A DNA stretch of 46,519 nt from Lachnospiraceae bacterium (lineage in GTDB: Bacteria; Bacillota; Clostridia; Lachnospirales; Lachnospiraceae). Both the position numbers and the translations under genes were made by a program. The stretch is taken from NCBI GenBank assembly GCA_017938485.1, contig JAGBBM010000062.1, forward strand, positions 1 to 46,519, in the 5' to 3' direction. Shown in pieces: positions 1 through 46,519 of this stretch (its first letter is position 1; each line of letters opens with the position of its first letter). The notes beneath the pieces are model-generated. The model worked only from the letters and a program-made list of their open reading frames with translations, was not told the origin of the DNA and did not search any database.

Positions 1-166
1 TGATTCTTCTAAGACGAGCATCCTTGTAGAAGGAGTATCCACCTGCTGTATTAGAAATTAAAGAAAAGAAATCCTGTGTTCCAAGGTAGTTAATCCAAGG
101 ATAAGGAGTCTTAGGTGATGTGATGACATATTCTTTGTTAGAGTCATCAAAATAACCAAATTTCAT
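1..166 (-). CDS. Cellobiose phosphorylase (GH94), N-terminal fragment
   Basis: The first 55 codons of a gene running off the left edge, read on the minus strand. The protein starts [16 protein letters not shown], continues through [19 protein letters not shown] and [16 protein letters not shown]. This is the very conserved N-terminus of GH94 cellobiose/cellodextrin phosphorylases, cytoplasmic enzymes that split cellobiose with phosphate into glucose-1-phosphate and glucose. The ATG at 166 is preceded by a GGAAGG ribosome binding site and a good promoter. The catalytic Asp lies outside the window, so cellobiose versus another disaccharide cannot be settled, although the N-terminus is closest in memory to cellobiose phosphorylase. 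It fits the GH9 cellulase further along. Confidence 0.85.
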
Positions 167-200
167 GTAATGTACCTTCCTTTCATAAAACACTGCTAAT

Positions 201-229
201 ATTATATAATAAAAATGCCTAAAACACAA
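201..229 (-). promoter_or_regulatory. Sigma-A-type promoter for the GH94 gene
   Basis: On the minus strand TTGTGT and TATAAT are separated by exactly 17 bases, and the -10 lies about 35 bases upstream of the ATG at 166. The rest of the interval 167-392, between the divergent GH94 and TPR genes, is AT-rich with long T and A runs. I could not find an equally good promoter for the rightward gene there, although a TATAAT occurs at 298-303. Confidence 0.55.
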
Positions 230-392
230 CAGAAATTCTTGTTATCCGACTACAAATTATACAAAAAAAGTATAAGCCAATTTGTATCATTTTTTTTTAT
301 AATGTGATAAAATTTTTATTAGTAATATTTGAGGTTTTTTAATGTGAAATTTAGTAGATAAATATAGGTTTTTGAGGATTTAGGAGGGTGCT

Positions 393-2981
393 ATGGATAT
401 CAATAGAGTTTTGATGGAATATGACAATATGTTTGGAATTAACTCCTTGGAAGAAATTGAAAACTATCTTACTAAAAAATTGGAAGAGGCATATATGGAG
501 CCGGATTATTTCTCGGCAATTACTCTACTTAATGAGCTTATGGGTTTTTGTAGAGATACCAGTCAAAAGGACAAGGGTGTCAGATACTGTAAGCAGGTTA
601 TGGACCTTATGGGGGATATGAGTCTTGAGGGTACCTACGAGTACGCAACAACTCTGCTCAATGTTGCAAATGCGTACAGAGCTTTTGGATATTTTGAGCA
701 ATCTATGGAGCTCTATAAAAAGGTAGAGGAGATATACAAGGAAAAACTTCCTAGCGGTGAGTTTAACTATGCAAGTCTCTACAACAATTGGAGTCTTCTT
801 TATCAGGAGATTGAAGACTATAAAGGGGCGAAGGAAATGTTAGAAAAAGCTCTCTTTGTTGTTGATAGCCATCCAAGTGCGAAGATGGAGCAGGCTACAA
901 CAAGGACTAATCTGGCAGTTACTTTACTTCGATTATATCAGCTTGAAACAGCTGGGATTATAGCTCCAAGCTATGAGGAGAATGAATTAATTCAAGGAAG
1001 TCTCGATTATGATTATTTGTATAACAAGGCTATAAACCATCTAAAAAAAGCTCTTTCCATATATGAGTCAGATGGGGGCAGGGACTTCCATTATAGTGGA
1101 GCCTTATCTGCTATGGGAGATGCCCTATATATAAAAAAGGATTATGAGTATGCCATAGAATTTTACAAAAAAGCTATGGAGGAGATAGAAAGACACGTGG
1201 GTCAGACCGAGGCGTACAAGAGAGTTGAGGAAAATTATAATAGGGCTAAAAAAATGCTTGCGAAGGCTATACAGGATAGTAATTTATACGAAAACTTAGA
1301 TAGCCAGTATGAGCAACCAATTGAAAAAAGGATTTCCGATGATAATCCCCATATTTTTAATAACAATCTAGAAAGATGTAAGGCGTTTTATGAAAAGTAC
1401 GGAAGGCCTATGATTAAGGAGAAATTTCCAGAATATGTTTCAAAAATTGCTGTGGGTCTTGTCGGTGAGGGCTCAGATTGTTTTGGATATGATGATGACA
1501 TATCAAAAGACCACGATTACGGTGTGGGATTTTGTATGTGGCTAAAAGAAAAGGATTACCAGGGGATAGGTGTTAGCTTACATCAGGAGTATGAAAAATT
1601 AGTTTTAGAACATGGTAAGGAATTTTATGAGTCCTTTGATGTGGGGGAAACTATGGGTGAGAAGACTCATATTTACCTTGATAGCAGACGAGGGGTATTT
1701 ACTGTAAAAGGTTTTTATGGAAAACTTCTCGGTGATGAATTTGTAAAGAGTCTTAACATAGATAACAAAAAAGATAGTAAAGAGCTGGCATTTCCTGATG
1801 AACTTTGGGCTAAAATACCGGAGGAGTCTTTTGCAACTGCTACAAATGGAGAGGTTTTCAGAGATGATGAGGGTACATTTTCTGTTATAAGAAAAGCTCT
1901 GCTTGCGTATTACCCAAAGAAAACTTGGTATGTTAAGCTTGCCCAGGCCCTTCATACATTTTCTCAAAATGGTCAGTACAATTATTCTCGTATGATGGCA
2001 AGAAGAGATTATGTTACGGCGGGTATCTGTGTAGCTCAAGCTGTAAAAGGCGCAATGGAAGTAGTTTATCTTCTTAACCAAACCTACGCCCCATATTATA
2101 AATGGATGTGGAAGGGTATGGAGAGACTTGATAAAATGAAGGCAATTGTTCCGTTGCTTGAAGATATTTCTCTTTGTGGTAACCAGAGAAGAACTTGGGA
2201 GGATGAGACATATAATCCATATAAACCTAATATGAGTGATAAGATTGTGGCTGGCTTCGAAGCCGTAGCAACTCTTATATTAGGGGTGTTGAATGAAGAA
2301 AAAATAATAAGAGGCAATGACACATTTTTGGATGTATATTGCAAAGAAATTGCAGGAAAAGGAATGAAGGTTTTGAGTAAAAAAGAGTTAGTTGAACAGA
2401 TAGTTAAGCATGAATGGCAGCAGTTTGACAAGGTGAAAAATGAAGGTGGAAGAGCTGATTGTCAAGACGATTTTAATACCTTTTCTATTATGAGGAGAAG
2501 TCAGTATAACGCATGGCCAGAAGAACTTTTAGAGAGCTATCTAGGGGACTTGTTTAATGCAGAGGAAAAAGGCTGGAATCTTATTATGGAAAAATATGCC
2601 CGCATGATGGAATCCACAGCACCTGATAGATATGAAGAGCTTAAAAAAGATTTGCCTGTAAGAAGTTTGGAACGAATTGCTATACAGGAGGAAATAATCA
2701 AACTTCAGGTGGAGTGGATGGAAGACTTTGCAAAAGAATATCCTAAGATGGCTGGTAACGCCAGAAGTATTCATACCAGTGAGGATAATCCATACAATAC
2801 ATCCTATGAGACCTATCTTAGAGGAGAGCTTGGAACCTACTCTGAAAAGACCTTGCTTATGTATGGAAGATTTATTGTGGAACTTAAAAAGAATGGGGAA
2901 AATCTAGCCTATAATATAATGAGCAATACAGCAAGGCTTTACGGATATGAGTCCTTAGAAGAGGCAGAAAGAAAAATATAA
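393..2981 (+). CDS. TPR - DUF4037 nucleotidyltransferase-like - DUF4125 fusion protein
   Basis: 862 aa, soluble, no signal peptide; the ATG follows AGGAGGG. Residues about 60-300 form TPR-like helical pairs (for example ATTLLNVANAYRAFGYFEQS and SAMGDALYIKKDYEYAIEFY). From about 325 comes a DUF4037 region with GEGSDCFGYDD then DHDYG near residues 357-375. This matches the G-S...D-x-D metal/nucleotide site of the nucleotidyltransferase fold. The last ~195 residues (HEWQQFDKVKNEGGRADCQDD...) match DUF4125. Substrate and role are unknown; by fold it could transfer a nucleotide to a protein or small molecule, with the TPRs choosing partners. It is monocistronic. Domain names are from memory of the conserved motifs; the functional reading is inference. 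Confidence 0.8.
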   Translation: MDINRVLMEYDNMFGINSLEEIENYLTKKLEEAYMEPDYFSAITLLNELMGFCRDTSQKDKGVRYCKQVMDLMGDMSLEGTYEYATTLLNVANAYRAFGYFEQSMELYKKVEEIYKEKLPSGEFNYASLYNNWSLLYQEIEDYKGAKEMLEKALFVVDSHPSAKMEQATTRTNLAVTLLRLYQLETAGIIAPSYEENELIQGSLDYDYLYNKAINHLKKALSIYESDGGRDFHYSGALSAMGDALYIKKDYEYAIEFYKKAMEEIERHVGQTEAYKRVEENYNRAKKMLAKAIQDSNLYENLDSQYEQPIEKRISDDNPHIFNNNLERCKAFYEKYGRPMIKEKFPEYVSKIAVGLVGEGSDCFGYDDDISKDHDYGVGFCMWLKEKDYQGIGVSLHQEYEKLVLEHGKEFYESFDVGETMGEKTHIYLDSRRGVFTVKGFYGKLLGDEFVKSLNIDNKKDSKELAFPDELWAKIPEESFATATNGEVFRDDEGTFSVIRKALLAYYPKKTWYVKLAQALHTFSQNGQYNYSRMMARRDYVTAGICVAQAVKGAMEVVYLLNQTYAPYYKWMWKGMERLDKMKAIVPLLEDISLCGNQRRTWEDETYNPYKPNMSDKIVAGFEAVATLILGVLNEEKIIRGNDTFLDVYCKEIAGKGMKVLSKKELVEQIVKHEWQQFDKVKNEGGRADCQDDFNTFSIMRRSQYNAWPEELLESYLGDLFNAEEKGWNLIMEKYARMMESTAPDRYEELKKDLPVRSLERIAIQEEIIKLQVEWMEDFAKEYPKMAGNARSIHTSEDNPYNTSYETYLRGELGTYSEKTLLMYGRFIVELKKNGENLAYNIMSNTARLYGYESLEEAERKI

Positions 2982-2989
2982 AAAGCGTA

Positions 2990-3018
2990 TTGACAATATA
3001 GGATATATCCTATATACT
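2990..3018 (+). promoter_or_regulatory. Promoter of the DUF4160/DUF2442-HTH operon
   Basis: TTGACA at 2990-2995 and TATACT at 3013-3018 with a 17-base spacer, a near-consensus vegetative promoter, about 27 bases before the start codon of the DUF4160 gene. The spacer is filled by a perfect palindrome listed separately. Confidence 0.8.
2996..3015. promoter_or_regulatory. 20-bp perfect palindromic operator candidate
   Basis: The half-site ATATAGGATA is followed immediately by its exact reverse complement, giving 20 bp of uninterrupted dyad symmetry. It fills the spacer between the -35 and -10 boxes and covers the first half of the -10. A dimeric repressor bound here would block RNA polymerase. 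The downstream operon encodes an Xre-type HTH protein, so autoregulation is the natural reading (inference). Confidence 0.65.
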
Positions 3019-3044
3019 TTCTGTAAACGAAAGGGGTTGGTATT

Positions 3045-3299
3045 ATGCCTGTGATTTCAAGATTTTGTGGAATTACCATCAAGATGTATTTTAGGCAGAA
3101 GGAACATAATTCCCCGCACATACATGCAACATATGGTGAAGAGATAGGACTTTTTTCGCTGAAGGATGGAGAGATGTTTGAGGGGGATATGGAACTTAGA
3201 TATCAACAAAAGATAAAGGCTTTCATAAGAAAGTATAGAGATAACTTGTTGACTATGTGGGAGAATCAGAGGTTTGAGAAACTCCCGTATGAAGAATGA
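3045..3299 (+). CDS. DUF4160 family protein
   Basis: 84 aa, the usual length for the family. It carries the family's N-terminal pattern (PVISRFCGITIKMYFRQKEH, then SPHIHATYGE), the middle DGEMFEGDMELR and the C-terminal LLTMWENQRFEKLPYEE. Function is not established. The family is typically encoded beside DUF2442 proteins and has been suspected of being half of a toxin-antitoxin-like pair. Here it is the first gene of a two-gene operon, with 19 bases between its stop and the start of the DUF2442-HTH gene. A GGGG-rich ribosome binding site precedes the ATG. Confidence 0.85.
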   Translation: MPVISRFCGITIKMYFRQKEHNSPHIHATYGEEIGLFSLKDGEMFEGDMELRYQQKIKAFIRKYRDNLLTMWENQRFEKLPYEE

Positions 3300-3318
3300 T
3301 GCGAGAGAAGGTGATTAT

Positions 3319-3792
3319 ATGTCTCATAGGATAGAATCTGTTAGAGCACTTGATGATTATGTGATACAAGCTAAGTTTTTAGGTGGAGATATAAAGAAGT
3401 ATGATACTAAGCAACTCTTTGACAAATTGCCACAGTTTTGTGAGTTCAAGGCTAATAACAATCTTTTTGGTAAGGTCAAGGTAGATACTGGCGGATATGG
3501 TATATCTTGGAATGATGAGTTGGATTTAGATGCCGATACTATCTGGGAAGATGGTACATTGGTGGAGACAGAAAAGGAAACTAATATTAACAAGCTTCTT
3601 GCATATCAATTACTGCTTGCTAGAGAGTTTACGAGTACAACTCAGAAACAACTTTCTGAGAAAACTGGTATATATCAGGCGGATATAAGTAAGATTGAAA
3701 GGGGTATAGGCAATCCATCCTTGTCAACTCTAGTAAGGCTTGCAGAAGGTTTGGGTATGAAACTTGAGATAGGGTTTGTTCCTCGGGATTAA
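3319..3792 (+). CDS. DUF2442 + Xre-type helix-turn-helix protein
   Basis: 158 aa from the ATG at 3319, which has AGAAGG 7 bases upstream. An in-frame start at 3274 would overlap the previous gene and has no better site. Residues 1-75 are a DUF2442 domain (VRALDDYVIQAKFLGGDIKKYD ... LDLDADTIWEDG). Residues about 90-150 are a Cro/C1-type HTH (TQKQLSEKTGIYQADISKIE, then GNPSLSTLVRLAEGLG). Second gene of the operon with DUF4160. By analogy with Xre-fused antitoxins it probably binds the palindrome in its own promoter and may neutralise or recruit the DUF4160 partner; both points are inference. Confidence 0.85.
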   Translation: MSHRIESVRALDDYVIQAKFLGGDIKKYDTKQLFDKLPQFCEFKANNNLFGKVKVDTGGYGISWNDELDLDADTIWEDGTLVETEKETNINKLLAYQLLLAREFTSTTQKQLSEKTGIYQADISKIERGIGNPSLSTLVRLAEGLGMKLEIGFVPRD

Positions 3793-3807
3793 ATTATTAT
3801 GATATGT

Positions 3808-3838
3808 AAAAAAGCACACCAAAAAGGTGTGCTTTTTC
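3808..3838. terminator. Bidirectional intrinsic terminator
   Basis: GCACACC / GGTGTGC stem with an AAAAA loop, flanked by A-run and T-run, so it has a U-tract in both directions. It sits between the converging DUF2442-HTH gene and the aldose epimerase gene. Confidence 0.85.
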
Positions 3839-3854
3839 GTAATAAATACATATA

Positions 3855-4856
3855 TTACATAGTATATATCTTCTCGTTAATTGTCTTAGATTCACCTGGT
3901 GCAAGTTCCATATATCCGGACTCATCTGCAGGAAGATTTTGATTAGGAGCATCAATAATCCAAGTGCAAGGCTCAGGACAGAAGAAACCTTTGTTGCCGT
4001 GGTCATTCCAGATAACCCAGAACTTAAAGTCCTTTGAAACTTCGTAACAGATTCTCTTACCGGTAGCTACGTCAGTAGCTACTGCTCCGTAGTAAGGTTT
4101 GTCATCTAAAGAACCCTCTTCTGCGAAGAAAACATCGTTGTCAATATCCTGAAGAACAGGAACTAAAGAACCTGTGATGTACTGTCTGTCATGATTTGTA
4201 GCAGGAAGGAATTCACCAGTTGGGATGCATGACTTAGAAAGCTCCCACTTTTCTCCAACAGGGATGTAAAGTCTCATATCAAGGCCATCGCCATCCTTAG
4301 TAAATGGACCATTTATAGCAGTGTGGTTACATACACCAAAAGGAAGCTGCTTATTTGATGTGTTAGTCATAGTAAAATCGTAAGAAAGTCCATCCTTTGA
4401 TAGTGTAAATGTATACTCAGCCTTGAAGCTAACTGGATATGTGCTAAAGAATTCATCTTTTTCATCATAAACATACTCAGTCTTACCAACAACTGAATCT
4501 CCCACAACTTCTGCACTAACTATTGTGTGCTCTCTCTTGTGAAGGAAACCATGGATATGGTTGCCAAGAGGGTCATTCATAGGGAAGTTATAGGTTGCAT
4601 CTGAAACCTTGAGAACACCCTTTGCCAATCTATTTGGAAGATAAAGAGTAGGTAAACCATAAACCTCAGCAGATGCTTTAAGCTCATCTATAGAAAGGCT
4701 TTCGTCATATCTAAGAATCTCAAGTTCTGCCTCAGTATCCTGCATACGGATAACATTACTTCCAAGAAATGGAGCAATGATTGCTCTGTATTTGTCTGCT
4801 ACAAGCTCAATAACTTCTTTACCTTTATAATCTACAATCTTAGCTGAAAAACTCAT
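3855..4856 (-). CDS. Aldose 1-epimerase family protein
   Basis: 333 aa, cytoplasmic, strong AGGAGGT ribosome binding site. Family landmarks of galactose mutarotase-like enzymes are present: NHIHGFLHKRE near residue 98, a second conserved His in CNHTAINGP near 178 (the position of the general acid), and FFCPEPCTWIIDAPN near the C-terminus, supplying the conserved Glu. These enzymes interconvert alpha and beta anomers of hexoses. The substrate cannot be told from sequence; a link to glucose released by the GH94/GH9 enzymes is plausible. It is monocistronic, with a promoter carrying a large inverted repeat, so it is probably controlled by a dedicated regulator. Confidence 0.85.
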   Translation of the reverse strand: MSFSAKIVDYKGKEVIELVADKYRAIIAPFLGSNVIRMQDTEAELEILRYDESLSIDELKASAEVYGLPTLYLPNRLAKGVLKVSDATYNFPMNDPLGNHIHGFLHKREHTIVSAEVVGDSVVGKTEYVYDEKDEFFSTYPVSFKAEYTFTLSKDGLSYDFTMTNTSNKQLPFGVCNHTAINGPFTKDGDGLDMRLYIPVGEKWELSKSCIPTGEFLPATNHDRQYITGSLVPVLQDIDNDVFFAEEGSLDDKPYYGAVATDVATGKRICYEVSKDFKFWVIWNDHGNKGFFCPEPCTWIIDAPNQNLPADESGYMELAPGESKTINEKIYTM

Positions 4857-4905
4857 AATAGACCTCCTGTATATACAATAATAGTAGTCATTAAGATTAA
4901 ACCTA

Positions 4906-4931
4906 CCAGTATGTAAAATATAACATACTGG
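4906..4931. promoter_or_regulatory. Operator-like inverted repeat before the aldose epimerase gene
   Basis: CCAGTATGT and ACATACTGG form perfect 9-bp arms around an 8-base AT-rich spacer. The spacer contains part of the -10 box of the leftward promoter, placing the dyad right over the polymerase site. The cognate regulator is not evident in the window. Confidence 0.6.
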
Positions 4932-4945
4932 GAAAATTGTGTCTA
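4917..4945 (-). promoter_or_regulatory. Promoter of the aldose epimerase gene
   Basis: Minus strand TAGACA and TATATT with a 17-base spacer, each one mismatch from consensus. The -10 lies inside the inverted repeat at 4906-4931. Confidence 0.55.
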
Positions 4946-4980
4946 GTCCGATTGTATTTTTTAAAATACATAATACTATA

Positions 4981-5009
4981 TTGATTTTTAGCTATGGTGG
5001 TGTTATAAA
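4981..5009 (+). promoter_or_regulatory. Promoter of the DUF4358 lipoprotein gene
   Basis: TTGATT and TATAAA with a 17-base spacer; the predicted transcript would start near 5016, about 60 bases before the chosen ATG. Confidence 0.5.
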
Positions 5010-5074
5010 TAACTGTGTAAAAAAGATATTATGTAAATCAAATATATATTGTAATGCGGATTGGAGAATGTGAC

Positions 5075-5611
5075 ATGAGAAAGATTATTTATACAATTAC
5101 TATGGGTGTGGTTATGATGTGTTCATTGGCGGCTTGTGGAAAGTCTAAGGAGGAGAGCAATGACAAGACAGATGCTACTGAGGCTGTTCAGAACACAGAG
5201 GAAAGTGAAGATGTAGTAATTGATGTGGATGTGCAAGAAGTTGCTGATAAATTACTTTCTGATGGTGATTTCAAAGATGAACTTGGTGTTGTGGATAAAA
5301 CCATAGCTATGACAAGACTGTATGGTCTTGATGAGGCTATTGTTGAGGCTGCGGCATTCTACACAAATTCCAATGCAACAGCAGAGGAAATTGCTGTGAT
5401 TAAAGTGGTAGGAAATGAAGATGTTGATACTGTAAAAGCTGCCTATGAAAATAGAATTGAGGAACAAAAAGAAGCATGTAAGGATTATCTTCCTGATGAG
5501 ATGCCAAAGCTTGAGGATGCAGTTATTTTTACAAAGGGAAACTATGTGGTTTTATGTGTATCAAACGATAGCAAGAAGGCAGAAGATATAATAGAGAAAA
5601 TGTTTGAGTAA
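5075..5611 (+). CDS. DUF4358 domain lipoprotein
   Basis: 178 aa from ATG 5075, chosen because GGAGA lies 9 bases upstream; the in-frame ATG at 5054 has no ribosome binding site. A signal peptide ends in the lipobox SLAAC, with Cys21 as the likely lipidated residue. An acidic linker (to about residue 55) and a compact domain follow (VQEVADKLLSDGDFKDEL ... NDSKKAEDIIEKMFE). This resembles DUF4358, a Firmicutes extracytoplasmic domain of unknown function. It is monocistronic with no functional clue from its neighbours. Confidence 0.8.
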   Translation: MRKIIYTITMGVVMMCSLAACGKSKEESNDKTDATEAVQNTEESEDVVIDVDVQEVADKLLSDGDFKDELGVVDKTIAMTRLYGLDEAIVEAAAFYTNSNATAEEIAVIKVVGNEDVDTVKAAYENRIEEQKEACKDYLPDEMPKLEDAVIFTKGNYVVLCVSNDSKKAEDIIEKMFE

Positions 5612-5757
5612 TTTTTCACATGGGACAGGTTGCTGGTATATACTACTATATAAATGTACTTACGCAACCGTATCTATACAATAATTGATTTTAGCTTTCG
5701 ACTAATATAAAAAGAAATAATCCCTTGTTAATATACCTTATATAACGGTTGCTTTAT

Positions 5758-5793
5758 ATAAAAAAGGAGTGCCACAGGGCACTCCCTTTTTTT
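5758..5793. terminator. Bidirectional intrinsic terminator
   Basis: Eight-pair stem GGAGTGCC / GGCACTCC with ACAG loop and flanking A and T runs. It sits just beyond the stop codon of the leftward Ig-like gene and also ends rightward transcription from the DUF4358 gene. Confidence 0.85.
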
Positions 5794-5797
5794 ATGT

Positions 5798-6139
5798 CTA
5801 TAATTTGAATTTAATGCTTACAGGTTCGTGTAAAGATTGTCCGCCTCGTGAATGAACCTTAGTTGAGATAGTTAAGGTGTATTGTTCGTTGGTTGAATAA
5901 GGCTCAAGAGGTTCAATCTCAATCATTTCTTCTTTTAGGTTATACCATATGGAAGTTTGAAGCTTCTGACCCTGAGAGTTGGTCACATACATAGTTTCTT
6001 TGTTTACGGTCTTTGGGTCTAGTGGAATATTAAAACGTATGCGCCATACGAAATTTCCGGTTTTAAATTTGAGATTTTGTTTAACCTTGTTGGACAAAGA
6101 AGCAGGAATATCTTCAATATCTATTAAATGCTTCGCCAT
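5798..6139 (-). CDS. Small single-domain Ig-like protein
   Basis: 113 aa from the ATG at 6139, supported by GAGGTG upstream; the longer in-frame start at 6205 gives a poor hydrophobic leader and no ribosome binding site. The central pattern RFNIPLDPKTVNKETMYVTN, followed by a beta-rich stretch and YTLTISTKVHSRGG near the C-terminus, resembles bacterial Ig-like (SbsA/Big_5) domains. Those domains usually occur as modules of secreted surface proteins. Here the domain stands alone, without signal peptide or anchor, so it is probably cytoplasmic or exported by an unrecognised route. Function unknown. Confidence 0.7.
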   Translation of the reverse strand: MAKHLIDIEDIPASLSNKVKQNLKFKTGNFVWRIRFNIPLDPKTVNKETMYVTNSQGQKLQTSIWYNLKEEMIEIEPLEPYSTNEQYTLTISTKVHSRGGQSLHEPVSIKFKL

Positions 6140-6380
6140 AACACACCTCACTAAAAATATTATCCTATAGTTTATCATATAAAAATATATAACACAATAT
6201 GGCAAATTATTGGTTTATAAATATTTTTTAGGGGAAATACTATATGAAAAGGGATGTTAAGTTGCAATAAACAACGTTTGTTGTCAAAAAGTAGAGTAGG
6301 ATAATGATTTACTTTTTCAACCACTTGGCATAAAATTGAATTGTTACAAAAATATTACAGAAATGTTAGGAGATGATTAC

Positions 6381-7136
6381 GTGGAGGAATCCAAGATACG
6401 CTCCTACAAAAGAAGACTTAAAGCCTTGCTCATGGGTGTAATTGTATTAATTGCCTGGGGCATAGTTATAGAATGTAATGATTATATTATAATGGCGGTA
6501 AAAGAAAGGTCTATGAGTATAAGTAATAGCTCCCAGACCTACACCTACGTGGAAGAATATGTGGCACCGGTACAATACGTTTATGATGAGGATATGTATC
6601 AGGATGAAATGCTTGTCTATCAAGAGGGTGAATCGGGAAGTAAAAGTATCACTGTCATGTCTGTGTATGAAAATGGAACTTTCCAGGAGGAAAAAATTCT
6701 GGATTCAGAAATAGTAACGCCGGCAGTTCCAGAGATAATATATTTGGGCACAAAGGAAAGACCAGAGTATATTATCCCGGTAGAGGATTATTTTATCAGC
6801 TCTGAATTTGGACCTAGATGGGGGAGTACACATCATGGTGTGGATCTTGCTGTTCCGACAGGAACTTCCGTTGTGGCAGCAAGAGACGGTGTTGTAATTC
6901 AGACGGGATGGAATGGAGATTTAGGCATAAGTGTTTATGTGGAACACTCGGATGGAGTTGTTACTAGATACGCACATCTTAACGAAAGCATCGTAGAACT
7001 TGGACAGGAAGTGTCCCAAGGCGAAGTAATTGCCTATTCGGGAAATACAGGATACAGTACTGGACCACATCTTCATTTCGAGATACGAATAGATGGAGAA
7101 GCAGTGAATCCGCTGGATTATGTTGAAGAATATTAA
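6381..7136 (+). CDS. Membrane-anchored M23 (LytM) family peptidase
   Basis: 251 aa if it starts at GTG 6381, which has a perfect AGGAG 8 bases upstream; longer TTG/ATG starts at 6336 and 6363 lack a site. One N-terminal transmembrane helix (ALLMGVIVLIAWGIVIE), an acidic/aromatic extracytoplasmic linker, then a C-terminal LytM domain. The zinc and catalytic residues are intact: HHGVDLA, then YAHL and the HLH triad in GPHLHFEIR. Such enzymes cut peptidoglycan cross-bridges outside the membrane, or act as regulators when degenerate; this one looks active. The stop overlaps the next gene by 17 bases, indicating translational coupling. Confidence 0.85.
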   Translation: MEESKIRSYKRRLKALLMGVIVLIAWGIVIECNDYIIMAVKERSMSISNSSQTYTYVEEYVAPVQYVYDEDMYQDEMLVYQEGESGSKSITVMSVYENGTFQEEKILDSEIVTPAVPEIIYLGTKERPEYIIPVEDYFISSEFGPRWGSTHHGVDLAVPTGTSVVAARDGVVIQTGWNGDLGISVYVEHSDGVVTRYAHLNESIVELGQEVSQGEVIAYSGNTGYSTGPHLHFEIRIDGEAVNPLDYVEEY

Positions 7137-7797
7137 ATTATCCATAAAAAAGCTGAAGGAACCGGGAAGCGCTATAACACATTTTCTCGCTATGATGATG
7201 GCCGCATTTGCAGCAGTGCCTTTGGTTATGAAAGCCTTTCAAGATGGCACAAAGGTTATGGTTAGTTGTCTTATCTTTGCTATTAGTATGATTTTGCTCT
7301 ATGGGGCAAGTACAATTTATCATTCCATTGACAAAGGAGAGCGAATTAATAAGATACTTAAGAAGTTGGACCATGCTATGATATTTATACTTATAGCAGG
7401 TTCCTACACTCCTATATGTATATTGGTTATAAAGGGCAGAGCAGGGCTTATGCTTCTTTTTCTAGTGTGGGCTGTTGCTATAGCAGGCATAATATTTAAA
7501 ATGTGTTTTGTTACGTGCCATGAATGGGTTTCCTCCACTATGTATATTGCTATGGGGTGGATGTGCGTTATTGCATTTGCTCCTATCATGGATAATACCA
7601 GTAAGATTCAGTTTTTTTGGCTGTTGTTGGGAGGGGTGATATACACCATAGGAGGAGTCATATATGCCATAAAGACTCCCAGAGTACACGCATATAATGA
7701 ACGACATAAGTTTTTTGGAACACATGAGATATTTCACGTTATGGTTATGCTGGGCAGTGTATGCCATTTTATAATGCTATATAATTTTATATCATAG
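7120..7797 (+). CDS. Hemolysin III / TrhA family membrane protein
   Basis: 225 aa with seven predicted transmembrane helices. Conserved family residues are present: ITHFLA near the start, STIYHS after helix 2, LDHAMIFILIAGSYTP in helix 3 and GTHEIFHVMVMLGSVCHF near the end. The His and Ser/Asp residues are those that bind metal in the related PAQR fold. The family's physiological role in bacteria is unsettled (membrane homeostasis has been proposed); the name hemolysin is historical. The start overlaps the end of the M23 gene, so the two are co-expressed. Confidence 0.9.
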   Translation: MLKNIKLSIKKLKEPGSAITHFLAMMMAAFAAVPLVMKAFQDGTKVMVSCLIFAISMILLYGASTIYHSIDKGERINKILKKLDHAMIFILIAGSYTPICILVIKGRAGLMLLFLVWAVAIAGIIFKMCFVTCHEWVSSTMYIAMGWMCVIAFAPIMDNTSKIQFFWLLLGGVIYTIGGVIYAIKTPRVHAYNERHKFFGTHEIFHVMVMLGSVCHFIMLYNFIS

Positions 7798-7804
7798 GTC
7801 AGTT

Positions 7805-7831
7805 TAGAAATAACCCGACAATTCCGATAAT
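7805..7831 (+). promoter_or_regulatory. Sigma-28 (SigD/FliA)-type promoter before the 1013-aa gene
   Basis: TAGA at 7805-7808, 15-base spacer, CCGATAAT at 7824-7831, close to the flagellar consensus TAAA-N15-CCGATA. A near-identical -10 (CCGATAAA) precedes flagellin. Transcription would begin around 7838. Confidence 0.7.
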
Positions 7832-7865
7832 CAAAGTAGAGATTATTAGAAAGTCGGGTGTTTTT
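7813..7865 (+). terminator. Terminator-like hairpin overlapping the sigma-28 promoter
   Basis: ACCCGAC (7813-7819) pairs with GTCGGGT (7853-7859), with ATAAT/ATTAT able to extend the stem inside, followed by GTTTTT and then the ATG at 7866. Read-through from the hemolysin III gene would form the full hairpin and stop. A transcript started at the internal sigma-28 promoter carries only the right half and cannot form it. Confidence 0.6.
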
Positions 7866-10800
7866 ATGGGACAGACAGTTGATGGTGGACTTCAATATTT
7901 AAATGTAAATGATAGATATAAAAAGGGGCAGGAGATTCCTGGCTCTGATTTTGCTGTGGAAAAAAATAGATATATGGAACAGGATATGTCTATATCTAAG
8001 GAAGAGCTGGTGGGCTATAAGTACGAAAAAAAGGATGGGGGCTACCAGACTTCAACAGTAGATAATTTTGAGGAGTACCTTAAGAATAAACAGGAAAAAG
8101 CAAAAGAAGCCGGTGAGGATGCAAGAAGTAAGGAAGAAAAGGCTAAGGAAGAGGCAAAGGAAATATCAAGAAGCTTAAGCGGAGAAGAGATAAAGCAGCT
8201 TAAGATGATGGGTGTTGACGTGAGTGGAGCTAAGCTTTCAGACATTATGGGTATGGTAAATACTATGCGTGGAAAGGCTCACAGAGAGGAACTTGCAAAA
8301 ACTCTTGCCAATATAAGTGCGGGTAATGGTGATATGGAAGACCTTACTGTTATCGGTGGAACTGCAAAGGTTGCGGGAACTGATGTGGAGGTAGATTCTG
8401 TTGATGTGGCTGATGTGATGATTGCAAAGGAAGCTCCGGAAAAAGAGACACCTGTTGACAAAGAGATGGATAATTCAGCCAACTTTAAACTTACTAATAA
8501 TGAGTTGGTTTACATAATTAAGAATGAGCTTAGCTTGTCTAAGAATAATATGTATAAGGCGCATTTTAGTGGAAGTATGTCAGGTAAGGAAATGGTATCT
8601 GAAGACGTGTTAAAAGAGATGATGCCTCAGATTGAAAAAGTTATTGAGCAAGCTGGTATTGAAAAGGATGAGGTCGCTTTTGAAGGGGCAAAATTCCTGA
8701 TGGATAACAACCTACCTATAACCACTGATAATTTAAAAACCTATGTAGAGTATCAGCAGTATCAGGGCAAGGACGTAGGAGAGGTTATTTTGCCAGAGAT
8801 AAAGGGAGATACCATAGCAAAAAAGGCTCAACAGATAGTGGAGGACGTGGCATCCTTTAAGGTGGATATGGTGTATGACATGGTGAAAGCAAATAAGCAG
8901 ATAACCATAGCTTCTATGTCAAAATATGCAAAAGAATATAATGCAAAGTCTGTAAGCAAAGACACAGCTAAGGAAGATATGCCTATGGATTATTCCGATA
9001 AGGATATGAAAGACCTTACAGCCTTGAGACAATTGGAAGAGATTAGACTTTCTATGACTATGGATGCAGCTGTAAAATTAGTTAAGGCAGATTTTAACAT
9101 AGATACCAGAGAGCTTTCTAAGGTAGTTAGCCGACTTAAAAATATGGAAGAGCTTATGATAAAGTCAAAGCTTAGGGATGCAGGTGTTCAGCCAACCAAG
9201 GAAAATGTTGATTTATATCAGGAATTAAATGTTAAGGTAGAGGGACTTGCAAATGGTCATGCATCTATCCTAGCATCTCCTCTTAAAGGCTTGGATTTCT
9301 CTGTTAATACTCTTTTTAGCGAGAAGCAGATTATAGCTGAGGATATGCTTCAAGGTGAGTATGAGACAGTTAAGAGAGATGCCAGATACAAGAGCTTTGA
9401 GGCGGCAACTAGTAGCTACGAGGCCGTTGGAACTGCTCCAAGAAAAGATATGGGAGATAGTATAACTAAAGCCTTTGCAAATGTAACGGATATTCTTAAG
9501 GAGATGGAGCTTCCTGTTAATTACGAGAACGAAAGAGCTGTTAGAATTTTAGGATATAACTCTATGGAGATTACACCTGAGAATATTTCAAAGGTAGTAG
9601 ATTACGACAGACAGGTAAATCAGCTTATGGATACATTTTATCCGGAGGCAGTGCTCTCTATGATAAAGGATGGAATAAACCCATTGGATGTACCTATTGA
9701 AGAGTTAAACGACATTATAAGAAAGCACAACTATAATGATGGTGTAACTGAGGCAGAGAACTTTGCTACATATCTGAGGGATATGGAAAAGCAAGGACTT
9801 GTATCACCAGAGGAAAGAGAGAGCTATATAGGAATATATCGAGCAATGGATAAGCTTGCTAAGTCTGGTGACAGAGAAGCGGGCTGGGTATTTAACAGCG
9901 GAGCAGAACTTACTGTGAGAAATCTTATATCTGCTATGAGAAGCAGAAAGGCTTCTGGTATAGATATATCCATTAATGAAAGCTTTGGTATGCTGGAGGA
10001 GACAGTGTCTTTTGGAAAAGATATAGAAAAACAGATAGATAGTGCATTTAATCTTAATCAGGAAGAAAAAGAAGTAGAAGATTATATGGCTAGAGTGGCA
10101 GAGGCTACTGAGGAGGTATGGGATTTCCTTGTTGCAAACAACATAGAGGTAACAGGCGTAAATGTTATGGCAGCAGAAAACATGTTGAATACTCAAGGTG
10201 GTATATACCAGCTAGTGTCAGAGCTCCTTGCCAAGATGAAGTTTAAAACAGATATAAAAGTGGAACTTGTGGACGATGAGACAGAACATATGAAGGATTC
10301 TATGAGTGGAGAGGATGTGTTGCTGCCATTTAGTCCAGACAGTATTTTGGAAAGTCTTTTAGGAAGCGAGGAAATGTCTCTTAAGTACGAGGATTTGAGG
10401 GATAAAGTCACAGAGCTTATGTATGATGCAGGTGTTATGGGTACTATAACAAGCATGGATATATCTGCAATTAAGACTATAAGTGCCGGATTCAATGTTA
10501 TGAGTAATATGGCTAAAAACCATAGATATCAGTTACCTGTTGAAACTGAGACAGGTGTGAAGGTGGTTAATCTTACCATAGCAAAGGGTGAAACTAATCA
10601 GGGAACAATAGACATATCTATGGATGATGAGAGCATGGGAAATGTAACTGCAAAGGTAATGGTAAGCAGTGAAAAAGTGCTTTTCGGTCATGTTGTATCC
10701 TCCACTACTGAGGGCAACTATATGCTTCAGGAAAAGAAAGAGATTTTTGATAAAGTCCTTGCTGCAAGTGACTTTAATGGAGCGTCAGTGAATCTTGGTG

Positions 10801-10907
10801 CCATGTCTTATATGGATGAGACACAGAATTTTGCTGATACGGAAATGGCCACTTTGTACGAAGCATCAGTGGCATTGGTTAGAGCTATAAGTGGATTTTT
10901 TGGGTAG
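7866..10907 (+). CDS. Large motility-associated protein, FliK-like C-terminus
   Basis: 1013 aa, acidic, predominantly helical, no signal peptide or membrane segment. Residues about 55-105 are a charged coiled coil (KNKQEKAKEAGEDARSKEEK). The middle repeats helical segments of the type 'N-ELVYIIKNELSLSKNN'. Residues about 880-985 look like the C-terminal domain of flagellar hook-length proteins (GTIDISMDDESMGNVTAKVM, then MLQEKKEIFDKVLAASDF). The whole may correspond to the uncharacterised family DUF6240, from memory. The start has only a weak GGGTG site 5 bases upstream. A sigma-28-type promoter and the flagellin gene directly downstream place it in the late flagellar regulon. A hook-length or flagellar-assembly function is inference. 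Confidence 0.7.
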   Translation: MGQTVDGGLQYLNVNDRYKKGQEIPGSDFAVEKNRYMEQDMSISKEELVGYKYEKKDGGYQTSTVDNFEEYLKNKQEKAKEAGEDARSKEEKAKEEAKEISRSLSGEEIKQLKMMGVDVSGAKLSDIMGMVNTMRGKAHREELAKTLANISAGNGDMEDLTVIGGTAKVAGTDVEVDSVDVADVMIAKEAPEKETPVDKEMDNSANFKLTNNELVYIIKNELSLSKNNMYKAHFSGSMSGKEMVSEDVLKEMMPQIEKVIEQAGIEKDEVAFEGAKFLMDNNLPITTDNLKTYVEYQQYQGKDVGEVILPEIKGDTIAKKAQQIVEDVASFKVDMVYDMVKANKQITIASMSKYAKEYNAKSVSKDTAKEDMPMDYSDKDMKDLTALRQLEEIRLSMTMDAAVKLVKADFNIDTRELSKVVSRLKNMEELMIKSKLRDAGVQPTKENVDLYQELNVKVEGLANGHASILASPLKGLDFSVNTLFSEKQIIAEDMLQGEYETVKRDARYKSFEAATSSYEAVGTAPRKDMGDSITKAFANVTDILKEMELPVNYENERAVRILGYNSMEITPENISKVVDYDRQVNQLMDTFYPEAVLSMIKDGINPLDVPIEELNDIIRKHNYNDGVTEAENFATYLRDMEKQGLVSPEERESYIGIYRAMDKLAKSGDREAGWVFNSGAELTVRNLISAMRSRKASGIDISINESFGMLEETVSFGKDIEKQIDSAFNLNQEEKEVEDYMARVAEATEEVWDFLVANNIEVTGVNVMAAENMLNTQGGIYQLVSELLAKMKFKTDIKVELVDDETEHMKDSMSGEDVLLPFSPDSILESLLGSEEMSLKYEDLRDKVTELMYDAGVMGTITSMDISAIKTISAGFNVMSNMAKNHRYQLPVETETGVKVVNLTIAKGETNQGTIDISMDDESMGNVTAKVMVSSEKVLFGHVVSSTTEGNYMLQEKKEIFDKVLAASDFNGASVNLGAMSYMDETQNFADTEMATLYEASVALVRAISGFFG

Positions 10908-10918
10908 GATTATGAGGT

Positions 10919-10946
10919 TAAGAAAACCCCATATATATCCGATAAA
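10919..10946 (+). promoter_or_regulatory. Sigma-28-type promoter of flagellin
   Basis: TAAG at 10919-10922 and CCGATAAA at 10939-10946 with a 16-base spacer, about 50 bases before the flagellin start codon. Confidence 0.7.
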
Positions 10947-10994
10947 TAAAGTAGTTTAGGACAGATAAATTAGACAGGATTTGGAGGTAATACT

Positions 10995-12410
10995 ATGAGA
11001 ATTAATCATAACTCAATGGCTCTTAATGCCAGTGATCATTTTGGAAAAGTAAACAGAAATATAGCAAAATCAATGGAAAGGCTTTCATCAGGTTACAAGA
11101 TAACAAGCCCTGCAGATGATGCAGCAGGACTTGCTATATCAGTAAAGCTTAGTGCTCAGATAAGAGGTCTTGACAGAGCATCTTTAAATGCCAACGATGG
11201 AACTTCAGTTATTCAGTCTGCAGAGGGCGGACTTAGCGAAGTGCATTCTATTCTTCAGCGAATGAGAGAACTTTCTGTTCAGGCTGCAAATGATGTTAAC
11301 TCAGAAGAGGATAGAGATGCTATTCAGGAAGAGATTAATAATCTTATAGATGAGATTGACCAGATTGCAGATACCACAGCATTTAATGACCAGAAACTTC
11401 TAAACGGGGATATGAATAGACGTACTATGTCAAGTAACTTTGATATGGAGGCTACATATATATCAGAGGAAGTTAATGTGGGTGTGTACGAGTTAGAGGT
11501 TACTACTGCAGCAACTCAGGCAACCTATGCAACTGGATTTTCTTATTCGGGAGCAACTGTAACTGAGGAGCAGGCAGGAACCATTATTGTAAATAACTTC
11601 CATGTAGAGATTACAGAAGGTATGACTATGGAGGAAGTGTATGGGGAACTCCAGACACATTTGTCAAAGATTGATATAGATGTAATTGCATCAAACGACG
11701 GAGGAGTTACACAGGAGGAGTTTAATACAGGAGCTCCGGTTATATTTAAGACAAGAGGATATGGAAGTGACCAGAGAGTAGAGATAGACATTGAAAATGA
11801 TGAGCTTGCGGCACTTCTTGGTGTGGCTGATGGTGATTTGGCAAGAGGAACAGACTGTGAGGCATCACTTACAGTAAGTGATGAAGGATTTTCTAATACA
11901 GCCAGCTTAACTACTGATGGAAACGATATATATATCGTAGATAGAGGTGGTTTTGAGATGAATGTAAGGGTAGAGCCAGAGGCAACTGGAACTACAGAGA
12001 TAGAAGTATTAACCGCAGGACCTATGGTTATACAGACAGGTTTTAATTCCGGAGAGCAGCTTGAACTTGATATACCACCAGTTACTTCCTATATGTTAGG
12101 GGTAGATGACGTTATAATGTATACTCATGAATATGCTTCAGAGGCAGTTACTGCCATAGATTTAGCAATTGAGAAGGTGTCAAACATAAGAGCAAAGCTT
12201 GGCGCGTATGAGAATAGATTGGAGGATATATACGATACTCTTGAGGTTCAGGAGGAAAGTATAACCGCAGCTTATTCACGTATTATGGACACTAATATGG
12301 CTGAGGAGATGACTAACTATACTCAGCAGGATGTGCTTTCACAGGCAGCTATATCTATGATGCAGAAATCAAATGAAAGACCGGAATCAATATTACAGTT
12401 GTTACAGTAA
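10995..12410 (+). CDS. fliC: Flagellin
   Basis: 471 aa; GGAGG ribosome binding site. The D0/D1 N-terminus is typical (MRINHNSMALNA, SMERLSSGYKITSPADDAAG, NDGTSVIQSAEGGLSEVHSI) and so is the C-terminal D1/D0 pair (VSNIRAKLGAYENRLE ... LSQAAISMMQKSNERPESIL). Residues about 145-385 form the surface-exposed variable part, rich in Thr, Gly and acidic residues. It polymerises into the flagellar filament outside the cell after export by the flagellar type III apparatus. FliS follows 35 bases later, its dedicated chaperone, and the promoter is of the sigma-28 class. Confidence 0.97.
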   Translation: MRINHNSMALNASDHFGKVNRNIAKSMERLSSGYKITSPADDAAGLAISVKLSAQIRGLDRASLNANDGTSVIQSAEGGLSEVHSILQRMRELSVQAANDVNSEEDRDAIQEEINNLIDEIDQIADTTAFNDQKLLNGDMNRRTMSSNFDMEATYISEEVNVGVYELEVTTAATQATYATGFSYSGATVTEEQAGTIIVNNFHVEITEGMTMEEVYGELQTHLSKIDIDVIASNDGGVTQEEFNTGAPVIFKTRGYGSDQRVEIDIENDELAALLGVADGDLARGTDCEASLTVSDEGFSNTASLTTDGNDIYIVDRGGFEMNVRVEPEATGTTEIEVLTAGPMVIQTGFNSGEQLELDIPPVTSYMLGVDDVIMYTHEYASEAVTAIDLAIEKVSNIRAKLGAYENRLEDIYDTLEVQEESITAAYSRIMDTNMAEEMTNYTQQDVLSQAAISMMQKSNERPESILQLLQ

Positions 12411-12445
12411 AGACTTAGTTCTAATGTGTGGAGGAAGATTGTAGT

Positions 12446-12925
12446 ATGACAAAGGAGCAGATAAAAGAGTTTACGCTAAGAACCAGTCAGGCGAACCATA
12501 GTGGATTGATACTGATACTTACCGATATGGATAAGATATATCTTGAGGATGCTATAAAGGCTTATGATGCCCAGGATTTAGAGCAGTATAATAAGTATAT
12601 GGAACTTGCTAGGAAAACCCATAATGAGCTTATGAGTGCCATGAATCCAAATGATGCTTTGGGAAGAAGAGTGTTAGGCATATTAAGATATATATATAAG
12701 TGTATGGTATCTTCTCAGGTAAAGAGAGAGCCTCAGGATTTAGAAAGATGTATGGGGATGATGGATACTTTAAAGGTTGCATTTGAGCACTTACACTCTT
12801 TGGATGAAGAGGGACCTGTGATGAAAAATACCCATAGAGTATATGCGGGACTTACATATGGTAAGGGTGTTTTAAATGAGAGCATGGGAAGCACAGATTA
12901 TTCCAACAGAGGCTTTACAGTATAA
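12446..12925 (+). CDS. fliS: Flagellar export chaperone FliS
   Basis: 159 aa from ATG 12446. The GTG at 12428 is in frame, but the GGAGGA ribosome binding site lies between it and the ATG, so the ATG is preferred. The pattern TSQANHSGLILILTDMDKIY, followed by YLEDAIKAYDAQDLEQYNKY, matches the first helices of FliS, the four-helix chaperone that binds flagellin's C-terminal D0 helix and prevents premature polymerisation. It is about 30 residues longer than typical FliS, with a polar tail ending NRGFTV. Placement directly behind flagellin supports the call. Confidence 0.85.
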   Translation: MTKEQIKEFTLRTSQANHSGLILILTDMDKIYLEDAIKAYDAQDLEQYNKYMELARKTHNELMSAMNPNDALGRRVLGILRYIYKCMVSSQVKREPQDLERCMGMMDTLKVAFEHLHSLDEEGPVMKNTHRVYAGLTYGKGVLNESMGSTDYSNRGFTV

Positions 12926-12937
12926 AAAAATTGTATT

Positions 12938-12975
12938 AAGATGGTATTTGTCTTTAAAAAGACGGATACCATCTT
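12938..12975 (+). terminator. Long hairpin between fliS and the HIT gene
   Basis: AAGATGGTAT pairs with ATACCATCTT; after a two-base mismatch the stem continues GTCTTT/AAAGAC around a two-base loop. It is strong but lacks a clean T-run, so it may be a weak terminator or an RNA processing/stability element. Confidence 0.55.
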
Positions 12976-13001
12976 ATTATATTGAAAGGAAGGAAAAAAT
13001 T

Positions 13002-13418
13002 ATGATTAAGGACGATTGTATTTTTTGTAAGATCGCTAAGGGAGATATTCCTTCAGCTACTATATATGAAGATTCAGATATTAGAGTGATACTCGATGTA
13101 GCGCCGGCAAACAGAGGTCATGCTCTTATACTCACAAAGGAGCATTTTGACAATATCTACGAGATGGATGAGGCAACTGGTGCTAAGGTATTTGCCAAGG
13201 CAACCTCTGTTGCAAAAGCAATAAAGACAGTAACAAATTGCGAGGGTATGAATGTGCTCCAGAATAATGGGGAAGTTGCTGGCCAGACTGTTCATCACTT
13301 CCATCTTCACTTAGTTCCAAGATTTAAGGATGATGAAGTAAATATGTCTTGGAATCCAAAGACAACAGTTGCCGAAGAGCAACAGGCTCTTGCAGAGGCT
13401 ATTAAGAAGGGACTTTAA
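13002..13418 (+). CDS. HIT family nucleotide-binding protein
   Basis: 138 aa from ATG 13002 (GGAAGG upstream); the longer open frame from 12876 would overlap fliS and is not needed. It carries the zinc-site cysteines CIFC at the N-terminus and the histidine triad HHFHLHLVPR. Members hydrolyse nucleoside phosphoramidates or adenylates, such as AMP-lysine, in the cytoplasm. It is close in length to bacterial HinT/Hit proteins. The stop is 5 bases before the MATE transporter start, suggesting co-transcription. Confidence 0.93.
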   Translation: MIKDDCIFCKIAKGDIPSATIYEDSDIRVILDVAPANRGHALILTKEHFDNIYEMDEATGAKVFAKATSVAKAIKTVTNCEGMNVLQNNGEVAGQTVHHFHLHLVPRFKDDEVNMSWNPKTTVAEEQQALAEAIKKGL

Positions 13419-13423
13419 TTTTT

Positions 13424-14788
13424 ATGCAAGGTAACACTAAAAATATAGAAATATTTCGTGATGCTCCAGTATCAAAGGCTGTAATTAGCAATGTTATACC
13501 ATCTATCATAAGTATGATAATGGTTCTTGTGTACAATCTTGCAGATACAGTTTTTATAGGGCAGACAAAAAATGATTATATGGTGGCAGCAGTGTCTATA
13601 GCTACTCCGGTTTTCCTGCTTTTTATGGCGGTGGGAATGCTTTTTGGTATTGGAGGAACCTCTCTTATATCACGTATGCTTGGAGAAGAAAGACATGAGG
13701 AGGCAAAAAAAGTATCCTCCTTTTGCTATTGGACAGGACTTATTGTAGGTATTGTATCTATGGTGGTTATATTTATATTTGCGGAGCCTATATGTAGGGC
13801 GGTAGGTGCAAGTAATGATACTATAGTTTACGCAAAACAATACTTACGAATAGTGTCATTCGGTATACCTTTTCTTATAGTGAGCAATGCCTTTAGTAAC
13901 ATAATTCGTGCAGAGGGTAATGCAAAGATAGCTATGCAGGGTATGGTCGTGGGTAACCTTGTGAATATTGTATTAGACCCTATTATGATACTTTATTTTG
14001 GGTGGAATGTGGCAGGTGCTGCAGTAGCTACAGTGCTTGGCAATCTATACTCAGCAGTCTACTATACAAAGCACATGCTTTCTAAGAAGTGTATATTGTC
14101 TATCAAGCCATCAGATTATCAGGCTAAAAATGGAGTGCTTTCAGGCGTATTTGCTATAGGAATCCCGGCATCATTAAATAGTATTCTTATGAGTGCCTCT
14201 AACATAGTTATAAACAATGTTATGATGGGCTTCGGAGATATGGCAGTGGCAGGACTTGGGGCCGCTATGAAGGTAAATATGATAGTGGTTATGCTTCTCA
14301 TTGGACTTGGAACAGGGGTGCAACCATTGCTAGGGTATTGCTTTGGAGCAGGAAACAAAAAAAGATATATGGCAGTGCTTAGATTTTCTTTGATGTTAGC
14401 CTTAGGTCTTAGCCTTATAATGACCTTGATTTGTTATATCTTTGCTCTAGATTTGGTTAAGGTCATATTAGATGACCCGGCGGCTCTTGATTTTGGAAGG
14501 TCATTTTCAAGAATATATATACTTTCAGGTCCTATAATGGGAGTGCTTTTTGTTATGATAAATGCTATACAGTCAACAGGTGCGGCGCTTCCCTCCCTTA
14601 TACTATCCATAAGTAGACAGGGACTATTGTATATGCCGATACTTTATACCTTTACAAAGATATTTGACGAGGCACGTATGATGGCGTTGGCACAGCCAGT
14701 AACAGACTATCTGGCAGCCCTTGTTGCAATTATATTATTTGTAACCTGTTGTGTGCCGAAGTTTAAAGTTATGGAAAGAAAAATATAA
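13424..14788 (+). CDS. MATE family efflux transporter
   Basis: 454 aa with 12 predicted transmembrane helices in two homologous halves. MATE signatures include VYNLADTVFIGQ in helix 1, the loop LISRMLGEERHEEAKK and the second-half GIPASLNSILMSASNI. These proteins exchange Na+ or H+ for cationic drugs or metabolites. The substrate is not predictable. It follows the HIT gene after 5 bases without a clear ribosome binding site of its own (GAAGGGA lies within the HIT 3' end). The Mrp-type ATPase gene follows 17 bases after its stop. Confidence 0.92.
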   Translation: MQGNTKNIEIFRDAPVSKAVISNVIPSIISMIMVLVYNLADTVFIGQTKNDYMVAAVSIATPVFLLFMAVGMLFGIGGTSLISRMLGEERHEEAKKVSSFCYWTGLIVGIVSMVVIFIFAEPICRAVGASNDTIVYAKQYLRIVSFGIPFLIVSNAFSNIIRAEGNAKIAMQGMVVGNLVNIVLDPIMILYFGWNVAGAAVATVLGNLYSAVYYTKHMLSKKCILSIKPSDYQAKNGVLSGVFAIGIPASLNSILMSASNIVINNVMMGFGDMAVAGLGAAMKVNMIVVMLLIGLGTGVQPLLGYCFGAGNKKRYMAVLRFSLMLALGLSLIMTLICYIFALDLVKVILDDPAALDFGRSFSRIYILSGPIMGVLFVMINAIQSTGAALPSLILSISRQGLLYMPILYTFTKIFDEARMMALAQPVTDYLAALVAIILFVTCCVPKFKVMERKI

Positions 14789-14805
14789 AAAGGATAGTGA
14801 AAAAA

Positions 14806-15630
14806 ATGAGTGAAAATTGTACACATAATTGTTCTACCTGTGGTGAAAATTGTAGTAGCAGAAAAGAGGATTCCCTTCTAGAAGCAGGTAACGAGTATTC
14901 TAACATAAAAAAGGTAATAGCTGTTGTAAGTGGCAAGGGAGGTGTAGGAAAATCCCTTGTAACATCCCTACTTGCAGTTCTTTCGCAGAGAAGAGGAAAC
15001 CAAACTGCCATACTTGATGCAGATATCACCGGTCCATCTATACCAAAGACCTTTAATGTGGACAAAAAAGCTATCTCAAATGGTGAGGTTCTTTTTCCGG
15101 CATCAACAAAAACTGGTATAGAGATGATGTCTATAAATTTGCTTCTTGATGATGATACAAAGCCTGTTATATGGAGAGGTCCAGTTATTGCAGGAACAGT
15201 TAAACAGTTTTGGTCAGAGGTGTTCTGGCAGGATGTGGACTTAATGTTTGTGGATTGCCCACCGGGAACTGGTGATGTACCTCTTACAGTATTCCAGTCT
15301 CTTCCTGTAGATGGAATTATTGTGGTAACCTCACCTCAAGATTTGGTTTCCATGATAGTTGGAAAAGCAGTTAGAATGGCTGAGATGATGAATATCCCAA
15401 TACTTGGCATTGTTGAGAATATGTCTTATTTCATCTGCGACAAATGTAGTGAAAAGCATTACATCTATGGTGAAAGCCACATAGAAGAGATTGCCAAGAA
15501 GTACGGCATCCCTTATGTTGCCAAAATCCCAGTGGAAAAAAGTTTAAGAGAGTGCGTTGACGCAGGCTCCATAGAAGACTTTGCCGGCAACTGGCTCGAC
15601 GAAATAATAGAGGTAATAGAGAGGGCATAA
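14806..15630 (+). CDS. Mrp/NBP35-type P-loop ATPase, iron-sulfur carrier
   Basis: 274 aa from ATG 14806 with AGGA upstream; the GTG at 14797 is too close to that site. The N-terminus is Cys-rich (CTHNCSTCGENCSS), as in NBP35. The deviant Walker A SGKGGVGKS, ADITGPSIPK and DCPPGTGDVP are intact, and the CxxC (FICDKC) that bridges an Fe-S cluster between two monomers is present. Such proteins assemble or deliver [4Fe-4S] clusters in the cytoplasm. It lies upstream of the iron-sulfur-rich hydrogenase-MCP gene, but the two are separated by a long palindrome and a promoter. Its last codons lie inside the left arm of that palindrome. Confidence 0.9.
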   Translation: MSENCTHNCSTCGENCSSRKEDSLLEAGNEYSNIKKVIAVVSGKGGVGKSLVTSLLAVLSQRRGNQTAILDADITGPSIPKTFNVDKKAISNGEVLFPASTKTGIEMMSINLLLDDDTKPVIWRGPVIAGTVKQFWSEVFWQDVDLMFVDCPPGTGDVPLTVFQSLPVDGIIVVTSPQDLVSMIVGKAVRMAEMMNIPILGIVENMSYFICDKCSEKHYIYGESHIEEIAKKYGIPYVAKIPVEKSLRECVDAGSIEDFAGNWLDEIIEVIERA

Positions 15631-16112
15631 CCCCTCCATAAAACAAGCCCACCCCATATGAAGGGTTAAGGAGATTTTTTGCAACTTCACGGTTTCAAGT
15701 GTATCTAGAGGCTTAAGCTTTCGATTTTTGATTACGCGCCACTTCCATAAACTCACATGTCTTGGGGAATATATATGGATTTTTGAAGACAATTAGCTTG
15801 TACCAAACATCAAGATTTTATAATTTGCGATGAATGCACTGCGAGAGTGATGTCTGAGTTGCACATAGTGCAACGAGTTTCACGAGAGCAGTGCTAATTA
15901 AACATCGCAAATTTAAAATCTTAGATATTTGCACAAGCGTAGAGTTGCGAAAAAATCCATATATTCCCCAAGACATGTTCAGACAGTATGTCCGTGGCGC
16001 GATTTATCGAAAGCTTTTAAGCCTGAGATACACTAAGAATCCTAGTTGTCAAAAAATTCTCCTTAACCCTTCATATGGGGTGGGCTTGTTTTATGAAGGG
16101 GCTATGCCCCTC
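15621..16112. repeat. 492-bp imperfect palindrome (long inverted repeat) E1
   Basis: This fills the 600-base gene-free interval between the Mrp and hydrogenase-MCP genes. The two ~245-base arms meet at 15866, where GTTGCAC-ATA-GTGCAAC forms the tip. Best blocks: a perfect 38-bp match (15637-15674 with 16058-16095); about 28 bp around TGTCTTGGGGAATATA (near 15757-15785 with 15951-15978); about 20 bp at 15812-15832 with 15903-15922; and ends GAGGGCATA / TATGCCCCTC. Blocks between them have diverged but stay co-linear. RNA from either strand would fold into one giant hairpin. The left arm includes the Mrp stop codon. No transposase or convincing ORF inside; I do not recognise the family. Confidence 0.9.
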
Positions 16113-16141
16113 GTTTAGTCCGTATTTTTTGTGGATAAAGT

Positions 16142-16170
16142 TTGAAAATCTGTGTATGGTATGGTAAAAT
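16142..16170 (+). promoter_or_regulatory. Promoter of the hydrogenase-MCP gene
   Basis: TTGAAA and TAAAAT separated by 17 bases. A short dyad, GAGAAA-T-TTTCTC (16185-16197), follows in the early leader and could be an operator or mRNA hairpin. Confidence 0.5.
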
Positions 16171-16230
16171 GAGATTAGCGCACTGAGAAATTTTCTCAAA
16201 AGAAGAAAGAAACGAACGGGGGTCGATATA

Positions 16231-18153
16231 ATGTCATTAGTTTACACCAATGATAATTGTGTCGGATGCAACAAATGTATTAGCGCATGTAGCTGTATGG
16301 GTGCTAATCTTCATACCAAAGAGGACGGAAAAGTAAAGATTCAGGTAGATGGAGATAAGTGTATAGCTTGTGGCGCTTGCTTTGATGTGTGTAAGCACAA
16401 TGCAAGAGAATTTAATGATGATACAGAAAGATTCTTCAATGATTTGGCAAGGGGAGAGCGTATTTCTATACTTCTTGCACCTGCATTTAAGGCGAATTAT
16501 CCAAGAGAATATGAGCAGGTGTTAGGTGGATTAAAGAGATGCGGTGTCAATAGAATTATCAGTATATCATTTGCAGCAGATATAACCACATGGGGATATC
16601 TCAACTATGTTACAAAGAATAACTTCTATGGCGGTATATCACAGCCATGTCCTGCAGTTGTAGGATATATTGAGAGATATATACCAGAGCTTATACCTAA
16701 GTTATTCCCAGTACAGAGCCCTATGATGTGTGGAGCTATCTATGCGAAAAAGTATATGGGTATAACTGATAAGCTTGCCTTTATCAGCCCATGTATCGCT
16801 AAGAAGATGGAGATAGACGATCCAAACAATGGCGGATACATATCTTACAATGTTACATTTGAACACCTTATGAAATATGTTAGAGCTAACAATGTATATG
16901 GCCCTGCATGCAGTGATGAGATAGAATATGGACTTGGATCTATCTATCCTATGCCAGGTGGACTCAAGGAAAATGTATACTGGTTCCTTGGTGAGAGTGC
17001 AATGATTCGTCAGATGGAAGGCGAGAAGCATATGTATCACTACCTTGAGCAGAATAAAGACCGTATTGCAAGAAGTGCTACACCATACCTTTTTGTAGAT
17101 GCCCTTAACTGTTCATCAGGATGCTTGTATGGTACTGCAACAGAGCCTATCAAGAATGAAACAGAAGAAGTATATTATGAGATGCTTAGGATTCGTGAAG
17201 AGAGCAAGGGTATGAAGAAGAAAGACCCTTGGGCTAAGAATCTTAAACCAGAAGAAAGACTTAAGTGGTTAAATAAGCAATTTGAGAATCTTAAGCTTGA
17301 AGATTTCTTAAGAGCTTATACAGACCGCTCAGCAAATATAAAACATAGTGAGCCTACTAGAAGAGAGTTAGATGACATCTTTAACGATATGCTTAAGGAC
17401 ACAGAGGAAAAACGTCATATTGACTGTTCTTGTTGTGGTTATGAGGGATGTCATGAGATGGCAGTAGCCATCCATAATGGATTTAATGAGAAGGCGAATT
17501 GTATCCATTACATCAAGGATTTAGCTGAGATTGAAAAGCAAGAGATTGCAGATCTTATGGAAGAGTTGAATCAGCAGAAACAGGATATTGCTGAGGCTGT
17601 TGAGAGTATTAATGAAGAGTTTGTAAGCCTCAATGCATCTATTGACCAGATGGAGGCAGGTAATAACTCTAATGCAGAGGAAAGCTCCGGCATATCTGAA
17701 GAGATTCAGGATGTGTCTGCTTTCTGTAACAAACTTGAAGATCAGCTTACTCAGATTAATGTTCTTCTTGAGGAGCTTAGAGAGAACAACCAGAAGGTTG
17801 TAGACATATCTTCTAAGACTAATCTTCTCGCCCTTAATGCATCTATTGAGGCAGCTCGTGCAGGTGAGGCTGGACGTGGATTTGCCGTTGTTGCTAGCGA
17901 GATTAATGAGCTTGCTGGTAGCTCAAGAGAGACTGTTGAGAGCAGTGATGCAGGACAGATTAAGATTGAGAAGGCTATCAATAACATCTTATATGAGGCA
18001 AAGAGCTTACTTGAGGTTGTTGGTAAGGTATCTGAGAGAACTCAGAATCTTGCAGCTGCTACACAGGAGATTGCAGCATCTTCAGTTAACGTGGCAGAGA
18101 TAAGTGACCACATAAAGGACAAGATGGAAACCCTTGTAAATAATATGAACTAA
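16231..18153 (+). CDS. Sensory [FeFe]-hydrogenase-domain / methyl-accepting chemotaxis fusion
   Basis: 640 aa, no transmembrane helix. Two [4Fe-4S] ferredoxin motifs ([22 protein letters not shown]) come first. A hydrogenase large-subunit domain (about 75-330) follows, with H-cluster loops L1 QPCPAVVG (~141), L2 SPCIAKKME (~187) and L3 NCSSGCLYG (~294): all four cluster cysteines and the L2 Lys are present, but the proton-transfer Cys of L1 (TSCCP in catalytic enzymes) is Pro. An extra FeS motif CSCCGYEGC lies near 400. The C-terminal third is an MCP signalling domain with the conserved tip ([20 protein letters not shown]). No HAMP. This resembles putative H2-sensing hydrogenases rather than catalytic ones; a cytoplasmic H2 or redox chemoreceptor acting on CheA is the inferred role. 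GGGGG ribosome binding site. Confidence 0.88.
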
Positions 18154-18168
18154 TATATAAACTAATAC

Positions 18169-18202
18169 GGGCTACAAGCATAATGCTTGTAGCCCATTTT
18201 TA
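18169..18202 (+). terminator. Intrinsic terminator after the hydrogenase-MCP gene
   Basis: Perfect 12-bp stem GGGCTACAAGCA / TGCTTGTAGCCC with a TAA loop, then ATTTTTAT. It lies between converging genes. Confidence 0.85.
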
Positions 18203-18219
18203 TAACATTCTTTTATAGA

Positions 18220-20955
18220 TTATGGATTGCTTATCTTTTTGATTTTCTTAATCAAGCTATTTAATGTTTTAGCGTAGGTTTCATATTCCCTTGTGATAAA
18301 TTCCTCGTTTCCTTCTTTGCCAGCAAGCTCGTGCTTTAGAGATAATTTTGAGAAGTTCTCTGCGCCAATGGTGCGGGAAGTACTTTTTATGGAGTGGGCT
18401 ACTATAGCATAGTCCTTCCAGTTCTTGAAAGAATAGTGTTTCTCAAGAGAGGAGAGGTCTTTTTTTGCTTGAGTACAAAAATCAGCTAGAATTTCTTTGT
18501 AAAAATCCTCTGAGTTCATACAATAGCTGAGACCTGCTGCTTTATCAATTTCAAGGAGAGGGTCTTGGTCTTCCTCGGTCATACAAACCAATTCTTTTGG
18601 AAGATATCGCAAAATCAATTCATCCAATTTTGGTGCGATAACTGGCTTGGAGAAGTAATCATTGAAACCATGTTCCAAATACATCTCCTTGCAACCTGCA
18701 ACTGCATTTGCTGTAAGAGCAATAATGATGGCATTCTTATTAGGGTTTGATTCATCATTACGGATGAGCTGTAAGGTTTCTATTCCGTCCATTTCTGGCA
18801 TCATATGGTCCATAAAAATAATATCATAGGTTTTGCTCTTAGTGAGTTTAAGACATTCTTTTCCACTTTCCACAAGGTCAACTTGCATCTTGCTTCTTTT
18901 TAATAAGGCTTTCATCAATGTGAGATTCATTGAGTTATCATCCACTACAAGGATAGAAGCATCTGGAGCAGTGTATAGATTTTCAGAGGTAGTTTTCTTG
19001 CCCTCTTTTTTCTCTTTTTTAGTATCCACTTGAGCTTGGATAGGGGTGGCATCGATTACCTTCTGAGGTATGGTGACAGTAAATGTTGAACCTTTCTGGT
19101 ACTCACTGTCAACTACTATAGTTCCTCCCATAAGGTCTATGAGCTGTTTGGTGATATTTAAGCCAAGTCCTGAACCCTGTATAGTTCGGTTTTTGTTAAG
19201 CTCTAGTCGCTTGAAGCTTGCAAAAAGCTGTGATAAGTCTTCCTCTTTTATACCAATGCCTGTATCCTTGATAGAAAAGGAAAGATTGATAGTCTCATCA
19301 TCTGTTTTTTCAAAAAAGATTTTAAATGTGATGGAACCCTCATTTGTATATTTTGTGGCATTGGATATGAGATTAGCTAGAATCTGCTTTATTCTAAGCT
19401 CGTCACCGTACAATGCGGTAGGAAGATTAGGGTCCATCTCAACCTTTGTGGTAATAGGTTTATCACCGCTTCGGGTTTCTAGTATAAGTGTTTCGTCGTT
19501 TATCAATGTGGCCAGATTGTAGGTGTCCTCCACAAGCTCTAACTGTCCAGACTCTATCTTGGAGAAGTCAAGGATGTCGTTTATGAGTCCCAGGAGCATG
19601 TTGCTGGCATTTTTTATGTTTAATGCATAATTCTCTACAGAAGGATTATCATTTTCCCTGATAATCATCTCGTTCATACCTATGATGGCATTTATAGGTG
19701 TACGAATTTCATGAGACATATTGGCAAGAAATCTCGCCTGAGCTTCCTTGGCGGAGATTGCTTGTTGCTTTTTCTTTTCTGATATAAGTAAATCCTGACC
19801 GGTTTTTATAATTGCCATGACCAGTAGGAATAGCAAACCTATAGATAATACTGTACCTAGAGAAAGATTGGTTCCCACATAGTATAGAATCATCTCGCCG
19901 ATAGCGGTGAGAATCATACCGTATATACCGATACCTACGAAGAGGTAATCCTTCAGCCTTTTTTTGAATGTATCTACAGTTATAGTGCCGATTACACATA
20001 CTATGGAAAGAAGCAGTCCCATATGTATGAACTTGATTTGCTCCACAAACTGTACAATGTCAAAGACCTGAAGAATAGTTGACACAATCAAAATACCGAC
20101 AGAGTAAGCCAATGGAAAGTAAAATATTTTCTTGTAACGTTCCCCTTGTATCTCATTCATAAATGTAAGCAGAGGTAGGGGAATTATCATAAGGCTCCAA
20201 TATGTAAAGTAGGACAAAACAGATATATTTTTAAATATAATCTGTCTGAAGGAAATTTCTGATAGCATCCAAAATGCACAGAAAAATAGTGTCCATGCCA
20301 GATAATTCAGCGGTAAATACTTTTTGTAAACTACCTTTAGAATAAAGCAGACAATTATACAGAATATGCTCATCATAAGGAGGAAGATAGATATCAGTGT
20401 GTGTATGCCATTGTCATCCAAAAGATGTAGCCATATGCTCAGTCTGTCACCTATATATCCTTCTCGAATGTCACCGGCGTATTTGGAATAACTGGAGAAT
20501 TGGTAGGACATAATCTTTCCTGAATCTTCGGAATTCACATCTATAAATACATATTTCATAGGACTGTTGGTTCCGAAAGGTCTAGAATCTTTGGTGTTGT
20601 AGTCAACTCTTAGCTCTCCGTCCACATATACGGTTACGTCCTGCCAAACGGGACGGAAGCAGATATATTCTCCATCGGTTATATTATCAGGGAGAGTAGT
20701 GATAAGTGTTACCACCTCTCCGTATTCTGCATCAATAACGGTAGGAGCTTCTACAGGTCGAGTGCTACCATCATCTAAAAGTTGCTGCCAGTCGGGATTA
20801 TACTCTCTGCAATTTGTAGGTAGAACATCTCTTTCGTCTTTGCTTAAAATCTGCCCCAAAACTCCAAAAATAAAGAGTATGATAACCGCTACAGTAAAGA
20901 AAAATTTTATAAAAGTTTCAAAAGAAGAAAAATACTTTTTAATTTTCATATTCAT
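18220..20955 (-). CDS. 7TM-type hybrid sensor histidine kinase with receiver and HPt domains
   Basis: About 911 aa. Of three in-frame ATGs (20961, 20955, 20949), the second sits 6 bases after GGGGGG and is preferred. Layout: one N-terminal membrane helix, an extracytoplasmic domain (about 40-185), seven closely spaced helices (about 190-395, 7TMR-DISM-like), then HisKA with SHEIRTPINAIIGM (His ~413). An HATPase with DTGIGIKEEDL and GSGLGLNITK follows, then a receiver (LVVDDNSMN, phosphoacceptor in IFMDHMMPEMDG ~714, Lys in FSKP) and a C-terminal HPt (AHSIKSTSRTIG, His ~853). The complete phosphorelay is in one chain, and the final target is not encoded beside it. The signal is probably a ligand bound outside the membrane. 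Monocistronic. Confidence 0.92.
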   Translation of the reverse strand: MNMKIKKYFSSFETFIKFFFTVAVIILFIFGVLGQILSKDERDVLPTNCREYNPDWQQLLDDGSTRPVEAPTVIDAEYGEVVTLITTLPDNITDGEYICFRPVWQDVTVYVDGELRVDYNTKDSRPFGTNSPMKYVFIDVNSEDSGKIMSYQFSSYSKYAGDIREGYIGDRLSIWLHLLDDNGIHTLISIFLLMMSIFCIIVCFILKVVYKKYLPLNYLAWTLFFCAFWMLSEISFRQIIFKNISVLSYFTYWSLMIIPLPLLTFMNEIQGERYKKIFYFPLAYSVGILIVSTILQVFDIVQFVEQIKFIHMGLLLSIVCVIGTITVDTFKKRLKDYLFVGIGIYGMILTAIGEMILYYVGTNLSLGTVLSIGLLFLLVMAIIKTGQDLLISEKKKQQAISAKEAQARFLANMSHEIRTPINAIIGMNEMIIRENDNPSVENYALNIKNASNMLLGLINDILDFSKIESGQLELVEDTYNLATLINDETLILETRSGDKPITTKVEMDPNLPTALYGDELRIKQILANLISNATKYTNEGSITFKIFFEKTDDETINLSFSIKDTGIGIKEEDLSQLFASFKRLELNKNRTIQGSGLGLNITKQLIDLMGGTIVVDSEYQKGSTFTVTIPQKVIDATPIQAQVDTKKEKKEGKKTTSENLYTAPDASILVVDDNSMNLTLMKALLKRSKMQVDLVESGKECLKLTKSKTYDIIFMDHMMPEMDGIETLQLIRNDESNPNKNAIIIALTANAVAGCKEMYLEHGFNDYFSKPVIAPKLDELILRYLPKELVCMTEEDQDPLLEIDKAAGLSYCMNSEDFYKEILADFCTQAKKDLSSLEKHYSFKNWKDYAIVAHSIKSTSRTIGAENFSKLSLKHELAGKEGNEEFITREYETYAKTLNSLIKKIKKISNP

Positions 20956-21092
20956 TCCCATCCCCCCTGTAACAAATCTAAGATAATATTATCACTAAAT
21001 GAGGCCATTATCAATGTACTAAAAATCAAAATAGTAGCATTTTATTTTCTTAAATGGTAAAATCATAACAAAACATTATATGGGAGATTCAT

Positions 21093-22253
21093 ATGGCAGA
21101 TAATAGATGTCCTATCTTAAAAAAATGTGGTGGTTGTCAGTACATCGGCAGGAACTACAAGGAAACACTTGATATAAAATTGAAAAATATGAGAAAGCTT
21201 CTTGGGGAATTTGGCAAGGTGGAGGATATTATGGGGATGGAGAATCCCTACCACTATCGCAACAAGGTCAATGTTGCATTTAAAAGAAAGAAGAATGGAG
21301 AGATTTTGGCAGGAACCTATGAAGAGGGGACTCACAATGTTCTTTCTAATCCTGACGGGGGGTGCTTTATAGAGGATAAGAAAGCCTATGCTATAATTGA
21401 GACTATTAAAAAACTTATTCCCTCTTTTAAGATTACAATACATAACGAGGATACAGGTTATGGATTGCTTAGGCACGTAATGGTAAGAACTGCCCATACA
21501 ACAGATCAGGTTATGGTGGTTTTAGTTACTGCTTCACCGGTTTTTCCTTCGAAAAATAATTTTTCCAAGGCTCTTGTAAAGGCACACCCTGAGATTACCA
21601 CCATAGTACAAAATATTAATATGAAGGATACCAGTATGGTGTTGGGGGATAGGAATCAGGTTATGTATGGCAAAGGGTATATTGATGATGTTCTTTACGG
21701 GAAAAAATTCCGTATATCTCCAAACAGCTTTTATCAGATAAATTCGCTCCAAACAGAAAAATTGTACGGTAAAGCCATAGAATACGCTGGACTTACAGGA
21801 GAGGAAGTCATTCTTGATGCTTATTGTGGAATTGGCACTATAGGAATTACAGCAAGTGATAGAGCTAAGGAAGTTATAGGTGTGGAACTTAATAAAGACG
21901 CTGTGAAAGATGCTATAAATAATGCTCGTTTAAATTCCTGCAAAAATGTGAGATTTTACAACAATGATGCTGGAAAATTTATGATAGACATGGCTGTAAA
22001 AGGCGAGAAAAAGGTGGATGTGGTATTTATGGACCCACCACGCTCGGGAAGCACAAAAGAATTTATGTCGTCAGTAATCAAATTGTCTCCTAAAAAAATA
22101 GTGTATATATCTTGCGGACCCGACACATTATTGAGAGACCTACGATATATAACAAAGAACTCAGATTACAAAGTTGAGAAGATGATAGCTTGTGATATGT
22201 TTTGCTGGACAGAGCATTGTGAGATGGTTGTACTACTATCGAGAAATGGGTAG
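21093..22253 (+). CDS. rlmD: 23S rRNA (uracil-5-)-methyltransferase, RlmD/TrmA family
   Basis: 386 aa. The N-terminal iron-sulfur signature is CPILKKCGGC plus a further Cys in DGGCFIED. The Rossmann motif ILDAYCGIGTIG binds AdoMet, followed by FMDPPRSGS, the catalytic Cys in YISCGPDTLLRDL and the terminal WTEHCEMV. No N-terminal TRAM domain, making it shorter than E. coli RlmD, as in many Firmicutes. Acts on a uridine of 23S rRNA; the exact site (U1939, U747 or both) cannot be read from sequence. Begins after a diverging histidine kinase gene. Confidence 0.88.
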   Translation: MADNRCPILKKCGGCQYIGRNYKETLDIKLKNMRKLLGEFGKVEDIMGMENPYHYRNKVNVAFKRKKNGEILAGTYEEGTHNVLSNPDGGCFIEDKKAYAIIETIKKLIPSFKITIHNEDTGYGLLRHVMVRTAHTTDQVMVVLVTASPVFPSKNNFSKALVKAHPEITTIVQNINMKDTSMVLGDRNQVMYGKGYIDDVLYGKKFRISPNSFYQINSLQTEKLYGKAIEYAGLTGEEVILDAYCGIGTIGITASDRAKEVIGVELNKDAVKDAINNARLNSCKNVRFYNNDAGKFMIDMAVKGEKKVDVVFMDPPRSGSTKEFMSSVIKLSPKKIVYISCGPDTLLRDLRYITKNSDYKVEKMIACDMFCWTEHCEMVVLLSRNG

Positions 22254-22283
22254 TTAATATAATAATTAGGAGGAGATTCAAAT

Positions 22284-22706
22284 ATGTCTAACCCAAAGAT
22301 GAAAAAAATACTTAGTGCAATATGTACCCTGCTTATTTTTGTGACAGGTATAGTAGTTTATCTAAATGTATCACCGGAAGGTGAAGATGGCGGTGAAAAG
22401 GATACTCAGACAGAGTATGATAACCAAGAAAATTATGAGACCTACGAATTCCGTAGCGAAGACTTGCTTGACCAGCACTTTGATAAGCATGGAGATGAGT
22501 TTGACTATGATTCCGTGGATGAGTATGTTCAGGGCGCAAACAGAGTTATAAATGATCCTAACAGTTTATTTAAAATTGAAGAAGAGGATGGAGATTATAT
22601 CTACTATTTGGAAAGTACCAATGAATTTGTTGTAGTTTCTACAGATGGTTATATCAGAACATATTTCAAACCTACAGATGGAATTGACTATTTTAACAGA
22701 CAGTAG
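22284..22706 (+). CDS. Small secreted/anchored protein with a polymorphic-toxin-like nuclease domain
   Basis: 140 aa; AGGAGG site. A short basic N-terminus and one hydrophobic helix (ILSAICTLLIFVTGIVVYL) form a signal anchor or uncleaved signal peptide. An acidic linker precedes a compact ~85-residue domain (LLDQHFDKHGDEFDYDSVDEY, then TNEFVVVSTDGYIRTYF and GIDYFNRQ). From memory, this HF-KHG ... TNEF-V-DG-IRTYFKP pattern matches the C-terminal domains of contact-dependent and LXG-type polymorphic toxins thought to be barnase/EndoU/colicin-like RNases. The putative catalytic His and Thr are present. No immunity gene is evident next to it. It follows rlmD by 30 bases. Function is unproven. Confidence 0.65.
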   Translation: MSNPKMKKILSAICTLLIFVTGIVVYLNVSPEGEDGGEKDTQTEYDNQENYETYEFRSEDLLDQHFDKHGDEFDYDSVDEYVQGANRVINDPNSLFKIEEEDGDYIYYLESTNEFVVVSTDGYIRTYFKPTDGIDYFNRQ

Positions 22707-22719
22707 GCAGTGTATAAAC

Positions 22720-22766
22720 AAGGGTATGATGCATAATATGAATTGTGCATTATGCCCTTTATTTTT
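22720..22766 (+). terminator. Intrinsic terminator after the toxin-like gene
   Basis: AAGGGTATGATGCA pairs with TGCATTATGCCCTT (14 pairs, two G-U) around a 12-base loop, followed by TATTTTTCTT. Confidence 0.75.
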
Positions 22767-22844
22767 CTTGTTGTTTACACTAGAATGTGGTAAATTAGAA
22801 ATAGATTATTTTATGTTGCGTGAGCTTAATAAGGAGGTTTGTGT

Positions 22845-23759
22845 ATGAAAAAAAATCATTTCAGAATTATAGTTTTAAATATGATACTTGTTTTGACTAT
22901 AGCCCTTGCTGGATGTGGTTCTTCCAAGGATAAGAAGGATGATGGGGCCACTGGTTCAGATGCAGAGATTGCCTCAAATGATATTGCACAGGTGGAGTCT
23001 ACTGACGAAGTAACAGAGAAGACTGAGGAGAAAACTACAGAGGCTACTGAAAAAGAGACCACAGAGGTTACAACAGAGAAGCCAGAGAGTCAGTCAGGTG
23101 GTATAGATAATAATGGAGAGTCTGTTGATGACGTAGACACTCCAAGTAATAATAGTGGCAATAATTCAAATAATAACAATAATAGTAATAATAACAGTAA
23201 TTCAAACAATAACAATAATAATGGTGGCGGAAATAGTGGTAGCCAATCACCATCTACCACACAGGCAACCACAGAAGCTACAACTGAGGCAACTACGCAA
23301 GCTACAACACAGGCGACAACAGAAGCCACCACACAGGCAACTACAGAAGCCACCACACAGGCGGCTGTTGAAGAAGGATACAGTGTTGATTATTCTCAAA
23401 CAGTGTTAAATCTTGTTAATGAGCAAAGAAGAGCGGCGGGGCTTTCGGATTTACAGCTTGACTATACCCTTATGACTGCGGCACAGACTAGAGCTAAGGA
23501 GTGTTCAATAAGTTTTTCCCATACAAGACCAGATGGTAGTTCATGCTTTACAGCGTGGAATGTATCTTATTGGACTTGTGGAGAAAATATAGCAGCAGGA
23601 TATTGGTCTGCTCAATCTGTAGTTGAAGGATGGATGAATTCCGAAGGACATAGAGCCAATATTTTAAATCCTGATTTTACTCATATGGCAGTAGGTTGTT
23701 ATTATGATCCTAATTCTGTATATGGATATTATTGGGCTCAATGTTTTGTGGGTCGATAA
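22845..23759 (+). CDS. CAP/SCP-domain lipoprotein with low-complexity linker
   Basis: 304 aa from ATG 22845 with AAGGAGG 7 bases upstream. The lipobox ALAGC gives lipidated Cys24. An acidic Thr/Glu stretch is followed by an Asn/Ser/Gly-rich run (about 100-135) and a Thr-Gln/Glu-Ala repeat (units ATTQ/ATTE, to ~175), a flexible spacer carrying the domain away from the membrane. Residues ~185-304 are a CAP domain (LNLVNEQRRAAGLSDLQLD, FSHTRPDGSSC, CGENIAAGYWSAQSVVEGWM, SEGHRANILNPDFTHMAVGC) with the conserved His/Glu set. Bacterial CAP proteins are extracellular with mostly unknown activity. The linker DNA is repetitive and may vary in length between strains. Confidence 0.92.
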   Translation: MKKNHFRIIVLNMILVLTIALAGCGSSKDKKDDGATGSDAEIASNDIAQVESTDEVTEKTEEKTTEATEKETTEVTTEKPESQSGGIDNNGESVDDVDTPSNNSGNNSNNNNNSNNNSNSNNNNNNGGGNSGSQSPSTTQATTEATTEATTQATTQATTEATTQATTEATTQAAVEEGYSVDYSQTVLNLVNEQRRAAGLSDLQLDYTLMTAAQTRAKECSISFSHTRPDGSSCFTAWNVSYWTCGENIAAGYWSAQSVVEGWMNSEGHRANILNPDFTHMAVGCYYDPNSVYGYYWAQCFVGR

Positions 23760-23785
23760 AAATTTATTTATAGAAAGGCATTATT

Positions 23786-25171
23786 ATGAAAAATCCATTT
23801 TCTAAAAGTGTACAGGGACTTAAGATAATTATCGTTGGATGTGGTAAGGTTGGAACTACGCTTGTGGAGAGACTTAGTAAAGAGAACCATCACATTACCA
23901 TTATAGACCAGAGAGCAGATGTAGTACAACGTGTTGCTGCAACCTATGACGTTATGGGTATTACTGGTAATGGGGGTAGTTTTAGCGTTCAGATAGAGGC
24001 GGATATACAGTCAGCAGATTTGTTTATTGCGGTTACAGAATCCGATGAACTTAATCTTCTTTGCTGTACTATAGCTAAGAAAGTAGCTAATTGTGCAGCT
24101 ATAGCCAGAGTGCGTAATCCAGATTACATTGACGAGTTGAGCTACTTAAGAGGACAGCTTGGTATTTCTCTTATAATTAATCCAGAGTGGGATACGGCTA
24201 CGGAGATTGCCAGACTTCTTCGTCTTCCTACCGCTCTTGGTATCAATTCATTTGCCAAGGGGCATGCCGAACTTGTGAAGTTCCGTATACCAAAGAATAA
24301 TGTGCTTTGTAATATGCCGATTTCTGGACTTAGAGATTTTAAGACAGATTTGCTTGTGTGTGGAATAGAACGAGAGGGCAAGCTTATTATCCCTGATGGT
24401 TTAGATGTATTTGCAGAGGGAGATGCGGTGTCTTTCTTAGCAACTCCGGTTAATACACAAAGCTTTTTCAAGCAGATAGGAGTTGACACCCATCAGGTTA
24501 GAAGCTGTATGATAATTGGTGGAGGAACTATGTCCTTCTACCTTGCTAAGCAGCTAGAGGACATGAATATCAATGTCAAACTCATTGAGATGGATCAGAA
24601 AAAATGTGAAGAATTAAGTTTACTTCTTCCAAAGACTCTTGTTATTCACGGTGACGGCAGTGATGAGGAGTTACTCTTAGAGGAAGGAATCGAAAGCATA
24701 GAATCCTTTGTACCTCTTACAGGTCTTGATGAGGAAAATATTCTTCTTACCCTGTTTGCAAAATCCTGTTCAAATACAAAGGTTATAACAAAGATTAATC
24801 GTACCACTTTCCACAATGTAATCGACAGTATGGATTTGGGAAGTGTTATATATCCTCGTTATGTTACAACGGAGGCTATCATAGGATATGTTAGAGCTAT
24901 GCAGAATTCTATAGGAAGCAATATCGAAACCCTTTATCATATATTCGATAACAGGGCGGAAGCAATAGAGTTTAAGATAGAGAAGGATTCTACTGTGGTG
25001 GGAGTGCCTCTTATGGATCTTGCTCTTAAGGATGAACTCCTTGTGGCATGTATTAATAGAGATGGAAAGATTATGATCCCTCGTGGTGGAGATATGATTA
25101 TGGCAGGAGACAGAGTGATTATTGTGACTACCCACACAGGATTTAAGGATATAAAAGACATATTAAAGTAG
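23786..25171 (+). CDS. trkA: Trk potassium uptake regulatory subunit TrkA
   Basis: 461 aa, two tandem RCK modules. The first begins IIIVGCGKVGTTLVERLSKE and the second, near residue 240, SCMIIGGGTMSFYLAKQLED; both have the Rossmann GxGxxG-like loops that bind NAD(H) or ATP, and each is followed by a TrkA-C domain. It gates the TrkH channel in response to nucleotide. TrkH lies 9 bases downstream, so the two form one operon. GAAAGG ribosome binding site. Confidence 0.95.
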   Translation: MKNPFSKSVQGLKIIIVGCGKVGTTLVERLSKENHHITIIDQRADVVQRVAATYDVMGITGNGGSFSVQIEADIQSADLFIAVTESDELNLLCCTIAKKVANCAAIARVRNPDYIDELSYLRGQLGISLIINPEWDTATEIARLLRLPTALGINSFAKGHAELVKFRIPKNNVLCNMPISGLRDFKTDLLVCGIEREGKLIIPDGLDVFAEGDAVSFLATPVNTQSFFKQIGVDTHQVRSCMIIGGGTMSFYLAKQLEDMNINVKLIEMDQKKCEELSLLLPKTLVIHGDGSDEELLLEEGIESIESFVPLTGLDEENILLTLFAKSCSNTKVITKINRTTFHNVIDSMDLGSVIYPRYVTTEAIIGYVRAMQNSIGSNIETLYHIFDNRAEAIEFKIEKDSTVVGVPLMDLALKDELLVACINRDGKIMIPRGGDMIMAGDRVIIVTTHTGFKDIKDILK

Positions 25172-25180
25172 GGTTTAGTT

Positions 25181-26641
25181 ATGAATTATTCGGTAGTTAG
25201 ATATATATTAGGTTGGGTAATGATTATAGAGTCAGCTTTTATGCTGATGACTTGCGTCGTTGCTCTTATATATGGTGAAAGTGAGGGTTTTGCTTTCCTT
25301 TGGACTCTCCTTGGAGCTACGGCTTTAGGTGGGTTTATGGTTATTAAAAAACCTGATAATATGACCTTTTATGTAAAAGAAGGTTTTGTGACAGTAGCCC
25401 TTAGCTGGATAGTCTTATCTATTGTGGGATGTTTGCCCTTTGTGTTTAGTGGGGATATTCCTAATTTTACAGATGCACTTTTTGAGACTATATCAGGTTT
25501 TACAACAACAGGTGCATCAGTCCTTGTGGAAGTAGAGAGTATGTCCAGATGTGGACTTTTCTGGAGATGTTTTACTAACTGGATAGGTGGTATGGGAGTT
25601 CTTGTATTTTTGCTTGCCATAGTTCCTATGACTGGCGGAAGTCATATGAATCTTATGAGGGCGGAAAGCCCGGGGCCTTCTGTTGGAAAATTGGTACCTA
25701 AGGTTAAACATACAGCGACTATACTATATGCTATGTATATAGTGCTTACAGTTATGGAGGTTATCCTTCTTCTCTGTGGTGGTATGTCATTATATGAAGC
25801 TCTCACAACTTCCTTCAGTACAGCTGGTACAGGTGGTTTTGGTATATACAATGACAGTTTCGGCAGCGTGAGTCCATATATTCAGTGGGTAGTAGGTGTA
25901 TTTTTAGTACTGTTTGGAGTTAATTTTGGAGTATATTTCCTACTCATTATGAGAAGATTTAAACAGGCTATAACTCATGAGGAAATGCGAGTATATTTTA
26001 TAATTATAATTGCTGCAGTTTCTCTTGTTGTTATTGATATTAAAGATTATTTTGAAACTATAGGAGAATGTATAAGACACGCCTTTTTCCAAGTGGCATC
26101 CATTATGACCACAGCAGGTTTTTCTAGTACTGACTTTAATTTGTGGCCAGATACAGCCAAGACGGTTTTGGTGCTTCTTATGTTTATTGGAGCCTGTGCC
26201 GGAAGTACAGGTGGAGGTATAAAGGTTTCTCGTATAATCATTTTAGTTAAAACTATGTTTAAGGAGATAACTTCCTATTTACATCCTAGAAGTGTTAAGA
26301 AGATAAAGATAGAGGGGAAGGCTTTAGAGCATGAGACTTTGAGAGCTACCAATGTATTTTTTATCACTTATATGCTGATATTTTCAGTATCCGTCCTTCT
26401 TATCTCCTTTGAGGGAAAGGGTGTAGTTACAAACTTTACGGCAATTGCGGCCACATTGAATAATATTGGCCCGGGACTTGATGCAGTAGGTCCTATGTCT
26501 AATTTTGGACATTTTACAGTTTTTTCAAAATACATTTTAATGTTTAATATGATTGCAGGAAGATTAGAGTTATTCCCTATGCTTATGCTTTTCTGTCCTA
26601 CTATTTGGAAACCTAAAAAAACTAATAAGGTTGAGGCATAA
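25181..26641 (+). CDS. trkH: Potassium uptake channel TrkH
   Basis: 486 aa integral membrane protein with four pore repeats typical of Trk/Ktr channels: GFTTTGASVLVE, STAGTGGFGIYN, MTTAGFSSTDF and LNNIGPGLDAVG, each supplying a selectivity-filter Gly. About ten membrane helices. Forms a dimeric K+ (or K+/Na+) pathway controlled by TrkA, encoded directly upstream. An intrinsic terminator ends the operon. Confidence 0.95.
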   Translation: MNYSVVRYILGWVMIIESAFMLMTCVVALIYGESEGFAFLWTLLGATALGGFMVIKKPDNMTFYVKEGFVTVALSWIVLSIVGCLPFVFSGDIPNFTDALFETISGFTTTGASVLVEVESMSRCGLFWRCFTNWIGGMGVLVFLLAIVPMTGGSHMNLMRAESPGPSVGKLVPKVKHTATILYAMYIVLTVMEVILLLCGGMSLYEALTTSFSTAGTGGFGIYNDSFGSVSPYIQWVVGVFLVLFGVNFGVYFLLIMRRFKQAITHEEMRVYFIIIIAAVSLVVIDIKDYFETIGECIRHAFFQVASIMTTAGFSSTDFNLWPDTAKTVLVLLMFIGACAGSTGGGIKVSRIIILVKTMFKEITSYLHPRSVKKIKIEGKALEHETLRATNVFFITYMLIFSVSVLLISFEGKGVVTNFTAIAATLNNIGPGLDAVGPMSNFGHFTVFSKYILMFNMIAGRLELFPMLMLFCPTIWKPKKTNKVEA

Positions 26642-26643
26642 TA

Positions 26644-26680
26644 AAAAGAGGAGTCCGATGGGGTTGACTCCTCTTTTCTT
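26644..26680 (+). terminator. Intrinsic terminator of trkA-trkH
   Basis: AAAAGAGGAGTC / GACTCCTCTTTT, 12 pairs around a 10-base loop, then CTTAT; symmetric enough to work in both directions. Confidence 0.85.
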
Positions 26681-26823
26681 ATCATATAAACGGATATGGT
26701 TATCCAAAAAAACTGGACAAGATTGATATAAGAATGAGTTTGGTTTATATGATGCTATAGTATAACTTATGAAAAAGAATAATTCAAGCAAAAATGATAA
26801 TGGGAAAGGGGGTTATATCGTCT

Positions 26824-28629
26824 ATGAAATTTGATATAAAAAAGGGTATTAATTACATAAAGGATAAGAACATAAATGATATATGGTCTATGATGAAATA
26901 CAAGATGAGTGGCCCCGGACTTGCTTATAATGGCTGGTATAAAGAAAAACATGAGACGGATGAGGAGGAGCTTGCTAGACAGAGAGAGCATATATTTGGC
27001 TATTCCCCATTAATTAGTATATTGGTTCCAGTATATGTAACTCCAGAATTATTCCTCCGAGGAATGATAGAATCTGTAATAAAACAGACTTATACAAATT
27101 GGGAGCTTATACTAGTTGATGGAAGCAGAAAACCTGAAAATCCGGAAATAAAAGAAGACATATCAGTTTATGATAAGGTTTATAGTCTTGAAACTGAGAG
27201 AATCATTATGCAATATATGGAGACAGAACCTAGGATAAAATATAGACTTATGGAGGATAATTTAGGGGTTTCCGGCAATACCAATATAGCTCTTAGTATG
27301 TCAGAAGGTGAATATATGGCAGTGCTTAAGCATGATGATGTTTTGGCAGAGGATGCTTTATATCATATTGTTATGGCGTTGCAAGAGGATAACTACGAGC
27401 TTATATATGGGGATGAAGATAGAATGTCGGCAGATGGTAATAAGTTTTCTAACCCTATATTTAAACCGGATTACAGCCCTGACTTACTAAATTCCTACAA
27501 CTATATATTCCATTTCCCTGTAGTTAAGATGTCTCTGGCCAGAGCTGTGGGAGGTTTTCACAGTGAATTTGACGGGGCTCAGGATTACGATTTCTTGCTT
27601 AGATGTGTGGAGAATTTAACTGGAAGAATAAAACATATACCACGGATATTATACCATTGGCGTAAAAATAATAATTCCAAGGAAGGTAAGCACGCAAAGG
27701 AATATGTGCAAGATATTGGAAAAAGGGCTTTGGTTGAGCATGTGAAACGCTTAGGACTATATGGAACAGTAGGGGATACGGATATACCTAGTGCCTATAA
27801 AATAGTGTATGAAACACCAGGAAATCCTCTGCTTTCTATTGTTATATCATCGGTTTCTACTACAGAGCATATAAAAAAGCTCATTTCCTCTTTCTTTGAC
27901 GGAGTGAGATATAGCAATTTCGAGATAATTGTTGTAGAAAATAATGTGGAGGATGGAAGTAGACTCAATTATTATACAAAGATGGAGTCTATTCGAAGTA
28001 ATCTTCATGTCTACATAGATGAAGATATTAAGACTTCTGCGGAGATGAGAAGATACGGCGCATCTTTTGCAAAAGGAAATTATCTTTTGTTTTTGGATAG
28101 CAATATGGCCATAAGAAATACATCTTCCCTAGGTTATATGCTTGGGGCGTGTATGCGAGAGGATGTGGGTATTGTAACGGGAACCCTTTACGGAGAAAAT
28201 GAAACCATATATGAAAAAGGCCGTGTTTTAGGCATTAATGGATTGTATTCTCCTCTACATAAGGGTCTTAAGGAAAATGACTGGTCCTATATGTGGCTAA
28301 ACAAAGTAAGTACAAATCACTGCATTGTTAGTCCTTCATGTATGATGGTTAAAAAATCTGTTTTTGATTCTGTGGGAGGTATATCTGACAAATTCAAGAC
28401 GGACATAGGAATTATGGATTTTTGCCTTAAAGTCAATGAACTTAAGTTCAATACAGTCTGTTTGGCTGATGCTGTGTGGACCTACAAAGCATATGAACCT
28501 GTGGTGGACAAAGGTGAGCTTGCAAAAGACAAGGACCTTTTCTCCATCCTCTGGGGCAACCTATTAACTCAAGGAGACCCCTACTACAATAAAAACTTTA
28601 CCCAGGAAGGCGATTTATTCGATATATAA
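26824..28629 (+). CDS. Glycosyltransferase with two GT2-like domains
   Basis: 601 aa. The ATG at 26824 follows GGAAAGGGGG by 11 bases; the open frame starts at 26794 but without a site. The first GT-A domain (about 45-310) has ISILVPVYVTPELFLRGMIE and KHDDVLAEDALY (metal-binding Asp pair), then YDFLLRCVEN and LYHWRKNNNS. The second, more diverged domain (from ~335) starts PLLSIVISSVSTTEHIK and may be inactive or act on another acceptor. Such tandem GT2 proteins build cell-surface polysaccharides. It stands alone, with no capsule cluster around it. The stop codon (GAT ATA TAA) lies in the left arm of palindrome E2. Confidence 0.87.
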   Translation: MKFDIKKGINYIKDKNINDIWSMMKYKMSGPGLAYNGWYKEKHETDEEELARQREHIFGYSPLISILVPVYVTPELFLRGMIESVIKQTYTNWELILVDGSRKPENPEIKEDISVYDKVYSLETERIIMQYMETEPRIKYRLMEDNLGVSGNTNIALSMSEGEYMAVLKHDDVLAEDALYHIVMALQEDNYELIYGDEDRMSADGNKFSNPIFKPDYSPDLLNSYNYIFHFPVVKMSLARAVGGFHSEFDGAQDYDFLLRCVENLTGRIKHIPRILYHWRKNNNSKEGKHAKEYVQDIGKRALVEHVKRLGLYGTVGDTDIPSAYKIVYETPGNPLLSIVISSVSTTEHIKKLISSFFDGVRYSNFEIIVVENNVEDGSRLNYYTKMESIRSNLHVYIDEDIKTSAEMRRYGASFAKGNYLLFLDSNMAIRNTSSLGYMLGACMREDVGIVTGTLYGENETIYEKGRVLGINGLYSPLHKGLKENDWSYMWLNKVSTNHCIVSPSCMMVKKSVFDSVGGISDKFKTDIGIMDFCLKVNELKFNTVCLADAVWTYKAYEPVVDKGELAKDKDLFSILWGNLLTQGDPYYNKNFTQEGDLFDI

Positions 28630-29005
28630 ACGAAAAATCCCCGCCCACCCCTGCTATAAATATATATGTTGTGCAAACTCGCTCTCGCTCTTTCCTCACG
28701 CAGGGGTACTAAGGCTCTTCCCCGGGATATAGATGGAAATATATAGGCATAAGAAAACCGTTTGAACACGCGGGCACTTAGCTAAAAAAGATAGGATGTA
28801 GATATCGATTTAAATCGAAGAATCTACATCCTATCTTTTTTGCTTAGTACCCTTGCGTAGTGAGACGAGCGAAAGCGTGTTTTCGATATGCCTATATATT
28901 TCCATCTATATCCCTGGGGAGAGCCTAAGGACCCGCGTTCGCAAACGGTTTGCTAACATATATATTTATAGCAAGGGCAGGCGGGGAGTTTTTCGTTTAT
29001 ATATC
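28621..29005. repeat. 385-bp imperfect palindrome (long inverted repeat) E2
   Basis: This fills the 367-base gap between converging genes and runs into both. GATATATAAACGA (28621-28633) is matched exactly inverted at 28993-29005. Further paired blocks are GCTATAAATATATATGTT, GATATAGATGGAAATATATA and the core AAAAAAGATAGGATGTAGAT (28784-28803 with 28822-28841) around TCGATTTAAATCGA. Other arm segments are matched only loosely, and two (GCAGGGGTACTAAG-like and CGCGGGCACTTAG-like) appear to have swapped order between arms. Both flanking genes take their final codons and stop from the repeat. It resembles E1 in size, placement and G+C-rich outer ends (both contain GCCCACCCC). Family not recognised. 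Confidence 0.9.
28784..28841. terminator. Core hairpin of E2, likely bidirectional terminator
   Basis: A 20-bp perfect stem with A6 on one side and T6 on the other, so transcripts from either side meet a strong hairpin plus U-tract between the converging glycosyltransferase and ATPase genes. Confidence 0.7.
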
Positions 29006-30436
29006 CTCCTCTAAGTCGGACTTGGTTAAAGTTTTTATCTGCTTGTCAGTAGGGTTTTCTATGCCTACAATACGGCTTGCCTGACGGGAGATGGTTCTTT
29101 CCATATAGTTTCGGACTTCTCGTGCGTTGGCAAAGTTTTCTAAGTGCATGTCTACAAGGTTGTTGAAATATTCTTTAACGTATTTCTTGCCCGGTTCATT
29201 TGGGATGTAATCCTGCTTTTTACACATGGACATAAATATATTGTAGAGCTGCTCGCCGGTATAGTCCTTGAAGAAAATGTACTTGTTGAAGCGGGACTTA
29301 AGACCAGGGTTGGAGTTTACAAACTCTTCCATAAGGTCTGTGTATCCTGCCACAATAACGATGAGGTTGTCTCTGTTATCTTCCATAAGTTTGAGAAGGG
29401 TATCTACAGCTTCTTGTCCAAAGTCTTTGCCATCTTTTCCTGCAGTTAATGTGTATGCCTCATCGATAAAGAGAACACCACCAAGAGCACTTTCAACAAC
29501 TTCCTTAGTCTTTATAGCGGTTTGACCTACATAACCCTCTACGAGATTAGAACGGTCAACCTCTACCAAATGGCCTTCTGGTAAAACAGTGAGACACTTG
29601 TAAATTTTAGAAAGAAGTCTAGCGACAGTGGTTTTTCCTGTTCCCGGATTGCCGGAAAAAACCATGTGAAGGGTCATAGTTGGTTGCTTCATGCCTCTTT
29701 CTTCACGGAGTTTCTTAACTTTGAGGAGATTAATAAGACTCTTAATATCCTTCTTTACTTCCTCAAGGCCAACTAGTTCGTTTAATTCTGCCATAACCTC
29801 TTCTAAAGTAATATCTTCCTCTGCCACCTCATTTTTATTGAGATTGCCCTTCATACCTTCAAGGGTTGATTTTGTATTGTTTTTTGATTTGGCAGATGGC
29901 TTTGGTGCGTTGCTTGAAGCCTTGATAGGACCACTGCCTGGCTCGTAAAGATTGTATTTGCGAATATATTCTTCAATCATAAATGTGTAGTCAGTAAGAC
30001 GTTTTAATTCCTCCTCAGTCACATCGCTATTGACGGATATGAATTCCTGACCTAATTGCTCGTACAGATTGAGAAGGTTTCTAGATTTAGAGAAGCCCTT
30101 TGTTGTATAAGCAGATTTGCCGGATAAGTCTGCTTCCGCAAAATAGGTAAATGAACGAGGTACCTCGGTGGAAAATTTATCATTTAACACTCTGTCAGAA
30201 CGGAATCTGAGAAGTCGTTCTGCAGTGAAATATTCTCCAAGATACTGATGGAAGAAATTAATCTCCGGATAAAGATTAGTGTTAGATGAATCAAGAAGAT
30301 ATGCAAGAAACTGCAACAAGTCAAACTTAATCATCTCTCTCATAGTGATATCAGTTTTAGGTCCAAATCCCTGATGAGAGATAATTTCTCCATACATATA
30401 ACAATCGTTTAATTCTTGTTTAAGATTATTAATCAT
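28997..30436 (-). CDS. CbxX/CfqX-type AAA+ ATPase
   Basis: 479 aa; AAGGAAGG ribosome binding site. Residues 1-190 are a helical region without a recognised domain, followed by a Ser/Asn/Lys-rich linker. The ATPase core has LNELVGLEEVKKDIKSLINL, Walker A FSGNPGTGKTT, VGQTAIKTKEVVESALGG, Walker B VLFIDEAYTL, sensor-1-type VIVAGY and the sensor-2 region NAREVRNYMERTISRQASR. This is the family of CbbX, SpoVK and EccA, hexameric remodelling motors. No partner (Rubisco, type VII secretion) is encoded nearby, so the substrate is unknown. The last codons and stop come from palindrome E2. Confidence 0.88.
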   Translation of the reverse strand: MINNLKQELNDCYMYGEIISHQGFGPKTDITMREMIKFDLLQFLAYLLDSSNTNLYPEINFFHQYLGEYFTAERLLRFRSDRVLNDKFSTEVPRSFTYFAEADLSGKSAYTTKGFSKSRNLLNLYEQLGQEFISVNSDVTEEELKRLTDYTFMIEEYIRKYNLYEPGSGPIKASSNAPKPSAKSKNNTKSTLEGMKGNLNKNEVAEEDITLEEVMAELNELVGLEEVKKDIKSLINLLKVKKLREERGMKQPTMTLHMVFSGNPGTGKTTVARLLSKIYKCLTVLPEGHLVEVDRSNLVEGYVGQTAIKTKEVVESALGGVLFIDEAYTLTAGKDGKDFGQEAVDTLLKLMEDNRDNLIVIVAGYTDLMEEFVNSNPGLKSRFNKYIFFKDYTGEQLYNIFMSMCKKQDYIPNEPGKKYVKEYFNNLVDMHLENFANAREVRNYMERTISRQASRIVGIENPTDKQIKTLTKSDLEEDI

Positions 30437-30466
30437 AGTAGCCTTCCTTTTTTTATATAATGTAAA

Positions 30467-30495
30467 ATTATAACATCAGTTTAGGGGTATCGTAA
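30467..30495 (-). promoter_or_regulatory. Promoter of the AAA+ ATPase gene
   Basis: Minus strand TATAAT at 30467-30472 with a weak -35 (TTACGA) 17 bases upstream; the -10 is 31 bases before the ATG. Confidence 0.45.
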
Positions 30496-30509
30496 AGTGG
30501 GAAATAAAG

Positions 30510-30538
30510 TTGAATATGTTTTGATGTTGTGATACAAT
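30510..30538 (+). promoter_or_regulatory. Promoter of hisA (and probably the GH9 operon)
   Basis: TTGAAT and TACAAT with a 17-base spacer, about 50 bases before the hisA ATG. Confidence 0.55.
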
Positions 30539-30587
30539 TACTTCGTATGTATTTTAGATTTTGAAAGCCTATTAATTGGAGGATAAA

Positions 30588-31367
30588 ATGAGATTTCGAC
30601 CATGTATAGACATACACAATGGTTCCGTGAAACAGATAGTCGGTGGTAGTCTTATGGATGAAGCGGATAGTGCCAAGGAGAATTTTGTATCGGAGCTAAA
30701 AGCGGATTTTTACGCTGATATGTACAAGAAGAGTAATATATCTGGTGGACATATCATTTTACTTAATCCAGCAAGCAGTCCTTATTATGAAGCTGACATT
30801 GAGCAGGCAAGGCTTGCCCTCTTGACCTATCCAGGAGGACTTCAGATAGGTGGGGGTATAAATCCTGACAATGCCAAAGATTTTCTTGATATGGGAGCTT
30901 CTCATGTTATAGTTACCTCTTATGTTTTTAAGGATGGAGAGATTAATTTTGACAACTTAAAAAAGATGAGAGATGCTGTAGGCAAAGATAAGCTGGTTCT
31001 TGATCTTAGTTGCAGAAAAAAAGGAGATACTTACTACATAGTTACAGATAGGTGGCAAAAGTTTACCAATGTACCCGTTTCCGAGGAAACCTTGGATTTA
31101 CTTATGGAATACTGTGATGAATATCTGATACATGCAGTGGATGTTGAGGGTAAGGCATCTGGTATAGAAGAAGAGCTAGCTACAATGCTTGGAGCATGGG
31201 GGAAGATTCCTATGACCTATGCAGGTGGTGTTGGTTCATTTTCGGATTTATCCAAGCTAAAGGAGCTTGGCAAAGATAAATTAGATGTAACAGTTGGCAG
31301 TGCCTTGGATATCTTCGGTGGAGATATGATTTACCAGGACGTTATATCATTTTGTAACAATATATAA
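30588..31367 (+). CDS. hisA: Eukaryotic-type phosphoribosylformimino-AICAR ribotide isomerase (HisA)
   Basis: 259 aa from ATG 30588 with GGAGG 5 bases upstream. Beta/alpha barrel; isomerises ProFAR to PRFAR in histidine synthesis. The sequence follows the yeast His6 type rather than ordinary bacterial HisA: CIDIHNGSVKQIVGGSL at the start, LVLDLSCRKKGDTYYIV with the second catalytic-site Asp, YLIHAVDVEGKASGIEEEL, and VTVGSALDIFGGDM at the end. Active-site Asp residues are present. No other his gene is in the window; the gene instead precedes a cellulase by 11 bases, probably sharing its transcript. Confidence 0.9.
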   Translation: MRFRPCIDIHNGSVKQIVGGSLMDEADSAKENFVSELKADFYADMYKKSNISGGHIILLNPASSPYYEADIEQARLALLTYPGGLQIGGGINPDNAKDFLDMGASHVIVTSYVFKDGEINFDNLKKMRDAVGKDKLVLDLSCRKKGDTYYIVTDRWQKFTNVPVSEETLDLLMEYCDEYLIHAVDVEGKASGIEEELATMLGAWGKIPMTYAGGVGSFSDLSKLKELGKDKLDVTVGSALDIFGGDMIYQDVISFCNNI

Positions 31368-31378
31368 GGAGGAAGACG

Positions 31379-33667
31379 ATGAGAAAATTTAAGAAAACTG
31401 CAGCTTATGTATTAGCTTTTTCTATGGCTTTATCTCTTGTGGGATGTGGTGAAAAAAAGGATAAGACAGAAGAGGCAGCCACACCAAATGATGCCACTGA
31501 GCAGGAAGTGGTTGAAGATGATTTTGATTGGGTTACAACTGAAGAACCATATGTAGAGGATGATAGATTCACTACAGTTGAGGGTGCTGATGTACTTGGA
31601 ATTACATTTGACGACAATACAACCGAAGGATTCATCACATATGTTAATGGTGGTGAATTTGAGATGTATGCGGAGGATGGCCAGTTGGTTATGGATATAG
31701 CTAAAAATGGTACCGTAGAGCATGCCTGTCAGATTTATTATGATGGTTTCACTATGGCAAGGGGTTGTGTTTACACAGTTTCTTTTGATATTTCTTCAAC
31801 TGTAGACAGAGTTGTTGAGTGGAGAGTACAGCTTAATGGTGGAGATTATCACGCATATGCTAGCGAGAAGGTTAATCTTACATCAGATATGCAGACAGTA
31901 ACTATGGAGTTTACTATGGAGGATAACTCTGACCCAGCTCCTAGATTTGTTATTAATATGGGACACTACGAGGGTGAGGAACCACTTCCAGAGCATCAGA
32001 TTCGTGTTGACAATATATCATTGTTTGTAACAGACAGTTCTAATGCGGAGAAGATTGAGGGTGCACCAACACCTATAAAGGTAAAGGTTAACCAGATTGG
32101 TTATGAGCCAGATGATATTAAAACAGTAATCGTAACATCTAAGGATGACGAGAAGTTTAAGATTGTTGATGCAGAGACTGAGGAAACAGTTTATGTAGGT
32201 GAGTATGACTCTACTCTTATGTTTGATCCAAATGTTGGCTCAAATATGCACAGAGGAGATTTCTCAGATTTCACTACTCCAGGAAGATATAAGATTATAT
32301 CAAGTCCATCAGGTGCTTCTTATGAATTCAGCATAGGTGAGGACTTATATGATGACGTGTATAAAGATGTGGTACTTATGCTTTACAACCAGAGATGTGG
32401 TTGCGAGTTAGACAGCGCTATATCTGGCAATTTTGCTCACGGTGCTTGTCATATGCAGGAAGCAGTTATTTATGGAGATACATCTGGAAAGACTGTAGAT
32501 GTATCAGGTGGATGGCATGACGCTGGAGACTATGGTAGATATGTAGTTCCAGGTGCTAAGACTATTCAGGATTTATTCCTTGCTTATGAGGATTACAACC
32601 AGAATTCAGATGATATGGGAATTCCAGAGAGTGGAAATGGTGTTCCAGACTTATTAGACGAAGCAAAATATGAGCTTGATTGGATGTTTAAGATGCAGGA
32701 CGAGGCAACAGGTGGTGTATATCACAAGGTTACTGCTTTAGTTTTCCCAGAGACTGTTCTTGCGGAAGAAGAGACTGCGGAGATGGTTCTTGCACCTATA
32801 TCTTATGCAGCTACTGCTGATTATGCTGCTGTTATGGCTAAGGCATCTGTATTATATGCAGATTTTGACGCAGATTATGCAGCTAAGTGCTTAGAGGCAT
32901 CAAAGAAGGCTTATGATTTCCTTGTAGCAAATCCAGATATGGATGGATACAAGAATCCAGAAGAAATTGTAACAGGTGAATACCCTGACGGACATCTTGC
33001 AGATGAGCGTTTATGGGCATCAACAGAATTATATATTGCTACAGGAGAAACAGTATATCTTGATGCAATCAAAGAGGTTATGTCAGGTAACTATAAGACA
33101 GGATTTGGTTGGGCAAGCATTGGTTCATATGCATTGTACGATTTAGCTAAGGCTGAGGGTATAGATTCTGAGGTTCAGGCTCAGGCCAAGGAAAAACTTC
33201 TCACTATGGCAGATAAGCTTTTAGAGGAGTGTAAGGACGATGGTTTCTTCATGGGACTTTCATCTTACGCATGGGGAAGTAACAAGGACGTAGCTGACAA
33301 TGGTATGCTTTTACTTATCGCTAATAAATTACAGCCAAATGCAGAGTATTTAGAGTATGTAGATAAGCATAGAGATTATATCTTTGGACTTAATGGTACA
33401 GGCTACTGTTATGTAACAGGTTACGGTACACTTACACCTGTATCAACACATCACAGACCTTCACAGGTTCTTGAGGAGACTATGCCAGGTATGCTTGTAG
33501 GCGGTCCTGATTCAGCACTTGAAGATCCATATGCACAGGCAGTGTTATATGGTTATAACGCAGCTCTTTGCTACGTTGATAATGAGCAGAGTTTCTCATG
33601 TAATGAGGTTACTATTTACTGGAACTCACCACTTATTTATCTTATGACTGGATTACTTTATCAATAG
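31379..33667 (+). CDS. GH9 cellulase lipoprotein with CBM4/9-like module
   Basis: 762 aa, AGGAGG site. The lipobox SLVGC gives lipidated Cys23; an acidic linker; a beta-sandwich CBM4/9-like module (about 60-225, VLGITFDDNT ... HQIRVDNISLFVT); an Ig-like CelD_N domain (about 235-325, VKVNQIGYEPDDIKTVIVTS); then the GH9 (alpha/alpha)6 domain. Catalytic residues are visible: base Asp pair in GGWHDAGDYGRYV (~380), HHRPS (~690), and acid Glu in SCNEVTIYWNSPLIY (~742). It should cut beta-1,4-glucan at the cell surface; endo or processive mode cannot be told. Followed after 14 bases by the GtrA-YfhO gene, whose ribosome binding site overlaps its stop. Confidence 0.93.
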   Translation: MRKFKKTAAYVLAFSMALSLVGCGEKKDKTEEAATPNDATEQEVVEDDFDWVTTEEPYVEDDRFTTVEGADVLGITFDDNTTEGFITYVNGGEFEMYAEDGQLVMDIAKNGTVEHACQIYYDGFTMARGCVYTVSFDISSTVDRVVEWRVQLNGGDYHAYASEKVNLTSDMQTVTMEFTMEDNSDPAPRFVINMGHYEGEEPLPEHQIRVDNISLFVTDSSNAEKIEGAPTPIKVKVNQIGYEPDDIKTVIVTSKDDEKFKIVDAETEETVYVGEYDSTLMFDPNVGSNMHRGDFSDFTTPGRYKIISSPSGASYEFSIGEDLYDDVYKDVVLMLYNQRCGCELDSAISGNFAHGACHMQEAVIYGDTSGKTVDVSGGWHDAGDYGRYVVPGAKTIQDLFLAYEDYNQNSDDMGIPESGNGVPDLLDEAKYELDWMFKMQDEATGGVYHKVTALVFPETVLAEEETAEMVLAPISYAATADYAAVMAKASVLYADFDADYAAKCLEASKKAYDFLVANPDMDGYKNPEEIVTGEYPDGHLADERLWASTELYIATGETVYLDAIKEVMSGNYKTGFGWASIGSYALYDLAKAEGIDSEVQAQAKEKLLTMADKLLEECKDDGFFMGLSSYAWGSNKDVADNGMLLLIANKLQPNAEYLEYVDKHRDYIFGLNGTGYCYVTGYGTLTPVSTHHRPSQVLEETMPGMLVGGPDSALEDPYAQAVLYGYNAALCYVDNEQSFSCNEVTIYWNSPLIYLMTGLLYQ

Positions 33668-33681
33668 GAGTTTTAATGTAA

Positions 33682-36600
33682 ATGTTAACCATGGTAAATA
33701 AACTTCTTGTCAACGACAAGGTTCGTTATTTAGTGGCAGGAGGTTGTACAACATTTGTCAATTTAATAACGTTTTTTATACTAAGATGTTTTACTTCTAT
33801 AGATAGAAATTTATGCAATGTTATAGCCATTTCCATGGCTATAACATTTGCCTATTTTGCCAATAAATTTTTTGTTTTCAGAAGTAAAACCAAAGGCTTA
33901 TTTAAGACCTTAAGTGAGGCTGCAACCTTTGTGGGAGCAAGACTTGTATCCATGGGTGTAGAGATTCTTGGATTTGCTATACTCTGTGATAGTTTTCGCT
34001 TGGGTGAGCTTTTTTCTAAGCTATTTGTGCAGGTATTAGTATTTGTATTGAACTATATGTTTAGTAATATATTTGTTTTTAATAAGGAACGTCGCAGTTT
34101 TGAAGAAAATATTAAGGCAAATTACTGTTACTATTTATCCTTTATAATTGTGGCAATTCTTATGATTGCCATATGTGTGGCAGAGCAAATAGTTCCTTTT
34201 GGAAACAATTCCCTAACTATAGTTGATAGTGTACATCAGTATCTTCCTTTTCTTGCAGAGCTTAGGGATAAGTTAGTTAACGAGGGAAGTCTTTTCTACA
34301 CTTGGAATATAGCGATGGGTTCTAACTTTATGTCTCTATCGGCATACTATCTCAATAGCCCATTTAATTATTTGTTGCTCTTTTTTAGTAAAGACAATCT
34401 CATTTTGGGAATTAATTTTATACTTGCACTTAAAGTGTGTCTTTCTTCTACAACTATGGCATACTATCTTTCAAACAAGGATGGCAAGAAGAAAAATGAT
34501 GCCTATATCGTAGCTATAGCTGTGGCATATGCTCTTAGCAATTATGTGGTTGGATATTGTTGGAATATAATGTGGATGGATTGTATTTTGATGTTCCCAC
34601 TTCTTATGCTTGGCTTTGAAAAGCTTATGAGAGATAGAGATCCTAAGCTTTACACATTGGCACTGTTCTACTGCTTATATTGTAACTACTATATAGGTTT
34701 TATGATATGTATATTTTTGGTGCTTTGGTTCTTTGTTTACAAGCATCCAGGTATAAAGGACTTTTTCCTAAACGGAATTAGATTTGCGGTATGTTCTCTT
34801 TTGGGTGGAGGACTTGCCATGTTTTCTCTTGTTCCTGCCTACTTTGGCATAATGGCTACAGCAGCAGGCAATATGGAACTACCAAAGTGGAATTGGTATG
34901 GCAATATATTTGAAATTCTTAAGCAACAACTGTTTCTTACAGAAACCATAACCAATCAGACCTTTGATGGTGGAGCTAATATGTATTGTGGAATGTTTGC
35001 AGTATTTGCATTTTTCCTATACCTTTTTCACCTCAATGAAAAGTCCTTCGAAAAAATTAGAAAAATTCTGTTATTAATTATCCTCGTGGCAAGTTGCAAT
35101 AACGAATTGCTAAATTATGTATGGCATGGTTTCCATAATCAGTACGGAATTCCTAACAGATTTACGTTCTTGTATGTATTTATACTGCTTGATATCAGCT
35201 ATGAGGTATTGTGTGAACTTAAGAATACTAAACACTATGAAGTAATTATGGCAGCCATATGGGCTTTCGTGTTTGTGGTATTATGTAAGAATCAGATTCC
35301 TACTATTAGCACTAAAGTGGTAGTATGTTCCGTTATTTTAGTTGTGGTTTATGGAATATGGACTTTGCTTAGAGTATGTAAAAAAGTAAAAAAACAGACC
35401 TTTGCTTGGGTATTTACCTTTGTGTGTTGCGTGGAATTAGTTGTAAGTGGAACCTTTGGCTTCCTTGAGAATGGTTATGTTGGAATGGATGGCAAATACG
35501 ATACAACAAAGGCTATAGCAGAAGCTTACTCAGATGTTCAGGATATGGCAAAGGAAGACAATGCCGGTTTTTACAGAGTTGAGCTCATGGATTCAACCGT
35601 ATTAGATGAGGTGACCTGGCATCACCTTCCAAGTGTTGGTACATTTTGTTCTACTGTGCTTGGTGATATGGTTACAACTATGGGAAGACTTGGCTTTTAC
35701 ACAGGGGCGAATGAGTTCCTTTATATGGGATATACCCCATTTACCAATTCTATTTTTAATGTGAGATATCTCCTTGAAAGAGAGGGAGATTATAACAATT
35801 ATGATTATAATTATGTGACTTCTGTTGATGATATAGGGATATATGAGAATCCATATCCGTTGTCTATAGGTTTTTGCGTAAATGATGAAGTTTTGGATTG
35901 GAATAGAGATGATGCCAGATATGAAACTGCTCAGAATAATCTCGCCTATAGTATGGTGGGACTTAGTAACTTCTTTTACAGTATCAAACCGGATTTCATT
36001 GTTGACAGTGATTCAGGGGATTTATTCCTTAGTGGTAGCAGAGTTACATTTACACCATATAATTCTGGAAGTGGAAGTTTTATAACCTCATTCTTTGTGG
36101 AATTTCCAGGAGATTACTATGTAAACGGAAGAGGCTCGGGACTTACCAAGATTAGATTCTATGTCAATGGTGAGGAGCTTACTTACGACAGATATCAGTC
36201 ACAGCTATTCCATCTTGGACAGCTTAATGAAAATGATTATGTCACAGTTGAATTTTATTATAACAATGTTCAAAAAGACAAAGATTATACTGTAACACTT
36301 TCCACATCTATATTTGATAGGACTCAATATGAGGCGATTTATGATTTGTTAGATAACAACCTCTTAAATGTAACAGATAGTGATGATGGATATATTTATG
36401 GTGAGGTGGAGGCTTTGGAAGGCCAGGTATTATTTACATCTGTTCCGTATGATGAGGGATGGAAAGTCTTGGTTGATGGAAAGGAAACTCCATATGAAAA
36501 GGTTTGTGGCTCCTTCATAGCTATTCCACTTACAGAAGGGCGCCACACTATAGAGATGACATATATGCCTAAAGGTCTTGTTTTAGGTATATTCATATCT

Positions 36601-36714
36601 GTTATGTCATGTATAATATTTGTTGTAATTGTGGTTGCTGGCAATAGAAAAAAACATAGTAAAATACTAGAAGAAAATAGCAATAATGACATTGACCGAG
36701 AGATAAATATATAG
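33682..36714 (+). CDS. GtrA-YfhO fusion membrane protein
   Basis: 1010 aa. Residues ~10-130 are a GtrA-like four-helix domain (KVRYLVAGGCTTFVNLITFF ... FVLNYMFSNIFVFNK), a family linked to flipping or presenting lipid-linked sugars. From ~145 the rest is YfhO-like: more than ten membrane helices containing a GT-C-type loop (IVDSVHQYLPFLAELRDKL, NIMWMDCILMFPLLM), then a large extracytoplasmic beta-rich region and a final helix (~965-990). YfhO-type proteins are implicated in glycosylating teichoic acids or lipoproteins. The single-chain fusion suggests that donor flipping and transfer are coupled. Encoded directly behind the GH9 lipoprotein; AGGAG 11 bases upstream. Confidence 0.88.
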   Translation: MLTMVNKLLVNDKVRYLVAGGCTTFVNLITFFILRCFTSIDRNLCNVIAISMAITFAYFANKFFVFRSKTKGLFKTLSEAATFVGARLVSMGVEILGFAILCDSFRLGELFSKLFVQVLVFVLNYMFSNIFVFNKERRSFEENIKANYCYYLSFIIVAILMIAICVAEQIVPFGNNSLTIVDSVHQYLPFLAELRDKLVNEGSLFYTWNIAMGSNFMSLSAYYLNSPFNYLLLFFSKDNLILGINFILALKVCLSSTTMAYYLSNKDGKKKNDAYIVAIAVAYALSNYVVGYCWNIMWMDCILMFPLLMLGFEKLMRDRDPKLYTLALFYCLYCNYYIGFMICIFLVLWFFVYKHPGIKDFFLNGIRFAVCSLLGGGLAMFSLVPAYFGIMATAAGNMELPKWNWYGNIFEILKQQLFLTETITNQTFDGGANMYCGMFAVFAFFLYLFHLNEKSFEKIRKILLLIILVASCNNELLNYVWHGFHNQYGIPNRFTFLYVFILLDISYEVLCELKNTKHYEVIMAAIWAFVFVVLCKNQIPTISTKVVVCSVILVVVYGIWTLLRVCKKVKKQTFAWVFTFVCCVELVVSGTFGFLENGYVGMDGKYDTTKAIAEAYSDVQDMAKEDNAGFYRVELMDSTVLDEVTWHHLPSVGTFCSTVLGDMVTTMGRLGFYTGANEFLYMGYTPFTNSIFNVRYLLEREGDYNNYDYNYVTSVDDIGIYENPYPLSIGFCVNDEVLDWNRDDARYETAQNNLAYSMVGLSNFFYSIKPDFIVDSDSGDLFLSGSRVTFTPYNSGSGSFITSFFVEFPGDYYVNGRGSGLTKIRFYVNGEELTYDRYQSQLFHLGQLNENDYVTVEFYYNNVQKDKDYTVTLSTSIFDRTQYEAIYDLLDNNLLNVTDSDDGYIYGEVEALEGQVLFTSVPYDEGWKVLVDGKETPYEKVCGSFIAIPLTEGRHTIEMTYMPKGLVLGIFISVMSCIIFVVIVVAGNRKKHSKILEENSNNDIDREINI

Positions 36715-36778
36715 TAAAATGATATATTATGACAAAGTATTTGTCGAAGGACTAAAAATATAGAATAGGGGTGTATCA

Positions 36779-38545
36779 ATGGATAAGTTAAAAGAGCTTG
36801 GTTGGCAAAAACTGATAATTGTTGCAGCAGTAGCAGAGCTAGTGTTAGGTATTGTGTTTGGAGCTATATTTGGAGCAGTTCCTGCAGGTATTTTAACGGG
36901 TATTTTGTGTGCAGCGGTTACAGGATTTATCATTTTTGTATTATGTGGCAATGAGATAGGTGGTCATTCAAAGAATGATAAGTACAAGAAACTTTTTATG
37001 AATCTTCCTATTGGTTTTGCACAGGCAAAGATTATTACTGACTCTATGGGTAACGGAATTGGTTACTGTATAGAGAATGCAAATGAGAAGTTTGGTAATT
37101 ACTTCAATTTAGATAGCACTGATTACGAAGGCAAGATTCTTGGAGAGAGTAAGATAGACGTTCTTCAGGATATCAACGCTTGGTTTACTGCTTATAACAC
37201 TTCCGGAACAAAGGAAGGAGACTTCATGGATGTAGAGATTACCATGGAGAAGCTTGGCAAGGTATTTAACACAGTTATGTATAAGTCTGAGGCTGATTAC
37301 ATAAACATGGTAGTTATTGATATTACTGATCAGAAAGAAACAGAGAATAAGCTTTCTAAGGCAATTGAAGATGCCAATGCAGCATATAAGACTCAGGCAG
37401 AGTTCCTTGCAAATATGAGCCATGAAATTAGAACCCCTATAAATGGTATCTTAGGTATGCTCCAGCTCACTCTTATGGCTGATGATTTACAGGCAGATTA
37501 TAGAGATAACCTTTTAACTGCAAAGAATTGTGCAGATAATCTTTTAAGACTTATCAATGATATCCTTGATATAAGTAAGCTTGAGGCAGGAAAGTATAAC
37601 CTCAAGGAAGAGATATTTGATGTTAAGAGTGCAATTGAAGAAACTGTTGCTGCTCAGGTTCCAACAGCAACCAACAAGGGTCTTGCACTTGATTGTTCAT
37701 TCGGTAACAACATTCCAAAGCTTGTTAAGGGTGATGGACAGAGAATTCAGCAGATTCTCAACTGTCTCCTTTCAAATGCTCTTAAGTTTACATCTGAAGG
37801 TAACGTAAGAGTAAAGGTTGCAGCTATTGATGCAGAGAAAGAAGCTATCACACTTAGAATTGCAGTTGCAGATTCAGGTATTGGTATATCAGAGAAGGAT
37901 ATGGACAAGCTCTTTATCAGATTCTCACAAGTAGATGCATCAGATACACGTAAGTATGGCGGTTCAGGACTTGGACTTGTTATTTCTAAACAGATTGCTG
38001 AGCTTATGGGCGGTACAATTAGTGTACAGAGCAAGGAAGGTATTGGTTCAACATTTATAGCTGAGATTCCACTCAAGGTAGTTAAGGCAGCTGAGGTAGA
38101 GGCTCAGAAGGAAGCAGAAGCTAAAAAGGATGATGCGGCTATCTTCTCTATTAATGCACACAGCAAGGCTAGAATCCTTGTTGCTGAGGATGAGCCAGTT
38201 AACCAGCAGGTTATCGGTAAGCTTCTCGGTATGGCAGGCTTCTCATATGATATAGCTGAGAATGGTGAGAAGGCAGTAGAGCTCTTCAAGCAGAAAGAGT
38301 ATGACGCAGCCCTCTTTGATGTTCAGATGCCAGTTATGGATGGTATCGCTGCTACTCAGGAGATTCGTGATATAGAGAATAAGGAGCATAGAAAGAGACT
38401 TCCTATCATTGCTGTTACAGCAAGAGCTATGTTTGGTGATAAGGAACGTATCCTTGAGAATAAGCTTGATGATTACATCGCAAAGCCATACAACTTAAAT
38501 ACAGTTGTTGAAACTCTCAACAAATACATAGAAAAGAAAGACTAA
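36779..38545 (+). CDS. Hybrid sensor histidine kinase with receiver domain
   Basis: 588 aa, AGGGGTG site. Two N-terminal membrane helices (about 12-58) with almost no external loop, then a PAS-like domain (about 78-185, LPIGFAQAKIITDSMGNGIG), HisKA with ANMSHEIRTPINGILG (His ~215), HATPase (VADSGIGISEKDM, GGSGLGLVISKQ) and a receiver (ARILVAEDEPVNQ, phosphoacceptor in ALFDVQMPVMDG ~513, Lys in IAKPYN). No HPt. With so little outside the membrane it probably senses a cytoplasmic or membrane cue through the PAS domain. A perfect dyad GACAAA-GTA-TTTGTC (36731-36745) lies in its leader. Monocistronic, with a strong terminator. Confidence 0.92.
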   Translation: MDKLKELGWQKLIIVAAVAELVLGIVFGAIFGAVPAGILTGILCAAVTGFIIFVLCGNEIGGHSKNDKYKKLFMNLPIGFAQAKIITDSMGNGIGYCIENANEKFGNYFNLDSTDYEGKILGESKIDVLQDINAWFTAYNTSGTKEGDFMDVEITMEKLGKVFNTVMYKSEADYINMVVIDITDQKETENKLSKAIEDANAAYKTQAEFLANMSHEIRTPINGILGMLQLTLMADDLQADYRDNLLTAKNCADNLLRLINDILDISKLEAGKYNLKEEIFDVKSAIEETVAAQVPTATNKGLALDCSFGNNIPKLVKGDGQRIQQILNCLLSNALKFTSEGNVRVKVAAIDAEKEAITLRIAVADSGIGISEKDMDKLFIRFSQVDASDTRKYGGSGLGLVISKQIAELMGGTISVQSKEGIGSTFIAEIPLKVVKAAEVEAQKEAEAKKDDAAIFSINAHSKARILVAEDEPVNQQVIGKLLGMAGFSYDIAENGEKAVELFKQKEYDAALFDVQMPVMDGIAATQEIRDIENKEHRKRLPIIAVTARAMFGDKERILENKLDDYIAKPYNLNTVVETLNKYIEKKD

Positions 38546-38552
38546 CTAATAT

Positions 38553-38592
38553 ATAGTGCTACGAGATATGATTTTCGTAGCACTATTTTTTT
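38553..38592 (+). terminator. Intrinsic terminator after the hybrid kinase
   Basis: ATAGTGCTACGA / TCGTAGCACTAT, a perfect 12-bp stem around a 10-base loop, followed by seven Ts. Confidence 0.9.
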
Positions 38593-38615
38593 ACGTTAAA
38601 ATTTAATGAAATAAG

Positions 38616-38644
38616 TTGACTTTGTCACAACTAACTTATATACT
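38616..38644 (+). promoter_or_regulatory. Promoter of pckA
   Basis: TTGACT and TATACT with a 17-base spacer, two single mismatches from consensus. The predicted leader of about 100 bases before the ATG shows no strong hairpin. Confidence 0.65.
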
Positions 38645-38747
38645 TATGTTGGTTAACTTTTTTACTTTACTAGAAGATATGATTTGATTGTTTATTCAGT
38701 AATCTATGTAAAAAATTAATTAAAATATATTTTAGGAGGAATTTTAC

Positions 38748-40436
38748 ATGTCAACAAAAGCTTATTATCCAATTAGCGAAATCGGTGCTGGCAAGCCAGG
38801 TTTCTCTAAGACTCGTTCAATTATCGAGGCAGCTTTCTACGGAAACAACGTAGTAAAGGTTAACACTCTTAAGGAAGCTTATGAGTTAGCTAAGAACTCA
38901 CCAGGAACTATCGTAACAGATATGCCTATTTTAAGAGGTGAGGAGTTCGGTCTTGAGGCTGATGCTAAGGTTTTATTATTCAACGATGGTGCTGTAACAG
39001 GACGTTACGCAACTGCTCGTAGAATTAAGGGTGAGCCAGGCGTAGATGACGCTAAGCTTGATAAGGTAATTATGGATGCTATCTATGAGACTCGTTGGAA
39101 GACTATGTACCATGCAGAGGTATATGTTGGTCTTGATCCAGAGTTCATGGCTAAGGCACATCTCTTAATTCCAGAAGGAGAAGAGAATCTCCTTTACAAC
39201 TGGATGCTTAACTTCCAGTATATGTCAGATGAGTACGTAAAGATGTACAAGAAGTCACAGCCAATTGGTGGTGGTAACGAGCCAGATATCTATATCTTCT
39301 CAGACCCACAGTGGATTCCTGGAAACCGTCCAGACGTTGATTACAGCTGCTTAAGTGACCCACTTACTCTTTGCTACTTTGATACAAATGAGAACTGTGC
39401 TGCTATCCTTGGTATGAAGTACTTCGGTGAGCACAAGAAGGGTACACTTACTATGGCTTGGGCTCTTGCTAACAGAAATGGTTATGCTTCATGTCACGGT
39501 GGACAGAAGGAGTATACACTTGCTGATGGTTCTAAGTTCGTTGCTTCAGTTTACGGATTATCAGGATCAGGTAAGTCAACTCTTACTCACGCTAAGCATA
39601 ACGGTAAGTACGAGATTAAGGTTCTTCATGATGATGCATTCATCATCAACACTGATACTTGTGCTTCTATCGCACTTGAGCCTACTTACTTCGATAAGAC
39701 AGCTGATTACCCAACTGGTTGTGAGGATAACGCATACCTTCTTTCAGCTCAGAACTGTTCAGCTACTCTTGACGAGGATGGAAAGATTCAGTTAGTAACT
39801 GAGGATATTAGAAATGGTAACGGTCGTGCTATCAAGTCAAAGCTTTGGTCACCAAACCGTGTAGATAAGATTGATGCTCCTGTTAACGCTATCTTCTGGA
39901 TTATGAAGGACCCAACAATTCCACCAGTAGTTAAGCTTAAGGGTGCAGCTCTTGCATCAGTTATGGGTGCAACTCTTGCAACAAAGACTTCTTCAGCTGA
40001 GCGTGTTGCTGCTGGAACAGATATGAATGCTATTCGTATCGTACCATATGCTAACCCATTCAGAACTTATCCACTCGTTAACGATTACGAGAAGTTCAAG
40101 AAGCTTGTTGAGGAGAAGGATGTAGATTGCTACATCATCAACACTGGAGATTTCATGGGCAAGAAGGTTCAGCCAAAGGATACTCTTGGAATCCTTGAGG
40201 CAATCGTTGAAGGCAAGGCTTCATTTGCTCAGTGGGGACCTTTCGAAGATATCGAGATTATGGATTGGGAAGGATTTACTCCTGATCTTAACGATGCGGC
40301 TTATAAGGCAGAGCTTAAGAGCTCAATGGCTACTCGTGTTAACGCTGTTGAAGGCTTCGCTAACAACAAGGGCGGATACGATAAGCTTCCAGATGAGGCT
40401 CTTGAGGCACTTAAGAAGCTTGTTAATGTATTATAA
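38748..40436 (+). CDS. pckA: Phosphoenolpyruvate carboxykinase (ATP)
   Basis: 562 aa, TAGGAGGA site. ATP-type PEPCK family: P-loop VYGLSGSGKSTLTH (~275), metal-site KVLHDDAFIINTD, and downstream NGNGRAIKSKLWSPNR and RIVPYANPFRTYPL. Interconverts oxaloacetate and PEP with ATP/ADP in the cytoplasm. In rumen-type fermenters it often runs toward oxaloacetate, but the direction cannot be read from sequence. Codon choice is noticeably biased (GCT, TAC, AAC, GGT, CTT) compared with its neighbours, in keeping with high expression, and it has its own good promoter and terminator. Confidence 0.95.
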   Translation: MSTKAYYPISEIGAGKPGFSKTRSIIEAAFYGNNVVKVNTLKEAYELAKNSPGTIVTDMPILRGEEFGLEADAKVLLFNDGAVTGRYATARRIKGEPGVDDAKLDKVIMDAIYETRWKTMYHAEVYVGLDPEFMAKAHLLIPEGEENLLYNWMLNFQYMSDEYVKMYKKSQPIGGGNEPDIYIFSDPQWIPGNRPDVDYSCLSDPLTLCYFDTNENCAAILGMKYFGEHKKGTLTMAWALANRNGYASCHGGQKEYTLADGSKFVASVYGLSGSGKSTLTHAKHNGKYEIKVLHDDAFIINTDTCASIALEPTYFDKTADYPTGCEDNAYLLSAQNCSATLDEDGKIQLVTEDIRNGNGRAIKSKLWSPNRVDKIDAPVNAIFWIMKDPTIPPVVKLKGAALASVMGATLATKTSSAERVAAGTDMNAIRIVPYANPFRTYPLVNDYEKFKKLVEEKDVDCYIINTGDFMGKKVQPKDTLGILEAIVEGKASFAQWGPFEDIEIMDWEGFTPDLNDAAYKAELKSSMATRVNAVEGFANNKGGYDKLPDEALEALKKLVNVL

Positions 40437-40460
40437 TTAACATAAACAAATAAATAATCA

Positions 40461-40490
40461 AGGCTGTGGATTTAATCCACAGCCTTTTTT
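40461..40490 (+). terminator. Intrinsic terminator of pckA
   Basis: AGGCTGTGGA / TCCACAGCCT with a five-base loop followed by TTTTT. Confidence 0.9.
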
Positions 40491-40510
40491 ACTTATAGTC
40501 AAATATATCA

Positions 40511-40539
40511 TTGCTAATGTGTTGAAATTATATTATAAT
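40511..40539 (+). promoter_or_regulatory. Promoter of the zinc-ribbon protein gene
   Basis: TTGCTA and a perfect TATAAT with a 17-base spacer, about 55 bases before the ATG. Confidence 0.5.
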
Positions 40540-40592
40540 TTTATATAAGGTATTATAAATTAGATACTATTTTTTTGAGGGAGGATACACAT

Positions 40593-41735
40593 ATGATATG
40601 TACTAAATGCGGTGCAGAAGTGGCAGATGGAATGCGCTTTTGTACAACTTGCGGCACACCAATAGCAGCGCCGGTAGAAGATGCGGGGGACAAAACTGTT
40701 TTAATTAGTCAGGATATGGATTTAAGTGTTCAACCAAACAACAATCCATTGGGACAGACAACAGCTCCTCAGAACACACAGTTTACTAATCAGCCACAGA
40801 TGGCAGCACCATATACAGGTCAGCCAATGACACAGGGAATGAATACACAGTATACAGGTCAGCCAATGGCACAGGGGATGAATACACAGTATACAGGTCA
40901 ACCACAGATGACACAAGGTATGAATACTCAGTACACAGGCCAGCCACAGATGGCAGCACCATATGCAGGCCAGCCAATGGCACAGGGAATGAACACACAG
41001 TATACAGGTCAACCACAGATGACACAGGGTATGTATACTCAGCAACCATATGGTCAGCCTAATATGATGTACAATCAGGCACCTAAGGCACCTAAGAAAC
41101 CTCTTTCACCACAGGCTAAGAAAGGTTTAATTATTGGTGGTATTGCTGTAGCGGTTTTAGCAGTATTCTTTTTGGTTGTATGGCCAATTCTCACTCGTAG
41201 CAAACTTCAGGGAGAGTATAAGTGTAGAGATAGTTATTCAGTTAACACTATTATTTTTGACGATGGTTCATACGCAATCTATGATGAAGATGGAGAGGGT
41301 ATAGAAGCAGGAACATATGTATTGAAGGATGACAAGATAAAGATGGTTTCCTTAAATGGAGTTGAAACCACTGGTACCTTTGATGCAAAAGAAAATGAAA
41401 TCAAGCTTAAGTATCATTATTCAACATATAAGTATAAAAGCACAGACGAGAAAGAGACTTTAGGAATAAAGATTACTACAACTTATATTGAAGACTTAGA
41501 GGAGAAAGTAGCTGATGCTACAGAACAGATCTTAGGTGATTTAGATACTTATGATTACTATTATATAACTGATGATGATTTAGCAGATTCATATGGATTT
41601 GAAGAGGAATTAGCAAAAGCATTGAATTATGAGAATGACCCTACATTGCAGCTTCTTCTCGAGGATGAGTTTATGTCTATAAGTATTGAAGTATATTATG
41701 GCGACTTAGAAGTTGAAGTATATGCTTGGTACTAA
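40593..41735 (+). CDS. Zinc-ribbon membrane protein with Gln/Pro-rich tandem repeat
   Basis: 380 aa from ATG 40593 (GGGAGG upstream); an in-frame TTG at 40575 overlaps that site. The N-terminal zinc ribbon has CTKCGAEV then CTTCGTPI (residues 3-27). Residues ~64-150 are tandem repeats of YTGQPMxQGMNTQ with insertions. A single membrane helix (IIGGIAVAVLAVFFLVVWPIL, ~190-210) follows a Lys/Pro-rich stretch. The C-terminal ~170 residues contain a small beta domain (KLQGEYKCRDSYSVNTIIFD ... GTYVLKDDKIKMVS) and an acidic tail. The ribbon and repeat are presumably cytoplasmic and the beta domain external. Function unknown; zinc-ribbon membrane proteins of this layout are common in Firmicutes. Confidence 0.8.
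   Translation: MICTKCGAEVADGMRFCTTCGTPIAAPVEDAGDKTVLISQDMDLSVQPNNNPLGQTTAPQNTQFTNQPQMAAPYTGQPMTQGMNTQYTGQPMAQGMNTQYTGQPQMTQGMNTQYTGQPQMAAPYAGQPMAQGMNTQYTGQPQMTQGMYTQQPYGQPNMMYNQAPKAPKKPLSPQAKKGLIIGGIAVAVLAVFFLVVWPILTRSKLQGEYKCRDSYSVNTIIFDDGSYAIYDEDGEGIEAGTYVLKDDKIKMVSLNGVETTGTFDAKENEIKLKYHYSTYKYKSTDEKETLGIKITTTYIEDLEEKVADATEQILGDLDTYDYYYITDDDLADSYGFEEELAKALNYENDPTLQLLLEDEFMSISIEVYYGDLEVEVYAWY
40782..41043 (+). repeat. Coding minisatellite in the zinc-ribbon gene
   Basis: Imperfect 39-42-base units coding for YTGQPMTQGMNTQ-like peptides, about five units, two of them interrupted by a PQMAAP insertion. Third-position differences are few (for example CCAATG/CCACAG), suggesting recent or homogenised duplication. 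Confidence 0.8.
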
Positions 41736-41761
41736 AATTAGTTAAGTTTTATTAATAAAAT

Positions 41762-41807
41762 AAGACACAGATTATTGTTTAATAAGATAATCTGTGTCTT
41801 GTTTTTT
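41762..41807. terminator. Bidirectional intrinsic terminator
   Basis: AAGACACAGATTAT / ATAATCTGTGTCTT, 14 perfect pairs, 11-base loop, T-run to the right and A-rich to the left, between converging genes. Confidence 0.88.
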
Positions 41808-41824
41808 ATTATATTAAAAGAATG

Positions 41825-43738
41825 TTAGTTTACACTTTCAATGTAGGCGTCAACCTTCTCCTCTAAGAGATAGAACTGACATGGACCTGCATCAAGAATA
41901 ACCTTGTGGAAATCTTTCTCGTTAAAATCATCCCCTAAAGCATCCATAGCTTTATCTTTTAATTCTTCAAATTCAAGCCATCCCATACAATACATCTGGT
42001 AGTTGGCAGGTTCTGCAACAACGTAATCCATAACGTCCTGGGCAATTGATGAATTAAAGCCATTTTCAGAAAGATAATTCTCTGTATCTTCAAGAGTCCA
42101 TCCCTCGTAGTTTACTCCTATTTCAATACGAGCACTAACAAGAAGGTTTAATTTATTGTTTATCTTTTCAAAATCGCCATAGCAATCATGAGTATAACCG
42201 TCGTAGTAGTCAAAAGACATCATTTCCACATATGTTGCCCAACCCTCTTGATAACCGTTAAAGCTAAGAACTGTTCTAATTGGTTCTGGGTCATTTGAGA
42301 GGAAGTAAACAAACTGATACATATGTCCAGGCACACCTTCATGGGCAAGTGTACTCCAAAGTGCGGATGTGTCACCATCACCAATGTTTGTGTAAATAGA
42401 ATTGTTTTCATAGTCATCCATAGGAGGAGTCATATAAAATGCTGGACTTACAATATCCTCAAGAGATTCATGAACTGGCTGAACAGTGTAGTTTATAGCA
42501 GGAATCTCAGGGAATTTATCCATAGTTGCTTCGTGGAAGAAGTCTATGGTATCTCTTAAATCAAGTTCTTCATATAAGTTTTCTTCTTCGAAATATTCCA
42601 GATAAGCATCATAGTTACTCATAGCAACAACAGAATAATCAGACATAACCTCTTCTATAGCTTCGTCTAGGGCTGCGATTATTTCTTCTGGAGTTTTATC
42701 TGTTCCTACTTTTGTAGCGATAAGATATTCATAATATTCTTTACCACCATCTAAGTAGCATAAGCCTAAATCATTTTTGCCGGTTTTTTGAAGTGATTCG
42801 AAAGTTGTAATTACATTTTCGTAGGTTGGAATAATGTAATTCATAACAGCATCATAGTTGGCTTGCTTGTAGGCCACAATCTCTTCTTCAGTAAGACCTT
42901 CAACATCACCAATTCGGTCGTTAAAAGTAACGATAAGAAGATTTTCTTCTGGAACAGCGATGTATTCAGAACACTGTCTTATAACTTCATTTGCAGAATT
43001 AACGTTCATAAAAAATCCTCTGTTGGATTTTTCGTGTTCAAAGTCAAGCCATACCTGGAAGTAATCAGGAGTAAGCTCAAGAAGCTTCAAATAATCATCT
43101 ACATCACCCTTATCATAGAAGGTATATTCTGAAAGGGTGATTGGTAGGTTGGAATGTAAACCGCTTGTATATGCAAATGGCTCGTAGAGATATATGTTAT
43201 CGTAGAAACCTAAGTCTGTATAAATGTAGTTGTATATAATGTCATAAGTGAACTGCTGGTCTTTTGTGAGTAAATCATAGTCAAAGGCCGACATCTCGTC
43301 CAAGGTAGTTTGTGACTCTGCTAAGTCTTCCGCAATAGCCTCTTCACTTAAGTCGGTTTCACCGTAAGTAACTTCCGGTGGTGTTACACCATAGTTTTCA
43401 GGATGGGCTAAAGTATAGTGTAGTGATATAGTATCGCTGGTTACACTTTCTTCAAAGGATTCCCAAAGCCATTCGTCGAAGACCTGTTGCTCCTCTAAGG
43501 CCTCAGGTGAGGATGGGTCAACCTGAACAGTTTCGGTTGTTGGTTCGTCTTCGGTTGTGATATCCTCAGTGGTTTCTTCTGTTGTGGTAGCATCATCTAG
43601 GGCAGATAAAAATTCTTCCATGGATATACCAGAACCGCTAGAGGAAGACTCCTTTTTTTTGTCGCACCCACACATAGAGAGTGCCATACATAGTGACAAA
43701 GCAATAGCCACTATGGATTTCTTTTTAAATTTAATCAT
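41825..43738 (-). CDS. DUF885 family metallopeptidase-like lipoprotein
   Basis: 637 aa from the ATG at 43738, which has GGAGGG upstream (an in-frame start at 43750 lies before that site). The signal peptide ends at Cys25 (SMCGC, an atypical lipobox), followed by a Ser- and Thr/Glu-rich spacer. The remainder is helical, with the DUF885 hallmarks LAHEGVPGHMYQ (~466; HExxxxH-type metal ligands) and YQEGWATYVEMM (~498). The family is related to gluzincin-like peptidases and is predicted to cleave peptides at the cell surface; activity here is inferred from intact motifs. Monocistronic. Confidence 0.88.
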   Translation of the reverse strand: MIKFKKKSIVAIALSLCMALSMCGCDKKKESSSSGSGISMEEFLSALDDATTTEETTEDITTEDEPTTETVQVDPSSPEALEEQQVFDEWLWESFEESVTSDTISLHYTLAHPENYGVTPPEVTYGETDLSEEAIAEDLAESQTTLDEMSAFDYDLLTKDQQFTYDIIYNYIYTDLGFYDNIYLYEPFAYTSGLHSNLPITLSEYTFYDKGDVDDYLKLLELTPDYFQVWLDFEHEKSNRGFFMNVNSANEVIRQCSEYIAVPEENLLIVTFNDRIGDVEGLTEEEIVAYKQANYDAVMNYIIPTYENVITTFESLQKTGKNDLGLCYLDGGKEYYEYLIATKVGTDKTPEEIIAALDEAIEEVMSDYSVVAMSNYDAYLEYFEEENLYEELDLRDTIDFFHEATMDKFPEIPAINYTVQPVHESLEDIVSPAFYMTPPMDDYENNSIYTNIGDGDTSALWSTLAHEGVPGHMYQFVYFLSNDPEPIRTVLSFNGYQEGWATYVEMMSFDYYDGYTHDCYGDFEKINNKLNLLVSARIEIGVNYEGWTLEDTENYLSENGFNSSIAQDVMDYVVAEPANYQMYCMGWLEFEELKDKAMDALGDDFNEKDFHKVILDAGPCQFYLLEEKVDAYIESVN

Positions 43739-43784
43739 AATTCCCTCCAATATTTATTAGTCGTAATTGCTAATTATGGATAAC

Positions 43785-43813
43785 ATTATATACAGTATAT
43801 CCCAAAAAATCAA
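43785..43813 (-). promoter_or_regulatory. Promoter of the DUF885 lipoprotein gene
   Basis: Minus strand TTGATT and a perfect TATAAT separated by 17 bases; about 47 bases from -10 to the ATG. Confidence 0.6.
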
Positions 43814-43976
43814 TTTAAGTATTTAAGTAGTGGAAGAATTCAAACTTTTTTCACAAGATTAGTGGCATATAATGTAAAAATTTGTAGGACGATTCTTTCA
43901 TAAAATACATTTGTTATATGTTAAAGTTAAGATATTAAAAATGCACAAATACGGAGCAAAAAGGAGATATTTTTTT

Positions 43977-44576
43977 ATGGAAGGAATTATGATAAAGGAT
44001 GCAGCTAAAATGCTAGGAGTGGAATCTCACGTTTTAAGATACTGGGAGGAGGAGCTTGGCCTAGTAATAAAGAGGAATTCAATGGGGCACAGGTTTTATG
44101 ACGAAAGGGATATCAAGCTTTTTACGGATGTAAAGGAATTAAAAAAGAGAGGACTTACATTAAAGGATATCAAATCGGGGATTGATAATAAGAAGAAGCT
44201 TGAGATGATGAAGAAAATTAAAGAGGAAAATAATTCCAAGGTGGAGCAAGAAGAGGAAAAAGAGATAATACATATAGAAGAGGATATAGTGTCTGATGAT
44301 TCTAAGATAGTAGATTTTAAGATAGCTCAGATGCAGGCAACTATGAATAAAATTGTTGCAAATGCTCTAAGAGAGAACAAAGAAATTATAACCACCTCTA
44401 TAAAAGCAGAGATAACCGCTGATGTTATGAGACAGTTTGATACAGTTATGAGGGAAAAGGAAGAAAAAGAGGAACTTAGGTTTAAAAAGCTGGACGAGAC
44501 CTTAAGAAAAATGCAGCAAGTAAATGAGGAGGTAGCAGCAACTAAGATAAAAAAGAAGTTTAGGTGGAGAAAATGA
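43977..44576 (+). CDS. MerR-family regulator with C-terminal coiled coil
   Basis: 200 aa from ATG 43977, chosen because AAGGAG lies about 10 bases upstream; the longer frame from 43911 has no site, and an ATG at 43989 is a possible alternative. Residues 1-75 are a MerR winged HTH (IKDAAKMLGVESHVLRYWEE, GHRFYDERDIKLFTDVKELK, RGLTLKDIKSGI). The rest is acidic and then a long Lys/Glu coiled coil (about 115-190) ending KKKFRWRK, with no metal- or ligand-binding domain. It probably dimerises through the coil. The target is unknown; neighbouring genes offer no obvious one. Confidence 0.85.
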   Translation: MEGIMIKDAAKMLGVESHVLRYWEEELGLVIKRNSMGHRFYDERDIKLFTDVKELKKRGLTLKDIKSGIDNKKKLEMMKKIKEENNSKVEQEEEKEIIHIEEDIVSDDSKIVDFKIAQMQATMNKIVANALRENKEIITTSIKAEITADVMRQFDTVMREKEEKEELRFKKLDETLRKMQQVNEEVAATKIKKKFRWRK

Positions 44577-44660
44577 ATGATAATGTAACTCACCGTATTG
44601 AAATTTTGCCGTAAAGATGATATTCTAACAGTTGATTTAATATGTAAAGGTGAGGATATT

Positions 44661-45365
44661 ATGAGATTAAACATCCTATATGAAGATGATGTTCTTCTTG
44701 CCTGCGTTAAGCCTTGCGGTGTTCCTTCTCAAGGGGACAAGTCAAATGATAAGGATATGATAACTCTTATTAAGGAATATCTTTTTGACAAGTCTGAATC
44801 TGATGAGGAGCCCTATGTAGCAGTCATTCATAGACTGGACAGACCTGTTGGTGGAGTTATGATATTTGCAAAAACTCCCGAGGTAGCTGCAAGACTTTCA
44901 GACGATATGCAGGAGGGCAATATAATAAAATATTATCAGGCAATCCTTACAGGAGAGCTTCCCGATGAGGCGGGTGAGCTTGTAGATTATTTGGCAAGAG
45001 ACGGAAAGACCAATACCGCTAAAATTGCCAAAAAGGGTGAAAAAGGTGCTAAAAAGGCAATTCTTGATTACGAAGTTTTGGATGTGTTTGAGACAGACCA
45101 GGGTGTTCTTTCTTATGTTCTTATAGAGCTTATAACAGGGAGACATCACCAGATAAGAGCCCAGATGGCTGCCCGTGGTTGTGGAATATGGGGTGACACT
45201 AAGTACAATCCTATATTTGCAAGAACCAAAAGAAGATATATGCAGATTGGACTTTACTCTTCAAGAATAGAGCTTGACCATCCGGTGACTGGTGAACACA
45301 TGGTATTTAAACATGAGCCGGAAGGCGAGGCATTTGACGTAATTGAGATGGATGAATTTGAATAA
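44661..45365 (+). CDS. RluA-family pseudouridine synthase
   Basis: 234 aa from ATG 44661 with GTGAGG upstream; the frame is open from 44598 but without a start signal. The catalytic motif is [17 protein letters not shown], with Asp as nucleophile, and the family [10 protein letters not shown] is present ([20 protein letters not shown]). No S4 domain, so it is a short RluA-type enzyme modifying rRNA or tRNA; the target uridine cannot be named. ProRS begins 20 bases after its stop. Confidence 0.92.
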
Positions 45366-45385
45366 ATAATAGTGAGGATATAATT

Positions 45386-46519
45386 ATGGCTAAAGACAAG
45401 AAATTAGTAGAACAGATTACTTCCATGGAGGAAGATTTCGCACAATGGTATACAGATGTTGTAACTAAGGCAGGACTTATAGATTATACAAGTGTTAAGG
45501 GATGTATGGTTTTAAAGCCAGCAGGATATGCAATTTGGGAGCTTATTCAGAGCCAGCTTGATGCAAGATTTAAGGAGACTGGTGTTGAGAATGTTTACCT
45601 TCCAATGTTTATTCCAGAGAGTCTTCTTCAGAAGGAGAAGGACCACGTTGAAGGATTTGCTCCAGAGGTTGCCTGGGTAACTCACGGTGGACTTAACCCA
45701 CTTCAGGAGAGAATGTGTGTAAGACCTACTTCAGAGACTCTTTTCTGTGATTTTTATGCAAAGGATATTCAGTCATATAGAGATTTACCAAAGGTATATA
45801 ATCAGTGGTGTTCAGTAGTTAGATGGGAGAAGGAGACAAGACCTTTCCTTCGTTCAAGAGAGTTCTTGTGGCAGGAGGGCCACACTGCTCATGCTACAGC
45901 TGAGGATGCAGAGGCTAGAACTATTCAGATGCTCAACGTATATGCAGATTTTTGTGAGCAGGTGCTTGCTATGCCAGTTATTAAGGGTAGAAAGACTGAC
46001 AAGGAGAAGTTTGCAGGCGCAGAGGCTACTTACACTATTGAAGCACTTATGCATGATGGTAAGGCACTTCAGTCAGGTACATCTCACAACTTTGGTGATG
46101 GATTTGCTAAGGCATTTGGTATTCAGTATACAGATAAGGAGAACAAGCTTCAGTATGTACATCAGACATCTTGGGGTATGACTACAAGACTTATCGGTGC
46201 TGTTATTATGGTTCACGGTGATGATTCAGGACTTGTACTTCCACCAAGAGTAGCTCCAACTCAGGTTATGATAGTTCCTATTATGCAGAAGAAGGAAGGA
46301 GTACTTGAGAAGGCAGCAGAGCTTAAAGATATGCTTAAGGCATATAGAGTTAAGGTTGACGATTCAGACAAGAATCCAGGCTTTAAGTTTGCTGAGCAGG
46401 AGATGCGTGGAATTCCTCTTAGAGTTGAGGTTGGTCCAAAGGATATTGAGGCAGGACAGGCAGTTGTTGTTCGCCGTGACACAAGAGAAAAATATGTGGT
46501 TCCATTTGCAGAGCTTGAA
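45386..46519 (+). CDS. proS: Prolyl-tRNA synthetase, N-terminal portion
   Basis: 378 codons, open to the right edge. Begins [20 protein letters not shown] after GTGAGG. It is the shorter archaeal/eukaryal-type ProRS without an inserted editing domain: class II motif 1 around [15 protein letters not shown], motif 2 [34 protein letters not shown], motif 3 region [20 protein letters not shown], and the start of the anticodon-binding domain ([14 protein letters not shown]). Charges tRNA-Pro in the cytoplasm. The C-terminal zinc-binding extension typical of this type lies beyond the window. Confidence 0.96.

What the first reader, a model, noticed from the sequence alone, without database searches (positions are those of the whole stretch)
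15621..16112. Giant 492-bp imperfect palindrome between mrp-like and hydrogenase-MCP genes
Seen: two ~245-base arms pair along almost their whole length, with a perfect 38-bp outer block, further conserved blocks inside and a tight GTTGCAC-ATA-GTGCAAC tip. It has no transposase and no convincing ORF. It is far larger than a terminator or a REP/ERIC element. Co-linear arms with blocks of perfect identity separated by diverged blocks suggest selection on pairing or repeated gene conversion between arms. It could be a structured non-coding RNA, a MITE-like element, or a recombination/replication-sensitive site.
Basis: seen in the sequence. Interest (0 to 1): 0.75.

Follow-up and report, generated by a model that had tools for sequence, protein, structure and literature searches.

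The report
Repeated giant palindrome with copy-specific arms
The giant palindrome is one of about a dozen copies of a hairpin-shaped repeat scattered between the genes of this bacterium, and its outer arms differ from copy to copy although the two arms of each copy still match each other, which is an unusual way for a repeat to evolve.

Summary
The palindrome is real (RNA fold z about -26) but not unique: its 373-bp core (15678-16050) recurs at 12 places in the genome. Relatives were found in 6 of 36 other genomes of the genus and 0 of 24 outside it. Of 10 full-length copies, 6 lie between convergent and 4 between tandem genes. Three relatives have the mrp-hydrogenase pair adjacent without it. 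Pairing looks selected: 40 of 126 core pairs carry two-sided changes, above all 500 shuffles. I read it as a non-autonomous, MITE-like dispersed hairpin repeat; no shared terminal repeat, target duplication or transposase was shown.

The surprise: five copies with 95.5-97.1% identical cores have outer arms at chance identity to each other, yet each copy's own arms match. Other palindromic families of the genus, one being Rfam's TwoAYGGAY, behave alike. At four homologous sites in close relatives both arms of the resident element differ. How arms are renewed is unproven. New variant of a known kind.

The parts
15678..16050 (+). Repeated core of the palindromic element (373 bp), itself an imperfect hairpin
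   Evidence: 12 places in the own genome; sharp edge of similarity between copies
15621..15677 (.). Left outer arm, specific to this copy; overlaps the last codons and stop of mrp
   Evidence: Inverted repeat with the right arm; no match elsewhere in the genome at E <= 0.001 when searched with the whole element
16051..16112 (.). Right outer arm, specific to this copy
   Evidence: Mirrors the left arm at 95% over 58 nt
15858..15874 (.). Tip hairpin GTTGCAC-ATA-GTGCAAC; in other copies TCCCAC/GTGGGA with pairing kept
   Evidence: Sequence; alignment and pair counts
15755..15784 (.). Left side of a variable inner stem, different in sequence between subfamilies but paired in most copies
   Evidence: helices 7-9
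15951..15978 (.). Right side of the variable inner stem
   Evidence: helices 7-9
14797..15630 (+). Upstream gene, mrp/NUBPL-type P-loop NTPase
   Evidence: PF10609, 285.8 bits
16231..18153 (+). Downstream gene, Fe-hydrogenase with MCP signalling domain
   Evidence: PF02906 and PF00015
28589..29038 (.). Second giant palindrome, another repeated family with copy-specific matched arms, between convergent genes

Best explanation
It is one copy of a non-autonomous, MITE-like dispersed hairpin repeat that sits at gene ends. Shown: 12 dispersed places, a conserved core, abundant pair-preserving two-sided changes in the core, outer arms that are specific to each copy but match within it, and absence at this junction in three relatives. 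Inferred: it spread as selfish DNA, by an enzyme in trans or by host recombination, and is tolerated at 3' ends near terminators, where read-through transcripts from either side would fold into a long near-duplex. Core and outer arms have separate histories. I think the cores of resident copies are homogenised by ectopic gene conversion, which stops where homology stops, at the arm edge; and that arms are renewed as a pair, because a change in one arm is copied into the other by template switching in the hairpin, or because a resident element is replaced at its site by another one.
For: Repeat nature. Pairing kept: 94 two-sided cells against 26.6 +/- 4.3 shuffled, 0 of 500, at most 24 when partners are slid; paired columns slower than unpaired. 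Decoupling of core and arms: five copies 95.5-97.1% in the core, arms 0.39-0.55 against shuffled 0.49 +/- 0.05. Conversion: copy C36 has a subfamily-1 core but arms resembling C88 and C59a (0.61-0.68); C88, C59a and C59b agree with subfamily 1 at 0.89-1.00 over the centre but 0.56-0.91 outside it. Place: 6 of 10 copies between convergent genes; 14 of 20 sides with an inward-facing terminator-like hairpin against 22 of 546 background windows, by a criterion of my own and a background that is not limited to gene ends. Renewal in relatives: four GCAG sites with different arms, one with core kept and arms changed, one one-base indel mirrored in both arms.
Against: No autonomous partner, shared terminal repeat or target duplication was found; only the Y1 transposase family was searched, with none in the window's genome, which is 87.6% complete. 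No orthologous copy of the window family was available, so arm renewal is seen only in other families of the genus. Most one-base changes between orthologous GCAG arms are not mirrored (20 one-sided, 3 two-sided Watson-Crick changes in stem pairs), and of four loci with indels near the core only one is mirrored; continuous arm-to-arm correction is therefore not supported, only occasional events.
Confidence: 0.55

Rival explanations
1. A functional structured RNA element: the hairpin is kept because, once transcribed, it sets transcript ends or stability (terminator or double-strand RNase substrate); dispersal is secondary.
For: Strong two-sided changes; position at gene ends beside terminator-like hairpins; in the related families orientation follows transcription (TWO (+,+) 23 and (-,-) 2 of 34; GCAG 15 and 3 of 41, the rest mixed or undetermined) and G-U exceeds A-C (TWO arms 79 against 32, control stretch 59 against 46; GCAG stem 1 23 against 7 but stem 2 12 against 15).
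Against: In the window family G-U is not clearly favoured over A-C; the element is absent at the same junction in three relatives; no Rfam match up to E = 1.
Confidence: 0.22
2. The core inserts into palindromes or hairpins that were already there, or insertion copies the flank in inverted form; the outer arms are host DNA.
For: The right arm repeats, inverted, the end of the mrp gene. At sites B and J in G035 and G006 the outermost 10-14 nt of one arm are also in the unoccupied sister site. At site F a palindromic insert sits in the loop of a smaller hairpin.
Against: Most of the arm is absent from the unoccupied sites; at sites I and K a third genome is occupied with the same arms, so the unoccupied state there looks like a deletion. 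Apart from the two giant palindromes no inverted pair longer than 28 nt with at most 60 nt between was found in the window. GCAG arms have a fixed layout with an unpaired stretch at 27-43 nt, which copying of a whole flank would not give.
Confidence: 0.13
3. A recombination- or replication-related site, kept as a DNA cruciform.
For: In the window family G-U and A-C are about equally frequent by pair column, which fits pairing at the DNA level.
Against: 12 dispersed places, variable arms, absence in relatives.
Confidence: 0.03

Closest known systems
Small interspersed repeats and MITEs of bacteria, such as BOX, RUP and SPRITE of Streptococcus pneumoniae (PMC3049150, passages read) and Correia elements of Neisseria (PMC2649163, abstract read)
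   Same: Non-coding, multi-copy, foldable, intergenic; pneumococcal repeats are over-represented between convergent genes; elements are found near or in one another
   Different: Those families are described with terminal inverted repeats or a conserved core with inverted repeats; here the conserved part is central and the outer arms are specific to each copy while matching within it
TwoAYGGAY RNA, Rfam RF01731 (PMC2864571, one table passage read)
   Same: Occurs in 20 of 37 genomes of the genus, up to 35 matches in one, as the centre of palindromes with copy-specific matched arms
   Different: The window element has no match to it or to any Rfam family at E <= 1; different core sequence; the window's genome has one TwoAYGGAY match elsewhere
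REP/REPIN elements with Y1 (RAYT) transposases (PMC2817692, search listing only; layout recalled)
   Same: Palindromic, dispersed, intergenic
   Different: Far larger; no Y1 transposase match in the window's genome
Hairpin stems maintained by template-switch mutation (PMC8794818, abstract and opening paragraphs read)
   Same: Both arms of a stem change together
   Different: That work treats RNA genes; a dispersed repeat whose arms are exchanged as pairs is not in what I read of it

Membership tests
MITE | Short, non-coding, present in many dispersed copies | tested here: met
   12 places, intergenic
MITE | Conserved terminal inverted repeats shared by copies | tested here: not met
   Outer arms at chance identity between close copies; conserved ends exist only in the G001/G015/G029 form. 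Not filed as a MITE
MITE | Target-site duplication | tested here: inconclusive
   No empty site close enough for the window family; three relatives lack it but are too diverged
MITE | Related transposase able to act in trans | tested here: inconclusive
   Only Y1 transposases searched, none in the own genome; no copy with a gene between core halves among the matches seen
TwoAYGGAY RNA (RF01731) | Match to the covariance model | tested here: not met
   No Rfam match for 15500-16250 up to E = 1
REP/REPIN | Accompanying Y1 (RAYT) transposase | tested here: not met
   No PF01797 match in G000; two fragments at contig starts in G035 only, of six genomes
Structured RNA | Conserved secondary structure with pair-preserving changes | tested here: met
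   40 of 126 pairs, 0 of 500 shuffles
Structured RNA | Transcribed and active as RNA | not testable with these tools
   No RNA-seq at hand

The most novel reading that the evidence does not exclude
A class of dispersed hairpin elements in which both arms are rewritten together, in place, while the core and the flanking genome stay, so that the repeat renews its stems in pairs by fold-back copying rather than by ordinary compensatory mutation; the window repeat, its neighbour at 28589-29038 and the genus's TwoAYGGAY elements would be members.
Probability: 0.3. Interest if true: 0.8.

Novelty: new variant of a known kind. Interest (0 to 1): 0.6.

Why it matters
Long matched stems whose sequence is exchanged while pairing stays bear on the open question of how paired changes arise in hairpins: two slow steps under selection, or one copying event. 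Here many copies can be compared within three closely related genomes. It also shows that TwoAYGGAY, listed as a candidate RNA without known function in the passage I read, is in this genus the centre of dispersed palindromes whose pairing reaches about 54 nt beyond the core I used and whose sites are shared with another palindromic family.

Tried and rejected
Neutral arms: a first count on minimum-energy pairs suggested that GCAG arms drift like unpaired flank (192 of 2809 against 118 of 1791 sites). Splitting by region corrected this: stem 1 11/493, core 39/1205, unpaired stretch 35/442, stem 2 18/259, outside 99/1171 (13 independent comparisons; with all 23 comparisons stem 1 is 33/871).

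Inverted duplication at insertion: favoured for a while; speak against it as the whole answer.

Arms carried along from a donor copy: not seen in the sample. Arm identity over 60 GCAG copies (1770 pairs) and 39 TWO copies (741 pairs): pairs classed as paralogous reach at most 0.68 and 0.73; of pairs with similar flanks, 20 GCAG pairs give 0.83-0.98 and one 0.57, TWO pairs 0.97, 0.95, 0.95 and 0.78. The wider set adds same-site pairs near 0.77. Not all copies of the three genomes were sampled, so an unsampled donor is not excluded; searching with one element and its arms found no other copy of those arms apart from its own site (its best other matches cover mostly the core).

Rfam: nothing for the window element; matches to the second palindrome are below the families' cut-offs and taken as chance. 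Viral contigs: 0 exact matches to the two patterns tried. Wider spread: of 250 genomes of the family, one per genus apart from one other of the own genus, two gave 40-bit matches (only the top two candidates per genome were scored), taken as chance. The genome collection gave 0 for the window-core pattern, but it may leave out near records.

Rows dropped: 9 GCAG matches without recognisable ends or too near a locus edge, 5 of 46 copies (orthologous duplicates or odd core length). TWO statistics use the 39 full-length copies present in fetched loci (34 distinct by arms), whereas one search reported 26, 39 and 49 matches in the three genomes. In one search, 76 entries include three loci counted on both strands. 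Of the four arm-swapped sites, two have strong similarity on both flanks, two mainly on the right flank (left scores 26-58).

Paper searches; among the titles and abstract starts listed I saw none on copy-specific matched arms of a repeat. Most subscription journals are not held.

Full report
What is there. The palindrome at 15621-16112 is real and far beyond chance. It lies between the mrp/NUBPL gene, whose stop codon it overlaps on the left, and an Fe-hydrogenase/MCP gene. In G003, G013 and G019 the two genes are neighbours with roughly 50-150 nt between them and no palindrome, so it was gained here or lost there.

It is a repeat. The 373-bp core recurs at 12 places in the genome (87.6% complete): five copies 95.5-97.1% identical to one another (subfamily 1), five more 85-93% identical to one another (subfamily 2), one split by about 85 bp near the tip, one internally deleted. 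Among 61 genomes searched, 7 have it, own included, all within the 37 of the genus; in G001, G015, G029 and G031 only part of the core matches, at 41-51 bits. In G001, G015 and G029 this centre sits in a palindrome of roughly 530-610 bp whose ends are shared by many copies.

Structure. Twelve aligned cores (10 own, 2 of G005) give one long hairpin. 40 of 126 pairs show two-sided changes, 94 such cells against 26.6 +/- 4.3 in shuffles, none of 500 reaching it, and at most 24 when partners are slid. Conserved blocks alternate with stems that differ in sequence between copies but pair in most of them. Paired columns evolve more slowly than unpaired ones within subfamily 1 (48/2512 against 70/1227). 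Between the subfamilies mirrored changes outnumber one-sided ones, 271 to 116, summed over 25 copy pairs that share ancestry.

The odd point. At the core edge similarity between copies stops, but pairing within each copy goes on for about 55-75 nt. The five closest copies have arms at chance identity to one another. The second palindrome of the window (28589-29038) is also a repeat, with 11 other places matched over 246 bp or more, a further match of 160 bp and shorter pieces. In four copies compared, cores are 84-94% alike, 50-nt arms 35-56% alike between copies, and the arms pair within each copy, one of them at 58 of 60 positions.

The genus as a test bed. They carry two further families: GCAG (core about 95 nt) and TWO, which matches Rfam TwoAYGGAY at 25, 35 and 27 places in G006, G035 and G026 (20 of 37 genomes of the genus, 0 of 14 controls). 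In 41 distinct GCAG copies the two arms agree at about 0.92 over nucleotides 8-26 from the core, 0.57 over 27-43 and 0.79 over 44-53; between copies the figure is about 0.6. In 34 distinct TWO copies pairing runs about 54 nt beyond the core, with G-U 79 against A-C 32 there and 59 against 46 in a control stretch further out. In the window family no such bias is clear: 14 against 11 pair columns, 10 against 18 in arms, but 42 against 19 core cells summed over the ten copies.

Turnover at fixed sites. Comparing 76 GCAG entries with 39 TWO copies, nine site pairs hold GCAG in one genome and TWO in another. At four sites two or three genomes hold a GCAG element with different arms. At one, G006 and G026 share arms and G035 differs. 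At another, G026 and G035 share arms but not the core (0.74, partly through length), while G026 and G006 share the core (0.96) but not the arms; between G026 and G035 a one-base indel there is mirrored in both arms. At the other GCAG sites seen in two or more genomes the arms are kept, at about 0.8 to 1.0. Between orthologous copies one-sided stem changes outnumber two-sided ones, 20 to 3, so renewal is occasional, not continuous.

Reading. I take the window element for a MITE-like hairpin repeat; as shared terminal repeats were tested and not met, I do not file it as a MITE. Conversion of cores between resident copies explains the sharp edge and the mosaics. Renewal of arms in pairs is observed in relatives, but its mechanism (fold-back template switching, or replacement by an unsampled element) is inference, and for the window family it is by analogy.

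Place. By ORF and tRNA context 6 of 10 full-length copies lie between convergent genes (one between tRNA-Arg and tRNA-Gln), 4 between tandem genes, none between divergent ones. 14 of 20 sides have an inward-facing terminator-like hairpin ending 38-71 nt from the core; this copy has none by that criterion. Over-representation between convergent genes is also reported for pneumococcal repeats (PMC3049150, passages read).

Noticed in passing
window 28589-29038: Second giant palindrome, between convergent genes whose ends it overlaps; a repeat with 11 other long matches and shorter pieces in the genome, again with copy-specific matched arms.
   Followed up: partly
G001, G015, G029 (loci L286-L315): End motif GGGGCTGTCRCAGTAAGGATTTAAGGC occurs 25, 43 and 23 times (up to 3 mismatches), many near contig ends; some 84-96 bp copies look like hairpins made of the two ends only.
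   Followed up: partly
L057, L060 and other RF01731 loci: TwoAYGGAY matches often come as inverted pairs a few hundred bases apart in G019, G031 and G032, for example on both sides in L060.
   Followed up: no
G006 site A and L216: A further hairpin type with shared tip AAAATTGTAACGTGAATTTT and terminator-like stems that differ between two sites.
   Followed up: no
G006 206337-206691 of the joined stretch and L214: At site I the element overlaps the end of the upstream gene, so that its last codons differ between G006 and G035.
   Followed up: no
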